Under the pieces are notes generated by a model. It was not told the DNA's origin, made no database searches, and was given only the letters and a program-made list of their open reading frames with translations. The position numbers were made by a program, and so were the translations under genes. A DNA stretch of 64,000 nt, from the NCBI GenBank assembly GCA_031292625.1, contig JARLGU010000030.1, forward strand, positions 62,001-126,000, given 5' to 3'. This document shows positions 1 to 64,000 of this stretch, piece by piece; the first letter of the stretch is position 1; each line of letters starts with the position of its first letter. Origin of the DNA: Capsulimonadaceae bacterium (GTDB lineage: Bacteria; Armatimonadota; Armatimonadia; Armatimonadales; Capsulimonadaceae).

Positions 1-2
1 AC

Positions 3-743
3 CGCGCCGCCGATCCTTCAGACGCCGGGCTCGTGAAGAGCACGTCCCGGCCGGCCGTGCACAATGGCCCCGAAATGAACATGCTGCTTGGCGTCTCGGG
101 CGTCCAAACGGACGACACGGGAGCGCAGTCGCCGGCGGGCACGTCCAGCCATATGAATGCGCCCGACCAGTGCGTCCATTGCCACATGCCCAATGCGAGC
201 CACACCTTCACGGTGCAACTCGACACGAGCTGCTCTCCGTGCCACTCGGCAACCGACGCGGCATCGCGAGAGTCGGCCATCCAGACGGAGATTCTCGGCG
301 ACCTGAACACGTTGCAGACGAACTTGTCGACATGGTCGGCGACGAAGTTTGCGTCCCTTGCCGGCGGGCTTCCGACGACATATTCGTGGGACTATACGAG
401 CCAGATCTTGGGTGACAGCCCGACAGGCACAGGCTACGTTCCTGCGTCGCAAGCGGTTGCCACGATCCCAATCGAGATCCAGCGCGCACGCTACAACTAC
501 TGGTACATCATTAAAGACCAGAGCTACGGCGTTCACGATCCGATCTACGAGCGTTTCCTCATGCAAATCGCCAACAACAACGTGACGGAAGCCTTGGCGA
601 AGCTTGGCGTGACGGCGCTTCCGCTCTCGACTCCTGCGACGCAATCGACGGCGACCCTCAAGGCGTACTTCAACGCCCAGGCCGCGCGGGTAAAGCAATC
701 GTCGTCCATGTACGTGCGAACGTCCGCATCCGTAAGGAAGTAG
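3..743 (+). CDS. Multiheme c-type cytochrome, C-terminal fragment (5' end outside window)
   Basis: Frame open from window edge; CXXCH motifs CVHCH and CSPCH. Confidence 0.7.
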   Translation, partial: RAADPSDAGLVKSTSRPAVHNGPEMNMLLGVSGVQTDDTGAQSPAGTSSHMNAPDQCVHCHMPNASHTFTVQLDTSCSPCHSATDAASRESAIQTEILGDLNTLQTNLSTWSATKFASLAGGLPTTYSWDYTSQILGDSPTGTGYVPASQAVATIPIEIQRARYNYWYIIKDQSYGVHDPIYERFLMQIANNNVTEALAKLGVTALPLSTPATQSTATLKAYFNAQAARVKQSSSMYVRTSASVRK

Positions 744-1053
744 CCGCGCGTCGCGTGGACGCGAGGCAATGCAGAGGGGAGCCGCTATCGGCTCCCCTCT
801 TTGGCATTCAGCTGTCAGCCAATTGGCTGCAAGCACAATGCTGTGGGCGTCAGGCACTTACGAACCGGTAAAAGTGCGCGGATTTATCCGCTAGCGCCCC
901 TTGCCATCCTTTCCCGGAGCTTTTGCGACTCAATTGCCGGCCTCGGAGGCTGTCGCGGCAACGTTCGCCATCCATCGACACTTATCGCACGAGCCAATTC
1001 CGGTTAAATCGAAAGTGGAGCGCCTCTTGCGTCACGATTCTTCTCCCTGCGCG

Positions 1054-1107
1054 TTGACATCTCGCGAGACAGGTGATATACTTGATTTAGGAAAACAGGT
1101 TTCCTAA
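1054..1107 (+). promoter_or_regulatory. Promoter plus dyad operator of the orphan prepilin unit
   Basis: TTGACA(1054-1059)-N17-TATACT(1077-1082), then perfect inverted repeat TTAGGAAA-ACAGG-TTTCCTAA (1087-1107). Confidence 0.6.
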
Positions 1108-1526
1108 TGTTTTCGATAAAAAAACTTGATGCTATCGTACAAGAATCGCTTCCACAAGGTCGCAAGTTGCGATGTCACAATATGTGCCAATGACACGGCA
1201 TCCGCCGCGTCAAAAAAACGCTCAAGCGAACTAACTCGGCTGCGCCTCGGCGCGCTTCGCGCGGAACCTACCTTCCCATTTCATTTGCCGCTTCCTCTCC
1301 TTCGACAGGCTCAGGACTCCGAGCGAGGCCGAGGAGCCGAAGCGGGAGGAGCTAAGGGGCGCTTGGCAATGCGGCCAACAGTCTCTCCGTTTCGGAGAGA
1401 AGGGGCCCCCATTCCGATGGGGTAGAGAGGTCTCCGAACGCGCGAACCACGCTCAAATTGAGCTGTATTTTCATAAGATCGCACTAATTTTGGATCGTCA
1501 AGGTCGGATGGCACCGGAGAACGAAA

Positions 1527-2327
1527 ATGAGGTTCATGATGAAAACAAACGAATGCGAGCATAGGGCTTTTACATTAATTGAGCTTCTAATTGTTATCGC
1601 TATTATCGCTATATTAGCAGCAATTCTATTTCCGGTCTTTGCGACCGCGCGAGAAAAGGCTAGACAGGCAGGTTGCGAAAGCAACCTCAAGCAGATTGGT
1701 CTGGCGTTCGTTCAATACTGCCAGGATTACGATGAAGGCACGCCGTACGCATGCTACAATGGCGCAACCCCGATCGGTTGCGGCGCGTCTGGCCAGGAAT
1801 ACGGCACCACCCTGGGTTTTTGCCTATCACCCTACGTCAAATCGACAGCCGTATGGCGCTGCCCGAGCGACAGCCTCTCGAATCCGCCAGCAGTCGCGGG
1901 TTTTACCAGCGCCGGCATCTATGGCGGGTACTGGAACGTCAGTTACACCTACAACTACTACTTCATGGAGCTCTGGAAAACCGGGAGCGACGCCGGCGCG
2001 CTTCCGCTTGTGCTCTCGCAACTGCAAACGCCAGCCGTGGATGCCATTATCTTCGGCTCATGGCCTGGCGGATCACTCAGTAGCAGCTCATGGTTTATCG
2101 ATCACTGGGTCGGCTTCGGTCCCCGTCTTGAGGGTTCGACACAGGCCGCCTCCCCGGCTTTAGCCGCCGGTCACAACAACGGCGGGAACGCAGCCTACGC
2201 GGACGGCCACGTCAAGTGGTACTCGACCGGCTATCTGATGTCACAGATTGCGGCCGAAGACGCCGGCTCTTGCGCGGCCAACACGACGCGCTCGTTCGGG
2301 CAATGCTCAACGATCTTTCACGAATAA
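1527..2327 (+). CDS. Type IV prepilin-like protein, DUF1559/H-X9-DG type (pilin 1, no adjacent regulator)
   Basis: [34 protein letters not shown]-terminus; [16 protein letters not shown] near C-terminus. Confidence 0.9.
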
Positions 2328-2451
2328 GGCGATGTTCTCCCCAGAGGCCATCGCGTGAGCGCCGGAAAACAACTGCAACCAGCCTTTCCCATCTGCCGGA
2401 AATCGCAGGAAAGATCAGTACTGGCTGGCCCAGGCAAGCTGTCATCGCGCA

Positions 2452-4422
2452 TCATTTTGCAGCCCGGACATAGAGGCCAGCGATGGCTCGGTCGACATCC
2501 TCACTCCACTGAATACGCATGTCGGCGCCATTCAGTCTGCGCGACAGCAGGGCATCCGAGACTTCAAACTCCACCTTGCGCCATGTCGATGTGCCTCCGC
2601 TTGTCACGCGGCCGAGAGGTTTCCACGAGCCTGCCCCGTTTGCGCCGTGGACCGCGGGATCGCTCGAATCGTAAAGCACGAGGATCGTACCTGGGTCTTC
2701 GTCGTAATAAACGAGGGTGAAGACCACATGAGACGTCGCGCCGTTCTTGAATGCGCTATCGTCCACATCCGCATACATGAACCGGCCTTGCCCCGCACTA
2801 ATCTTCGCTGTTCGATAGGCAGTCAGCCCCGCAACCGTCACGTCGACATTCTTCGACTCGCCAGTGCTCGGGAGAATGCGAAGCGGAACTCCAAGGTCCG
2901 CAGCGCTGGTGAAAGGTGCGCTTGCAACCAGCGGACCGCTGAACAGCGGCATGGGAAAATGGTCGGTTCTAAACGGGGCTAGAGGCAATCCGCCTTGAGA
3001 AAAGACGTTGCAGAGCGGAAAGCCGCTCCATGCATAGCGCACGGCTACAGGGTGACGAACAAGATCAGTGCGCACGCTTACGGAATCGCCGTGGATCTCT
3101 GCCTCGGCCGGTACGAATTTGCCGTCCGCGCCGCAGATCGTAAAACCTGCGACCTTATCGGAGGGCACGACAAATGCATCCGGGTCCTCGCCGGGCGGAA
3201 GCCCGGCAGCCTTATTCAGCGCCACTCGCTTCGTGATAAGCCCGCCCGCCGCATGATCGAACCACGCAACGATGTGGTCGCCATGGATATCAGATCGGCG
3301 GTAAACGGGCGCTAACGCATCTACGCGTCGACCATCAAGCATTTCCGCCAGAAGCGCCAACCGCTCTCCGACGGGCTGTTTATTCTGCGGATGAATATCC
3401 GAATATTCGCCAAGATCCGTCGTCACGGCCATACCCGTCTTCTTGAGCGAAAGCGCCTGCTGCTGCGCCTCGCGCAACCACGCCCACGCTTCGCCATAGA
3501 TATCTCCGGGCCTGAAACCCGGCAGCTGAACGTATAGGAACGGAATGTCGCCCTCTCCCCAAGCGCTTCGCCAGCCGGTAATCAGCGCCGAAAACAGAGA
3601 GGCGTATCGATCGGCGAAGGAGGCATTGGACTCGCCTTGATACCAAATAAATCCCTTAATCGCAAAGCTCGTCAGCGGAGCGATCATGCCGTTGTATAAC
3701 GACGCGCCCGGGCATCCGGCGAACGTCTCGCCCTCGGGGATCTGGTCGCGATGGGCTGCGCAGAAATCCGGCGGCAACCACGCCTCAACCATCGATCCGC
3801 CTGTCGCCGAAAGGATCAAGCCCACCGGGACACCGGTATCCGATTCTAGTTTGCGCCCGAAAAAAAACGCAGCGGGCGACATGTTCATCAAAGCCTTGCC
3901 CTGAGCCATGTGCCATCGGTTATCCGGCGGATACATGTCGATAATGGGCGTTTCGCGCGGCGTGTCCGATCGAATCGCGGGGCGCAGACTGAATAGCCGC
4001 ACATTCGGGTCTACGACATCCTTCAACGCGGGAGCCAGCACGCTAAACGACGAAATCGTACGCTCCATGTTAGACTGTCCGCTGCAGATCCACACATCGC
4101 CCACGAGCACGTTCGCCGCCGAGACCGTACGCGACGGATCGTCTACCGACGAAACGGCAAGCGTTTGCGGCTGTTCGGACGGCGGCATCGGAGCGAGATA
4201 GGCCTTCCAACGTCCATCGTTCCCGGCTTGCGCGGTCGCGGCGCGATCGCCGAACGTGACTGTGACACGCTCTCCCGGATTCGCGCATCCAAAAACGGGC
4301 ACGCGAATACCGCGTTGAAGGATCATGTCGGAGCTGAACAGCGGTGAAAACGTCAGCGGAGCCGCCCATGCGCCGCCAACGGAGACAAGCATCAAGGCGA
4401 GAACTAAAACGATACGCTTCAA
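2452..4422 (-). CDS. Sialate O-acetylesterase-like SGNH esterase, secreted
   Basis: ICSGQSNME and WYQGESN motifs; hydrophobic signal peptide; TTG start at 4422 inferred, longer ORF to 4506 possible. Confidence 0.8.
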   Translation of the reverse strand: MKRIVLVLALMLVSVGGAWAAPLTFSPLFSSDMILQRGIRVPVFGCANPGERVTVTFGDRAATAQAGNDGRWKAYLAPMPPSEQPQTLAVSSVDDPSRTVSAANVLVGDVWICSGQSNMERTISSFSVLAPALKDVVDPNVRLFSLRPAIRSDTPRETPIIDMYPPDNRWHMAQGKALMNMSPAAFFFGRKLESDTGVPVGLILSATGGSMVEAWLPPDFCAAHRDQIPEGETFAGCPGASLYNGMIAPLTSFAIKGFIWYQGESNASFADRYASLFSALITGWRSAWGEGDIPFLYVQLPGFRPGDIYGEAWAWLREAQQQALSLKKTGMAVTTDLGEYSDIHPQNKQPVGERLALLAEMLDGRRVDALAPVYRRSDIHGDHIVAWFDHAAGGLITKRVALNKAAGLPPGEDPDAFVVPSDKVAGFTICGADGKFVPAEAEIHGDSVSVRTDLVRHPVAVRYAWSGFPLCNVFSQGGLPLAPFRTDHFPMPLFSGPLVASAPFTSAADLGVPLRILPSTGESKNVDVTVAGLTAYRTAKISAGQGRFMYADVDDSAFKNGATSHVVFTLVYYDEDPGTILVLYDSSDPAVHGANGAGSWKPLGRVTSGGTSTWRKVEFEVSDALLSRRLNGADMRIQWSEDVDRAIAGLYVRAAK

Positions 4423-4439
4423 AACGAAATGCCTTTCTT

Positions 4440-7400
4440 TCACGACGGCGTCTGCGCGGAAACGACGGAGCCTTGCTGAGAAGCGATCTGCATCCACAGA
4501 GCCCAACCCAGCGAACCGGGCGCAACACGAGCGGCGAGGCGGTTGCGCCCCGCGCGCAGCGGCACCTCGATCGTGAAGTCGTCAGGCGTCGGCGCGCCGT
4601 GAGATGTCGCATTCGAGTCGAAGAGCGGCTGACCGTTCAACCACAAAAACAGCGCGTAGTCAACGCCGCAGCGAAGCCGTACCGTGCAGGCTCTATCGGC
4701 CACCAGATCGGTCATCGCGTAAGCGATCCGGCCGGATGAAAGCGCATAGTAGTTGCTAAGCCGGAGTTCGCCGTCGAACGCGCTCGCTGGACGCCACGTC
4801 AGCGTCTGCCCGTCCTCGACAAACCGTTCATCCGGGTTCCACGACATCTCCGGCGGCCTGGCTAGATAAAAGCTCGAACCGTTGAAGCCTCCAGGATTGT
4901 CGAACTCGCCGACGGTAAGCCAATTTGTTACGGGACGGTAGCTGGCAAACAGCGCGGAGGAATTGCCGTACACGGAGACCGATATGCCGTCAGGGCTGTC
5001 CGATGCCGCGGGCAGCGGATATTCGAGGGGCGCGAACGTGCGTGCGGGGGCGCTCGGGCGATCCAAAGCGATGGCAGTCACTTCGTACGGTCCGAGCTTG
5101 ATTTCAACGCCGCGTCTCCAATCCGATCCTTCCCTGCTGCCAAGCGCACGGCGGTTTGCGAGATCAAAGGCCCGTATTGTGCCGTCGAGCCCCGCCGTCG
5201 CCACAGTGCTCCTAACCGCGCCGGGGGCCGGATTGTGCAGCAGAACATACCGCGTCGCGCCGCCTTCAAGCGTCGCGGTAATCACGCCAGCGGTCGCCGT
5301 CGATATCGGAACAACGCCGTATTCGGCGAGAAGCGCGGTCATCCACGTTCGAGTCGCCGCATCGGTGTAACGGGGCGTCCCGCCGAGCACGATTATCCAG
5401 CCCGCGCCGCATCGCCATGAGGCTGCAGCCGTCTGGCCGTCGCCAAACTTCGCAAGGATGCGCGCTCCATCGGGGAGCAGCGCAAGCGGAGAGATTCCCG
5501 TAAGCGTCAGAGGCTTCCCGGCCATTGGGCCTTCCCCGATCGCGCGAGCCTGTCCGAGCCCGTCAGGTAATTCGCCGGCGTGAAGGTAGCCAAGGCTCGT
5601 AAGCAGCTTATAGCGCTCGTTTGGCGCGCCAGGCGTAAATTTGCCTGACGACGCGTGCAGGATAAGCGTCCCTCCAGCTTGGACATAAGCTGCCATGGCA
5701 TCCGCTGCCTGTGCGGTCAGGACTGGCGCGGCGCAATCCAAGATGACCGGCGTCTCGACGGGGTTTAATCGATGCCCATCCGCCATAAAGCTGCGATCGG
5801 TATACAGGTCCGCCGGTAGGCTGGCGTCGTGAACGAACTGAAAGGACTGGGCGATAACTTCACGCAAACGATCGCGGCGAGGATCGCACTGATACGCCGA
5901 GAGCGACTCTAGAACGCCAACCTTTTTGCCAATCGGCTTTGCATCCGACACCTCTCGCGCCGCCGGGCCGAGCTTTGCGAAGGACGGATAATATCCGTAT
6001 GGCCGGCCGCCGACCCAGCAATAACCCTTTGCGCCAAACTTTAGAACATCGAACATCCCCTGCTGATGGTTTGGGATATCGCATGGAGTGCCCGCAGTCT
6101 CGCACGTATGCGTAATCCCCCATTCACGCGTGTACGTGCCGAGGAGCGGCGCTGGATCGTACCCTTCGTAACAGGTGTTGTGAATTGACGCACCGTATTT
6201 GCGGGCAATCCGTGCCCCGGCATCGTAGTCGTTGCCAATCTCCCCAACCGCTGTGGGTCCGCCTCCGTACATTAACTCGATCTTCCTGTGCGGATCGCTG
6301 GCGCGAACAGTCCGGCAGATTTCATCCAACATGTTTTCGACTGTCCAGCATCGGAAGTTTTGAAAATCCCACCAGATGGGCCGCAAATCGATGCCGCTGC
6401 CGCATACGGGCTCGGTCAGGTCGTTCCACGAGGCAAGAGGAACGCCATAACGCTGAGCCGCCTGATCGAGCGAAAGGCGCATTGCGTCTCGAACGTAGCC
6501 TCGGAACGCCGCTTGCGACCACGGCGAATAATCGTAAAGCCCGAACGGCGCGGAGGTTCCATGTTCAGGCGTCGCAAAGAAGCCGTCGCCCCATCCGAGG
6601 GCCGCAAACTGATAGCCGACGACGGTATCGTTCGTTTTATAATGGTCTACGGTAGCCTGGATCAGCTTCATATACGCCGGCCTGCCAGTCGGCGCGTAAT
6701 AGGACAACGACAGCCGTCGGCCCACTTTTCCATCCTGATCTTGCATCGCCTCGGCGCGCACCCATTCTGGAAACTCTTGATCGGTGGTCCAGAAGAAGAC
6801 TTCAGCTCGCATATGGGCCTTGGCAACTCTCGCGAGTCCCGCGTCGAGTTCGGTAAAGTCGTACTTGCCCGGTGCTGTCTCTATGTGGTCCCAAGACACA
6901 AAAAGGTTAACGAAGTTGCCGCCGTTCTGCCGAAGCTCGGCGAAACTCTCGGGGCTCAGGGAGTCGTCCATGTCAGCCCCCCAGGCAAAATGGCCCTTGC
7001 CCAAGTACTCATCAGGCCCAGGCAAGGCCGCCGCGCCTTTGACGATCGCGATGGCGAAACCGTGCGAGACGGCAGTCCGGCCCGCCATCGCAACATCCGC
7101 GACGGGCAAGTAATTGCCGGGAGCGATCGCAGAATCCATGTCGAAGCTAAACGTCTTCGTTTCGCCGGGTTTTAGGTTTACGTCGAGCCGCTTGGAAAGG
7201 ATGATTGGGGCTCGGCCTCCCTCCAGCCGCACGGAACTAACAGTCGCATTCTGTGCGACACCGGGATCGTAGTTGTGGATCGACACGTCCAACTTCCCCC
7301 GGCTGCCGGCAGCGATTACATACCGATCCGGCGTCAGCGATACCCCCACCACTCCCGGCGCGGTGAAAGTTCCTTCGTTGCCGAGAACGGGGACGCATTC

Positions 7401-8600
7401 GCCAAGGGCTCCAAGCTCGGGATAGAAGCTCCAGTAAACCTCGCCCTTATCGTTGACGATCCGGATGTTGCGGTAACTGGCGCGGTAGATCCCCGTGCGA
7501 TCGGGAGTAAACTCCGCCGATAGAAGCGCAAGCCCAAAAGGACGCTCGGCAATGGATGCCAGCGAGAAGCGCCGCTGCAGCCACTGCCCTAGCGCGCCGC
7601 GGGCCTGGTATGCGGGATGCGGCGACGCGCCGTATTGGTCCGTAATACGGGGCGCGTCCCTAAGCGTTAGCCACGTTCGCGGCACGGATTCGAGATCGAA
7701 ACCGCCGGCATTACTGACCGAATCCGGATCGATGCGCATGTCATATTCGAGAATTGCGCCTGCGGGAATGATCTGTGGCGCGCTAAACCGCAGATACGGC
7801 GCGGCGATATAGACGCGGACACCCTTCGCGGTTACAGGCGCGCTGATCGTAATCTCGCGCAGGTCATCCGGCATCGCGCGCGGCGATGGCGTCACGCCAT
7901 TCGCCCCCCATGGACGTTCGAGGATCAAGCGGGCATCTCGGGACAGGATCGCCCCCGCCGCCGGAGCCGGCACGCTCGCGGAAGGGACGAAAGCGGATGG
8001 CGATTGATTGACGACCATGTTGCGCAAGACCGCGGACGGCGCAACGGACGGCTCGGGCTCATAGACCGCCAACGGCTTGCCGGAAGCATCGTCGATATGT
8101 ACGTTTCTCAATCTCGCCTCGTAAGAACCCGCTAGATTCGAGAGAATTTCACTCGAGAAAAACTGAATTCGAGAGAACGTGCGTCCTTCAAATCGCGAAA
8201 GGTCGAACCGGCGGGTATACCATGCTCCCGCATGGGCGGCTTGCACCGATCCCCCTCGTACGCCCTCGCCCACCTGATCGACGGCTCCTCGAGTATCGCG
8301 CAGGTTGCCAAGCGTCCCGCCGTCGAGTTCAACACCGCCGTTGAGACCAATGCTCTCCTGAGGCACGAACACCTCATACGTTAGCGCGGCGTGCGCCGGG
8401 ATCGTGACGGGGGCATCGAACGTCTTGAGCGTCCACATGGAGCATGCTACGGAGCCAGGTTTGACGATGGTCGCGCGCAGGATCGAGACTTGCGCCGGCG
8501 GCTCGGCGCTCGAGGCCGATTGTTGGCCACTGGCCAGCGTCGACGCGATAGCTAGCGCCATTATTGCGATGCGACTTAACATACGAAGGGGGTACCTCAA
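4440..8600 (-). CDS. Large secreted glycoside hydrolase, GH42/beta-galactosidase-like central domain
   Basis: Signal peptide; FVNLFVSWDHIETAPGKYDF and glutamine-amidotransferase-like region typical of GH42-type enzymes; directly downstream of pilin 2. Confidence 0.65.
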   Translation of the reverse strand: MRYPLRMLSRIAIMALAIASTLASGQQSASSAEPPAQVSILRATIVKPGSVACSMWTLKTFDAPVTIPAHAALTYEVFVPQESIGLNGGVELDGGTLGNLRDTRGAVDQVGEGVRGGSVQAAHAGAWYTRRFDLSRFEGRTFSRIQFFSSEILSNLAGSYEARLRNVHIDDASGKPLAVYEPEPSVAPSAVLRNMVVNQSPSAFVPSASVPAPAAGAILSRDARLILERPWGANGVTPSPRAMPDDLREITISAPVTAKGVRVYIAAPYLRFSAPQIIPAGAILEYDMRIDPDSVSNAGGFDLESVPRTWLTLRDAPRITDQYGASPHPAYQARGALGQWLQRRFSLASIAERPFGLALLSAEFTPDRTGIYRASYRNIRIVNDKGEVYWSFYPELGALGECVPVLGNEGTFTAPGVVGVSLTPDRYVIAAGSRGKLDVSIHNYDPGVAQNATVSSVRLEGGRAPIILSKRLDVNLKPGETKTFSFDMDSAIAPGNYLPVADVAMAGRTAVSHGFAIAIVKGAAALPGPDEYLGKGHFAWGADMDDSLSPESFAELRQNGGNFVNLFVSWDHIETAPGKYDFTELDAGLARVAKAHMRAEVFFWTTDQEFPEWVRAEAMQDQDGKVGRRLSLSYYAPTGRPAYMKLIQATVDHYKTNDTVVGYQFAALGWGDGFFATPEHGTSAPFGLYDYSPWSQAAFRGYVRDAMRLSLDQAAQRYGVPLASWNDLTEPVCGSGIDLRPIWWDFQNFRCWTVENMLDEICRTVRASDPHRKIELMYGGGPTAVGEIGNDYDAGARIARKYGASIHNTCYEGYDPAPLLGTYTREWGITHTCETAGTPCDIPNHQQGMFDVLKFGAKGYCWVGGRPYGYYPSFAKLGPAAREVSDAKPIGKKVGVLESLSAYQCDPRRDRLREVIAQSFQFVHDASLPADLYTDRSFMADGHRLNPVETPVILDCAAPVLTAQAADAMAAYVQAGGTLILHASSGKFTPGAPNERYKLLTSLGYLHAGELPDGLGQARAIGEGPMAGKPLTLTGISPLALLPDGARILAKFGDGQTAAASWRCGAGWIIVLGGTPRYTDAATRTWMTALLAEYGVVPISTATAGVITATLEGGATRYVLLHNPAPGAVRSTVATAGLDGTIRAFDLANRRALGSREGSDWRRGVEIKLGPYEVTAIALDRPSAPARTFAPLEYPLPAASDSPDGISVSVYGNSSALFASYRPVTNWLTVGEFDNPGGFNGSSFYLARPPEMSWNPDERFVEDGQTLTWRPASAFDGELRLSNYYALSSGRIAYAMTDLVADRACTVRLRCGVDYALFLWLNGQPLFDSNATSHGAPTPDDFTIEVPLRAGRNRLAARVAPGSLGWALWMQIASQQGSVVSAQTPS

Positions 8601-8636
8601 GATCGATTTGAATGGGCGGCTTGTAAATCGCCACCT

Positions 8637-9554
8637 CTACTGCATGCCAAAAGTGGCTGTGAACGGCAAATTGCTCGGCGTCATTCCAGCGGCAAGCGGA
8701 CTAGCTGCCTGGTTGTAGGCCACGGCTGGATAGGAGCCTCCGGAAAAACCGGCGGGCGCGCACGGCAGACCAATCGAAACGAGCGTCGGCGGGATCCACT
8801 TCGCGTGGCCGTCCGCCAGAATGTACACCGCTCCGCCAGAGTGGCGCGGATTGAGCAACCAGCACGACGACACGGGCAGACCGCCGCCCGGACACGCGCT
8901 GTATCCTGCTGGCGGAGTCGTTCCACTTCCGCCAATAATACCGGTTGCATACACGAGATTGCCCGTGTTCTCGACGCCGTCGCCAAGCGCGGAAGCCGCG
9001 TTCGCAGGGTTCGTAACGTCCACCAACCACCCCGCACTGGTTGGTATCGAGCACTCGAACAAGAGAACTGTCTTGCTGGGAGCCGAAAACTTGGACAGGA
9101 ACGGTCCGATGCAATGTCCAGCAGCGATCGTCGTATTGCTATTCGGGATGTTCAGATTGTAGGAATAGGAGAGCTGATCCGATCCCTGATAGGGCGTCTG
9201 CGTGTCGTCCGGGCAGGTGTAGGCCGCGCGCGACTTAATGTAAGGATAGAGATCGCCCGGCCAACCAAAGCCCTCGCGGCAATCGCCGCTCTGAGAGGAT
9301 GTTCCGAGGCCCACGCACGGGTTCGACCCACCAAAGGCTACGTTCCCGATCGGCAAGCACTCGTCATAGTCCGCAGAGTACTGCATAAACGCAATTCCGA
9401 GCTGCTTGCCGTTGCTAATGCAAGCGCTCTGCCGCGCCTTTTCACGCGCGGATGCGAATACAGGAAAAAGTATTGCCGCTAAAATAGCGATGATAGCTAT
9501 TACTACGAGCAGTTCAATAAGTGTAAAGCCTTTTCGGTCATATGGATACGTCAT
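8637..9554 (-). CDS. Type IV prepilin-like protein, DUF1559/H-X9-DG type (pilin 2)
   Basis: [49 protein letters not shown]. Confidence 0.92.
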
Positions 9555-9576
9555 CAGATTGTCTCCTTATAGCAAA

Positions 9577-10791
9577 TCAAACCGCATTTATAAGCCGCGC
9601 CGATTCGGTTGGCGAAGCCATCAATCCGGGCAAGCGACGTCTCAGCGAACGGCGCATTACGAACTCATAGTTCACGCACGTCCGCATCGGAACATCCTGT
9701 CCCGCAATGATGCTGGCGAGCTTTTCCACGACCAGTTCCCCCATCGCGGCGAGCGGTGGTCGAAACGTCGCCAAACCGGCTTCTCGAGCGATCTGCAAAT
9801 CGTCGAAGCTAACGATGGAGTATTCGACGCCGGCGGTCAATCCGAGGTCGGCGGCGCGCCGCATCAGACCAATCGCCGTCACATCGTTGCAAGCAACGAT
9901 CCCACAGCCCGCGATATCGTCCGCCGCAATGGATTGTGCAAACTCCGCCGAAACGGTAGGCTGATCGTTAACACAATGCCAGGCGTCCACCGACGAATCC
10001 ACGCGGCTGATCACGGGGATGCTTCGGCTCGCCGCGGCATCGTGAATGCCATTCAGACGATCAACAACCCAATCACCCGTCCACGGCGCGACATAAAGTA
10101 GCTTCTCGTAGCCATTCTTTATGAGAACGTTCGCGGCGCGATATCCCGCCTCGCGATGGTCGCTGTACACTTGATGGACGGCAACCGGACTGGAATGTCC
10201 TTCTACAACCACCGCTGGGACGATGCTCATTCGGGCCGCCTCAAAGACATCAAACTGATGACGCGACGACGCGATCAAAACCCCCTTAACGCCAAGATCG
10301 CGAACCAAGTCGTGGATTGCGGACTGAACATACTCGGGCGTTCCCGGATGGCCGTACGTGTTGACGAAATGCGTAATTCCGCCTCGCTCCGTCACGGCGC
10401 GCTCAAATGCCTCGGCGACGATAAGCGAGTCACGACGGCGGCCGGGGATCGACGTATCGTAGTACGGGTCGACGAACATGACGATTCCGAGGTTGAGCGC
10501 CGGTGGCGCGACTTCGGGCGCTAATACCTGTTCGGGAGGCGAAACAATCGGCGCCGCCACAAACGTGCCGCGCCCGTTTTCAACGCGAAGCAAACCGTCT
10601 TGAAGCAGGATGCTCATTGCCTTCTGCACGGTGTTCACGTCCACGCCGTACTCTTTGGACATGTCCCGCCGGCTGGGAAGCAACACGCCCGGTCCCCAAG
10701 CCCCCGTCTTGATTTTCTCGCGCATATCCGCCTCAATTTTCCGATAGGAAGGCAGAAAAGGCGTCCGCGATTTGGGTTTGGCGGTTAACAT
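9577..10791 (-). CDS. GntR-HTH / LacI-type sugar-binding transcriptional regulator
   Basis: N-terminal GntR winged helix (MREKIKTGAWGPGVLLPSRRDMSKEYGVDVNTVQKAMSIL) fused to periplasmic-binding-like domain. Confidence 0.88.
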   Translation of the reverse strand: MLTAKPKSRTPFLPSYRKIEADMREKIKTGAWGPGVLLPSRRDMSKEYGVDVNTVQKAMSILLQDGLLRVENGRGTFVAAPIVSPPEQVLAPEVAPPALNLGIVMFVDPYYDTSIPGRRRDSLIVAEAFERAVTERGGITHFVNTYGHPGTPEYVQSAIHDLVRDLGVKGVLIASSRHQFDVFEAARMSIVPAVVVEGHSSPVAVHQVYSDHREAGYRAANVLIKNGYEKLLYVAPWTGDWVVDRLNGIHDAAASRSIPVISRVDSSVDAWHCVNDQPTVSAEFAQSIAADDIAGCGIVACNDVTAIGLMRRAADLGLTAGVEYSIVSFDDLQIAREAGLATFRPPLAAMGELVVEKLASIIAGQDVPMRTCVNYEFVMRRSLRRRLPGLMASPTESARLINAV

Positions 10792-10810
10792 CGTTGGAAT
10801 ATACTCACAC

Positions 10811-10868
10811 AGTCATATTACTATTTAGACTACGACCATATGATAACACCAAGGCTAACGAAAGTCAA
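10811..10868 (-). promoter_or_regulatory. Promoter and candidate operator of GntR-pilin 2 unit
   Basis: Minus strand TTGACT(10863-10868)-N17-TATCAT(10840-10845); imperfect dyad AGTCTAAATAGTAATATGACT (10811-10831). Confidence 0.55.
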
Positions 10869-11058
10869 GTTTGTTTTTGGGGATCGCTTTTAGCGAGCAA
10901 TCTTCTCATTTCCATTTCCCCGAGGCCCGCGCAAGCCCGGCTATTAACCTGCCCTATGGCGCTCAATGCCAATTTTCGTGCGCGGCGCGGTATAACGTCG
11001 AAGCAATTATGTAAATCTCGCAAAGCGGGACCGTTTCCGGTACAGGAGGAAAATTACC

Positions 11059-11676
11059 GTGGAAGTCAACCCGATGGAATATGTCGAAGAAGAAAAGGGC
11101 GCGGCCCAGGAACTTCTAGCCGAAGAGCGCAAAGACAGCAAGCTCAACGCCTGGGTGGCCATTGCGATCGCGCTGCTGGCGACGTTCGTCGCGATCTGCA
11201 CCGTCGCCGAACGCGGGCTTGTGAAGGAGATGCAGCACCAGCAGACGATTTCGCTCGACAGTTGGAACTTCTACCAGTCACGCACCATCCGCAGCGCGGT
11301 CGCCCAAACCGCCGCCGATCAGTTCGCAATCGAGGCGCTCAGTGCGACGGGCGCGTCGAAGGCGGCGTTTGAAAAGAAGGCGGCCGAATACAAGAAAGAG
11401 GCCGACTACCAGAACGATAAAAAGAAGGTGCAGATGGACGATGCGAAGAAGGCCGACGAAACGTACGAAAAGCTCAAACAGCGCGACGAGCATTACGAGC
11501 TTTCGGAAGCCATCCTCGCGATCGCCGTCTCATTGCTTGCGCTTACGTCGCTTACGCATAAGAAGTGGCTTTTCTTTGTCGCAATGGTTCCTACCGCAGT
11601 CGGCGCATTCCTTGGCTTTGCGGGACTCGCCCACATCCACCTGCACCTGGACGCGATATCGCGGCTGTTGCAGTAA
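11059..11676 (+). CDS. DUF4337-like membrane protein
   Basis: WVAIAIALLATFVAICTV TM, coiled region, two C-terminal TMs; GTG start with GGAGG upstream. Confidence 0.7.
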   Translation: MEVNPMEYVEEEKGAAQELLAEERKDSKLNAWVAIAIALLATFVAICTVAERGLVKEMQHQQTISLDSWNFYQSRTIRSAVAQTAADQFAIEALSATGASKAAFEKKAAEYKKEADYQNDKKKVQMDDAKKADETYEKLKQRDEHYELSEAILAIAVSLLALTSLTHKKWLFFVAMVPTAVGAFLGFAGLAHIHLHLDAISRLLQ

Positions 11677-11865
11677 CGCTCTCATTCCCTCGCCCGCGTC
11701 GTTCAACGGGCGGCGGCTTGGCAGTCTTCAGCTCATTGCGCCGCCTGCCAAAGCGCCCCCGCCCGCCCATGTCCGTTTTGGTCGCAAAAATTTGCAACAG
11801 GCGTATTAATTAGCATATTTCCAATGGAATAAGTCAAAAGAACTTCGTCAGCGCAAAGGATTCCC

Positions 11866-12750
11866 ATGACATTCCATCATCGCCCCAACGCTCTGCTCGT
11901 CACGATCGCCGCAGCGCTTGTTGCTGTGCCGGTCTTTGCAAGCCCCGTACGGGCGGCGCAAGACAATCCGGTTGGCGCCGCGCAGAAGATCGACAAAGGA
12001 ATGCAGCTCCTGGATGAGGACGAGTACGTCAAGGCCGAGACGAGCTTTAGAGAAGCCATTCGGCTGGAACCTGACAATGGCGAAGGCCAATGCGATGTCG
12101 GCCGGGCACTCTACTTTCAAAAGAAGTACGCGGCCTCGATGCCGTTCTTTGTGCAGGCAATCCGCCTGGAGCCGAACAAGGCGGACTACCGCGCCTGGCT
12201 TGGGTGGGCGCTCTATCGGCAGAAGCGCTACGCCGAAGCAGAGGTGTACTACCGCGACGCCATCCAGCTCGTCCCACAGATCGCGGAGTACCAGTGCTGC
12301 GTCGGCCGCGCACTCGATCGCCAAAAGAAACCCGCCGATGCAGAGCCGTTTTTTCGCGAGGCCGTCCGGCTCGCGCCGAACAACGCGGACTACGTTAACG
12401 ATCTCGGATGCGCCCTCTACGATCAGCAAAAGTACGCCGACGCCGAGCCGTTTTATCGCTTCGCTGTCCGGCTTGCTCCGAACTACGCGATGTACCGCAG
12501 CAATCTCGGATGGGTCTTAACGAAGCTGAACAGGGCTACCGAAGCCGAGCCGTACTATTGGGACGCCGTCCGGCTGGCCCCAACAGACGCCCGGTGGGCC
12601 GAGGATCTCGCTTGTGTCCTGTACGCCAAGAAGCAATTCGCAAAGGCGGATTACTACTATCGCAAAGCCGTGCAGCTCGAACCGGGCAATGCAAACTACC
12701 GGAAAGCTCTCGCGTGGGTGAAGGCGCATGAAGGTTCGGCGCATTCGTAA
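11866..12750 (+). CDS. Tetratricopeptide-repeat protein, secreted
   Basis: Repeated A.P.FR.AVRLAPNNADY..LG.ALY.Q.KYADAE units; signal peptide. Confidence 0.88.
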   Translation: MTFHHRPNALLVTIAAALVAVPVFASPVRAAQDNPVGAAQKIDKGMQLLDEDEYVKAETSFREAIRLEPDNGEGQCDVGRALYFQKKYAASMPFFVQAIRLEPNKADYRAWLGWALYRQKRYAEAEVYYRDAIQLVPQIAEYQCCVGRALDRQKKPADAEPFFREAVRLAPNNADYVNDLGCALYDQQKYADAEPFYRFAVRLAPNYAMYRSNLGWVLTKLNRATEAEPYYWDAVRLAPTDARWAEDLACVLYAKKQFAKADYYYRKAVQLEPGNANYRKALAWVKAHEGSAHS

Positions 12751-12974
12751 GCGCTATCCTCGTCCTCCACGCGCGCGAGTCTCCTGCCAACGCCGCGCTC
12801 GTTCCCGGCGGCATGGCAGCCGCGTAAGGCGCTAGCGTAAATGCGGACCGCCTGCAACGATATACGCAATCGCCCTGCCGCTATACCAACATCGACGAAA
12901 TTTCCCGTTCCGTTCGTCCTTCGCGACAAACCAAATGGCCCGCCGGTGGGGCATAGAAATGGAAGAGGGATTTC

Positions 12975-14681
12975 ATGATCGAGGAATCACGCGCGTCGAC
13001 GGTTGAGCGGGCAAAACATGGCGACACCAACGCATTCGACACGCTCGTAAGGCGCTACCAGAACACGGTCGTCGCGTACGCGCGCACTCTGCTGCGCGAT
13101 CCGGCCGCCGCGGAAGACGCCGCGCAAGAGGCTTTTGTCCAGGCGTGGCGCGACCTGCCGAGCTTAAAAGAGCCCGCTGCGTTCGGGGCATGGTTGCGGC
13201 GCATCGTATTCAAATTCTGCGATCGCAGCCGCCGCGCCGCCCAATGCACCCTGCCGCTCGACGAAAGGATCCGCCTGGCCGACGAGCGGTGCCCAGAAGC
13301 CGTTGTCGAACGTGCCGACGAGACCGCGCGCGTGCATGACGCAATCGATGCGCTGCCGTGCGCACTCCGCGAAGCCACCCTCCTCTACTACATGGCCGGT
13401 CACGACATCAAAGAGATCGCATCGTTCCTGGAAGTCCCGCAATCCACCGTAAAGAACCGGCTTTACGCCGCTCGCAAGCGGCTACGAAAGGACCTGTGGA
13501 CAATGGCCGAAACAATCCTTGAACAAGGCAAACCATCGGAAAGCGATGAGTTCACCGGCAACGTGCTGGCGCGAGTGCTGAGCGAGTTCCGCCGTCAGGA
13601 AGCCGCCGCCCCCCACACGGTGAATCGCGGATTGCTGGATGAGGGTCGAACCGCGTTATTTGAGATGATCGCAACCGACGGCCCGCTCGACGTCACCACC
13701 GTACGCGACGGATTCATGCTGCTCTGGCGCAAGAACGATTGGAGGACGCTCGCCGCCCTCCTGACCCGGTATCTAGCGCAGCCGCTCACGGATTCTGAGG
13801 CGGCGTGGGCCATGCTGCATCGGACAAGCATGATCGGAGGCAACGGCAGCGGCAGTGCCATCGGCGAATTACTCGCGTCCGAACTATTTGAAGATTGGCT
13901 CCGTGACAAATCACCGGCGTTATCCTACGAGTGGCCGTTCTATCCCGCTGCTGGAAATACGCCGGAGCCGGTATTGGACCGCGATGGGCTCAGAATCATC
14001 TGCCGGGGCGGAGCGGTGTGTTGCAGCTACTCGTATCGACGAGTGTGGCCAGGCAATAATGCCCTGGATAAACTGGATGCGGCGCTAGCGGAAATCCCGG
14101 TGACGACCAACAACCGTCAGGTTCGCTTTTGGGAGCTCATGGTCGCAATTCAGGCCTGCCATTTCGCCAGAGACACGGCTCGCGCCACGGGCTACGTTGC
14201 CCAAATGCGAGAACTCGCGGCCACTTCCGGCTCACCCTCGCTCGACACGGAGGATTGGGCCATGACGCTTGGCGAAGAACTTCGCCTGGCTGTTCGCGCC
14301 AAGGATGAGGCTTCTACGCAGTTAACTTTGGCATCGTTCGAGGCTAGTCTCGCGTCGGCTACGAATAGAGGCGCTGAGTGGGTCAGGCGCGCCCGTTATC
14401 GAGTTGCTTGCGATCTCGTGCAGGATAACAGGCACGATCTAGCTGTACCACTGTTCGAGATAAACGCGCTTTGCACACAGCCTGTAAGCGGCGGCTGGGA
14501 TTGGCTGATGTGGGCAGTCGCGCTCTGGCACGTCACGAAGGACCGCGAGCGGACGCTCACGCTGCTTCGCGAAGCAGCTCTGCACGGCCAGGACGATATA
14601 CCGAAAGAATTTGCGCGACGTCCCGAGTTCGCCGATGTCCGCGACGATCCGGAGTTCCTGCAGGCAATCGGACGAGAGTAA
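12975..14681 (+). CDS. ECF-type RNA polymerase sigma factor with long C-terminal extension
   Basis: Sigma2 (NAFDTLVRRYQNTVVAYARTLL..AAEDAAQEAFVQAW) and sigma4 (LREATLLYYMAGHDIKEIASFLEVPQSTVKNRLYAARKRLRK) followed by about 390 aa. Confidence 0.88.
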   Translation: MIEESRASTVERAKHGDTNAFDTLVRRYQNTVVAYARTLLRDPAAAEDAAQEAFVQAWRDLPSLKEPAAFGAWLRRIVFKFCDRSRRAAQCTLPLDERIRLADERCPEAVVERADETARVHDAIDALPCALREATLLYYMAGHDIKEIASFLEVPQSTVKNRLYAARKRLRKDLWTMAETILEQGKPSESDEFTGNVLARVLSEFRRQEAAAPHTVNRGLLDEGRTALFEMIATDGPLDVTTVRDGFMLLWRKNDWRTLAALLTRYLAQPLTDSEAAWAMLHRTSMIGGNGSGSAIGELLASELFEDWLRDKSPALSYEWPFYPAAGNTPEPVLDRDGLRIICRGGAVCCSYSYRRVWPGNNALDKLDAALAEIPVTTNNRQVRFWELMVAIQACHFARDTARATGYVAQMRELAATSGSPSLDTEDWAMTLGEELRLAVRAKDEASTQLTLASFEASLASATNRGAEWVRRARYRVACDLVQDNRHDLAVPLFEINALCTQPVSGGWDWLMWAVALWHVTKDRERTLTLLREAALHGQDDIPKEFARRPEFADVRDDPEFLQAIGRE

Positions 14682-14974
14682 TCGCGGACGGCGCATGTTG
14701 TAGAACAGCCGTCGCCCGGGAGGATGTTCGCGCGCGGGTATTGGCCCACGAATGACACAGCCTAGTCGCATTTCCCACGCCGCAGATGTCGACATTGTCG
14801 AATCCTACGTTCGTCATGAGGGACGGCAACCGGGCATGGGCGCACAGTTCGTTTCTGCGATCGCAAGCAACGGGGGATGTTCACTTACTTCGCTAATGCC
14901 GACGCGACGGCCGTTAACGACCGTTCTGAATGGGCAAGCAGCATAAATGCCGCTCGAAAGCCGCCTGCTCGCCT

Positions 14975-15030
14975 GAAATCCCTGTTCACAGGGATTTCCA
15001 GCTCAGGACGGTTATTCATGGCCGTCCTGA
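14975..15030. other. Tandem perfect hairpins
   Basis: GAAATCCCTG-TTCA-CAGGGATTTC (14975-14998) and TCAGGACGG-N10-CCGTCCTGA (15003-15030). Confidence 0.5.
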
Positions 15031-15132
15031 CACGACGCCCGTCAATAGCCGCTGATCGTTATGTACGCGATTTCCCTGTTGGCAGCAGCGCTTGAATAGA
15101 CCGGTCGCGCCCCACTCCCCTTCACACGCAAA

Positions 15133-15159
15133 CAGGGGGCAGGCCAAGCCTGCCCCCTG
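15133..15159 (-). terminator. Hairpin downstream of clpC
   Basis: Perfect 12-bp stem CAGGGGGCAGGC-CAA-GCCTGCCCCCTG. Confidence 0.65.
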
Positions 15160-15187
15160 CGCCTGTCTTATCTCGCCGTACCGATTT

Positions 15188-17686
15188 CTACACCGATGCG
15201 GACTCGCCGCCGACGGGTTCGTTGTAGACGCCGTCGTCGAGACCGAGCGGAGCGCCTTTGCGGAAGACGATCTTGTTCTCCTCGTCCACGTCGACGCGCA
15301 CGGTATCGTTGGCGACGAAGCGGCCGAGCAAAACCTCTTCCGATAGCGGGTCCTCGATCATGCGCTGGATCGCGCGGCGAAGCGGCCGTGCGCCGTACTG
15401 CGGATCGTAGCCTTCCTTGGCGAGGAGCGCCTTGACCGCCGGAGCGACCTCGAAGTCCATGCCATGCTGGCTGACCTGCTTGCCGACGCGAATGAGCATC
15501 AGATCGACGATCTGCAGGATCTCCTCCTCGCTGAGCGAGTGGAACATGATCGTCTCATCGACGCGGTTCAGGAACTCGGGGCGGAAGACCCTCTTGAGCT
15601 CATCCTGCACCTTGGTCTTGACGCTCTCGAAATTGCGGCTCATTTCGGGGCTGCGCGAACCGCGCGAAAAGCCCATCTCACGCTCGCCCTGCAGGAGCCT
15701 TGCGCCGACGTTCGACGTCATGATCAAAATGACGTTCTTGAAATCGACCACCCTACCCTGCGAGTCGGTAAGCCGCCCATCCTCCATCACCTGCAGGAGG
15801 ATATTGAACACCTCGGGATGCGCCTTCTCGATTTCGTCGAGCAGCACAACCGAGAACGGATTGCGGCGTACGGCTTCGGTCAGCTGGCCGCCCTCTTCGT
15901 AGCCGACGTACCCCGGAGGCGCGCCGACCAGTCGCGAGACAGCGAACCGTTCCATGTACTCGGACATGTCGATTCGGATCAGACGCTCCTCTTTTTCCAT
16001 CAAGATCTGAGTCAGCGCACGTGCAAGCTCGGTCTTTCCGACGCCGGTCGGTCCGAGGAAGATGAACGAGCCCATCGGTCGATTCGGATCCTTGAGACCG
16101 GAGCGCGAGCGGCGCAAAGCCTTCGAGATGGCGACAACCGCTTCGTGCTGGCCGATGATCCGTTTGTGCAGTTCGTCTTCCATGCGAAGCAGCTTCTGCG
16201 TCTCCGCCTCGACAAGGCGCGAAACGGGAATGCCGGTCCACGAAAAGACGATCTGCGCGATTTCGTCCTCGTCGACCGTCTTCTTGGCATCGGCTCGGCG
16301 CTCCTGCCACTCTTCGTCCAGCCGCCGAACCTTCTCTTCAAGCTCCGTCCGCTGTGCCTGGAGCTCGTAAGCTCGCTCGTACCGCTGATTGGCGGGGACG
16401 TTCTGGAGCTCCTTCTGGATATTCTGCAGCTCCAGCTTTGCCTCGCGCAGATCTTGCGGCGGCATCGCCGACCGCAGGCGAACACGCGAGGACGCTTCGT
16501 CGATCAGGTCGATGGCCTTGTCCGGCAAGAAACGATCCGAGATGTAGCGGTCCGCGAGACGCGCAGCGGCATCGAGAGCATCGTTCGTAATCTCGACGCT
16601 ATGGTGGATCTCGTAACGGCTTCGCAGGCCCTTGAGGATCTCGATCGCCTCTTCGACGCTCGGCTCCTTGACCTGGATCGGTTGGAACCGGCGCTGAAGC
16701 GCGGCGTCCCGCTCGATATACTTGCGGTACTCGTCCATCGTCGTCGCGCCGACGCACTGAAGCTCGCCCCTCGCGAGCGCTGGCTTCATGATGTTGGATG
16801 CGTCGATTGCGCCCTCGGCCGCCCCGGCGCCGACCAGCGTGTGCAACTCGTCGATGAACAAGATGACCTCGCCAGCCGCCTTGCGCACCTCTTCCATGAC
16901 GCGCTTCATGCGCTCTTCAAACTCGCCGCGATATTTCGTTCCCGCAACAAGAGCCGCAAGATCCAGGGCGACGATTCGCTTATCCTTGAGCATCTCGGGA
17001 ATGTCGCCGGTGACGATCCGCTGCGCGAGGCCTTCCGCGATGGCGGTCTTGCCGACGCCCGGTTCGCCAAGGAGGCATGGGTTGTTTTTGGTGCGGCGCG
17101 AGATAATCTGAATGACGCGCTCTATTTCGCTGTTGCGGCCGATGACGGGATCAAGCTTCTCTTCGCGAGCCAACTGCGTGAGATCGCGACCGAATTCGTC
17201 GAGCGTCGGTGTACGCCGTTTGGGGCTCGCGGCCGCGCTCTGCGGATTGTCGCCGCCTTCCTGCAGGCTGGTCACCTCGCGGCGCGTTCGCTCAAGATCG
17301 ACGCCCAGTTTGGATAGAACGCGGCCAGCCAGGCCCTCGTTCTCGCGGATCAGTCCCAGGAGGAGATGCTCGGTGCCGATGTAATTGTTGTTAAGCTGAC
17401 GCGCCTCGTCATAGGCGAGATCGATCACGCGCTTGGCGCGCGGCGTGAGCTGCATATCCTGCCCGAGCCTGCCGTCGCCGCGCGTCACCTGCCGTTCGAT
17501 CTCCGAACGGATACGCCCCAACGACACGCCAAGGCGATCGAGAATTCTGGCCGCGACACTGTCGTTTTCGCGAACCAAGCCAAGCAGGATGTGCTCGGTC
17601 GATACATAGTTCTCGCCCAGCCGCCCAGCCTCTTCTTGCGCGTAGAAGACGACCTTGCGTGCTCGCTCTGTAAATCTTTGCCACAT
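15188..17686 (-). CDS. clpC: ATP-dependent Clp protease ATP-binding subunit ClpC
   Basis: Clp N repeats, two Walker A motifs ([18 protein letters not shown]), UVR-like middle region. Confidence 0.95.
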
Positions 17687-18027
17687 GATCTCAGTACCCC
17701 CTGCCTGACCGAAGCTTCCCGGCCACGCTCAACCTCGCCATTGCCTCACCAGCCATTATACCCCGGCAGCTTCGGCATACTCGAAAGTCGCTCTCTTGCA
17801 GCTCACGACTTTGGACAATGCAACTCGCCCGTTGTTACAGGTCTGGCACGATCATGGACGAACGAAACCAAGATCCGTGGCAAGTAGCCATTTTGTCTTA
17901 CAAGCTGAATCACCCGAAGAGCGGCAAATCAATATGCCTGCCGCCTACATTGCCCACAACAGGACCGTATCGTGGCGAATGGCATACACACCCATAACCG
18001 CATTAGGCGGCACCGCGTTCCTGAGCC

Positions 18028-18162
18028 TAGCGCGCTGCCGCCGCCAGGTTCTTTCGCTGCGACGCATCGCCCGGCACGAGAGAGAGCGCGATCCGGAACT
18101 CCCCAGCGGCCTCGGGCCTGCGGCCGGGAGCTAGCAGCGCCGTGCCGAGGTTCGCGTGGGCT
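18028..18162 (-). pseudogene. Decayed TPR fragment
   Basis: Minus-strand reading AHANLGTALLAPGRRPEAAGEFRIALSLVPGDASQRKNLAAAAR* resembles a TPR repeat but is flanked immediately by stop codons. Confidence 0.4.
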
Positions 18163-18421
18163 CATTTGTCTCGGCCGCTGAGAGGGATTAGCCAGCGGGG
18201 CTCCGATTCAACGTCATTGAACCTCCCTGCGGCACGACCGCAGGGTATCTAAAGAATCGCCGCCATTAACCTGCTGCGGCTTGTCTCAGCCCAAGTGGGT
18301 CGGGACGATTATCTTCGAAATACCTTTTGTTAAGCGAAGAGACGTGCTGGTCCGTGGCAAGCCACGGGCAATCTTTAGTATTGAATCCCCACTCGCATTT
18401 TGAAATTCATGAAACCAACTC

Positions 18422-18450
18422 TTGACATAAACATGGATACATGTTATTCT
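18422..18450 (+). promoter_or_regulatory. Promoter and operator of GntR-pilin 3 unit
   Basis: TTGACA(18422-18427)-N17-TATTCT(18445-18450); perfect dyad AACATG-GATA-CATGTT (18430-18445) in the spacer. Confidence 0.65.
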
Positions 18451-18475
18451 AATCTATAATAAAAATGTTATATAT

Positions 18476-19627
18476 TTGCACACCACCGTTGCCATGAAAT
18501 ACGACAAAGTTGCGGAAGTTATCGAGCGGCGAATTCAACGCGGGGACTACGTCGTCAGCGGCGTCCCCGGGGAGCGCGAACTTGCGTCCGAGCAGGGCGT
18601 CAGCCACATGACCGCCCGGCGCGCGGTTCAGAAGCTAATCGACGAAGGCATTCTCGTCCGCAAATCGAATGGCCGGCTGATGCCAAGCGACAACGATACG
18701 TCCGACGACGGCCGGAAAACCAAGCAGGTTGCGTTTCTCGCCCCAGACTTCGATTCCCGCCAAATCTCGCTGTGGCGGCTCGCGCTAGTCGAAGCTGCGG
18801 CGAAGCATTCGATCGGCGTACGCGCGCTGAGTTACACGCATTGGGAAGATTTGACCGTATCGGAGACCTTCGCCGCATTCGACGCCACTTTTTTCATAGC
18901 GCTTCCGGACCTGATCCCGACACATGTCGACAATCTCCTGCGTTGCTTCGCTCCGCGCCTGGTGAGCCTGGAGCTTGATCTGTCACACCTTGGCGTTCGG
19001 TCGATAAATCCGTTCCCCGTTGTTTGCATACGCCGCTTGCTCGACCATCTTTACCAACTAGGCCATCGAAGCATCGACTGCCTCAACACGCAGCCTGTAG
19101 ACAAAATCGCTCTCGACCGCATCGCCCAATGGGAGCTATGGCGAACCCTTCAGGGAGTGGACGGCGTGCTGCATAACGATCCCGTAAAGGTCCTCGAGTC
19201 GCCATTGCCCAGGGCCTACGAACTCGTGTCACGCCTGATCGAGGAGAGACGGCTCACTTCGACCGCCATCCTTTGCAATACCGAACCCGCCGCAATCGGC
19301 GCAATCCGGGCGCTTCGCGAACACAACTATGTCGTCGGCCAAGACATCTCGGTCTGCGCGGTCAACGACGAAGGCTTGGCTCAATATTTGTCGCCTACAC
19401 TGACGTCATTGCAAATGGCCGATCCGAAGCCTTTTATTGAGCTCTGTTTGGAATGGATGAAGAATGACCAACCGGGATCGAACGGCCCCATGGCTCTGGA
19501 ACCGTTGGAAGTCCCAATCTTTATTGGCGAGTCAACTGGCCTTGCGCCCGCTGCGGAAAGCGAAGGGCCAAGGCCGCTCAAATCCATGGCAGGCTTGATC
19601 GGTCTAACCGCCGATGCCCGTCGATAA
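18476..19627 (+). CDS. GntR-HTH / LacI-type transcriptional regulator
   Basis: [50 protein letters not shown] winged helix plus sugar-binding-like domain. Confidence 0.85.
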
Positions 19628-19661
19628 GAAAAACGATAGCATACGATTAAGAGGAAATCCC

Positions 19662-20477
19662 ATGAGACGCATAAGCGCATTTACATTAATTGAATTACTC
19701 GTCGTTATTGCCATTATAGCAATTCTGGCGGCGATTCTTTTTCCTGTTTTCGCCACGGCGCGCGAAAAGGCTCGACAGGCGAGTTGCGCATCCAATGAGC
19801 GGCAACTCGGTCTCTCCGTCCTGCAATACGTCCAGGACTACGACGAAAAGTTCCCATGCGGACAACCCTACCAACTGTCCCCCGCGTACTTCATCGGCAA
19901 CGGCTGGGCCGGCGAGGTCTATTCCTATACAAAAAGCCGCGCGGTGTTCACTTGCCCGGACGATACCTATGTTCCATCAGCCGCGAACAGCGCATCTAAC
20001 TTTAGCCTTCAGTCGTACGCAATGAACGAGGACTTGGTCCGTAACGACAACCAGAGTCAGTTCTACACGAAGTGCGCCTATTCTTCGCTCACAACTCCCG
20101 TCAAAACGATCATGCTTATCGAGATCACGGGAATAAACTACGATGTAACGAGCCCCGTCGAAACAAATAGCGGCGTCTCATGCGGCGGGGACGTCAGCGG
20201 CTGGCCAGCCCCTGCCCTTGCGACTGGCAACATATATCCATATCCTGCCAGCGATAATCCATTGCCTTCTTACCCGGCTGGCCGTCATACGGGCGGCGCG
20301 AACTACCTGATGTGCGATGGTCATGTCAAGTATCTACTGCCGACTCTCGTTTCATCCGGAGTGGGCGCCGCTAACGCGTCGGACGCAGCCGCCGCCAACC
20401 AGTTCTGGTGGGTGACAGCGGAAGGCACGACCTATGGAGGCGCCGGATCGCATCCCGCGACATTCAGTCCGCGTTAA
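19662..20477 (+). CDS. Type IV prepilin-like protein, DUF1559/H-X9-DG type (pilin 3)
   Basis: [55 protein letters not shown]. Confidence 0.92.
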
Positions 20478-20622
20478 ACCGGCGCGCCTCCGCATCCGAC
20501 ACATGCATCTCCGGGCAACGGCAGGCAATGACGGCGCTCGCATCGCCGCCCCGCCCGGAGAAGCCATTCATTTCGCACATGAGCATTCTCTTATGTGCGT
20601 CCATTTTCGCCTGGAGTTTCCT

Positions 20623-23502
20623 ATGCGCCCATATGGCCAGTATTTCGCCGCCGCAGCCAGTATTCTCATACCGGTCGCACTCGTTGTCCTTCCAGTGTTC
20701 GGTGTTCGCGCCCACGCGTCAAATTACAGCATCAATGAACTCGTGGTGCTTGATTCCTTCGAGGGATTCGGCGATCCGGGGACAATCGATACTTCCAGGC
20801 AAATTGTCGCGCCTGGCGATAAGCTCGGTTTTTCCGTGCGGTTTCAGTTTAACCGCGATGCGGGCGCGCCCGTAGATTGGTGGAGCCTGCACGCGGACCT
20901 GCCGCAAGCGGTCGACGGCTACGATACGGTGTCGTTCGACATCTACAAAGAAAGCGCCGATCCATCCGCCGCGCTGACGATTTCGCTTGCCGAGGCCACC
21001 GATAATCGATGGAAGCTCTGGGATCATGCGTTGAGCGACGTGCCTACCGGCCAGTGGGTTCATGTGTCGGTCAAGCGCGCCGACATGCGAATCTGGCAGT
21101 TGTCGAAGCGTGCGCCCGACTTCGCCGATATCACCCGTTTTACGATCGAGCCAAGGAGCGGCAAGAGCGTCTTCTACATCGACAACGCCATATTAACCGG
21201 CCCAGGCAAGACGCCGATGAACGCAATTGGAACGGACGACGACGGCTTGATCAAGTATCCCTTCCATCAACCGCTTCAGCCGGCCTTGCCCGTCGGCGCC
21301 GTTTTATACCCATTCGACATTGTACCGGCGACCGGCGATATCGAACACGCGACTCAAGTCGGACTACGCAATGCGATCGGCACGGATCTCGCCACGCCCT
21401 TCGCGCACTACGGTCCCGTCGCGCTTTCGCTGACGAAGGCGTTGAACGCATGCGGGATTCCGACGGCGTGGTATTCGCAGTTCGGCAACGGCTACACGAA
21501 GTACCTCACGAAACGCCAGGCGTGGGATGAAAACGCGATAGGTCGAACCCTTAACACGATGCCCGCCTTGCAGTCGGGTTGGGATTACGAGCACTCCATC
21601 GCCGTCGGACACCCTGCCGTTTTCGACGCGGCAAAAGACCGAATCGATGCGTTACTGCGCACCGGCGTCACGACCTGGGTGATCCCCGATTACGTATTCC
21701 CCTACTACGAGACGCAGTTCGGCTTTGCGGATTCGATGATCGAGGCATTCAGGAAAGACCTTCAAGGAACAGGCGGCAAGCTGCACGTTCGCCAGGGGTT
21801 CGCGGATAAGCCGGTCTCGTTCGAGGATTATTTCAGGGCTTATAACGGCTTCTTCCCGGCGCCGCAGGAGCTCGGCTTAAAAACCTGGAACGATTATACG
21901 CCTCCACGTCCCGATGACGCCGGCCCGTTTGCCGACCAGCGGCGCGCGCTCTTCCTTCACCTTCGAGCCTACGAATGGCTCAAGCTGCCTGATCACATCG
22001 GACGCTATGCGATTTCGAAGGGCGCACAACCGCTTTGGCTCATCCTTAACGGCGAGAGCACTTACGTTACACCCGACTATGTGTACCTGCTGCGAAGCCG
22101 AGGCGTCGGCAACCTGATGCCCGAGTCCTTCGGCAACGCCGGCCTTCTTTCGGAGGCGGCATATTCGTCGCTGCCGTATCTTCGCGCGGAAGCGGATAGG
22201 AACAGCACTCGCTTCTCGGCGAACATGGAGACTGGAGCTGGGGGACATTCCGCGCCGTACTGGGATTGGCGCATCGCCTACAATGCGGCTTACGCCATCA
22301 CATCCGCCGGCGGCGCGCAGAACCTGGACAACGACTTTGTCGACGAAGCGACGATTGACCAGATGAATACTCCCTCCAAGGGTTACCAGTTCACCCGGTA
22401 TCGCGATGCGGTCATCAAGGCGTGGGCGTTCCGGAACGCGCGCGCCGAAAAGGCCCAGGTCCCGGCAACCAAAATACTGTGTGTCACCGACCGTCCGGTC
22501 GGTCGCGAATCATACGACATCTTCGACACCGTAACGACGGAATACGCCGCGACCATGAGTCTCTCTCGAGCGCACTTCGCCTTCCGCGTCCGCGATTCGC
22601 TCGATCTCGCGAAAGTGATCGGCGACTACAAGGTGATTTTCTACTCGCCAAAAACGCCTCGCGTCGGAGATTTCGCGCTTCTCAAGAGCTGGCTCGCCGC
22701 CTCTCCTGGCCGAGTTCTGGTCACCCATACGTTCGTGCCAACGCGGGACGCGCGCGGGTACTGGAACTTCGACCATGGAACTACGCTCGGCGCGGCGGAC
22801 GGCGGCGATATCCTGGGGCTCGGCAAGATCGGCACGACGAAGACGCTTCATGTTAAGATTACGAAATCCACGGGCGCCTGGCAATCCTTCTTTCCGACGG
22901 GGTTTGCTGCAGATCTTCCCGCGCCGCTCACCACGGCGCAGCATGGCGAGCCGATGGTATTGACGAACGACGGTCCCCTGGTCAGCAGGGTGAGGATCGG
23001 ACAAAGTCAAGTCATCTACCTGCACTTCGCCTCGCAGGACCCAGCCAATCCGGCCGTATTGGAAATGAATATGAACGTCGCGCGAGCCGTCGCCCAATCC
23101 GCCGGCATCGTCCCCGAGTGCGAGAGCGATCAGAACACCAGCGTTCAGATGTTCAGTGTTCCAGGCGGTCATTCCGTAGTGTCTTGGAACGTGCCGACGC
23201 TAAACGCCTGGCACTTCGAATATGTTCCTGGCCTTCCGGCCATGAAATACGATGCGCCAGGCGCTGAAATCAACGTTCGCGTCCCCGAACACGGCGTCGC
23301 CAAAGCACTCGTGTACGACGTGTGGGCAAACAAGCTCACCGAAGTCGCGCCGGACGACGGGATCGTCACGCTGCGGCACTCAAAGACGGTCACCGGCCTG
23401 GATTACGTCGGTCCCGATACCCCGCTGTTCCGGCAGAGCATCGCTAAAATCCAGGCGACGCGCAACGCAGCGGACGCAGCGGGCTTTGCGCAAGCGCCCT
23501 AA
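20623..23502 (+). CDS. Large secreted protein of unknown family, probable carbohydrate-active enzyme
   Basis: Signal peptide; N-terminal jelly-roll-like region (VLDSFEGFGDPG...WWSLHADLPQAVDGYDTVSFDIYKES); downstream of pilin 3 on same strand. Confidence 0.5.
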   Translation: MRPYGQYFAAAASILIPVALVVLPVFGVRAHASNYSINELVVLDSFEGFGDPGTIDTSRQIVAPGDKLGFSVRFQFNRDAGAPVDWWSLHADLPQAVDGYDTVSFDIYKESADPSAALTISLAEATDNRWKLWDHALSDVPTGQWVHVSVKRADMRIWQLSKRAPDFADITRFTIEPRSGKSVFYIDNAILTGPGKTPMNAIGTDDDGLIKYPFHQPLQPALPVGAVLYPFDIVPATGDIEHATQVGLRNAIGTDLATPFAHYGPVALSLTKALNACGIPTAWYSQFGNGYTKYLTKRQAWDENAIGRTLNTMPALQSGWDYEHSIAVGHPAVFDAAKDRIDALLRTGVTTWVIPDYVFPYYETQFGFADSMIEAFRKDLQGTGGKLHVRQGFADKPVSFEDYFRAYNGFFPAPQELGLKTWNDYTPPRPDDAGPFADQRRALFLHLRAYEWLKLPDHIGRYAISKGAQPLWLILNGESTYVTPDYVYLLRSRGVGNLMPESFGNAGLLSEAAYSSLPYLRAEADRNSTRFSANMETGAGGHSAPYWDWRIAYNAAYAITSAGGAQNLDNDFVDEATIDQMNTPSKGYQFTRYRDAVIKAWAFRNARAEKAQVPATKILCVTDRPVGRESYDIFDTVTTEYAATMSLSRAHFAFRVRDSLDLAKVIGDYKVIFYSPKTPRVGDFALLKSWLAASPGRVLVTHTFVPTRDARGYWNFDHGTTLGAADGGDILGLGKIGTTKTLHVKITKSTGAWQSFFPTGFAADLPAPLTTAQHGEPMVLTNDGPLVSRVRIGQSQVIYLHFASQDPANPAVLEMNMNVARAVAQSAGIVPECESDQNTSVQMFSVPGGHSVVSWNVPTLNAWHFEYVPGLPAMKYDAPGAEINVRVPEHGVAKALVYDVWANKLTEVAPDDGIVTLRHSKTVTGLDYVGPDTPLFRQSIAKIQATRNAADAAGFAQAP

Positions 23503-23632
23503 GTTGCAAGTTTCTCATCCGAGTAGATAATTCGTGGCCCATCCGCCGCCGGATGGGCTATCTTTTGAACAAGACATATCTGACCGCAACGCGGCAGGAA
23601 CACGCGCCCCCAATCTCGAATTGAATTTTGAG

Positions 23633-24577
23633 ATGACACCTGAACAGATCGTACACAACCTCGCACTCCATATCCGCAACGCCGTCCGGCCGCATTTGGG
23701 CTCCATGCTGAGTCGCAAGCTGATGGGAGTCGCCGTCAGCGGCGACACGACGTTCGCAATCGATGAGATCGCGGAGGACGCGATCGTTTCGTTTATCGAG
23801 GAACGCGGACTGTCTATTGCCTATTATTCCGAAGATCGCGGTTTGATCGAGTTCGGACAACACCCGGAAGGCGTCCTCGTGATCGACCCAATTGACGGCA
23901 CGCGTCCGGCGATGGCGGGCTTCGAGCAATGCGTCGTCTCCGTGGCGTACGCCGACTACAAGCCGGGCGTCACGCTTGGCGATGTGCGATTTGGCTGCAT
24001 TGCTGAACTCAAGCAGGACGATGTCTTTCTGGCCGAACGCGGCAAGGGCGTCAAGTGGCTCCGCGGCGATGGGTCATTGCAGGCCCCGCGCCTACTGCCG
24101 ATCACGCGAATCGATCGCGCGCCGCTCACGTTCGAGATCGCCGCGCGGCCGTTGCGCTATATCGCGGCAGCCGCCGGCGAAATCGTCGATGCCTGCTCGC
24201 TCAATGCCGGTTGCTTTTCGATCAGTTCGACTGCGTTCTCGCTCACCCGCCTCGTCTCCGGACAGCTTGCCGCGGTCATCGACATCGGCCCGCGCATCAT
24301 CGTCGATGTCCCAGCGGCGCGGCCCGCGTTTCATGCGCTGGGCGGCGGCAAAATGATCGGCCTGTTCACGTATGATGTCGCGGCGGCGGCGCTGATCGCG
24401 ATCGAAGCCGGAGCAATTGTCACCGACGCTTACGGGCATCCGCTGGACTCGACTCCGCTGCTCGATACGTCGCAAGAGAACCTTCGCTCGATGTGCGCCG
24501 CCACAACGCCCGAACTGCACGCGGCATTGTTGCGTTCCCTGGACGACGGGATCGCACACCTGTCGGGTACGATATGA
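23633..24577 (+). CDS. Inositol monophosphatase / FIG superfamily protein
   Basis: DPIDGTRPAMAGFEQCVVSVAYA motif; start chosen at MTPEQIV, GTG at 23534 also possible. Confidence 0.75.
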   Translation: MTPEQIVHNLALHIRNAVRPHLGSMLSRKLMGVAVSGDTTFAIDEIAEDAIVSFIEERGLSIAYYSEDRGLIEFGQHPEGVLVIDPIDGTRPAMAGFEQCVVSVAYADYKPGVTLGDVRFGCIAELKQDDVFLAERGKGVKWLRGDGSLQAPRLLPITRIDRAPLTFEIAARPLRYIAAAAGEIVDACSLNAGCFSISSTAFSLTRLVSGQLAAVIDIGPRIIVDVPAARPAFHALGGGKMIGLFTYDVAAAALIAIEAGAIVTDAYGHPLDSTPLLDTSQENLRSMCAATTPELHAALLRSLDDGIAHLSGTI

Positions 24578-24580
24578 ACC

Positions 24581-25915
24581 ATGCGGCTCACCCGGCGCGT
24601 CGCCCTATTGCTGCTTATCGGGATCGTCCCACTCGCCTTTAGCGGAGCTCTTCGCTGGCTGGCGTGGGGTGTGCTGGGCTACGATGTTCTTCTCGTCATC
24701 CTCGTCCTCGCGGACATCGCGCTGACGCCGAAGGGCGCGTACACGGTGTCCCGAGCCGTCGAAGACAAGCTTTCCCTAGGCGTCGACAACCTCGTGACGC
24801 TGACGGCGCGCTACCAGAGCGAAACCCGGCTGCCGTACGGAGCGCGCCTACGCCAACTCACCGTCCGCGATGAGCCGCCGGTCGATTTCGATTCCGGCCG
24901 TGTGGCGACATTCATCTTGGCTCTATCGGCGACGCACCGGGACGAAACGATCAGCTATCACGTGCGTCCGCCAGCCAAGGGCGACTACGAGTTCGGCGAC
25001 ACCTATATCGGCTACGACGGCTACTTTGGCCTGATCCGGCGTGTCGCGCGCATTCGCACCCGGCAGGATGTGCGCGTTTATCCCAATCTCGTCGAAACCG
25101 CCAAATACGATATGCTCGCGCGCAGCGGACGGCTGATGCAAGTCGGCATACGCAACTACCGGCAGCGCGGCGAAGGCAGCGAGTTCGAGAGCCTGCGCGA
25201 ATACGTTCCGGGAGATGAATACCGGAAAATCGACTGGGCGGCGACGGCGCGGCGGCACAAGCTGATTTCGCGCCAATACCAGGTCGAACGGGCGCAAAAC
25301 ATCGTTCTCGTGATCGATGCCGGACGCAACATGCTCCAGAAGGTTGGAGCGACCGCGAAGATCGACTACGTTATCAACACGGCCCTGATGCTCGGCTACG
25401 TCGCCAGTTCGTCGGACGACCGGGTCGGGTTGATGGTCTTCGACGGCGAAGTGCGGACATTCATCCCGCCGGGCAAGGGCAAGACCCAGGTCTACCGGCT
25501 GCTCGATGCGCTCTACAACGTTTCTGCCGTGATGGTCGAAAGCGACTACGACGCGGCGTTCAAGGATCTCGCGGCGCGCTGGCGCCGGCGATCGTTGGTG
25601 GTATTATTTACCGATTTGGTGGACACGGATTCGTCCGCGCAGATGCTCTCCGCGCTCTCGATTCTTGAGCGCCGCCACCGGGTCCTGTGCGTCACGGTCA
25701 GCGACCCCAGCATCGTCGCTTCCGCGCGCGATGTCCCCGAGGAACCGGCGGACGTATTCCGGAAGGCGGTTTCGGTGCAGGTGCTCCAGGAACGGCGGCA
25801 AGCAGCGTCAGTTCTCAAGCACCGTGGGATCTGGACGATCGACAGCCCGCCGGAGTCGCTGAGCTCGGATTTGATCAACCATTACCTCGCGCTCAAGGCG
25901 CGCGCGGGAATCTGA
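24581..25915 (+). CDS. DUF58 domain-containing protein
   Basis: Two N-terminal TMs; SEFESLREYVPGDEYRKIDWAATARRHKLISRQYQVERAQNIVLVIDAGRNM (DUF58/vWA signature). Confidence 0.92.
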   Translation: MRLTRRVALLLLIGIVPLAFSGALRWLAWGVLGYDVLLVILVLADIALTPKGAYTVSRAVEDKLSLGVDNLVTLTARYQSETRLPYGARLRQLTVRDEPPVDFDSGRVATFILALSATHRDETISYHVRPPAKGDYEFGDTYIGYDGYFGLIRRVARIRTRQDVRVYPNLVETAKYDMLARSGRLMQVGIRNYRQRGEGSEFESLREYVPGDEYRKIDWAATARRHKLISRQYQVERAQNIVLVIDAGRNMLQKVGATAKIDYVINTALMLGYVASSSDDRVGLMVFDGEVRTFIPPGKGKTQVYRLLDALYNVSAVMVESDYDAAFKDLAARWRRRSLVVLFTDLVDTDSSAQMLSALSILERRHRVLCVTVSDPSIVASARDVPEEPADVFRKAVSVQVLQERRQAASVLKHRGIWTIDSPPESLSSDLINHYLALKARAGI

Positions 25916-26000
25916 GAAGCGCCACGGGCCCCCTTTGCCGAGGTGGGCTTGCAGGCTGAGCTAATCGTAACTTTTACACTAACACAAAGGAAAGTCACAC

Positions 26001-27484
<1,484 letters not shown>

Positions 27485-27532
27485 GGGCGCAAGAGACCTC
27501 GCTGCCCGCCAATGACGGGCTTAGAACGAACC

Positions 27533-27592
27533 ATGACACGAATAAGCATTTCGATTCTATCGTCGATTATTATTATGCGCCCGACCGGATGA
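27533..27592 (+). CDS. Putative isoleucine-rich attenuator leader peptide MTRISISILSSIIIMRPTG
   Basis: ATG ACA CGA ATA AGC ATT TCG ATT CTA TCG TCG ATT ATT ATT ATG CGC CCG ACC GGA TGA; six Ile codons in 19, immediately upstream of cimA. Confidence 0.72.
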   Translation: MTRISISILSSIIIMRPTG

Positions 27593-27646
27593 CGCTGGCA
27601 ACGCGCCGCGCCGGTCGGGCCTAACCCGCACGGCGCGTTATTTTTT
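27579..27646 (+). promoter_or_regulatory. Putative transcription attenuator (antiterminator / terminator switch) of cimA
   Basis: Stem A GCCCGACCGG(27579-27588)/CCGGTCGGGC(27611-27620) interleaves with stem B AACGCGCCG(27600-27608)/CGGCGCGTT(27631-27639) followed by ATTTTTT. Confidence 0.72.
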
Positions 27647-27733
27647 GTCTGGCTCACCGGCCAAAGCGATCCGGTGGGCGGGCGCGACGCCGGTGTGAAC
27701 TCCGGCATGGCCAGCAGGCCTGGGAGCAGTGAA

Positions 27734-29335
27734 TTGAAGCAGCGAATCGAAATCTACGATACGACCCTACGCGATGGAGCGCAGGGCGAAGGCATCTCGT
27801 TCAGCGTCGAGGACAAGGTCAAAATCGCCCTGCGTCTCGATGAGTTCGGCATAGACGTCATCGAGGGCGGCTGGCCCGGCAGCAATCCTAAGGACATAGA
27901 CTTTTACGAGAGGATGCGCGGCGAGACGCTCACGCGAGCAAAGCTCGCCGCGTTCGGCATGGTCCGCCGCCCGCACCGCACGGCGTCCGAAGACCCGCTC
28001 CTGCGCGACCTCCTTGCGGCGGATACGCCCGTCGTCACGATCGTCGGAAAATCGTGGGATTTCCAGGTCAGAGAAGCGATCAGAACTGAACTCGACGAAA
28101 ATCTGCGCATGATTGCGGATACGATCGCGTTTCTAAAGGCCGAAGGGCGTATCGTCTATTTCGACGCAGAGCATTTCTTCGACGGTTACAACGAAAACCC
28201 AGCGTACTCGCTGGCCTGCCTGAAGGCCGCCGCCGATGCGGGGGTAGACGTCAACGTCCTTTGCGACACGAACGGCGGGACGCTGCCGATGGACATCCAG
28301 CGGATCACTGGCGCGGTCCTCGCGGAGCTGCCCAACATACGCGCCGGCATCCACACGCACAACGACAGCGAATGCGGCGTCGCCAACGCGATCGCCGGCG
28401 TGCAGGCAGGCGCAACCCAAGTGCAGGGGACGGTGAACGGCTACGGGGAGCGAACAGGCAACGCGAACCTCATCAGCATCATCCCCGCGTTATCCGTCAA
28501 ACTCGGCTACGACCTGCTGTATCCGGACAGCCTCGCGCAGCTTTGCGAGGTGAGCGGCTATGTCGACGAGATCGGCAACGTCACCCAGCGCACCAACCTG
28601 CCCTACGTCGGCGTGTCGGCGTTCGCGCACAAGGCGGGCCTGCACGTCGACGGTATCCGCAAGCATCCGAAGACCTATGAGCACATCGACCCGGTCCTCA
28701 TCGGCAACGAGCGCCGCATCCTTGTTTCGGAGCTTTCAGGCGGCTCGACCATGATCGAGAAGGCGGAAGAGTACGGAATCTCGCTGACGAAAGGCAGTCC
28801 CGAGGCGCGCAAATTGCTGCGCACGGTGGCGGACCTGGAGAACAAGGGCTACTCGTTCGATGGGGCGGAAGCATCGTTCGAGCTTTTGCTCAAGAAGTCT
28901 ACCGGCGCCTACACGCCGCTCTTCAAACTCAAAGGCTACCGAGTCATCGTCGAACGCCGGGGCGAGGAGACGCAACCAATCACGGAGGCGACGCTGAAGA
29001 TCGAGGTGGGCGGCGTGGAACAGCTCACGGTCGCGGAAGGCGACGGCCCCGTCAACGCACTCGATGCCGCATTGCGAAAGGCGCTCGTCGGCTTCTATCC
29101 CGACCTGAGCAAAATTTCACTGACCGACTTCAAGGTCCGCGTGATTAACCAGGCCGAAGGGACGGCCGCGCGCGTGCGCACGATCGTTGAAAGCCGCGAA
29201 CACGCCGCCGGTCCCGACGGCGCTCGCCGCACCTGGAGCACGGTCGGCGTCTCCGAGAACGTCATAGAGGCAAGCTGGCGCGCCCTCGTGGAATCGATCG
29301 AGTACGGATTGATGCGGGGGAAAACAGCCGGGTAA
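27734..29335 (+). CDS. cimA: (R)-citramalate synthase
   Basis: IEIYDTTLRDGAQGEGISFSVEDKVKIALRLDEFGIDVIEGGWPGSNPKD; LeuA dimer domain at C-terminus; TTG start with GGGAG upstream. Confidence 0.92.
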   Translation: MKQRIEIYDTTLRDGAQGEGISFSVEDKVKIALRLDEFGIDVIEGGWPGSNPKDIDFYERMRGETLTRAKLAAFGMVRRPHRTASEDPLLRDLLAADTPVVTIVGKSWDFQVREAIRTELDENLRMIADTIAFLKAEGRIVYFDAEHFFDGYNENPAYSLACLKAAADAGVDVNVLCDTNGGTLPMDIQRITGAVLAELPNIRAGIHTHNDSECGVANAIAGVQAGATQVQGTVNGYGERTGNANLISIIPALSVKLGYDLLYPDSLAQLCEVSGYVDEIGNVTQRTNLPYVGVSAFAHKAGLHVDGIRKHPKTYEHIDPVLIGNERRILVSELSGGSTMIEKAEEYGISLTKGSPEARKLLRTVADLENKGYSFDGAEASFELLLKKSTGAYTPLFKLKGYRVIVERRGEETQPITEATLKIEVGGVEQLTVAEGDGPVNALDAALRKALVGFYPDLSKISLTDFKVRVINQAEGTAARVRTIVESREHAAGPDGARRTWSTVGVSENVIEASWRALVESIEYGLMRGKTAG

Positions 29336-29375
29336 GCGGCGGCCGCCAGCGCCTCGCGGCGCTGGCGGCCAAAGG

Positions 29376-30158
29376 CTATATGTTCGCCTTGATCCCGGCA
29401 ATCAGCGGCGTGTTCGAACGGCCGTCCGGCTGGTCGACATCGTGCGTGGATCCGACAATCGCAAAGACCGAGACGCTTTTGTTGAGCCAAAGCGCCGGTT
29501 GAACGGCAAAATCGACGAAGCCGGATCGCGAAGCGTGCTGTTCAGTCACCCAATGCACGTCACCGTCGAGCGTAACCGCGCGGCCGAAAAGCATGCCGTG
29601 ACGATACTGACCGTGCACCTGAGCGTCGGTGGCATAGTTCACTAAGATGCGGCGCGTATAGTATGCCCCCGACATCCAGGCGTCAAAGTTGGAGGATGTG
29701 CGGCGATAGCGGACGCCTACGTACTCCCACATGTCGTCCGGCAGCGTTGTCTCGTCGATATCGTGCGCGGATCGATGCCTGAGATAGAGCTCGCAATACT
29801 GACCGGGTTTCAATGCGTCTCGCGCGCCGACCTCAAACGTTCCCCAGAGGCGGCTCGGCTGGAAAACATACTTTGGTCCGAGGTACGACTCTATGAACAC
29901 ATCCCCGAGACCATAGAGCGACTGACGGCCGTTCGCGAAGAAGTTCGTGTCGCCGGAGTACTCGCCCGGATACCGGAACACGCCGCCGCTTGCATCGTAG
30001 CCAATTCGGGCGCACGTATGAAGCTCGTCCTTCAGCACCGTACACAACGGCAACGGAGGCCCTTGCGGCATCTGCGCCTGAGCCGGCACGATTGCGAGGG
30101 AAATGAGGACAGGAAAAAGAAAGGCGCTAAGACGCGCTGTTAGTCTTTGAGGACGCAT
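29376..30158 (-). CDS. Secreted/outer-membrane hypothetical protein
   Basis: Signal peptide SAFLFPVLISLAIVPAQAQ; beta-rich C-terminal region. Confidence 0.6.
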   Translation of the reverse strand: MRPQRLTARLSAFLFPVLISLAIVPAQAQMPQGPPLPLCTVLKDELHTCARIGYDASGGVFRYPGEYSGDTNFFANGRQSLYGLGDVFIESYLGPKYVFQPSRLWGTFEVGARDALKPGQYCELYLRHRSAHDIDETTLPDDMWEYVGVRYRRTSSNFDAWMSGAYYTRRILVNYATDAQVHGQYRHGMLFGRAVTLDGDVHWVTEQHASRSGFVDFAVQPALWLNKSVSVFAIVGSTHDVDQPDGRSNTPLIAGIKANI

Positions 30159-30188
30159 GCGGCGAATTATACCTCGCGAGCAGCCTGG

Positions 30189-30734
30189 CTATTCCGCGGC
30201 CGGCCCGGCGGCTCGCATTAGGCTCGCTGCATTCATCGCGCTGCGCAGGAGTTCGTATGTCTCTTCCGTGTCCGCCCAACCTTCGATTTTGACCTCGCGG
30301 CGCTCGAGCGTCTGGTAAATCTCGAAAAAATGCTGAATTTCTTCCAGTGTATGCTCCGGCACGTCATGGAGCGAGACAGTATCCTCCTGGCGGGGATCAC
30401 GGACGGCGACGCACAGGATCTTCGGGTCGTATCCCTTGTCGTCGGACATGCGCAGCGTCGCAATGGGACGCGCCTCGATCATGCAACCTGGAAACGTCGG
30501 GTTCTTGGCTATAACCAGGCAATTGATTCCACGATCGTACGCGGGAGACTTCGTGCCGCAGACCCAGCCATAGTCGTAGGGGTAAAACAGCGGCGAATAG
30601 AGCGTCCGCTCGTAACGGAACGAAGATGTCGCCGGATTGTACCGGTACTTATTCGACGATCCCTTGGGGACCTCGATTATCGTACGAACCACCTCTGGGG
30701 CGTTGGGCCCAATGGGAACATGCGCATGCGCCAT
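30189..30734 (-). CDS. ppa: Inorganic pyrophosphatase
   Basis: VIEVPKGSSNKY-type start (TIIEVPKGSSNKYRYNP) and YPYDYGWVCGT; start at MAHAHVPIG. Confidence 0.88.
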   Translation of the reverse strand: MAHAHVPIGPNAPEVVRTIIEVPKGSSNKYRYNPATSSFRYERTLYSPLFYPYDYGWVCGTKSPAYDRGINCLVIAKNPTFPGCMIEARPIATLRMSDDKGYDPKILCVAVRDPRQEDTVSLHDVPEHTLEEIQHFFEIYQTLERREVKIEGWADTEETYELLRSAMNAASLMRAAGPAAE

Positions 30735-30989
30735 GCAGCAATTGTACCTCAGAGGCGCGGAGCGCAACGCGCATCGCGTGGTGTCAACAAAAACCTGACC
30801 GTAGCTAACATCCTTATTCCGGTAAATTCCCAGCCAATTGCCAATGCTTCCGGCGTCCGCGGAATGCGCCGCGCAGGAGTACGTCGCTAACGCAATGTGG
30901 CGTCGAAGCACAGATTCTAGCGGATCGCGGACGTTTGCGACCACGGCTGAGCGCTCTCGTCCAAAACGCTCAGCGCCCGCGCTTCCGGC

Positions 30990-31781
30990 TCAGACCGGAC
31001 TGAACGTCGCGCTGATCGTCGTGTCGGAACAGGCCGTGCCGGCCGCGCGGGCGCCATTTGCGCAGTCGCTTGGAAGCGACGCGGCCGATCCGGCGTAGAC
31101 GTTTGCGGGCATCAGCCATTTGACATGGCCGTCAGCCATGATGTAGTTTGAGCCATTGGAGTGTCGTCCGAGCGGTCCCGTGAAAAAGGCGGAGTTCGCA
31201 GTTGAGTTCCTTAAGTATCCCGTCGCCTGAAGGCCCAAAATTCCGCTTGATCCGTTGATGCAATAAGGATCGTACGCCATTCCCAGGCCGCTTCCCTCTG
31301 CCGACGTGTGATTGGCAACATCCTTGGTGACATCAAATGGCCCGCAGTTCGCGACTTCGTAAAGCATGACCGTCTTGGAGGCCGCGTTCATTTTGGCCAT
31401 CGAAAGGGCGACATATCCATCCGGAGAATTCTGAAGAGCAGGAACGGAAAATGTATTGTTATATGCGTAGGAGCATACGATTGCGTTCATGCTCGCATCG
31501 CTTGGACACGTGAAGACCCCGGCGGCTTTCACATAGGGATAGATCGTCCCGGCCCACCCTTCGCCCTGCCCATATGGATTTGTGCCGCCGGTAAAGAGCT
31601 CGTCGTAATCTTGCGCGTACTGGATCATCGCCAGGCCGATCTGCTTTTCATTGCTGAGACACGCCGTTTGCCGCGCCTTTTCGCGCGCGGTCGCGAACAC
31701 CGGGAAAAGTATCGCAGCTAGAATTGCGATAATTGCAATAACAACGAGTAATTCGATTAAAGTAAATGCTTTATCTTTCAT
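30990..31781 (-). CDS. Type IV prepilin-like protein, DUF1559/H-X9-DG type (pilin 4)
   Basis: [54 protein letters not shown]. Confidence 0.92.
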
Positions 31782-31785
31782 CTGC

Positions 31786-32802
31786 TTACCTCTTTTCTGC
31801 CTTGAAGCCGGTCGTAGACTGCCGAATGACAAGTCTTGAACTGAGTATAGCCGTCTGGTGGGGGCAGTCCGGGTTCTCGATACGATTGACGAGAAAGTCC
31901 CACGCCATCTTGCAAGCCTCCTCAAGGGGAGACGCAACCGTGCTAAGCGACGGCCGCCGATACTTCGCTTCATCAATATCGTCGAGGCCGACGAGCGCTA
32001 CCTGTTCCGGGACGCGTATGCCCAGATCGTACAGAATACAGCTTGCCGCAATCGCGCGCCCATCGCTCCAGCAGAACATGGAGTCCGGAATGCCCTTCTC
32101 ATCGAGATATGCCGCCAACGGCTCGCGCAACTCATCTCGACCGAGCGGCAGGTCATTCAGGATCTCAAGTTGCAGACCGGCGGCGCGCATAACGTCGGTG
32201 TAAGCGTTGAGCCGTTCCGGGCCCGTTTCACCTGGCACGTCGCTGTTGAGCATAAGGATGCGCCTGCAGCCGATGTCAATCAGGTGCTCCATCGCCTGCT
32301 TGCAACCGGAATAGAGATCGATCTTGACATAGTCCGCGCCCCGATATACCTCTGGCCCAAGAGAGACAATCGGCCTTTTCGGACCGGGGGCCTCCGCATA
32401 AGTTCGTACGTGGATCGGGCGGTCGTAAGCCAGAATGCCATCGACCGGCCATCGCTCGCTCGCCTTTGGAAGCTCCGCGGCGCGAGCCGCATCGCTCTCA
32501 CCGATCAGGACCATGTATCCGCGACGAAGCGCTTCCTGCTCGATCGCATCGACAGCCATCGCATAGATCGGCTGCCGCAGTTGCAAGGTCCAGATGAGCA
32601 CCATATTGGTCCGTCCGTAGCGCAACGAACGCGCGGCAGCATTGGGACGGTACCCCAAGTCCTTGGCAGTCTTGAGGACGCGTTCGGTCGTTTCCTTGGA
32701 GATTGTGCGGCCTTCGCGGCGGTTTAGAACATACGATACCGTCGCGTGGCTTACGCCCGACGCCTTTGCAATATCCACGATGCTAGCAGGTCGATTGCTC
32801 AT
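31786..32802 (-). CDS. LacI-family transcriptional regulator
   Basis: [54 protein letters not shown]. Confidence 0.95.
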
Positions 32803-32804
32803 TG

Positions 32805-32846
32805 GTTACACGTGAATATTATAAAGACGGGATGAGGAGTTGTCAA
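32805..32846 (-). promoter_or_regulatory. Promoter and operator of LacI-pilin 4 unit
   Basis: Minus strand TTGACA(32841-32846)-N17-TATAAT(32818-32823); overlapping operator AATATTCACGTGTAAC (32805-32820). Confidence 0.7.
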
Positions 32847-32889
32847 GCAATTTTTTGCGAGTGTCGCCGCGCCGACCACTTTGGGAAGC

Positions 32890-33105
32890 CTATCTTACGT
32901 GCAGCGTAACGTTCGCCGCATCCGTTTTGCCGTGGCCGTTCGACACAAAAGAGATCCAATTGGGCGCAAGCGGGATGCGCGCGTCGATCTCAAACGCGAT
33001 TTGCGCGTCCATGACAGCGCCGTTTGGCGCCCTCGCCAAGGAGCGTTGATAGCGTACATTCATGCCGTCCAATTTCCATTCCGCCCTATTGACAGCTATA
33101 AACAA
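32890..33105 (-). pseudogene. Possible gene remnant between divergent LacI promoters
   Basis: 71-codon reading MFIAVNRAEWKLDGMNVRYQ...IAFEIDARIPLAPNWISFVSNGHGKTDAANVTLHVR* has protein-like composition but overlaps the next promoter. Confidence 0.3.
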
Positions 33106-33129
33106 CGGTAGTATAATTCGCTTATAGCT
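33089..33129 (+). promoter_or_regulatory. Promoter and operator of LacI-pilin 5 unit
   Basis: TTGACA(33089-33094)-N17-TATAAT(33112-33117); inverted arms AGCTATAA(33094-33101)/TTATAGCT(33122-33129). Confidence 0.65.
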
Positions 33130-33150
33130 TTAACCAAGTAGGGATGAGAA

Positions 33151-34194
33151 GTGCGAAGACCCAGCGCGACAACCGTGGCCAAACAGGCCGGAGTATCACA
33201 GGCAACGGTGTCGTATGTTCTGAACGGCAAGTTCCTGGATCGGATCCCCGACGATACCCGCCAGCGGGTCATGGCGGCAGCCGAGCAGCTCGGCTACCGT
33301 CCCAACCACCTCGCGCGCAGCCTGCTGTCCGGGAAAACCCGCACGATCGGCCTGCTGCTGCCGTCGAACGCGCCCTATTACGCGTCGCTGGTCGAAGGAA
33401 TTGAGGCGGTCCTCGACGAGCACGACTACAAACTGCTTTGCTGCCGTGCTGGAGATAAGCAGGATCAAGAGGCAAACGTCGTCGAGTTCTTCATGGAGCT
33501 TCGCGTGGATGGCATAGCGTGCGTTGCAACGACCTTTTCCATCCCGCGCATTCGACAGTGGCTCTCGCGTGTGGACCAGCGCCTCGTGCCCTGTGCTATT
33601 CTCGATGACTCAACATACGCCGCCGACGCCGACTGCATCATTAGCGACGATGTCGCGGGCATGAAGCTCGCAGTTGATCATCTTGTCTCGCTCGGACATC
33701 GCCGCATCGCGCATATTTCGATGTGGTCGGGCAACAGCACCGCGCGCGACCGCACTGCCGGCTACCGGCTCGCCCTCGAACAGCACGGAATCCCGTACGA
33801 CCAATCCATCGATGTCAAGACAACGCATAGTGCGAAACGAGACGAGTACACGGCATCGATCAAAAGCCTGCTCGCGATGCCGGATCCGCCGACGGCATGC
33901 ATCCCCGACATTGACACGATGTTCGAAGGCTTCTATACGGAATGCCTGCGCAACCGCGATCTCGATCCTTTGGCGCTGTCTGTTGTGGGCTACGCGAACA
34001 ACGACACATCGCGCATTTTTGATATGACGGCAATCAGCCAGAACCCGGAGCAAATGGGCGCAATTGCCGCGAGGCGTCTTCTTGAACGTATGGATAATCC
34101 CGGCGCGGAGCCGCGCCTGATCAAAATCCAACCGTGCCTGATCGTTCGATCCTCGTGTAAAGATCTTAACTTGATAAGGAGCAACCAGCAATGA
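33151..34194 (+). CDS. LacI-family transcriptional regulator
   Basis: [58 protein letters not shown] start. Confidence 0.95.
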
Positions 34195-35090
34195 AACATA
34201 AGGGATTTACTCTTATCGAACTGCTCGTAGTTATCGCTATTATTGCAATACTGGCAGCAATACTTTTCCCGGTATTTGCGCAGGCGCGAGAGAAAGCGCG
34301 CGCTTCCGCTTGCCTTTCCAACCTCAAGCAACTCGGACTCGGCTACACCCAGTACGAGCAGGACTACGATGAGAACGTCCCGTGCGGCCTCGTTTCCAAC
34401 GGATATGGAAGCCGCGGCTGGGCGGGACAAATCTATCCTTACGTCAAAAGCAAGGCTGTCTTCATTTGCCCTTCCGATACCACGCAGGCCATCACGAATA
34501 ATCCGGACGTTGTCTCATACGCCGTCAACACGAATCTCGTCGGCTATGCTGGTTCGCCCGTACAGCCTATCCCTGTGCCGATATCGCAGATGGCCGCACC
34601 GGCCAAGACCGTGTTGCTGTTTGAGGTCATGAACTGCCAGGTTTCCGATGTCACGAAAGACACAGCAAACGCCGATTCGCCGACAGGCGTCGGCCTTGAC
34701 GGCAGCAACTCCCTGCTCGGATGCACGAACAACAACAGCGCGTCCAGTTTAACAGCCTTGAAATACGCGACGGGCCTTTTCGGCAACTCGATTCTCAGCC
34801 CCGGCGCCGCATCCAATGACACCAATGCCAACGACGCGGCCGTAAACACGTCGACCCAATACCTCAGCGGATACGGACGCCATCAAAACGGATCGATATT
34901 CCTCTTGGCGGACAACCACGTTAAGTTCATGCTGCCAGCCCTGGTCGCGGCGGGGATCGATCAACAACAAGGATCGAACAACTATATCGCAAAATGTCCG
35001 CCGATCTACAACGGCAGTCCGGATGTCGCGGCCAGCACGGACTGTCAACAGCCCATCGCGTGGGCTGCGACGTTCGGATATCGGCGCTAA
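34191..35090 (+). CDS. Type IV prepilin-like protein, DUF1559 type (pilin 5)
   Basis: [53 protein letters not shown] variant; ATGA overlap with upstream lacI. Confidence 0.92.
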
Positions 35091-35163
35091 GTTTCGCTCA
35101 GCCTCGCTTGCTTCCCTGCGCAAACGAGGACCTGTGCAAGTTGTCTCAAAGGAGAACTCTCGA

Positions 35164-36606
35164 ATGATAAAGGGCCTTGATCTAGCAATCCGGCCGGCAT
35201 TGATTGCCGTAAGCCTGTTCGGCAGCGCCGTTTCGCTCTGTTCCGCCGGTTCCAATCCGGCCGCGCCTCCACAAGCTGCCGCCGCCGGCTACACGATAAA
35301 CACATTTCACTCGGTATTCAACACGAACACCGTAGACTCGACCGGGCGCACGCAGCCCGGCTTTCTCTGGTACCCAGCCCACTACTATTGGATGAAGCCA
35401 ACCGATGCCGCATCGATGCAACTCGGACCTGGAAACACAATCATTCTAAATTCCGATGGCAGCCCATCGGGAAACAATAACACACAGATTTGTTCGATGT
35501 CGCCAGCCAAAACAACATCAGGCTTCGTTGGAATGTCGTTCGGCGGAGGAGGCTATTTCGAAGCGACATTCTCATTCGACCCAGATCAAGTTTTCAGCCA
35601 GAGGAAGAAATCCGGCGAGCAACAGTCCAATGCAGGGTGGCCATCGTGGTGGGCGCTTTCCGCCGACCCGATCATCGAGCGCTCGCAAGTCCAGTCATGG
35701 ATCTATTACTCAACAGCCGATGTCGATCCGAAATATTGCAACTCGGTGGAAACTGATTTCTTCGAATACAATTGCGAGCCATCCGACCGCGACTCCTACG
35801 GCGGAGCGCTGCACAACTGGTATGGGATCTATAAATACAAGGGTATCCACTATCCCTACGAATACGGCCATATGGGCGTACCGAAAGGCGCCGACTTCAC
35901 GAAGCCTCACAAATTCGGCTTCTTGTGGGTTCCGGCCAGGTCTTCTAGCGCAGGCAAAGTTCGGGGCTATGCAGCGTTTTACTTCGACGATAAGCTCGTG
36001 AGCAACGGCAAACATATCTGGGAGCCGTATTGCGGCGAAGCTCCTCCTCCAACGGACGAACACCCGGCATTTGGCGTGCTTGACCGTCAGCATCTCGCGC
36101 TGATCCTTGGCAGCGGGGTTGGGGAGCCGATGACGGTGAAATCGGTTAATGTCTGGCAAATGTCCGATCACTGGAACGTTGGCGCGGATACCCTTTACGA
36201 TTGCTTTATCGATCTCAAGAAACCCGATGCGATCATCGGACCGATCGGCCTGGACACGAAAACGCCGGAGTTCTTCGACGGCCATGCGCGGCGCGTTAAA
36301 AGAACGGCCGGCGGCGACGCTTCGCTCATTTACGCCCAGGCGTCGATCCGTTCATTTGCCGTGCAGATCTTCGACCTCCAAAAGGCTGGAACGAAAGTGA
36401 CGTTCTCGGTATCCGCTGACAAAGCGCGGTGGACGACCGTCAAAACGCGCTCGACGACCGTGGTCGACGCTCAGGGCGGCTGGAGCCAGCGCGAGGTGTT
36501 CAACGCAGGCGCCCTGCCAGGGGATGCAGCGTATCTTCGGATCACACTGAGCGGCGAAGGCTCTGATCCTGGAGACTGTCAGGTCGGCCAGGTGCGCATC
36601 AACTAG
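35164..36606 (+). CDS. Secreted GH16-like glycan hydrolase
   Basis: Signal peptide; ETDFFE fits the GH16 ExDxxE catalytic signature; C-terminal discoidin/CBM-like region. Confidence 0.65.
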   Translation: MIKGLDLAIRPALIAVSLFGSAVSLCSAGSNPAAPPQAAAAGYTINTFHSVFNTNTVDSTGRTQPGFLWYPAHYYWMKPTDAASMQLGPGNTIILNSDGSPSGNNNTQICSMSPAKTTSGFVGMSFGGGGYFEATFSFDPDQVFSQRKKSGEQQSNAGWPSWWALSADPIIERSQVQSWIYYSTADVDPKYCNSVETDFFEYNCEPSDRDSYGGALHNWYGIYKYKGIHYPYEYGHMGVPKGADFTKPHKFGFLWVPARSSSAGKVRGYAAFYFDDKLVSNGKHIWEPYCGEAPPPTDEHPAFGVLDRQHLALILGSGVGEPMTVKSVNVWQMSDHWNVGADTLYDCFIDLKKPDAIIGPIGLDTKTPEFFDGHARRVKRTAGGDASLIYAQASIRSFAVQIFDLQKAGTKVTFSVSADKARWTTVKTRSTTVVDAQGGWSQREVFNAGALPGDAAYLRITLSGEGSDPGDCQVGQVRIN

Positions 36607-36640
36607 GTGTGCCGCACGTTAAACGTTCTGCGGGGCAAGC

Positions 36641-36685
36641 GGCTTCGACGCTCGCCCCGGTCATGCCGAGGCGAGCGTCGACGCC
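36641..36685. terminator. Bidirectional hairpin between convergent genes
   Basis: GGCTTCGACGCTCGCC-N13-GGCGAGCGTCGACGCC, near-perfect 16-nt arms. Confidence 0.6.
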
Positions 36686-36698
36686 GTATGAGACGCCG

Positions 36699-38714
36699 TC
36701 AGTGCGGGAAGGCCATGTACACCTGCGTGTTTGTCGCCGTGCCCCAAAAGCCCCAGAGCGTTGGCACGACATAGTCGCCGAGGATCAGGCCGAGGAAAAA
36801 CGGCATCCAGTTCAAACAGAGTCGCACGCCGCCATAGCGCAATACGAGGGACTTGATCAGCCAGCCAGCGAGGAACGGGCACCACATGTACTCCATCGAA
36901 TAGGTCCCCGCAAGCGCGTAGCCGACCGGATGAAACGGCCACCAGACGAACGTCTGCCGGGCGACCGAAAGGATCACCATGACCACGGCTCCGCCCGCCA
37001 TCGCGTAAAGCGCCCTGTGATCCGGCGCGGTCGGCGCCTGCAGCCAGCCGTTGATATGCGAAAGCATTCCCGGCCCCACGGTCATCAACGCCGGCCGAAC
37101 CTTTGCAGTGCCCGCCCCAAACTCGTAATAAATGTGCAGATACGCCCACCAGGCACTCACGATCCCAAGGACCGTCGCAATGAGCAACGCCCAGAGCAGG
37201 CGATTGGGACGCGTGTTGCTCTCCTGTCCCATCTTCATCGCGGCCAGTTCATGGGGCATCGGAGAGTCGCGGTACTCCGTATCGAACCACGAAAGGTAAC
37301 CGAACACGGACAGCGACTTATGCGAAAACCCCGTCATGCCGGCTGCATCGAACAACGTCGAATGAACCGGCACCATCGGTCCCCAGGCCCAGCCAGCGCC
37401 TGCTTCCGAAACGACGCGAGTCAGGACGATCAGGAACAGGAAGTAGATCACCCAGAACGCCAGCGCCGCCCAGAGCGGAATGCCAATCTGCGTCACGAAC
37501 GCCGTAAGGGCCGCGATGCCAAGCAAGCCGCCCCACACCGCGACGCGCGGAGAAAGCGGCGACGCCCCATCCTCACAGCCGGCCTCGGCTTTGCGGTCCC
37601 ATGCGCACCGGATCGCGGCCCAAATCGTGTCCTTTGAACGGCAAACGAGGATAATGGCGAGTGCCAGGAACGCCCCCACCCCCTGTTCGCCGATATAGGG
37701 CGGGAGCGCCATGCCGTTATGCGACATTCCTTCCGAGAGTCCCAACGAGCTCGACAGAACGTATTCGACTTTGGTCAGCAGATAAAAGAACCAGCACGAA
37801 AACGAGACCTCGACAGAAAGCAGGTACGCGATCCCGATCGCAAACGGATAGAAGGCGGTTGTGAGCGATCCCACCGTATTCCACGGGCGGCTCGTCAAAA
37901 ACGGCTCCCAGTGAACGGGCTTCAGCTGAATGTACGGCATCGACGGATACAGGTAGTTGATATAGTTGATCGACTCAAGAATGCCCGCCAGCGCAAAACC
38001 GATCCACATCAGGCGGTTCGAGTAAAGCGAGCCCTCGCCCGAAGCGCCCTTCGCCATCTCAATGGGAAGGTAAACAAGCGGAAAGTTGATCCGCTCGCCC
38101 TCGATCCATTGCTTGCGTACGACGGCGCACAAACAGAGCGTCACCCAGCTCATCGCAAGTACGAACACCGACCAGATCGCCACCGGCGCCGCCCAATCCG
38201 CGAGGATCGCTGGCTGGTACATGCTGACGCCCCCACGGAAGAAGTTTTCGATCACATCCGGGTTCTGCGGCGTCAGGTAGGGCGCGATATAGTGAGCGAA
38301 CTGATCGTAGTGGTTTGCCGGCGTCGTATAGTGCTGTAGCGCGGGCAGCATATTGACCAGCCATTGGATCATGCCGAAACCGGACACGCAGCTCGAGACG
38401 GCAATCATCGAATAGATAATCAGCATCTCGGACGCCTGTAATCCCGCGCTGCGTCCCATACGCCGCAGCAGCAAGTTAACGAGGGCGAGCGTAAAGAGGA
38501 CGATAACCGGCCCGCGCAAGATCGACGTCTGCCCCCAGAGCAACGCTTGAACCACAACGTAGGCGTAATTGCCGAAATAGACGGAGATCGGAATCAGCAG
38601 GCTGCCGATCAAGATGGCGCGCCAGGCGGGCGGATTTGCGGCGGCGGATGCGGCGGACGTAGGCGCGCCGAGATCGCGCGATGCGGAGTCGTGTTTACGA
38701 ATCGTGAAGTTCAT
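36699..38714 (-). CDS. Polytopic membrane protein, DUF6785/DUF6784-like
   Basis: About 14 hydrophobic segments; ASEMLIIYSMIAVSSCVSGFGMIQWLV region recognised from this family. Confidence 0.7.
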   Translation of the reverse strand: MNFTIRKHDSASRDLGAPTSAASAAANPPAWRAILIGSLLIPISVYFGNYAYVVVQALLWGQTSILRGPVIVLFTLALVNLLLRRMGRSAGLQASEMLIIYSMIAVSSCVSGFGMIQWLVNMLPALQHYTTPANHYDQFAHYIAPYLTPQNPDVIENFFRGGVSMYQPAILADWAAPVAIWSVFVLAMSWVTLCLCAVVRKQWIEGERINFPLVYLPIEMAKGASGEGSLYSNRLMWIGFALAGILESINYINYLYPSMPYIQLKPVHWEPFLTSRPWNTVGSLTTAFYPFAIGIAYLLSVEVSFSCWFFYLLTKVEYVLSSSLGLSEGMSHNGMALPPYIGEQGVGAFLALAIILVCRSKDTIWAAIRCAWDRKAEAGCEDGASPLSPRVAVWGGLLGIAALTAFVTQIGIPLWAALAFWVIYFLFLIVLTRVVSEAGAGWAWGPMVPVHSTLFDAAGMTGFSHKSLSVFGYLSWFDTEYRDSPMPHELAAMKMGQESNTRPNRLLWALLIATVLGIVSAWWAYLHIYYEFGAGTAKVRPALMTVGPGMLSHINGWLQAPTAPDHRALYAMAGGAVVMVILSVARQTFVWWPFHPVGYALAGTYSMEYMWCPFLAGWLIKSLVLRYGGVRLCLNWMPFFLGLILGDYVVPTLWGFWGTATNTQVYMAFPH

Positions 38715-38874
38715 AGGCTTTGGATGAGGACGCGAGCGAGAGGGCCCCGCAACGCTACGAATTTACTAGACGAGCAGCAATGCTTTCTTGTTCATTCACC
38801 CGTATTTTCGGCAAATGACCGCGAGAGCGCGAGAACGTGCAACACACGATGAACTCGTGCTGGCGCTCCCGCTG

Positions 38875-39687
38875 TCACAAGGCATGATCGGTTCCGTTAA
38901 CATCAAGGTGACCGAAACAGCGATCGCCGTTCAGGAACTCAATCCGTCCTTCTTTGTAGCGTACCCGAATTGCCCCCGTCCCGTCGAGTTCCACGCAAGC
39001 GCCTTCGGCAAGGCGAATACTGTTGCCATGCGTGTTGAGGCCGACTCCGTAGGCGCCGCTCATGTCGATCCCCGTGCCCCCCTTTCCCTTCAGCGCGATA
39101 TCCGTCTCGAAATGGTTGCCGCCAGCTTGTATCTGAATTCCCGTCTGAATTGGAGTTGGCCCGCCGCTCGCCTGGATATTTAGGCCGATGACCTCTTGCT
39201 TCTCCGGTCCCGCATAGTCATTGTGCATCTCGATGTTGCCGCCCAGCGTGACGCCTCGAGCATGCGAGAAGGCCTCGGAGTGGACACCCGCCGACCACCC
39301 CGCCTCATATTTGTGCAGCCGCGACTGCAGGACGGTCGCGTCGCCATGAACATGGTGCGTGACAAGGCTGGCGTAAAGCGTCCAGGGATACGACTTCGCG
39401 CCCCGTTCCTCGTGGATCAAGGAAAGGACCTGGTGCGTGCCGTTCGATCCGCCGGTATGATCGTCGCCGCGTTCGAGCGTAATCATTGAGTCGAGAGGCT
39501 GCTCCTTAAGCGTCCCCATCCGCATGCGTCTGGTCATCGGGCCGAGCGCGCGGTCGATCCCGTCGACGGTAAGCGGTTCGTCGGCAGCGGCGGGAGAGCG
39601 GCGCGCAAAGACGAGGGCTGCGAGGCCAGCGAGGGCCGACGCGATCAGCGTGCGGCGGGGCGTAGGCGAGTTGGTTGACAAGGACAT
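38875..39687 (-). CDS. Hypothetical protein with possible Tat-like signal
   Basis: MSLSTNSPTPRRTLIASALAGLAALVFARR N-terminus; G/H-rich beta-type repeats. Confidence 0.6.
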   Translation of the reverse strand: MSLSTNSPTPRRTLIASALAGLAALVFARRSPAAADEPLTVDGIDRALGPMTRRMRMGTLKEQPLDSMITLERGDDHTGGSNGTHQVLSLIHEERGAKSYPWTLYASLVTHHVHGDATVLQSRLHKYEAGWSAGVHSEAFSHARGVTLGGNIEMHNDYAGPEKQEVIGLNIQASGGPTPIQTGIQIQAGGNHFETDIALKGKGGTGIDMSGAYGVGLNTHGNSIRLAEGACVELDGTGAIRVRYKEGRIEFLNGDRCFGHLDVNGTDHAL

Positions 39688-39990
39688 TGAGCGCTCCTTC
39701 ACGGTATCTTGCGTTAAGCACAAATCAACCGCATGACGTCCCGAATCCTGCTGCGCTTCGCATTTTTTGCCCGCGCCTCGTTCGCGGCGGCGATCGACGA
39801 AGGCACGTCGACACGCGTACATCGCTTTGCCGCTATCGTCCGATCCCAGGCCACATCGTGAAGCCGTGAAACCGCCCCGTCGGCCCTTAATCAAAAATTG
39901 CCCGGCGGCAACGAAGCCGTCCTAAAAACCATTGCGATTCTTACACACGCTCTTAAATGCAACCGAGCCAACACATTAGCCCGCCGCATA

Positions 39991-42057
39991 TCAATCGCGC
40001 AGCTTAACATCGTCGCCCGTCCATGAGATCGTGTCGGTGCGGACGCCCCAATCGATCGCGACGGTTCGGCCGCCGGAAACCAGGGTGACGGATAGGCGCG
40101 GCTCCGGGCTACCCGCGGGCAACGGCGCGAGGACGGCGACGAAGTGAGGATTGGATGTCGTCGCGGTTGCACGAATGCGCTGATACGTATTCGGCGCGCG
40201 GCCGGGATAGTCATCGGGCGTGAACACTTCGCTGGTGAGCGACATGGGCGCGGATGCGTTCAAGAGAACTCTCATCTTCGGGTCCGTAGCGCGGGCGGAC
40301 GGTCTGATCGTGAACGAGGTTATCCCATCCGTCTCGATTTTCATGTCCTGCCAGGTAATCATCTGCCACGTGAATTGATGGGGCTGACCGCTCCAATCCA
40401 TGTCGTCCAGGACGACGGCATAGGCCGGAATGCTTGGCGTGGTCATCGAAGGGCGAATGAAGAGAACGTGGCGCAACGCTTTGTCGAGCGGGACGCCTTT
40501 TCCGCCGCCATTGTTGTGGTTATACGCGGACAGCGCATCGACGAGAGCGTAACCTTGGCGGGCATTGTTGTCGTAGCGAAGCACCTTCCCGTCTGTTCCG
40601 AGAGCCGCGCCGGTTAGAGCTTGCCCTTTGCCGTCGATCAAGACGCAACTGTGGCAAACCGTCTGGCAGCGCCCATTCGGTTCCCGGTTGTTTCCGTAGC
40701 CCGTGTCCGCCGCCCAACGGTATCCGAGAGCGTAAAGATTGAAGTGCCCCTTGTCAGCCTGATTGTGTGTGACGGGATGGTAGGGACCAGCCTCTATCGA
40801 GAACATTGTGTCGCTCTTGTTCCAGCCTGTCCGCCAGATGCAGAGGCCCTGATCGGCATAATAGGCGCTGCCGGGGTCGGCGAGCACCGTCGACGGATCC
40901 TGAGGCGGCGTCCTGTTCCCCCAAGCGATTTGCAGAGGCTCATTGCCTCTCGTGGGCCCTCCGTTGCGCCAAAGCCACGCCGCCAGCGGATCGGGCGCCA
41001 CAACGCCGCCAAAGCCTGACGCCATTGCGAGCACGAACGGACTGCAGATTCCAGAGCCGCCGCTGAGATCGACTGAGTACAGCGAATCGTTGCGCGCGTC
41101 GAACGCGGCTTCTCCGGGAAGCTTCTGCATCGCGAGAAACCGGGTAATCCCCTTGCTTTGCAGCGTTTCGATAAGGTCGCGCTCTCCGTCGTAGCGTTTT
41201 AGCGCATCGGCGAAGATAGCGACGTTGCCGAGCCCGTAGCACATGTACTGGACGCCCTCGAAATAGGAGCCCTGCCGATCGAAGCCGCCGCGCAACCAGT
41301 CGTGGCTCATCTTCTGTCCCAATTTGATCCACGCGGGCGCCTCGTCCGGATAGTCGTTTCGCAGCGCGATCCCCAACAAGCCGACGGCGCCGCCGCAAAC
41401 GCCATTGTAATTGTGCGATTGGGAATAGGTGGTCCAAGGGCTGTTCGGGACGTTATAATCGGCAACGTGACGCAACATATAACCGCGCCCCGTTTCGACG
41501 ATGACCTTCCTTTGTTCCGGCGTCATCGCGTCCGACAGCAGATCCAGACCGACCGCGATCGCGCGCATCATGTCACCGTACGGAGTCCCGACGCGCCCCG
41601 CCATAACCTTGCTGGTCACCGGAAGGCTCCGCACGGCCGCCTCCAGCACCGCCGCTCCATGCTCGCCGTAGGATGCGTTGCCGGTCATCTGGTACACGAA
41701 GCCAATCGTCTCCATCCAATTGCTGAGCTGACGCGAAGCATGCAGCGACGCAAAATCGCCGGTATAAGAGTCGCGTCGATAGACGGCCGGATCGGCATAA
41801 TCGTGGGACTTGGGGTCGCAGTATGCCTGTGCCTTATCGGCTACCTGCTTCCAGATGGCGGCGTATTCCGGCGACTGAATCTTTTCTTTTAAGGCCGGTA
41901 CGTCTGACGCCGAGAAGAAAAGGAGGGGACCTTTCGCGGCCGCGCCGGTGGACGCCGGCGCATTCGGAATAACTTGCGCCGCCCCGGCGCCGTTAATCGC
42001 GACGAAAACAGCCAGCGCGATAAGCGCACGGAATAACCGGGAAATCAGACTACTCAT
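39991..42057 (-). CDS. Heparinase II/III or alginate-lyase-like polysaccharide lyase, secreted
   Basis: Signal peptide; alpha/alpha toroid-like N half (NSPWTTYSQSHNYNGVCGGAVGLLGIAL) and heparinase-like C half (ADKGHFNLYALGYRWAADTGYG). Confidence 0.75.
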   Translation of the reverse strand: MSSLISRLFRALIALAVFVAINGAGAAQVIPNAPASTGAAAKGPLLFFSASDVPALKEKIQSPEYAAIWKQVADKAQAYCDPKSHDYADPAVYRRDSYTGDFASLHASRQLSNWMETIGFVYQMTGNASYGEHGAAVLEAAVRSLPVTSKVMAGRVGTPYGDMMRAIAVGLDLLSDAMTPEQRKVIVETGRGYMLRHVADYNVPNSPWTTYSQSHNYNGVCGGAVGLLGIALRNDYPDEAPAWIKLGQKMSHDWLRGGFDRQGSYFEGVQYMCYGLGNVAIFADALKRYDGERDLIETLQSKGITRFLAMQKLPGEAAFDARNDSLYSVDLSGGSGICSPFVLAMASGFGGVVAPDPLAAWLWRNGGPTRGNEPLQIAWGNRTPPQDPSTVLADPGSAYYADQGLCIWRTGWNKSDTMFSIEAGPYHPVTHNQADKGHFNLYALGYRWAADTGYGNNREPNGRCQTVCHSCVLIDGKGQALTGAALGTDGKVLRYDNNARQGYALVDALSAYNHNNGGGKGVPLDKALRHVLFIRPSMTTPSIPAYAVVLDDMDWSGQPHQFTWQMITWQDMKIETDGITSFTIRPSARATDPKMRVLLNASAPMSLTSEVFTPDDYPGRAPNTYQRIRATATTSNPHFVAVLAPLPAGSPEPRLSVTLVSGGRTVAIDWGVRTDTISWTGDDVKLRD

Positions 42058-42096
42058 ACAATTCCTTAACTCTATCTGATGCGCATATGGAACCGG

Positions 42097-42855
42097 TCAC
42101 TGCGGAATGTTCGTTCCATTGTAAAGCGGCGTGTCGTTGCCATTGTTGTAGACGTTCGCGAGGATGTTGGAGACCCACTTTATGTGCCCATCACAGTATG
42201 CGATATTTATGCCGTCGCTGTGACGAGCAAACGGGACCTGGCCGACCGGCGAACTCCAACCACTGCATGGTCCCGCTGTCGGTCCCGTGTTCGTTTCATT
42301 CCCAGGCCGGGTGAAATCCTGCTCCCAAACGCATAGTCCTTGGCTTGGAGCGTACAGCGTCGGATACCCCGACGCCCCATAGGTATCGTCCGCTACGAGC
42401 AGCATTGTGGACGGCGTAAGAACCTGCGACATCAAGTTGCCGGGAACGCAGCGGTGCGTACACGTTGTCGATACACTGGAAAAGTACAGGTTCAGCCCAT
42501 AGCCGAGTTGCACCCCGATTTCGTTAACATCCTCGTCAGGACAATTGCCAACCGCCGTTGTCTTGAGGTACGGATAAAGAAGGCTGTTGCTCGACATCGA
42601 AAGCCAGGGAACGACGCCGCTCACGCGCGGATAAACGACCTCGTCGTAATCCTGAATGTACTGCACCGATGCCATCCCAATCTGCTTGAGATTGCTCGCA
42701 CACGTGGACTGCCGCGCCTTTTCACGAGCGGACGCGAAGACCGGAAACAGTATCGCAGCCAGTATCGCGATAATAGCTATCACAACGAGCAATTCAATCA
42801 GTGTAAACCCAACATGGGGTTCGTGCGCTTCTTTGTGACCCAAAGTGCGTTGCAT
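42097..42855 (-). CDS. Type IV prepilin-like protein, DUF1559/H-X9-DG type (pilin 6)
   Basis: [51 protein letters not shown]. Confidence 0.92.
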
Positions 42856-42885
42856 GTCAGTTGCTCCTTTCGTACGCCATGCCAC

Positions 42886-43920
42886 CTATGTCGTGTCGCC
42901 CTCAACGAGGGTTGTCGCGATCTCAACCTGCCGCGGCGGAGCGTTCTCGGCCGCCGAAAGACGCTCCACCATCACTTCGACCGCAGCCTTGCCAAATTGA
43001 TCGACGGGACACAATACCGTCGTCAACGCCTTGTCGAGAAACTGGACCTCTTCGATGCCATCGAAACCCGCGATCGCAAGGTCGGCCGGGACGCTCAAAC
43101 CGCCTCGAATGGCTCCGTGATACAGCCCCATCGCGGCCATATCGCCGGTCACGATGACGGCGTCCGGGCGTGACGACCGGTCCGTCGCAGCCAGACGCTG
43201 CCCTAACTGGAACCCCGCCGTATGACGATTCCCATTGCCGTCGAAATCGAGAGGCTCAGGCGTCATGCCAATCTCGCGGCACAGATCGAAATACGCGATC
43301 CATCTGACATCGGGAAACTCTCGCACGCGATCACTGTCCGGAATCGCATAGGCGATTCGCTTATAGCCGCGCGCAACGAGGTGACGAACGGCAAGGCGAA
43401 GACCTCCGGCGAGATCGAAGCGTACATATTCGCTGCCGTCATCAACCTGGTACCCGAGATAGACGACCGGCGTCTTGACTTTGCCGGCCCGCAGCATTGA
43501 CGGCAGATTTTGGGGAACCGGCGACCAGACAAGCAAGCCATCGACGGGCAGCATGTCGGCATCAGCCAGATTCGGGCTGACCCAGGGCTGCAGGATCGTA
43601 AAGATGCGGTAGCCAGCGCCGGCCGCGGCCTGTTCGACCTCTCGCGCAACGCTCATGTAAAACGGATTGTGCGTCCCTCCCAAGATGAGGCCCAGCGTCA
43701 TATTCCGCTTGCCAAGAAGGTGCCGCGCAAACACGTTCGGCCGATAGCCGGCCTCGTGCGCGGCTTTCAAAACTCGCTCGCGAGTTTCCGGCGACACACG
43801 GCAGTCAGTGCTATTATTCAGCACTCTCGACACCGTCATGTGGGAAACGCCGACTTTTTGCGCGATATATTGTAACGTTGCCGCCACGTTCGCTTCCTCT
43901 CGCAACATTGTCTTGTGCAC
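42886..43920 (-). CDS. LacI-family transcriptional regulator
   Basis: TLQYIAQKVGVSHMTVSRVLNNSTDCRVSPETRERVLKAAHEAGYRPNVFARHL. Confidence 0.95.
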   Translation of the reverse strand: MHKTMLREEANVAATLQYIAQKVGVSHMTVSRVLNNSTDCRVSPETRERVLKAAHEAGYRPNVFARHLLGKRNMTLGLILGGTHNPFYMSVAREVEQAAAGAGYRIFTILQPWVSPNLADADMLPVDGLLVWSPVPQNLPSMLRAGKVKTPVVYLGYQVDDGSEYVRFDLAGGLRLAVRHLVARGYKRIAYAIPDSDRVREFPDVRWIAYFDLCREIGMTPEPLDFDGNGNRHTAGFQLGQRLAATDRSSRPDAVIVTGDMAAMGLYHGAIRGGLSVPADLAIAGFDGIEEVQFLDKALTTVLCPVDQFGKAAVEVMVERLSAAENAPPRQVEIATTLVEGDTT

Positions 43921-43951
43921 GCAATTACCGCGTATTTCAAGAGATGTTCAG

Positions 43952-43992
43952 GTTAACACAAACAGTATATCAAGTTAACACCAGACTGTCAA
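43952..43992 (-). promoter_or_regulatory. Promoter and tandem operators of LacI-pilin 6 unit
   Basis: Minus strand TTGACA(43987-43992)-N17-TATACT(43964-43969); two GTGTTAAC sites with GTTAAC at 43974-43979 and 43952-43957, 22 bp apart. Confidence 0.7.
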
Positions 43993-44043
43993 GCGCGTCG
44001 GCGCGAGAAATCTAAAGGCATGCGCGCCATGGCGCGCGGCTGA

Positions 44044-44760
44044 AACAAACAAACGGGCGGATTCGAGATTATCGCACCTCGATCCGCCCGCTTGCTGGCG
44101 CCTAATTCGCCAATCCTACCCGGCCGCAAGATGCAGCGGCTTCCCGCCAACGCCGTCCACGACCATCTCGCCGCTCGCCGTCAGCGAGACCGCGATCTTC
44201 GCGCCGCCGGTCAGCGAAACGAGCGCGCTCAGCGGACCGGCGCCCGCCCCTGGGGTCACCGACGCAACCTTCGGCGCATCGCCAAGCTTGTACGGCGAAA
44301 AGGCGTACAAGAAGTGCACGGGGCCCGTCCCCTTGCGCGTGTAGTAAACGCAAGGACGAGGCCAAGCCCCGGTTTGGCCATGCCCATAGGGCAGCCATCC
44401 CTGTACGACTGGCTGCATCTGCCCTGTAATCACTTGAGCGGTCAGGTCCGGCGCGCGCAACGGGATAATCGAAAGGTTCGCGAGTTGTTCGTTCTGCGTC
44501 GACGCAGAGAGGGTGGCGGGGTCAACGGCAGCCGATGTCGAATTGAGGTGAAACGTACTCTCGTAGACATGTTCGACGACGTCCGTTGGAACGAGACTGT
44601 CCACGACAATCCAGATGTCAGGCTTCACGAAGAGAATCCGGCGCGTGTGAACGACGTTCTTGAGGCGCTTCGGCCCCCACCCCTCGATCGGCTCCTTGCC
44701 ATACGAAGCGCTCACGTAGTCGTACTCAGGCTTCGTCTCCCAGACCAGCGCGGCCGGGCT
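44044..44760. repeat. 3' segment of heparinase D plus terminator, duplicated at about 51620-52335
   Basis: Long stretches of near-identical DNA between the two 3' ends; 5' halves diverged. Confidence 0.8.
44055..44089 (-). terminator. Intrinsic terminator of heparinase unit D
   Basis: GGGCGGAT(C)GAG..CTCGAATCCGCCC stem followed on minus strand by GTTTGTTTGTTTC. Confidence 0.8.
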
Positions 44761-46257
44761 CGCGGCAATGTATTCCGCCAGGGTCCGCCCGCCACGGTGC
44801 TGTTCCATCCCGTCGACATGAACGACGTTGTGGCCGCGCGCCGAGAGCACATATTTCCGCAGGTCAGACGCATCGTAGGCGTAAGATCCGGCTTCGAATA
44901 ACAAATGACATTGGAAGGCGTTGATGACGAAGGAGAGCTTGTCTTCGTGCTGATGACCACATCCGAAAGGACCGGCGTCAAGCAGCAGGTAACAAGCGTC
45001 CTTATCCCACCCGCTTCGCATTGCCGCCCATCCTGACCAATCGAGCAGGCGAGAGGTTTCTATGGGAGCAGCGCCCTGAACTCCGTCGGTTGCGAAAAAT
45101 CGCCAGTCCTCGCGGTTCGGGAAGATCTTCATGGCGTTTGCCATCTCTTTGACGATTCGCGGCGACGAACCGTCGTTGAGCGCGGGGATCACCCGGTCGG
45201 GGCCAGAGACCCAGGGTAGGATCGCATACATTTTTTCGAGCTGCGACAAATACCGCGACGGCAATTGATTGCCGTTCAGCTCAGCAAGCTGGAGAATACG
45301 CGCAGAGTTCCAAATCGTCACGATATGATAATGCGGAGTCAACTCGTATTGCACGCCATCCGCGTAGATCTGATCCGTCAGCGCGCCCTGCATCCACTCG
45401 GTCGCACGCTGCCGCCAGGCAGCCGCGCGTTTGAACTCCGGAAACAAGGTCCCAGTCGCATAGAGACCATTCGCCATCATGAACAGAAAGTTACCGCGGC
45501 TGTCTTTATCGTAGAGCCATTCGGCGTGCTGGGCAAACGACTCAACCATGGTCAGCGCGACATCGTCCGGAAATGCCTCCCGATGCCGGATCATGCGAAC
45601 GAACACATCCGGCCACGCATAGCCTGTTCGTAAACCCGCTTCGATGGTTCTCCATTGATCGAAGTGAGACTTATCGGCGGCGGATGGGACAGGGTTCGCC
45701 GCGACCCAATCTTTGATCTCCTCGACGAGTTCCGCTGCGTATTTTGCATCTCCTGTCGCGCAATAAGCCCTGCTAAGAGGCGGCCAGAACTCATGCCGGT
45801 TAAACTGCCATACCCATTCGTTGTCAACGGCGAATTTCGAGTCAGGCAGACGCGTCGGATTGAAGTTCCAGTCGATCTTCTCTGCGAACGTGTAAGGAAT
45901 AAAGACGACCGTAAATCTGTGTTCAAGCGCCGCGTCCGCCACGCTTCGATCGCCAGCCGAAAGCGGCGGCAACGGCGCGGATGGATCGTAGGTCCAGACG
46001 GGTTTCTTTCGCGCTCGTAAATGCGCGGCAAACGCCAACCTCGCCGCCGCCACATCGCCCGCCGCGCAGGCCGCGCGAACCTCTTCCAAGCCGGGGTAAT
46101 CGAGGTTGAGCGCCGCCAACAGCGGGTCTTGCAGCGGCGCGCCGCCGTCAGCCATGGCAATATCTCCTCCCAAGAGCGCAACGGAAGCGAAACCAAGCGC
46201 ACGCGCCAAGAATTGACGGCGTGAAGCGCCATTGTCATCACAATCGTCCGTAACCAT
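44116..46257 (-). CDS. Heparinase II/III-family polysaccharide lyase, Tat-exported
   Basis: SRRQFLARALGFASVALLGG Tat signal; GCGHQHEDKLSFVINAF, heparinase II/III C-domain. Confidence 0.85.
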   Translation of the reverse strand: MVTDDCDDNGASRRQFLARALGFASVALLGGDIAMADGGAPLQDPLLAALNLDYPGLEEVRAACAAGDVAAARLAFAAHLRARKKPVWTYDPSAPLPPLSAGDRSVADAALEHRFTVVFIPYTFAEKIDWNFNPTRLPDSKFAVDNEWVWQFNRHEFWPPLSRAYCATGDAKYAAELVEEIKDWVAANPVPSAADKSHFDQWRTIEAGLRTGYAWPDVFVRMIRHREAFPDDVALTMVESFAQHAEWLYDKDSRGNFLFMMANGLYATGTLFPEFKRAAAWRQRATEWMQGALTDQIYADGVQYELTPHYHIVTIWNSARILQLAELNGNQLPSRYLSQLEKMYAILPWVSGPDRVIPALNDGSSPRIVKEMANAMKIFPNREDWRFFATDGVQGAAPIETSRLLDWSGWAAMRSGWDKDACYLLLDAGPFGCGHQHEDKLSFVINAFQCHLLFEAGSYAYDASDLRKYVLSARGHNVVHVDGMEQHRGGRTLAEYIAASPAALVWETKPEYDYVSASYGKEPIEGWGPKRLKNVVHTRRILFVKPDIWIVVDSLVPTDVVEHVYESTFHLNSTSAAVDPATLSASTQNEQLANLSIIPLRAPDLTAQVITGQMQPVVQGWLPYGHGQTGAWPRPCVYYTRKGTGPVHFLYAFSPYKLGDAPKVASVTPGAGAGPLSALVSLTGGAKIAVSLTASGEMVVDGVGGKPLHLAAG

Positions 46258-46280
46258 AGATATTCCTTTTTCTAAGCCCG

Positions 46281-47132
46281 TTAGTCGCCGTCAAGCACGG
46301 TCCACGGTCCGCACGGATTGGCAAGGGAGCAAGTGTATGAATTGCCCGACGAATTGACGCCTTTGCCTGAGTTGTTGACTCCCGTGCCAACGGTCTTTTC
46401 TGGCCGCATCCATTTTACGTGATAGTCGCAGAATAGATAGTTCCATCCCCCATTATGGAGCGGAACGTTTGCATATTCACCACTCTCAAGCGCGTAGTCC
46501 TGCGCGACCCAGGTCGGGGCCGTCCGGCCAGCACAACCGCCAGATGGACAATCTACGTCTGCGCCTTCGTTGTTCCAGTGCCCGAGAACGTTGCTCTTCT
46601 CTGGATATTCGCAGATCAAAAACGTTCCCGAAACGTTGGGAACCTGAGAAATGGGAATGCACGGGGCGTACGAGTACGTTGTTGTTCCGGCAACGGCGAG
46701 CTGCACAATACCGAGATTTCCACCGACTGCCGTTCGAACGAGCGAATAGGTTCGGGCGGGAGTTCCCGCGGGAATACCCGAGGACGCCGCACGCGTTATC
46801 GTATCGTCAGGGCAGGCAAACACCGACGAACTGGTCCCCACCGCGTCGCTGACCGCTACTTTAAGATAAGGCTGTATTAGCAGATCCCAATCCGTAACCG
46901 TGGCGCTCGTTGCTGTTACATATTCGTAGGCCATCGGCCATTGCTCATCGTAATCTTGAGAATATTGGCCGAACGCAAGCCCGATCTGCTTGAGGTTGCT
47001 TTCGCAAACGCTCGCCCGCGCCTTCTCTCTGGCGGTGGCAAACACGGGAAATAGAATCGCGGCAAGAATAGCAATAATTGCTATAACAACGAGCAGCTCA
47101 ATTAGCGTAAAACCTCTCTTCGATCTGTCCAT
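46281..47132 (-). CDS. Type IV prepilin-like protein, DUF1559 type (pilin 7)
   Basis: [55 protein letters not shown] variant. Confidence 0.92.
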
Positions 47133-47140
47133 GGAAGTGG

Positions 47141-48268
47141 TTATCCTTTCGTCCGATTTATGCTCGGCTTCCTCGCGGTCGATCCGCGCACAATCAGCTC
47201 CGGCCGCATGACGAGCTTCTGCACCGGGCCGTTCAAATCGTCGATTCTCTCGAGGAGAATATCCACGGCCGCAGACCCCATCTGCTTAAGGGGCTGCCGC
47301 ACCGTCGTCAAGCCGGGCTCCGTGATTTCCGCGGTAAGAATGTCGTCGAAGCCGACAATCGACAGGTCGTCCGGAACACGCAGTCCGAGTTGTCGCGCCG
47401 CGTCTAGAACGCCGATGGCGATCCGGTCGTTGGCGCAGACAATCGCGGTTGGGCGGGAGCTCGCATCCTGGTCTAGGAGCGAAAGCGCGCCCGCGCAACC
47501 GGAAGAGCGCGTAAATGAACCATTGACGACAAGTCGAGGATCGGCGTCGCATCCAAGGCTTTCAGTCAGCGACTTGAATGCCGCCGAACGTTCGACTGCG
47601 TCGTCCGCCAGCTGTAAGCCCTGCAAGTTGCCAATGCGCGTGTGTCCGAGATCGAGAAGGTGGCGAACAGCCTGTTCCACGCCATACGTATTGTCGACGG
47701 TAATGCTTGGCGCTTGCGGATTTTCATGTGCGCCCGACAGGCATACAAACGGGACGCCTCGCTCAATCAAGGCGCCTAGAATATCGATCTCGCGGTTGGA
47801 CGTGACGACGATCAGACCATCGCAGCGACCATCCGTATACTTGCGCAGGCTCGCGAAGACGTCGCTCCATAACTCGGGCGCGAACAGTGAGACAACCTGT
47901 TCGTGCGCGGTCGCCCGCGTGACGATGCCCGATAAAACAGCGGCGAAGTAGAGATTCTCAGTGAGCTCGTTGCCGGCATCAGGGAAAATGACGCCAAGCG
48001 CGTGCGTCAAAGTCCGGCGGCGCTGCACGGCATTGACGCCAGGCCGGTAGTTGAGCGAACGAACTGCCTGCAAGACCCTCTCGCGCGTCTGAAGGCTGAC
48101 CTCGGCCCCGCGATTATTTACGACATTGCTTACGGTCATCGCGGACACGCCGCACGCCCGCGCGACGTCGGCAATCGAACACCCCGTACGCGCGCGCCGC
48201 CCGCGAGCGCGTTCCGGCGTGATCGGCGCGGCAGCATCTTCAGTTGATATACATTCGATTTCGCTCAT
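47141..48268 (-). CDS. LacI-family transcriptional regulator
   Basis: [47 protein letters not shown]; start MSEIECIST. Confidence 0.95.
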
Positions 48269-48279
48269 GGATCCAACGG

Positions 48280-48332
48280 ACTTTATGATTAAAGTTCTAA
48301 AGCATTGTACCACGGGCGCCCGATGTTGTCAA
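48280..48332 (-). promoter_or_regulatory. Promoter and operator of LacI-pilin 7 unit
   Basis: Minus strand TTGACA(48327-48332)-N17-TACAAT(48304-48309); perfect dyad ACTTTA-ATCA-TAAAGT (48280-48295). Confidence 0.7.
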
Positions 48333-48460
48333 CGACGAAGGTGAGACGGAATTTGAGACTGGAGCCGGAACCACGCAAGGAGGCACCGGCGGTTTGCGAA
48401 TTGGGAGGAGGCAACGCCAGCATGCGACGCATAAGCGTCGCATGCGCAGCGGCTGACGTC

Positions 48461-50587
48461 TTACGGCGCCTTAATTGCAGCCGTTGAAGAGTCATCGATC
48501 GGAGCGTATTTCACGCTGCCGGCGAGACGGACCCAATCCTTGCCGCCGTAAACTCCTGCCTGGTTGATATCGAAGGGCTGAAATCCGATTTTTGATGCAG
48601 GCGAGGCCTTCTTAAGGCGGAAGTCGAACGCCGGCGCGTTCACAAACATAGGATCGGCAATCAAAGAGCCGGCATCCTTGCCCATTGCCTGCCAATCCGC
48701 GAGACCATGTCCCGCAAACGTCGGCGGCGCGGGCGCGGTCGAGAAATACAGGTTGCGGCTGATCTTATAGCCATCATCATTCCAGTGCCCCTGCGCGAGC
48801 AGCGCACTCTGGCTGGCGAAGACAATGTTTCCCGTGAAGTCGAAGGAAATATGCTTCTCGGCATCGCTGCGCCGCACTTCGCCTTCGTGGTCGAGCGCAA
48901 ATATGTTGTTGCGAAGAATATTCTCGCGGCCGTAATGCTGATGAAATCCTGCGCTCCCGCAGTGAAACACGAGGTTGTCTTCCAAGGTTATCCCGCTGCT
49001 GCCCTCGTCCGCATAAAGCCCCCACCCGCCATAGCTCGCGGCGTAGACATCGTGAATCATGTTATGGTCGATCGATGTGCCGGTCGATATGCCGAGCGTG
49101 TAGACGCCGCCCATATCCGATAGAGCCCGCCAGCCTAGATGGTGGATGTGATTGTAGGAGATATGGTTACCGGCAGCAAGACTGCTGCCATACCCCCACG
49201 ACCATCCGGCGCTCACCCCGGAGTAGAACAGGTCGGCGATCTCGTTGTGCGTGACAGCGTTATCGCCGCTGCTTCCGATCCAAACGCCGACGGAACATGG
49301 ATACGTGTGGCCGCCGTCCCGGATAATGCAGTTATCCACGACGACGCGGCTAGTCCGCCTGGAAACTGCCGTTTCGTATCCGCCCATCCCGATGCGCACG
49401 GCCCCAGCGCCAAGATCATGGAAGTAGCAGCGGCGTACCACGTCGTCGGTGCAGCCCTTGCGAAACCAAACGGCATACTTGCCAGTGTGCGCAATTTCGC
49501 AGTTTTCGAGGGTTACGAAGCGCGCCCCGTCCGCCTGGATCGCGGCGTCCACCGTGCTCGCCGCCTGCGTCGGGCGAAATCCCTCCGGCCCAAGCGTATT
49601 CTGGGTGTACCGGAACCAAATACCCCTAAACGAAACATGCTCGACAAACTTACCCGCCTCCGGGTCCCCGGCGAGAACGATCAGTTTCTCGGATACCGGA
49701 GCAATTATGGGCACGGCCGATGCGCTCTCGCCCGGCAGCGGGCGATAAGTTAGCGTGCCGTCCATACCAAGCATCCAGGAACCGGGATGCGCTAACCCGC
49801 TGGGAACGTTATCCAAATAGAATAGCGAACCCTTCCGCATCGGATTCCATGCCTCCATCGCCGTTGTCTTGAGACGGATGATGCCGGCCGCCTTATCGAT
49901 GCTGTCGATCTTGCAGATCGTGTTGTCCCAATTGTGAAACGCGACGAGAGAGACATTGTTGATTTGCCCATCGGTAAGCCCCGCCAACGGAGCAAGATCG
50001 GATGGCGGGACCGTAATTTCGATGTCCACGGGAGCGCCGGCCTTTGCTTTCGCCGGGATTTGCTGCACGCCGAGCATCGTCGCAAGCCCCGTGGCCGGGG
50101 TGCGGGCGCGTTGCAGACGCCGCTCACCCGCCCAGAGCTGATTAAACGTCCACGTGCCGCCGCCGACATTGCCCAACGACGTCATCCACGTGCCGTCAGC
50201 CTGCTTTGCCCATCCCGCGATCCGACGCCCCGCGTTGATTATGGGATGCGCGCCTTGCGCGGCCCGATAAACGATTGGGCACTTTTCGGTTCCGCTGTCT
50301 CGCGCATCGAAGACAATTGGCTCCGTAATGCTGTACTCGCCGTCGCCAATCAGAACTGTGATCGCTTCGCGGGGAAGCTGTCCGCCATCGAATCTCCTGA
50401 TCGCGTCTCGAGCGCCGGCGAGCGATGCGAGCGGACCATCCGTGCGATGCGCATTGGGCCGCGCGATCTTGCCGGACCAGGCATCGTTTCCGGAAGGCAA
50501 TACGTAGAGCGTCAAGGCCATTGCTGGACAGGCGCCGGTCAAGAAGCACGCGGCAAGAGCCGCGCATACCGAACGGATGCTTTTCAT
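48461..50587 (-). CDS. Secreted right-handed parallel beta-helix protein
   Basis: Signal peptide [37 protein letters not shown] start; repeated [13 protein letters not shown].. / [12 protein letters not shown] coils. Confidence 0.85.
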
Positions 50588-50616
50588 GGTGAAGTATGCC
50601 TCGCTGCGTAGAACCG

Positions 50617-51423
50617 TCAAATGGGGCTGAAAGTCGCTGCTATCGTTGTGTCCGAGCACAGAGTGCCGGCCGCCGTGCCACCCGTTCCGCAACTCGATGG
50701 CGACGATGCGGTAGAGCCGGCGTAGACGGAATTAGGCATCAGCCACTTGACGTGACCATCGGACATAATGAAGTTCGAGCCACCGGAATGGACCCCTAGC
50801 GGCCCCGTGAAGTGACTTGTATACGGGTCTGTTGTCGTATTCGTGCTGTGGTTGCGCAGATAGCCAGTCGCATAAATCGTCTTATTCGGGTCCAACGCGC
50901 CGTACGGGTTGTAGCCCGCCCCAACCCCGTTACCATTAGGAGACGCATAGCTCGTCAGGTCTTTGGTCACATCTACCGGCGTGCAGCCTTGCACTTCCGC
51001 AAACAAGACCGTCTTGGCAGGCGAGCTAAGCTGCGCCATTGACTTTGGAGCGGGACCATCCGGCTGGTTCTGAACAGCCGGGGGCGCAAAGTCCATGTTG
51101 TAGCAGTAAGAAACGACTCCATTGCCCAAGGTCGTGTCGCTCGGGCAAACGAATACGTTGACCGACTTCACGTAAGGATAGACCTGCCCCGCCCAGCCGC
51201 CGCCCTGTCCATAGGGGTTGGTCCCGCCAGGAAACATCTCGTCGTAATCCTGGCAATACTGGATGATCGACAGGCCGATTTGCTTGACGTTGCTCGAGCA
51301 GGCCGACTGCCGCGCCTTTTCGCGCGCTGTCGCGAACACCGGAAATAGAATTGCTGCCAAAATCGCAATTATTGCAATGACAACGAGCAACTCAATAAGA
51401 GTGAACGCCACTTTTCTAATCAT
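50617..51423 (-). CDS. Type IV prepilin-like protein, DUF1559/H-X9-DG type (pilin 8, no adjacent regulator)
   Basis: [55 protein letters not shown]. Confidence 0.92.
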
Positions 51424-51546
51424 CCTGTTCGACCTCGGCTCAACCCAGCGTAGATGGGTTGCGTTCAGATAGGCGCAATGCGACCACTGCCGCCAATTTC
51501 GACATCATCGCTACGGCCACCTAGACCAATCTGTCACACCAGACTA

Positions 51547-51588
51547 GTTACACGTGAATATTGTAAGGCAACATCGGGAAAATGTCAA
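51547..51588 (-). promoter_or_regulatory. Promoter and operator of pilin 8 / beta-helix unit
   Basis: Minus strand TTGACA(51583-51588)-N17-TACAAT(51560-51565); AATATTCACGTGTAAC (51547-51562) identical to 32805-32820. Confidence 0.72.
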
Positions 51589-51619
51589 GCGATTTACTGA
51601 CGAACTTTGAGATCGCGGC

Positions 51620-52335
51620 GCAAACAAACGGGCGGATTCGAGATTATCGCACCTCGATCCGCCCGCTCATCAGCGCCTAATTCGCCAATCCTACCCCGCC
51701 GCAAAGTGCAGCGGCTTCCCGCCGACTCCGTCCACCACCATCTCGCCGCTCGCCGTCAGCGAGACCGCGATCTTCGCGCCGCCGGTCAGCGAAACGAGCG
51801 CGCTCAGCGGACCGTCGCCCGCCCCCGGGGTCACCGACGCCACCTTCGGCGCATCGCCAAGCTTGTACGGCGAAAAGGCGTACAAGAAGTGCACGGGGCC
51901 AGTCCCCTTGCGCGTGTAGTAGACGCAAGGGCGCGCTCCCGTATCGGTTGCGCTCTTCGCCGTCGGAAGCCAGCCCTGAACGAACGGCTGCGTCTGCCCC
52001 GTGATGATCCGCGCGCTCAGATCCGCCGTCGAGAGCGGGATGATCGCAAGGTTCGCGAGGTGCTTGTTCTCTGTCGTCACCGTGTTCGTCGCCGCGTCGA
52101 CGACGGCAGACGGCGCATCCAGGTGGAACGTGCTCTCGTACGCGTGCTCGGCCGTATCGGCCGGAACCAGGCTGTCGACGACGATCCAGACATCGGGCTT
52201 CACGAAGAGAATCCGTCGCGTGTGAACGACGTTCTTGAGGCGCTTCGGCCCCCAACCCTCGATCGGCTCCCTGCCGTACGACGCGCTCACGTAGTCGTAC
52301 TCAGGCTTCGTCTCCCAGACCAGCGCGGCCGGAGC
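51620..52335. repeat. 3' segment of heparinase E plus terminator, partner of about 44044-44760
   Basis: See partner copy. Confidence 0.8.
51630..51664 (-). terminator. Intrinsic terminator of heparinase unit E, near-identical copy of 44055-44089
   Basis: Same hairpin and downstream T-rich tail. Confidence 0.8.
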
Positions 52336-53838
52336 CTTCCCGACGTACGCGCCGGAGCTGTCCTGCCCCGCACGATGCTGTTCGAGGCCGTCGACGTGGA
52401 TCACATTATGTCCGCGCGCGGAGATCACGTACTTGCGCATCTCCGAGAAGTCGTACTGATACGTCCCCGCATCGTGAACGAGTTGGCGGCCAAACGCATT
52501 GAGCGTGAACGTCAGCTTGTCCTCATGCTGGTGTCCGAGCCCGAACGGTCCACAATCCATCAGCAGGAACGACGCATCCGAATCCCATCCGGTGCGCATT
52601 GACGCCCAACCGGCCCACGGCAACAGGTGCGACGTCTCCTTCGGCGCGACGCCTTCCTTGCCGTCGGCGGCGAAGTACTTCCAGTCAGCGCGATCCGGAA
52701 AGAGCTTAAGCGCATTGTTAAGCAAACCGCGAATGTTCACCTGGCCGGAATCGTTAAGAGGAGGCACGATCCGCGTTGGCGCGGACGCCAACATCATGGC
52801 CGCGTACATGTTCTCAACACGCCCCAGGTATCCCTCCGGCGTCTCGTACCCTTCAAGCTTCGCAAGGTTTAGCACGCCAGCCAGATCATCGATGCAAACG
52901 CAATGGTAACCCGGCGCCAGTTCCGTCTCGAAGCCGTCCGGATAGACATCCAACCTGGAACGCTCATCTAAAAGGGCGAGCGCGTTTGTCCGCCACGCAT
53001 TCGCAGCGGCAAATTCCGGGAAAAGCGCACCGACCGTAAACAGGCCAGTCGACTCCGTAAACAACCAGTTGCCGTGTTGAACATGGCAGGCATTCAGGTA
53101 CTCGGCATGCTGCCGGAACGAATTCACCATACTCAACAGAACGTCGTCAGGGAATACATCCGGTTGCCTCAATAAGCGGAAATAGATTTCGGGCCACATG
53201 TCGCCAGCGCGAATTCCCGCCTCAAGCGTACGCCACGTCGATCCGGGGCCGTTGGCTGCACGGGCCGGCGGCGGGTTCTTGGCGATCCAATCGCCTATCT
53301 CGCCGACAAGTTCCGTAACGTATTTTTTGTCCCCCGTCGCGTCGTACGCCGCGGCGAGCGGTCCCCACCAGTAATGCCGGTTGAGCTGCCAGGTCCACTC
53401 ATAGTTGAGCGCATGCGTCGAACCGGGTTGGGCAGTCGGATTGAAGGTCCAATCGATCGGTCCGCTGAACGTGTAGGGTATGCCGACAACGGAAACATGG
53501 TGAACGAGCGCGTCGTCCGCGGCGCGGCGTCCGTTGTCGCTGACGGTCTTCGGGGGAGTAGAAGGATCGAAGTACCAAGCAGGCTTCGTTCGCGCCCTCA
53601 AATACGCGGCGAACGCCGTGCGCGCTGACGCAAAGTCGCCGCGAGCATAGGCAGAGCGCACCGTTTCTAGACCGGGACGCTTCAAATCAAGCGACGCCAG
53701 CAAAGCGTCATCTGGATTGCTGCTAGCAAATACGGGACGCAAGCCGTCTCCAATCGCAACTGCGAATGCGGATCCTGCGGCATCGATTAAGAATTTCCGG
53801 CGGGAAACGCGCGGAATATGGAGATCGTGGTTGTCCAT
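51691..53838 (-). CDS. Heparinase II/III-family polysaccharide lyase, Tat-exported
   Basis: SRRKFLIDAAGSAFAVAIGDG Tat signal; GLGHQHEDKLTFTLNAF; paralog of 44116-46257. Confidence 0.85.
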   Translation of the reverse strand: MDNHDLHIPRVSRRKFLIDAAGSAFAVAIGDGLRPVFASSNPDDALLASLDLKRPGLETVRSAYARGDFASARTAFAAYLRARTKPAWYFDPSTPPKTVSDNGRRAADDALVHHVSVVGIPYTFSGPIDWTFNPTAQPGSTHALNYEWTWQLNRHYWWGPLAAAYDATGDKKYVTELVGEIGDWIAKNPPPARAANGPGSTWRTLEAGIRAGDMWPEIYFRLLRQPDVFPDDVLLSMVNSFRQHAEYLNACHVQHGNWLFTESTGLFTVGALFPEFAAANAWRTNALALLDERSRLDVYPDGFETELAPGYHCVCIDDLAGVLNLAKLEGYETPEGYLGRVENMYAAMMLASAPTRIVPPLNDSGQVNIRGLLNNALKLFPDRADWKYFAADGKEGVAPKETSHLLPWAGWASMRTGWDSDASFLLMDCGPFGLGHQHEDKLTFTLNAFGRQLVHDAGTYQYDFSEMRKYVISARGHNVIHVDGLEQHRAGQDSSGAYVGKAPAALVWETKPEYDYVSASYGREPIEGWGPKRLKNVVHTRRILFVKPDVWIVVDSLVPADTAEHAYESTFHLDAPSAVVDAATNTVTTENKHLANLAIIPLSTADLSARIITGQTQPFVQGWLPTAKSATDTGARPCVYYTRKGTGPVHFLYAFSPYKLGDAPKVASVTPGAGDGPLSALVSLTGGAKIAVSLTASGEMVVDGVGGKPLHFAAG

Positions 53839-53854
53839 GAAGACAATCCTTTCG

Positions 53855-54619
53855 TTAAGTTCCGTCATAAAGCGGCTTGTCAACACCGTTGTTCCATAAG
53901 GTCCAAGGGTTGCTCACCCATTTGACGTGATAGTCGCAATACAGAATATTCACGCCGCCCGAGTGCCGGCCGTAAGGAACTTGGGACGGCGATGACGGCG
54001 CCCAAGTAAGGCAGCTCGAGAGACTGGTTCCACCGCCGTTGCTCAAGGCGCCTGGCAGCGTAAAGTTCTGCGCCCATCCGCAGAGTCCGTTATTCTTCGG
54101 CGAGTACATCGTACCGCCGCCGGAGACATTGTGCGTGTCATCGGCGACAAGCATCATGAGCGCGGGATACTGCACGACCGACATCTGCTTGATCGACAAC
54201 ATAATCAGGTAGCTGTTTAGCCCGTAGCCCATGGAGCCCTGTTTGAGATTGCTGTCGTCTTCGTCGGGACAAAAGGCGACCTGTGTGCTTTTGAGGTAGG
54301 GCAGAAGCAGGCTCTGCTTTCCCGGAATATCCATCCACATCACCTGGTTGGCCCCGTAGACGCCTGGGTTCTGATTCGGCGCGACGCAGCGCGGAAAAAA
54401 GTTCTCGTCATAATCCTGTATATACTGATTTGCGGCAAGGCCAATCTGCTTGAGATTACTCGTGCAGGTCGATTGCCTCGCCTTCTCACGGGCGGTTGCA
54501 AAAACAGGAAATAGAATTGCCGCTAATATCGCAATTACAGCTATAACAACGAGCAATTCAATAAGTGTAAATCCGATGATCGCCCTATTATGGACGTTAA
54601 GTATACGAGTTCGGTTCAT
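53855..54619 (-). CDS. Type IV prepilin-like protein, DUF1559 type (pilin 9)
   Basis: [51 protein letters not shown] variant. Confidence 0.92.
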
Positions 54620-54673
54620 ATGATTCGCTCCTTTCATCCGTCGCCCCCCGAAAGCCTCGTTCAGGATGAAGCA

Positions 54674-55675
54674 TCAGGTCGTTTCGCCAACGATCAGGCT
54701 GCTCGGAATACGTATCTGCCGCGGTTCCGATTCCCGCGCATTCTCAAGGCGGTTGACCATTACGGATGCCGCCGCTTTCGCAAGAGCATCCACCGGACAC
54801 AAAACCGAAGTAAGCGGCCGATCGAGCATTTGTCCCTCATCGATGCCGTCAAATCCAACGATCGCGAGATCCGACGGTATCGACAGTCCGCCGCGCAGCG
54901 CTCCGTGATAGAGGCCGATTGCCGCATTGTCGCCAGTGACGAACACGGCTTCCGGCCGCCGGCCTGGATCGCGCCTCGCAAGCTCCTCGCCAAGCTTGCG
55001 TCCCACAGCCTGCCGATTTTCGTCGTAATCGAGGGGGATATGTTCCACCTCGACCCCAAAGTCCCGGCAGCACGCGACATAGGCAGGCCAGCGCACATCC
55101 GGCACGGATCGCGCGATATCAATCTCTGGTATAACGCAAGCGATGCGACGGTACCCGCGTTCGACGAGATGAGCCATGGCCAGCCGCGTGCCGCCCGCGA
55201 GATCGAAGCCGATAAACTCGGCATCGTCGTCCGCCTGATAGCCAATGTAAACGACCGGCGTCGCTCCGATTCTGGAACCGATGATATGCTCGATGTTCGC
55301 CTTAAAAGGACACCAGGCAATAACGCCATCAACGGGAAGCATGCCGACATCCTCCCGCGCGCGATAAACATTCGGCTTGAGGATCGTGAATAGCCGGTAC
55401 CCAAGCGCGGCGACGGCCTGTTCGACAGCCGCCGCGATGCTCGTATAAAACGGGTTGCGCACGCCCAGGGTTATCAGCGCAAGCGCCTTATTCGGTTTGC
55501 CCAGCAACTGCCGCGCGAAAGCGTTTGGCCTGTAGCCCAATTCGTCGGCGATCCGGCGCACCCGCTCCTGCGTCCCGGCAGCAATTCCGGCGGATTGGTT
55601 TCCGTTGAGGACGTGCGATACCGTTCCAACCGAAACTTTTGCGACCGCGGCAATGTCCGCAAGCGAAACCGGCAT
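54674..55675 (-). CDS. LacI-family transcriptional regulator
   Basis: SLADIAAVAKVSVGTVSHVLNGNQSAGIAAGTQERVRRIADELGYRPNAFARQL. Confidence 0.95.
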   Translation of the reverse strand: MPVSLADIAAVAKVSVGTVSHVLNGNQSAGIAAGTQERVRRIADELGYRPNAFARQLLGKPNKALALITLGVRNPFYTSIAAAVEQAVAALGYRLFTILKPNVYRAREDVGMLPVDGVIAWCPFKANIEHIIGSRIGATPVVYIGYQADDDAEFIGFDLAGGTRLAMAHLVERGYRRIACVIPEIDIARSVPDVRWPAYVACCRDFGVEVEHIPLDYDENRQAVGRKLGEELARRDPGRRPEAVFVTGDNAAIGLYHGALRGGLSIPSDLAIVGFDGIDEGQMLDRPLTSVLCPVDALAKAAASVMVNRLENARESEPRQIRIPSSLIVGETT

Positions 55676-55724
55676 CGTTATCTCCAGTCGGATGGGTGAG
55701 GCAATATCACCTAAAAAACGCTAC

Positions 55725-55772
55725 CACAAAGCCTTGTGATAATAGATTACTACATTCCTAACTGTCTGTCAA
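55725..55772 (-). promoter_or_regulatory. Promoter and operator of LacI-pilin 9 unit
   Basis: Minus strand TTGACA(55767-55772)-N17-TAATCT(55744-55749); dyad CACAAGGCTTTGTG (55725-55738). Confidence 0.68.
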
Positions 55773-55832
55773 GTAACAGCTGCCGCAATCTAGTTCGCCC
55801 CCCAATTACCAAAATCTAGAAAGCGATAGACC

Positions 55833-55892
55833 TTGACATGCGGTCCATGGGGTGTTATTATAGTTACCAAACCGGTTTGCCAATCCGGTTTG
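55833..55892 (+). promoter_or_regulatory. Promoter and tandem LacI-type operators of LacI-pilin 10 unit
   Basis: TTGACA(55833-55838)-N17-TATTAT(55856-55861); CAAACCGGTTTG (55868-55879) and CAATCCGGTTTG (55881-55892). Confidence 0.75.
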
Positions 55893-55906
55893 GTTAATAG
55901 AAATCC

Positions 55907-57031
55907 ATGAGATACGACGCGGTTCAACCAGACACGAACGGGAAAGGCGCATTTCATCGCGCAACGATTAGAGATGTCGCCGCAAAAGCAGGCGTCTCTA
56001 TTACGACCGTCTCCCATTTCGTATCCGGTCGAGAGGGCGCCTGTTCAACGACCACGGCGGAGCGCATTCGAAGCGCAATCGCCGAAGTGCGCTACGTGCC
56101 GAACGCCACCGCAAAGGAACTCGGGCAGAAGTTCAGTAGAACGGTTGGGATCTGTCTGGGGAACCCCGTGGTCGAAGACTTCGAGGACCGGGGAACCTAC
56201 GCACATCGAGTCTGGAAAGGCGTAATCAAAGCGGCCGACCGCAATGACTACCTTCTGCTCCACTATCCTCAATCAGTACGGTTCGGGCAATCGATCGATG
56301 CGTTTGTAAACGGGAAGGCCGATGGAGTCATCATCGCGTCACATCAAGGCGATCCGCGCCCAAGCATCATTTGGGACTTCGGCGTGCCGGTTGTCGCAGT
56401 CGTCCAAAATAGCGACATCCCGGCTGGGATCGGCGCGGTATACGCCGATGAAAGCGTCACCGTGGACACCGCACTCACGCATCTCTGGAATATCGGGCAC
56501 AGACGAATAGCGCATATTACGGGGCCCGTAGAAAAATTCCTGATGCCGAATGGATGGCTAACGGATCCCATCGACATCGCAATCTGGCGTCGCGATGCTT
56601 ATGTCGCGTGGATGAAGCAGCGTGACGCATTCCTACCCCAATTCGTGGTCGACGGTCATTCCTGGGAAGGCGTCGACATACCGCTCGCCGTCCGCGCGCT
56701 CTATCAACTGCCAGATCGGCCGACCGCCATTTTCTGCGCCAACGATGTCATTGCGCTTCAGACGATAGAGGCGGCTAGCGATCTGGGATGGCGAGTTCCT
56801 GACGAGCTGTCAGTTGTTGGCGTCGACAACCTTGACGCCAGCGCAAGTTCGTCGCCGGCGTTGTCTACTGTCGAAGTGGCTGGCGAGGAAATCGGCGAGC
56901 AAGCCATGGAACTGCTGCTTTCCCTGATCTCTGGGAAGCCAGTGCCATCTCTTAGAGTCGTCGTGAAAGGCTGCCGCCTGATGGAACGCGACAGCACTGC
57001 CCCATATGGGCCGGGTCATACCGGCCAATAA
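55907..57031 (+). CDS. LacI-family transcriptional regulator
   Basis: [54 protein letters not shown]. Confidence 0.95.
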
Positions 57032-57050
57032 TCAAGAGGAGACTCGAACG

Positions 57051-57938
57051 ATGAAAAACCGTTCAATAGCAAGACAAACTCATACACTCGGATTCACGCT
57101 TATAGAGCTATTAGTAGTTATTGCTATCATTGCCATCCTTGCCGCAATTCTGTTTCCTGTCTTTGCGCAGGCGCGAGAAAAGGCGCGGACCACAGCCTGC
57201 CTGAGCAATATGAAGCAGATGGGATTGGCTTGGGTTCAATATACCCAGGACTACGACGAATACGTTCCGTGCGGAATGTCAGACTGGACAATCGGCGGAA
57301 GCGGCTGGGCGTCTCAGCTATATCCCTATGTCAAGAGCACAAAGGCGTTCATCTGCCCGAGCGACACGTTCGCTCAAGCATCGTGCTCGTACGGCATCAA
57401 CGGCAACATGGTGCCGCTATGCTGCGGCTACAACGGCTCGGCGGCGGAGCCGCCTGCTCCCTGGCCGATTTCCAAGTTCACGGCCCCGGCCAAGACGATC
57501 GCGCTTTTCGAGGTGACAGGCAGCGGACCGTTCGATATCTCGTCGCCGTCGTACCTGCAGCCGGGCAACACGTCATCGGCGGTCGGATTCGGCCTTGGAG
57601 GCCAGTACCAAATGCAGGGGACCGGGTGCGACTGCGGCTCGGGCACTCCGACGCTTGCATACGCTACCGGACTCTACCCCTTCCTTCTCGCCTATAGTTC
57701 AGGAACATATTCAACCGACTTTGCGCCCAATGCACGCCATCAACTGGGTTCAAACTACCTTTTGGCTGACGGCCACGCCAAATGGCTTCGCCCAGAGCTA
57801 GTATCGCCCGGCTACAACCCTGTTACAGCCTCCAGTCCGCCGGCGTTCAATCAGACGGCGACGAGCTCATGGGCCGCCGGAACAAGCGGCAACCTGATGT
57901 CGGGAACGCCAGCGTCGGCGACGTATAGCATCCTGTAA
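57051..57938 (+). CDS. Type IV prepilin-like protein, DUF1559/H-X9-DG type (pilin 10)
   Basis: [50 protein letters not shown]. Confidence 0.92.
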
Positions 57939-57995
57939 GGAAATGCCGCGGTTTGTCCATAAAAAGACGGTGATCGCAATTCTCCCTCCGGCCTC

Positions 57996-58883
57996 TCATC
58001 GCCCGGCGGGACCGCGTCCGTGCGCGGCGACATACACGCGGTAGAACTGGGCGTAGCTGCCGAAGCCTGCTTCCAGGGCAGCCGCCGCGAGGTTCAGATA
58101 CGGAGCGCGCTCCCGCAAACGATGGAAGCGCTCAAGCCGTTGCGCGTTGCGGAAGGCGGCAATGGGTACGCCGACCTGGGCGCGGAACAGGCGGCTGAGG
58201 CGGGACGCGCTCAGGCCGGTTTCCTGCGCAAGCCGCTCGATCGTCGCCCCGTCTTCTTCACCGTGCAACAGCCTCACGGCGCACTCCACGGCGGGGTGCA
58301 AGCCAATGCTGTCCGTGGCCGCCGCGCGCAGGAACGCCCGCCACGACGCCGCGGCCGCAAACTCGATCGCGCAATTATAGCTTACCGGATCGTCGATCTG
58401 CGCCTCGACCACCTCGCATAGCGCGAGCAATCGTCCGAGTTCCGCGTCGTCGACGCGCCGGACAAAACTCCCATCCGGGTCATCTTCGGCTAAAACAGCG
58501 TACTCCGCCCCGCGCTTCGCGAGCGTCCGCGCGACAACCGGGCGTGCGACAAAGACCCACATGCGAAAATCCGGCGATTCGTCGACCAGGATGTGATCCT
58601 GACCAGGGAATAGCCAGATCATTGCCCCAGGCGCGAGACGGTACCTGCGCTTGCCAACGAGGTACGCCGCGCTCCCATGAAACGCAAGGTTCATCTCCAC
58701 TTCCTCGTGCAGATGACGCGAGGCAATCCGCCCCCGATAACCGTGACGGGAAATCCTGCCGTTCAGCTCGGGCGGGATGGCGAGGAAATCCCTTCTAACG
58801 CTGGACGACGGGTATTCGCCCTTCGTGTCGCCAACCGCCTTCCGGCTATTGAAACCGGTGTTAGCTCTCTGGTGATTCGACAT
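57996..58883 (-). CDS. AraC-family transcriptional regulator
   Basis: Cupin-like N-terminus; IERLAQETGLSASRLSRLFRAQVGVPIAAFRNAQRLERF..AALEAGFGSYAQFYRVY. Confidence 0.92.
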   Translation of the reverse strand: MSNHQRANTGFNSRKAVGDTKGEYPSSSVRRDFLAIPPELNGRISRHGYRGRIASRHLHEEVEMNLAFHGSAAYLVGKRRYRLAPGAMIWLFPGQDHILVDESPDFRMWVFVARPVVARTLAKRGAEYAVLAEDDPDGSFVRRVDDAELGRLLALCEVVEAQIDDPVSYNCAIEFAAAASWRAFLRAAATDSIGLHPAVECAVRLLHGEEDGATIERLAQETGLSASRLSRLFRAQVGVPIAAFRNAQRLERFHRLRERAPYLNLAAAALEAGFGSYAQFYRVYVAAHGRGPAGR

Positions 58884-59025
58884 AAAATGATAACTAAGCC
58901 GCCTCTATGTGCGAAGACACGAACGCCTTCTCTCACTATAATGATAACATGGAAACGAGCGGAGAACTGTTCTCAATTCGTGAGAATAATCTCCGATCTC
59001 ACGTAGCATCGCTAAGGAGACCCAA

Positions 59026-59784
59026 ATGGCATCGATACCCGTGCACGCTTTCGTATCCGCCGTACAGGCCGAGCAGTACCGGACGCAAGGCTACTTCTTA
59101 CTTGAAGCCGTCATTCCCGATCGGCATATCGCGCTTCTGCGAGACGAATGCGCAAGCGCAATCGCTCGCATCCACGAACACATGGACCATGCCGGTACGG
59201 ACACGCTGGGGATCACTCACCGGAACAGCCGCTACTTCATCTCCAACCTCTCCAATGAGGGCACCCGCGTCCGTGACTTTCTTTTTAGCCCGCTCATGGC
59301 GGATATCTGCCGCGCGACCTTGGGCAATACCGCTTATCTGTTTTTCGAGCAGTACGTCGTAAAGGCTGCCGAACGTGGGATGAAGTTCAGTTGGCATCAG
59401 GACTCGGGGTATGTCCCCTACGCCCATCCTCCGTATCTGACATGCTGGTGTACGCTTGACGATGTCAATGAGGGGAACGGCACGGTCTATGTCTTGCCGT
59501 ACGATCGCGCCGGGACGCGAGAACGCGTCGAGCATAGGAAAGAAGAAGGAAGCAACGATCTCGTCGGCTATTTCGGTGACGATCCGGGAGAACCGGTAAT
59601 CGCGCCAGCGGGAAGCATCGCTGTTTTTTCAAGCACCGTATTTCATCGGAGCGGACCGAACCTGACGGACCGCATGCGGCGTATCTACCTGGCGCAGTAT
59701 TCCGCATCCCCTCTGATGACGCTTGACGGCGCACGGCCGCTCCATTCCGCGGAGCCGTTTCCACTGGATAGCCAGACAGCGTAG
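59026..59784 (+). CDS. Phytanoyl-CoA dioxygenase (PhyH)-family protein
   Basis: FSWHQDSGY HxD motif; TCWCTLDDVNEGNGTVYVLP; FSSTVFHRSGPNLTDRMRRIYLAQYS. Confidence 0.88.
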   Translation: MASIPVHAFVSAVQAEQYRTQGYFLLEAVIPDRHIALLRDECASAIARIHEHMDHAGTDTLGITHRNSRYFISNLSNEGTRVRDFLFSPLMADICRATLGNTAYLFFEQYVVKAAERGMKFSWHQDSGYVPYAHPPYLTCWCTLDDVNEGNGTVYVLPYDRAGTRERVEHRKEEGSNDLVGYFGDDPGEPVIAPAGSIAVFSSTVFHRSGPNLTDRMRRIYLAQYSASPLMTLDGARPLHSAEPFPLDSQTA

Positions 59785-59906
59785 CCTGCGTTCGCCCAAT
59801 TGGCGATACTCAGCGAGTTGTCCTCGCGTCGTGAAGCGCAAGGGAAAAGTACATTAGCACAAAAGCGTCGTCAGCAATCTGGCGACCAGACGAAAAGAGA
59901 GAAACA

Positions 59907-61019
59907 ATGAGCATAGAATTACTTGCGGATGCCGATCCCTGCCGGAAAGATCTCTGGCACGACGATGCCGCGGGAGCGCGCCGGGCGATGACTCAATGGT
60001 GGGCCGGCAAGGGGCTAGCCGTGGCGATCATTGCGCCCAAAGAAGTCCGCAGCGCCGAGTTCCCGCATCCTGGACCGCCTCCCGATCTGCAAACACAATG
60101 GTTAGACCCGGTCTGGCGCGCGAAGAGCCAGCTTCACAATATCGCGAACACCTACTGGGGAGGCGCTGCCCTCCCACAGTTCAACTCGCTGATCGGCCCC
60201 GGCAGCCTGGGACTGTTCCTGGGCGGCATAGGCCGCCTCGCGCCGGACACCATCTGGTACGAAGGCAACATCGACGATCCGGAAACATCGCCGCCGCTTG
60301 CCATCAAGTACGACGGCGATTGGTGGACGCGGCACGTCGCAATCCTTCGCGAAGCCAAACGGCACGCGAAAGGACGCTATATCGTTCCATTTCCGGACCT
60401 CATCGAGAACATCGATACGCTGGCGCAGTTACGCGACCCACAGACGCTTCTCATGGACCTGATCGAGCGCCCGGAGTGGGTCTCGGAGAAGGTAAGCGAG
60501 ATCAATGCCGCCTTCTTCGCGGCCTATGATGAACTCCTGGAACAATGTGATCTCCTCGATGAGTGGGGCGGTACATCGTACTGCTTCAGCCTATGGGGCA
60601 AAGGAAAGACCGTCAAGGTTCAGTGCGACTTCAGCTGCATGATCAGCCCATCAATGTATCGTCAGTTCGTCGTCCCGGCGCTCACGGAGCAGTGCGCATG
60701 GCTGGACAATTCGATGTACCACCTCGACGGCGAGCAGGCCATTCCTCAACTCGATAACATCCTCGCAATTGAGCCGCTTAAGGCCGTCGAGTGGACTCCG
60801 GCGGCTGGACGGCCAGGCGGCGGCTCACCGATTTGGTACGATCTATACCGGCGGATCAAACAAGGCGGCAAATCGGTACAGGCGATCGGCGTCGGGATCA
60901 GCGAAGTGGAGCCGTTGATCGACGCCGTCGGCCCGGAAGGACTGATGATTATCACCTATGCGTCATCCGAAGCCGATGCGAGGGCGCTGCTGGAGCGCCT
61001 TCCGCCGATTGGGGGTTGA
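59907..61019 (+). CDS. Uroporphyrinogen decarboxylase-like (URO-D superfamily) protein
   Basis: DLIENIDTLAQLRDPQTLLMDLIERPEWV; MYHLDGEQAIPQLDNILAIEPLKAVEWTP. Confidence 0.75.
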   Translation: MSIELLADADPCRKDLWHDDAAGARRAMTQWWAGKGLAVAIIAPKEVRSAEFPHPGPPPDLQTQWLDPVWRAKSQLHNIANTYWGGAALPQFNSLIGPGSLGLFLGGIGRLAPDTIWYEGNIDDPETSPPLAIKYDGDWWTRHVAILREAKRHAKGRYIVPFPDLIENIDTLAQLRDPQTLLMDLIERPEWVSEKVSEINAAFFAAYDELLEQCDLLDEWGGTSYCFSLWGKGKTVKVQCDFSCMISPSMYRQFVVPALTEQCAWLDNSMYHLDGEQAIPQLDNILAIEPLKAVEWTPAAGRPGGGSPIWYDLYRRIKQGGKSVQAIGVGISEVEPLIDAVGPEGLMIITYASSEADARALLERLPPIGG

Positions 61020-61549
61020 ACCCTCGAAGCGTGGCGGAAATCAATGCATCTTTGTCCTTGGTTGCGGGGCATACACGAAGAAAGGTCTCACATAAGACAA
61101 CATTCCCGGTGAAACTGGATCAAATATTTGCAGTCAGCGCTAAGGATTGCGTGGAAGGAAGTAATATTATGGTTAGGACTTTCGCTTGCTGTGCGTTAAG
61201 CGAGCGGTTACGCTAAATTGGTCAGGACTTAGAGAGGGTGTGTAATAACTCTGCATGATGTGAAGAGATTTCAAGACGGCTTATGCCGCCGGGGCGTTTT
61301 TTCTTGGTCGCTTCGCTCCAGGTTAACCACTGCCAGCTGCTTGCGACAAAATCGCCGTTTCCGGCGCACGAAATATGGCCCGCCGGTTCGACAAACTCAC
61401 CGCCCTGAGAGCGCCGAAGGGCCGGCCAGAGCGGGCATCTTAATCCTCATCTTCTCTTTACAAAGCAAAAGTTCTAATGGCGTATCACTTCCATCACGGG
61501 CATCTTTTATGGCGGCTCGCCTCACTGCTAAACGGGTAGGTTTCGCGCG

Positions 61550-62329
61550 ATGATCGAACGGGATAGATCGACGCTCGACAGCTTGATTGCCGAGTATAAA
61601 TATCCGCTGCTCTTTGCGACGATCAGCGGATCGCATTTGTACGGTTTTCCGTCAGCCGACTCGGATTACGACGTTCGAGGCGCCCATGTCCTCCCAGCCC
61701 GCGAAGTCGTCGGGCTCGCGACTGGCCCTGATACAATCGAGCAGTCGAAGGTACGCGACGGCATCGAACTGGATATGGTGTCGCATGACCTCAAGAAGTT
61801 CTGTACGCTCATGCTCAAGCGCAATGGCTACGTCCTTGAGCAACTCCTCTCTCCGCACGTCCTCGTAACCAGCGACGATCACCAGGAACTGATGGCTCTT
61901 GCGAAAACCTGCATCACGCGCGGGCATGCGTACCACTATCTTGGCTTCGCGGAGGCGTCGTGGATCCAGTACTGCAAGAAGCCCGTCAAAAGAATCAAGC
62001 CGTTGCTTTATGCGTTTCGCGTGCTGCTCACCGGAATCCATCTGATGCGCTCGGGCGAGATCGAAGCGAATATCGTCGCACTGAATGAGACGCATCGCCT
62101 CGGCTACCTCTACGATCTCGTGGCCAAAAAGACGGCGGACGCAGAGCTGGCGATGGTTCCCGCGGGTTCATCCGATCTATACGAGCGCGAGTACGAAAGG
62201 CTTCGCGGGGAGCTGGAGGACGCCTATAAGGCGTCGACGCTCCCCGAGCAGCCGAGTTGCGAGCTGGCGCTGGACGCGTTTCTCATCCGAGTTCGTTTGG
62301 ACGGCATCACGGGGCAACGGACCGCCTGA
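61550..62329 (+). CDS. Nucleotidyltransferase-domain protein, YcgL/COG3541-like
   Basis: SGSHLYGFPSADSDYDVRGAHVLP minimal nucleotidyltransferase GS..G motif. Confidence 0.8.
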   Translation: MIERDRSTLDSLIAEYKYPLLFATISGSHLYGFPSADSDYDVRGAHVLPAREVVGLATGPDTIEQSKVRDGIELDMVSHDLKKFCTLMLKRNGYVLEQLLSPHVLVTSDDHQELMALAKTCITRGHAYHYLGFAEASWIQYCKKPVKRIKPLLYAFRVLLTGIHLMRSGEIEANIVALNETHRLGYLYDLVAKKTADAELAMVPAGSSDLYEREYERLRGELEDAYKASTLPEQPSCELALDAFLIRVRLDGITGQRTA

Positions 62330-62544
62330 ACAGACGACATTGTGCGCTCCTTCGCGGACGCCCTTCGTTTCCTTCACATAAGCCCCCGTAACGCCCCGCC
62401 ACGACAAGCTGCCGGGCCACAATGACCACAGAACTCCGATCATCACCGCCTCGAAATCCGAAGTTGGCGACAGAGGCTTAGGGGCTCCTTGAAAGCTGTC
62501 CGAGAGCACAGGCGATCAATGGAAACACATTTCCTAGAAAGTGC

Positions 62545-62585
62545 TTGACGAACCCTTTGTACTATGATATAGTACTAATGTACTA
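62545..62585 (+). promoter_or_regulatory. Promoter and triple half-site operator of GntR-pilin 11 unit
   Basis: TTGACG(62545-62550)-N17-TATAGT(62568-62573); GTACTA(62559-62564), TAGTAC(62570-62575), GTACTA(62580-62585). Confidence 0.72.
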
Positions 62586-62606
62586 CGACGCAGGTTACTT
62601 GTCAAG

Positions 62607-63872
62607 ATGAAGAATTTGCCGGCCACCAACGACGCGAATATTACGGCCTCGCTTCCCGAGAGGATTGCCGCGGATCTCCGGCTAAAGATCGCGTCCGGAA
62701 ACTGGGCGCCTGGGACCGCGCTTCCGACGAGACGCGAGCTTGCGAAGACCTACGGCGTTGCATTAAGGACGATCGAGCAAGCCGTTGCGCCGCTCATTGC
62801 CGAAGGAGCCCTCGAAACGAAGGGCGTCAAAGGGACGTTCGTCGCGCCGGACGCCGGACGTGAAATCGACGCTTCGCGGATTGCCTACTCGGCCCCTTCT
62901 CGTCCTACTTTTGATCAAAGCACCGAGATTTCCATTGGGATCGTGGGCACGTGGAGCGGCATTCACGGAGAGAACATGGTCGAGAGCGTCGGAGCGCGAG
63001 CCATCGAGCACGAGGCATCCGGGTACTCTCATGTGAGTCTGCACTATTTCAACCGGTATATTGGACGAGACGTTCCGGGAATACCGATGACCGTCGCCGC
63101 GCAGACCCTGCTTAACGAAGGCGTCGATGGCCTTATCGCATTTACTCCCGAAGGAGTTGAGCTAAGCCAGCACTCGCTGGATTCATTTCTCGGCGTGACC
63201 GACGCTGCCGGCATTCCTGTCGTCATGTTCAATCGGGCGCCGGCCAACGTTCAGATGCGTCAAGTGGTCTACGACGATGTGTTTGCGGGTTACGAGGCGG
63301 CTCAACACCTGCTGAGCCGCGGTTGGCGCTCCCTCGCGTTCCTTGCGCCGTTCGACGCCTACTGGATCGCCGATCGCCGGAAGGGGGCCCAGCAAGCAGT
63401 CAATTCGCAAATCTCTTCGCCGCTCGTCGAGTTTGCCGTTATCCCCGCGCCGGAAGACGTGGTCGCGTATATTGCCTACGGGCAATATCGCGATGAAGGA
63501 TTTCGGATTGGGAAGGAGTTCCTACGCACGATGCGCGAACCGGCTGCGATCATTGCATGCAACGACATGGTTGCATACGGCGTTCTCGATGCGGCTGCGG
63601 GACTTCACTTGGACGTTGGGACGGACTTCGCAATAATCGGTTTTGATGACTACATTAATTCGCGCCATTGCGGTCTCTCTTCCGTTCGACCGCCGCTCGA
63701 ACATATCGGCGCGGAGTGCGTCGACGTCATCATGCGGGCGGTCCGCGGAGAACGCACGCCGCTCATTGTGACGCTGCGTTCGGAAGTCGTCGCGCGTACG
63801 TCGACAGCACGACCGAGACGCGCGAAGACAACGCTATTGAGTGGAACTCGCCAAAAGGAGTTGATACGATGA
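62607..63872 (+). CDS. GntR-HTH / LacI-type transcriptional regulator
   Basis: [62 protein letters not shown] plus sugar-binding domain. Confidence 0.92.
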
Positions 63873-64000
63873 AGATCCAAAACGACAGCCTTTCACCGCG
63901 AAGAGGTTTTACATTAATCGAGTTGCTAGTTGTAATAGCTATCATTGCGATATTAGCTGCTATACTCTTCCCTGTGTTCGCGACAGCGCGCGAAAAGGCG
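63869..64000 (+). CDS. Type IV prepilin-like protein, 5' end only (pilin 11, truncated by window)
   Basis: [48 protein letters not shown] overlap with upstream regulator. Confidence 0.9.

Follow-up and report, generated by a model that had tools for sequence, protein, structure and literature searches.

Citramalate synthase (CimA) is the entry to the isoleucine-only branch of biosynthesis, and the Armatimonadota family in which we met its gene comprises little-studied soil bacteria. In the stretch of 64 kb that was analyzed (the window), a short ORF rich in isoleucine codons, followed by overlapping inverted repeats and a run of T residues, lies between glnB and cimA and raises the question of what this element does to cimA expression. 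Most probably, the element is a ribosome-mediated (leader-peptide) transcription attenuator coupling cimA expression to isoleucyl-tRNA charging; this reading, drawn from sequence and folding models, builds on parts that are present, conserved and predicted to fold in alternative ways. It supports the first-pass annotation in substance: a classical mechanism for which both the target and the phylum are new. Attenuation of branched-chain amino acid (BCAA) genes by leader peptides has been described in enterobacteria, Actinobacteria, Corynebacterium and Staphylococcus (PMC1183508, PMC1262725, PMC10272879, PMC5794164). In the open-access literature we found no description of an attenuator, leader peptide or T-box of cimA or citramalate synthase, although such an absence carries little weight.

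The Leader ORF and the Overlapping Stems Upstream of cimA

The genes of the region, all on the forward strand, are arranged in the order leuB (3-isopropylmalate dehydrogenase, 26001–27083; TIGR00169, 479 bits), a terminator-like small hairpin site (27086–27109), glnB, encoding a PII family nitrogen regulator (27146–27484; a full-length match under the NCBIfam equivalog cut-offs), the element and cimA (27734–29335; TIGR00977, 713 bits vs. the cut-off of 450). The cimA ORF may start at TTG 27734 or at the in-frame ATG 27707; the element is upstream of either, and its U-tract is separated from the start by 60–87 nt. The following ORF (29376–30158) is on the opposite strand; hence, cimA is apparently the last gene.

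The leader ORF occupies positions 27533–27592 of the forward strand, and its translation by script, MTRISISILSSIIIMRPTG, ends in a stop codon that begins at 27590. The script check confirmed the previously noticed isoleucine-rich ORF between glnB and cimA, with its end at 27592 and its six Ile codons. These comprise one ATA and five ATT, whereas the four neighboring genes in the window prefer ATC (61 ATC, 16 ATT and 6 ATA). The sequence of the predicted peptide is hydrophobic, and the Shine-Dalgarno sequence before the ORF is weak. The last residues, R-P-T-G, are encoded by the 5′ arm of the first stem.

This stem, designated A and regarded as the putative antiterminator, consists of 10 perfect base pairs: 27579–27588 (GCCCGACCGG) and 27611–27620 are exact reverse complements. 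It interleaves with stem B of 9 perfect base pairs, in which 27600–27608 (AACGCGCCG) and the terminator 3′ arm, 27631–27639, likewise complement each other exactly, and the U-tract ATTTTTT follows at 27640–27646. All coordinates of the two stems and the U-tract reported earlier proved exact. The terminator had been equated with stem B, and this was only partly upheld: the 9-bp stem is present, but the minimum free energy fold with a ribosome at the stop codon favored a second register, in which 27607–27613 pairs with 27631–27637 around an inner helix (27616–27619/27625–27628). The 5′ arm of this register overlaps the 3′ arm of stem A, which is shared with the favored terminator hairpin.

Such an arrangement in the window is not due to chance. 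A less stringent search (two interleaved perfect stems of 8 bp, T5 and a short ORF with its end in the first stem) returned the element before cimA as the sole match on both strands of the 64-kb window, and no comparable architecture was found in 1,409 simulated windows (2,818 strands, each of 64 kb, generated with an order-1 Markov model). The fold z-score of the element region by itself was modest (−1.6); therefore, the case rests on conservation. The search of 27440–27800 against Rfam at gathering and relaxed thresholds gave chance-level matches only, and a T-box identity (RF00230, with its AGGGUGGUACCGCG-type antiterminator) was rejected, as no match rose above chance. The interval 27647–27733, between the terminator and the cimA start, is GC-rich and contains three small hairpins (27652–27715).

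Predicted Folding around the Translating Ribosome

A ribosome was placed in silico with its leading edge 12 nt beyond the first base of the codon in the A site, and the transcript downstream of it was folded. For the window sequence, equilibrium folding gave stem A a probability of 0.95–1.00 with the ribosome stalled at Ile codons 4, 6, 8 and 12, of 0.29 at Ile 13 and of 0 at Ile 14. With the ribosome at the stop codon, the probability of stem A was 0 and the terminator formed. The proposed switch between stem A on stalling and the terminator at the stop codon was reproduced in this way. The claim that stalling at the Ile codons frees the 5′ arm of stem A stood for the first four of them and failed for codons 13 and 14, where a stalled ribosome would cover stem A. 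As modeled, sensing falls to the first four Ile codons rather than to the entire run of three ATT.

The attenuator is expected to act as follows. With plentiful charged tRNA-Ile, the ribosome would reach the stop codon at 27590 and cover the 5′ arm of stem A, upon which the terminator (27600/27607–27639) would form and RNA polymerase would halt at the U-tract. When isoleucine is scarce, the ribosome would stall at Ile codon 4, 6, 8 or 12, and stem A would form, capturing the sequence that the terminator needs and letting the polymerase continue into cimA. In this scheme, transcription across the site, leader translation and readthrough in response to isoleucine shortage are all inferred.

With no ribosome present, stem A prevails in the fold of the window sequence. 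An untranslated leader thus seems to lack a protector hairpin that would hold the gene off, and none was found. This distinguishes the element from the trp attenuator, where such a hairpin prevents expression as long as the leader stays untranslated.

Agreement with the switch varied among the four relatives that carry the element (G001–G004). G003 resembled the window, with stem A at 0.89–0.94 for stalls at its first three Ile codons. Intermediate behavior was seen in G002 and G004, where stem A was only moderately favored, in partial agreement with the switch. In G001, equilibrium folding never favored stem A because another hairpin captures its 5′ arm.

Conservation of the Element in the Family

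Seven genomes of the family were examined and six of them have cimA. The element precedes cimA in five, i.e., the window genome (G000) and the relatives G001–G004, four genera in all; in the sixth (G006), glnB and cimA are close together without a leader. A lack of conservation of the leader and the stems in relatives had been named beforehand as refuting the reading; instead, the leader, the position of its stop codon, stem A and the terminator recur in all four.

The leader peptides of the relatives read MYAFIQIIRSIIRHPAG (G001), MTHTTHLVIGIAISAGIMIICPAG (G002), MQYLLIEIAIFAGFTIMSPVG (G003) and MPKRTLDIAIRIMIIRPTG (G004), so the ORF was recoded yet remained rich in isoleucine. All five are short ORFs, predicted to be translated, in which isoleucine takes 26 of the 95 codons after the start vs. 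5.7% in the four neighboring genes of the window (binomial P of about 1e-11, which is approximate because the leaders share ancestry); the other two frames contain 1/100 and 4/100 Ile codons. The peptide sequence varies otherwise, and what stays constant is the Ile content and the ending P-x-G-stop, common to all leaders because those codons constitute the 5′ arm of stem A.

In the alignment of the five elements, 90.9% of the stem A cells are paired, and the value drops to 56–58% when the alignment is slid by one column. Compensatory changes, with both sides altered from G-C to A-U, were seen in three cells in two pairs, among only five sequences in which invariant pairs dominate (6/11). Two mutually exclusive structures, one of them an intrinsic terminator, were found in the window. 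Terminators with long U-runs are likewise present in G001–G003, and the 3′ arm of stem A doubles as the terminator 5′ arm in G001. In G004, the terminator stem is kept with TTGTCTCC in place of a clear U-tract. In G001–G003, approximately 30–40 nt separate the end of the U-tract from the cimA ATG; this spacing is too small to accommodate a promoter and implies that cimA transcripts must read through the U-tract.

The surroundings differ among the genomes. G004 has the order ilvB, ilvN, leuA, leuB, glnB, ORF, element and cimA; the ORF separating glnB from the element (putatively acetyltransferase-like, by eye from its sequence) indicates that the element travels with cimA. In G002, ilvB, ilvN, ilvC and leuA were seen and glnB lies directly before the element. 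The window genome has ilvB and leuA on a contig other than that of cimA. This genome also has a threonine-deaminase-like (ilvA-like) gene (TIGR01127, above the cut-off); hence, the citramalate route is not necessarily its sole route to isoleucine.

Alternative Explanations

Terminators between two genes are common, and in the window the U-tract lies 60–87 nt from the cimA start; the element might merely terminate transcription of the leuB-glnB unit, with cimA transcribed from its own promoter and the Ile-rich ORF incidental. We looked for a sigma-70-like site between the window U-tract and the cimA start and found none, G001–G003 leave no room for a promoter between the U-tract and the start codon, and all five genomes with the element have an Ile-rich ORF that ends in stem A but differs in sequence, which makes this explanation improbable. 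Control of ribosome access to cimA or of Rho loading by leader translation and folding, without an intrinsic terminator, would account for G004, which keeps the leader and both stems and has no U-run, and could involve the hairpins at 27652–27715. We consider it very improbable, as U-tracts are canonical in four of the five genomes and the Shine-Dalgarno region of cimA lies outside stems A and B.

The hydrophobic sequence of the leader would also suit a functional small peptide, and it has been proposed that reinitiation after a leader ORF enhances translation of the gene that follows (PMC4833913). That the short ORF plays either role at cimA with no sensing of isoleucine is hardly credible, since the peptide is not conserved beyond its Ile content and the P-x-G end, and the terminator is left unexplained. 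A precedent for caution comes from Streptomyces coelicolor, in which altering the candidate codons of the ilvB leader had no effect (PMC1262725). Ribosome-mediated attenuation responding to isoleucine remains our preferred interpretation of the element.

Comparison with Known Attenuators

The element shares with the enterobacterial ilvGMEDA, ilvBN, leu and thr attenuators (PMC1183508) a product-rich short ORF, alternative stems, a U-tract and a biosynthetic target. It differs from them in the phylum, in cimA as the target and in Ile-only codons instead of mixed BCAA codons; no protector hairpin was found in the window sequence, and there is no sequence kinship. The ilvB leaders of Actinobacteria and the ilvB-II motif of Corynebacterium (PMC1262725, PMC10272879) similarly have a BCAA-rich short uORF overlapping a terminator and a BCAA gene downstream, but they precede ilvB and read isoleucine, leucine and valine together, whereas the window element precedes cimA alone and is predicted to read isoleucine. 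In the Staphylococcus aureus ilv-leu operon (PMC5794164), the leader peptide is also dominated by one BCAA and a terminator/antiterminator pair is present; in contrast, that peptide is Leu-rich and stands at the start of the whole operon, and its antiterminator sequesters the poly-U. With this element, the known range of leader-peptide attenuation would come to include the phylum Armatimonadota and the citramalate synthase gene.

Proposed Isoleucine Sensors of cimA in Armatimonadota

Genomes of the phylum (292) were searched for cimA and, by means of a covariance model, for the element. The model found only the five training genomes and gave one weak match in G291, which lies away from cimA and was judged false. 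A strict scan of 59 further Armatimonadota regions for an Ile leader and a terminator upstream of cimA returned none. In most other families with glnB upstream of cimA, the genes are close neighbors and no leader lies between them. Outside the phylum, two unproven candidates in the first scan for an Ile leader and a terminator before cimA came from Planctomycetota (L025) and Aquificaceae (L033).

In six genomes from other Armatimonadota families (L230–L233, L236 and L237; f36, f42 and f45), cimA is preceded by a T-box, with scores of 78.6–104.8 bits, three of the six above the gathering score. The specifier position reads AUC (Ile) in all six, which provides independent support for isoleucine as the signal. 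The position was checked on T-boxes of the window genome itself: that of ilvB (L148, G000:C15, 9736–9981, reverse strand) has the specifier CUC (Leu), found also in relatives (L146, L153 and L154), and that before valS (L239, G000:C60, 3351–3533, reverse strand; valS recognized by eye from the sequence) has GUC (Val). Another T-box of this genome, a weak match, precedes a threonine-synthase-like gene (L240, G000:C18, 493–698, forward strand).

The Ile T-box and the element share the gene, the tRNA-Ile charging signal and control at the level of transcription; the T-box, however, is a structured RNA that binds tRNA directly, has no leader peptide and bears no sequence relation to the element. 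By their sequences, two unrelated devices appear to sense isoleucine at cimA in Armatimonadota, the sensor differing by family. We lean slightly towards an exchange of the sensor within the phylum, T-box vs. attenuator, combined with layered control of the gene cluster in relatives where cimA lies at the end of ilvB...leuA, with a Leu T-box at the front and the Ile attenuator inside. Replacement of a T-box by a leader peptide has been documented for other genes, e.g., hisS in Firmicutes (PMC2965389), and the phylum may offer a comparable natural experiment on one tRNA-charging sensor replacing another. The data also suggest that the Ile-only step is controlled separately from the shared ilv/leu genes, which have the Leu T-box.

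In family f3 (L217, L218 and L223), short ORFs (MTRISARISQPAGLFRRR, MYQESRIIARISKSAVEPVRRC and MFRITTRDG) followed by terminators were seen upstream of cimA. The first 11 bases of the L217 ORF are identical to those of the window leader; the three loci have few Ile codons and a different fold, and we do not claim them as the same element. In G021, a tRNA-Ile gene (anticodon UAU; L218, 100–178, reverse strand) lies between a terminator and cimA in the same orientation as cimA. Upstream of cimA in G007 (L094), overlapping stems GCGTCCCCAC/GTGGGGGCGC and GCGCAAGG/CCTTGCGT precede TTTTGTTTT, possibly another attenuator without an Ile leader.
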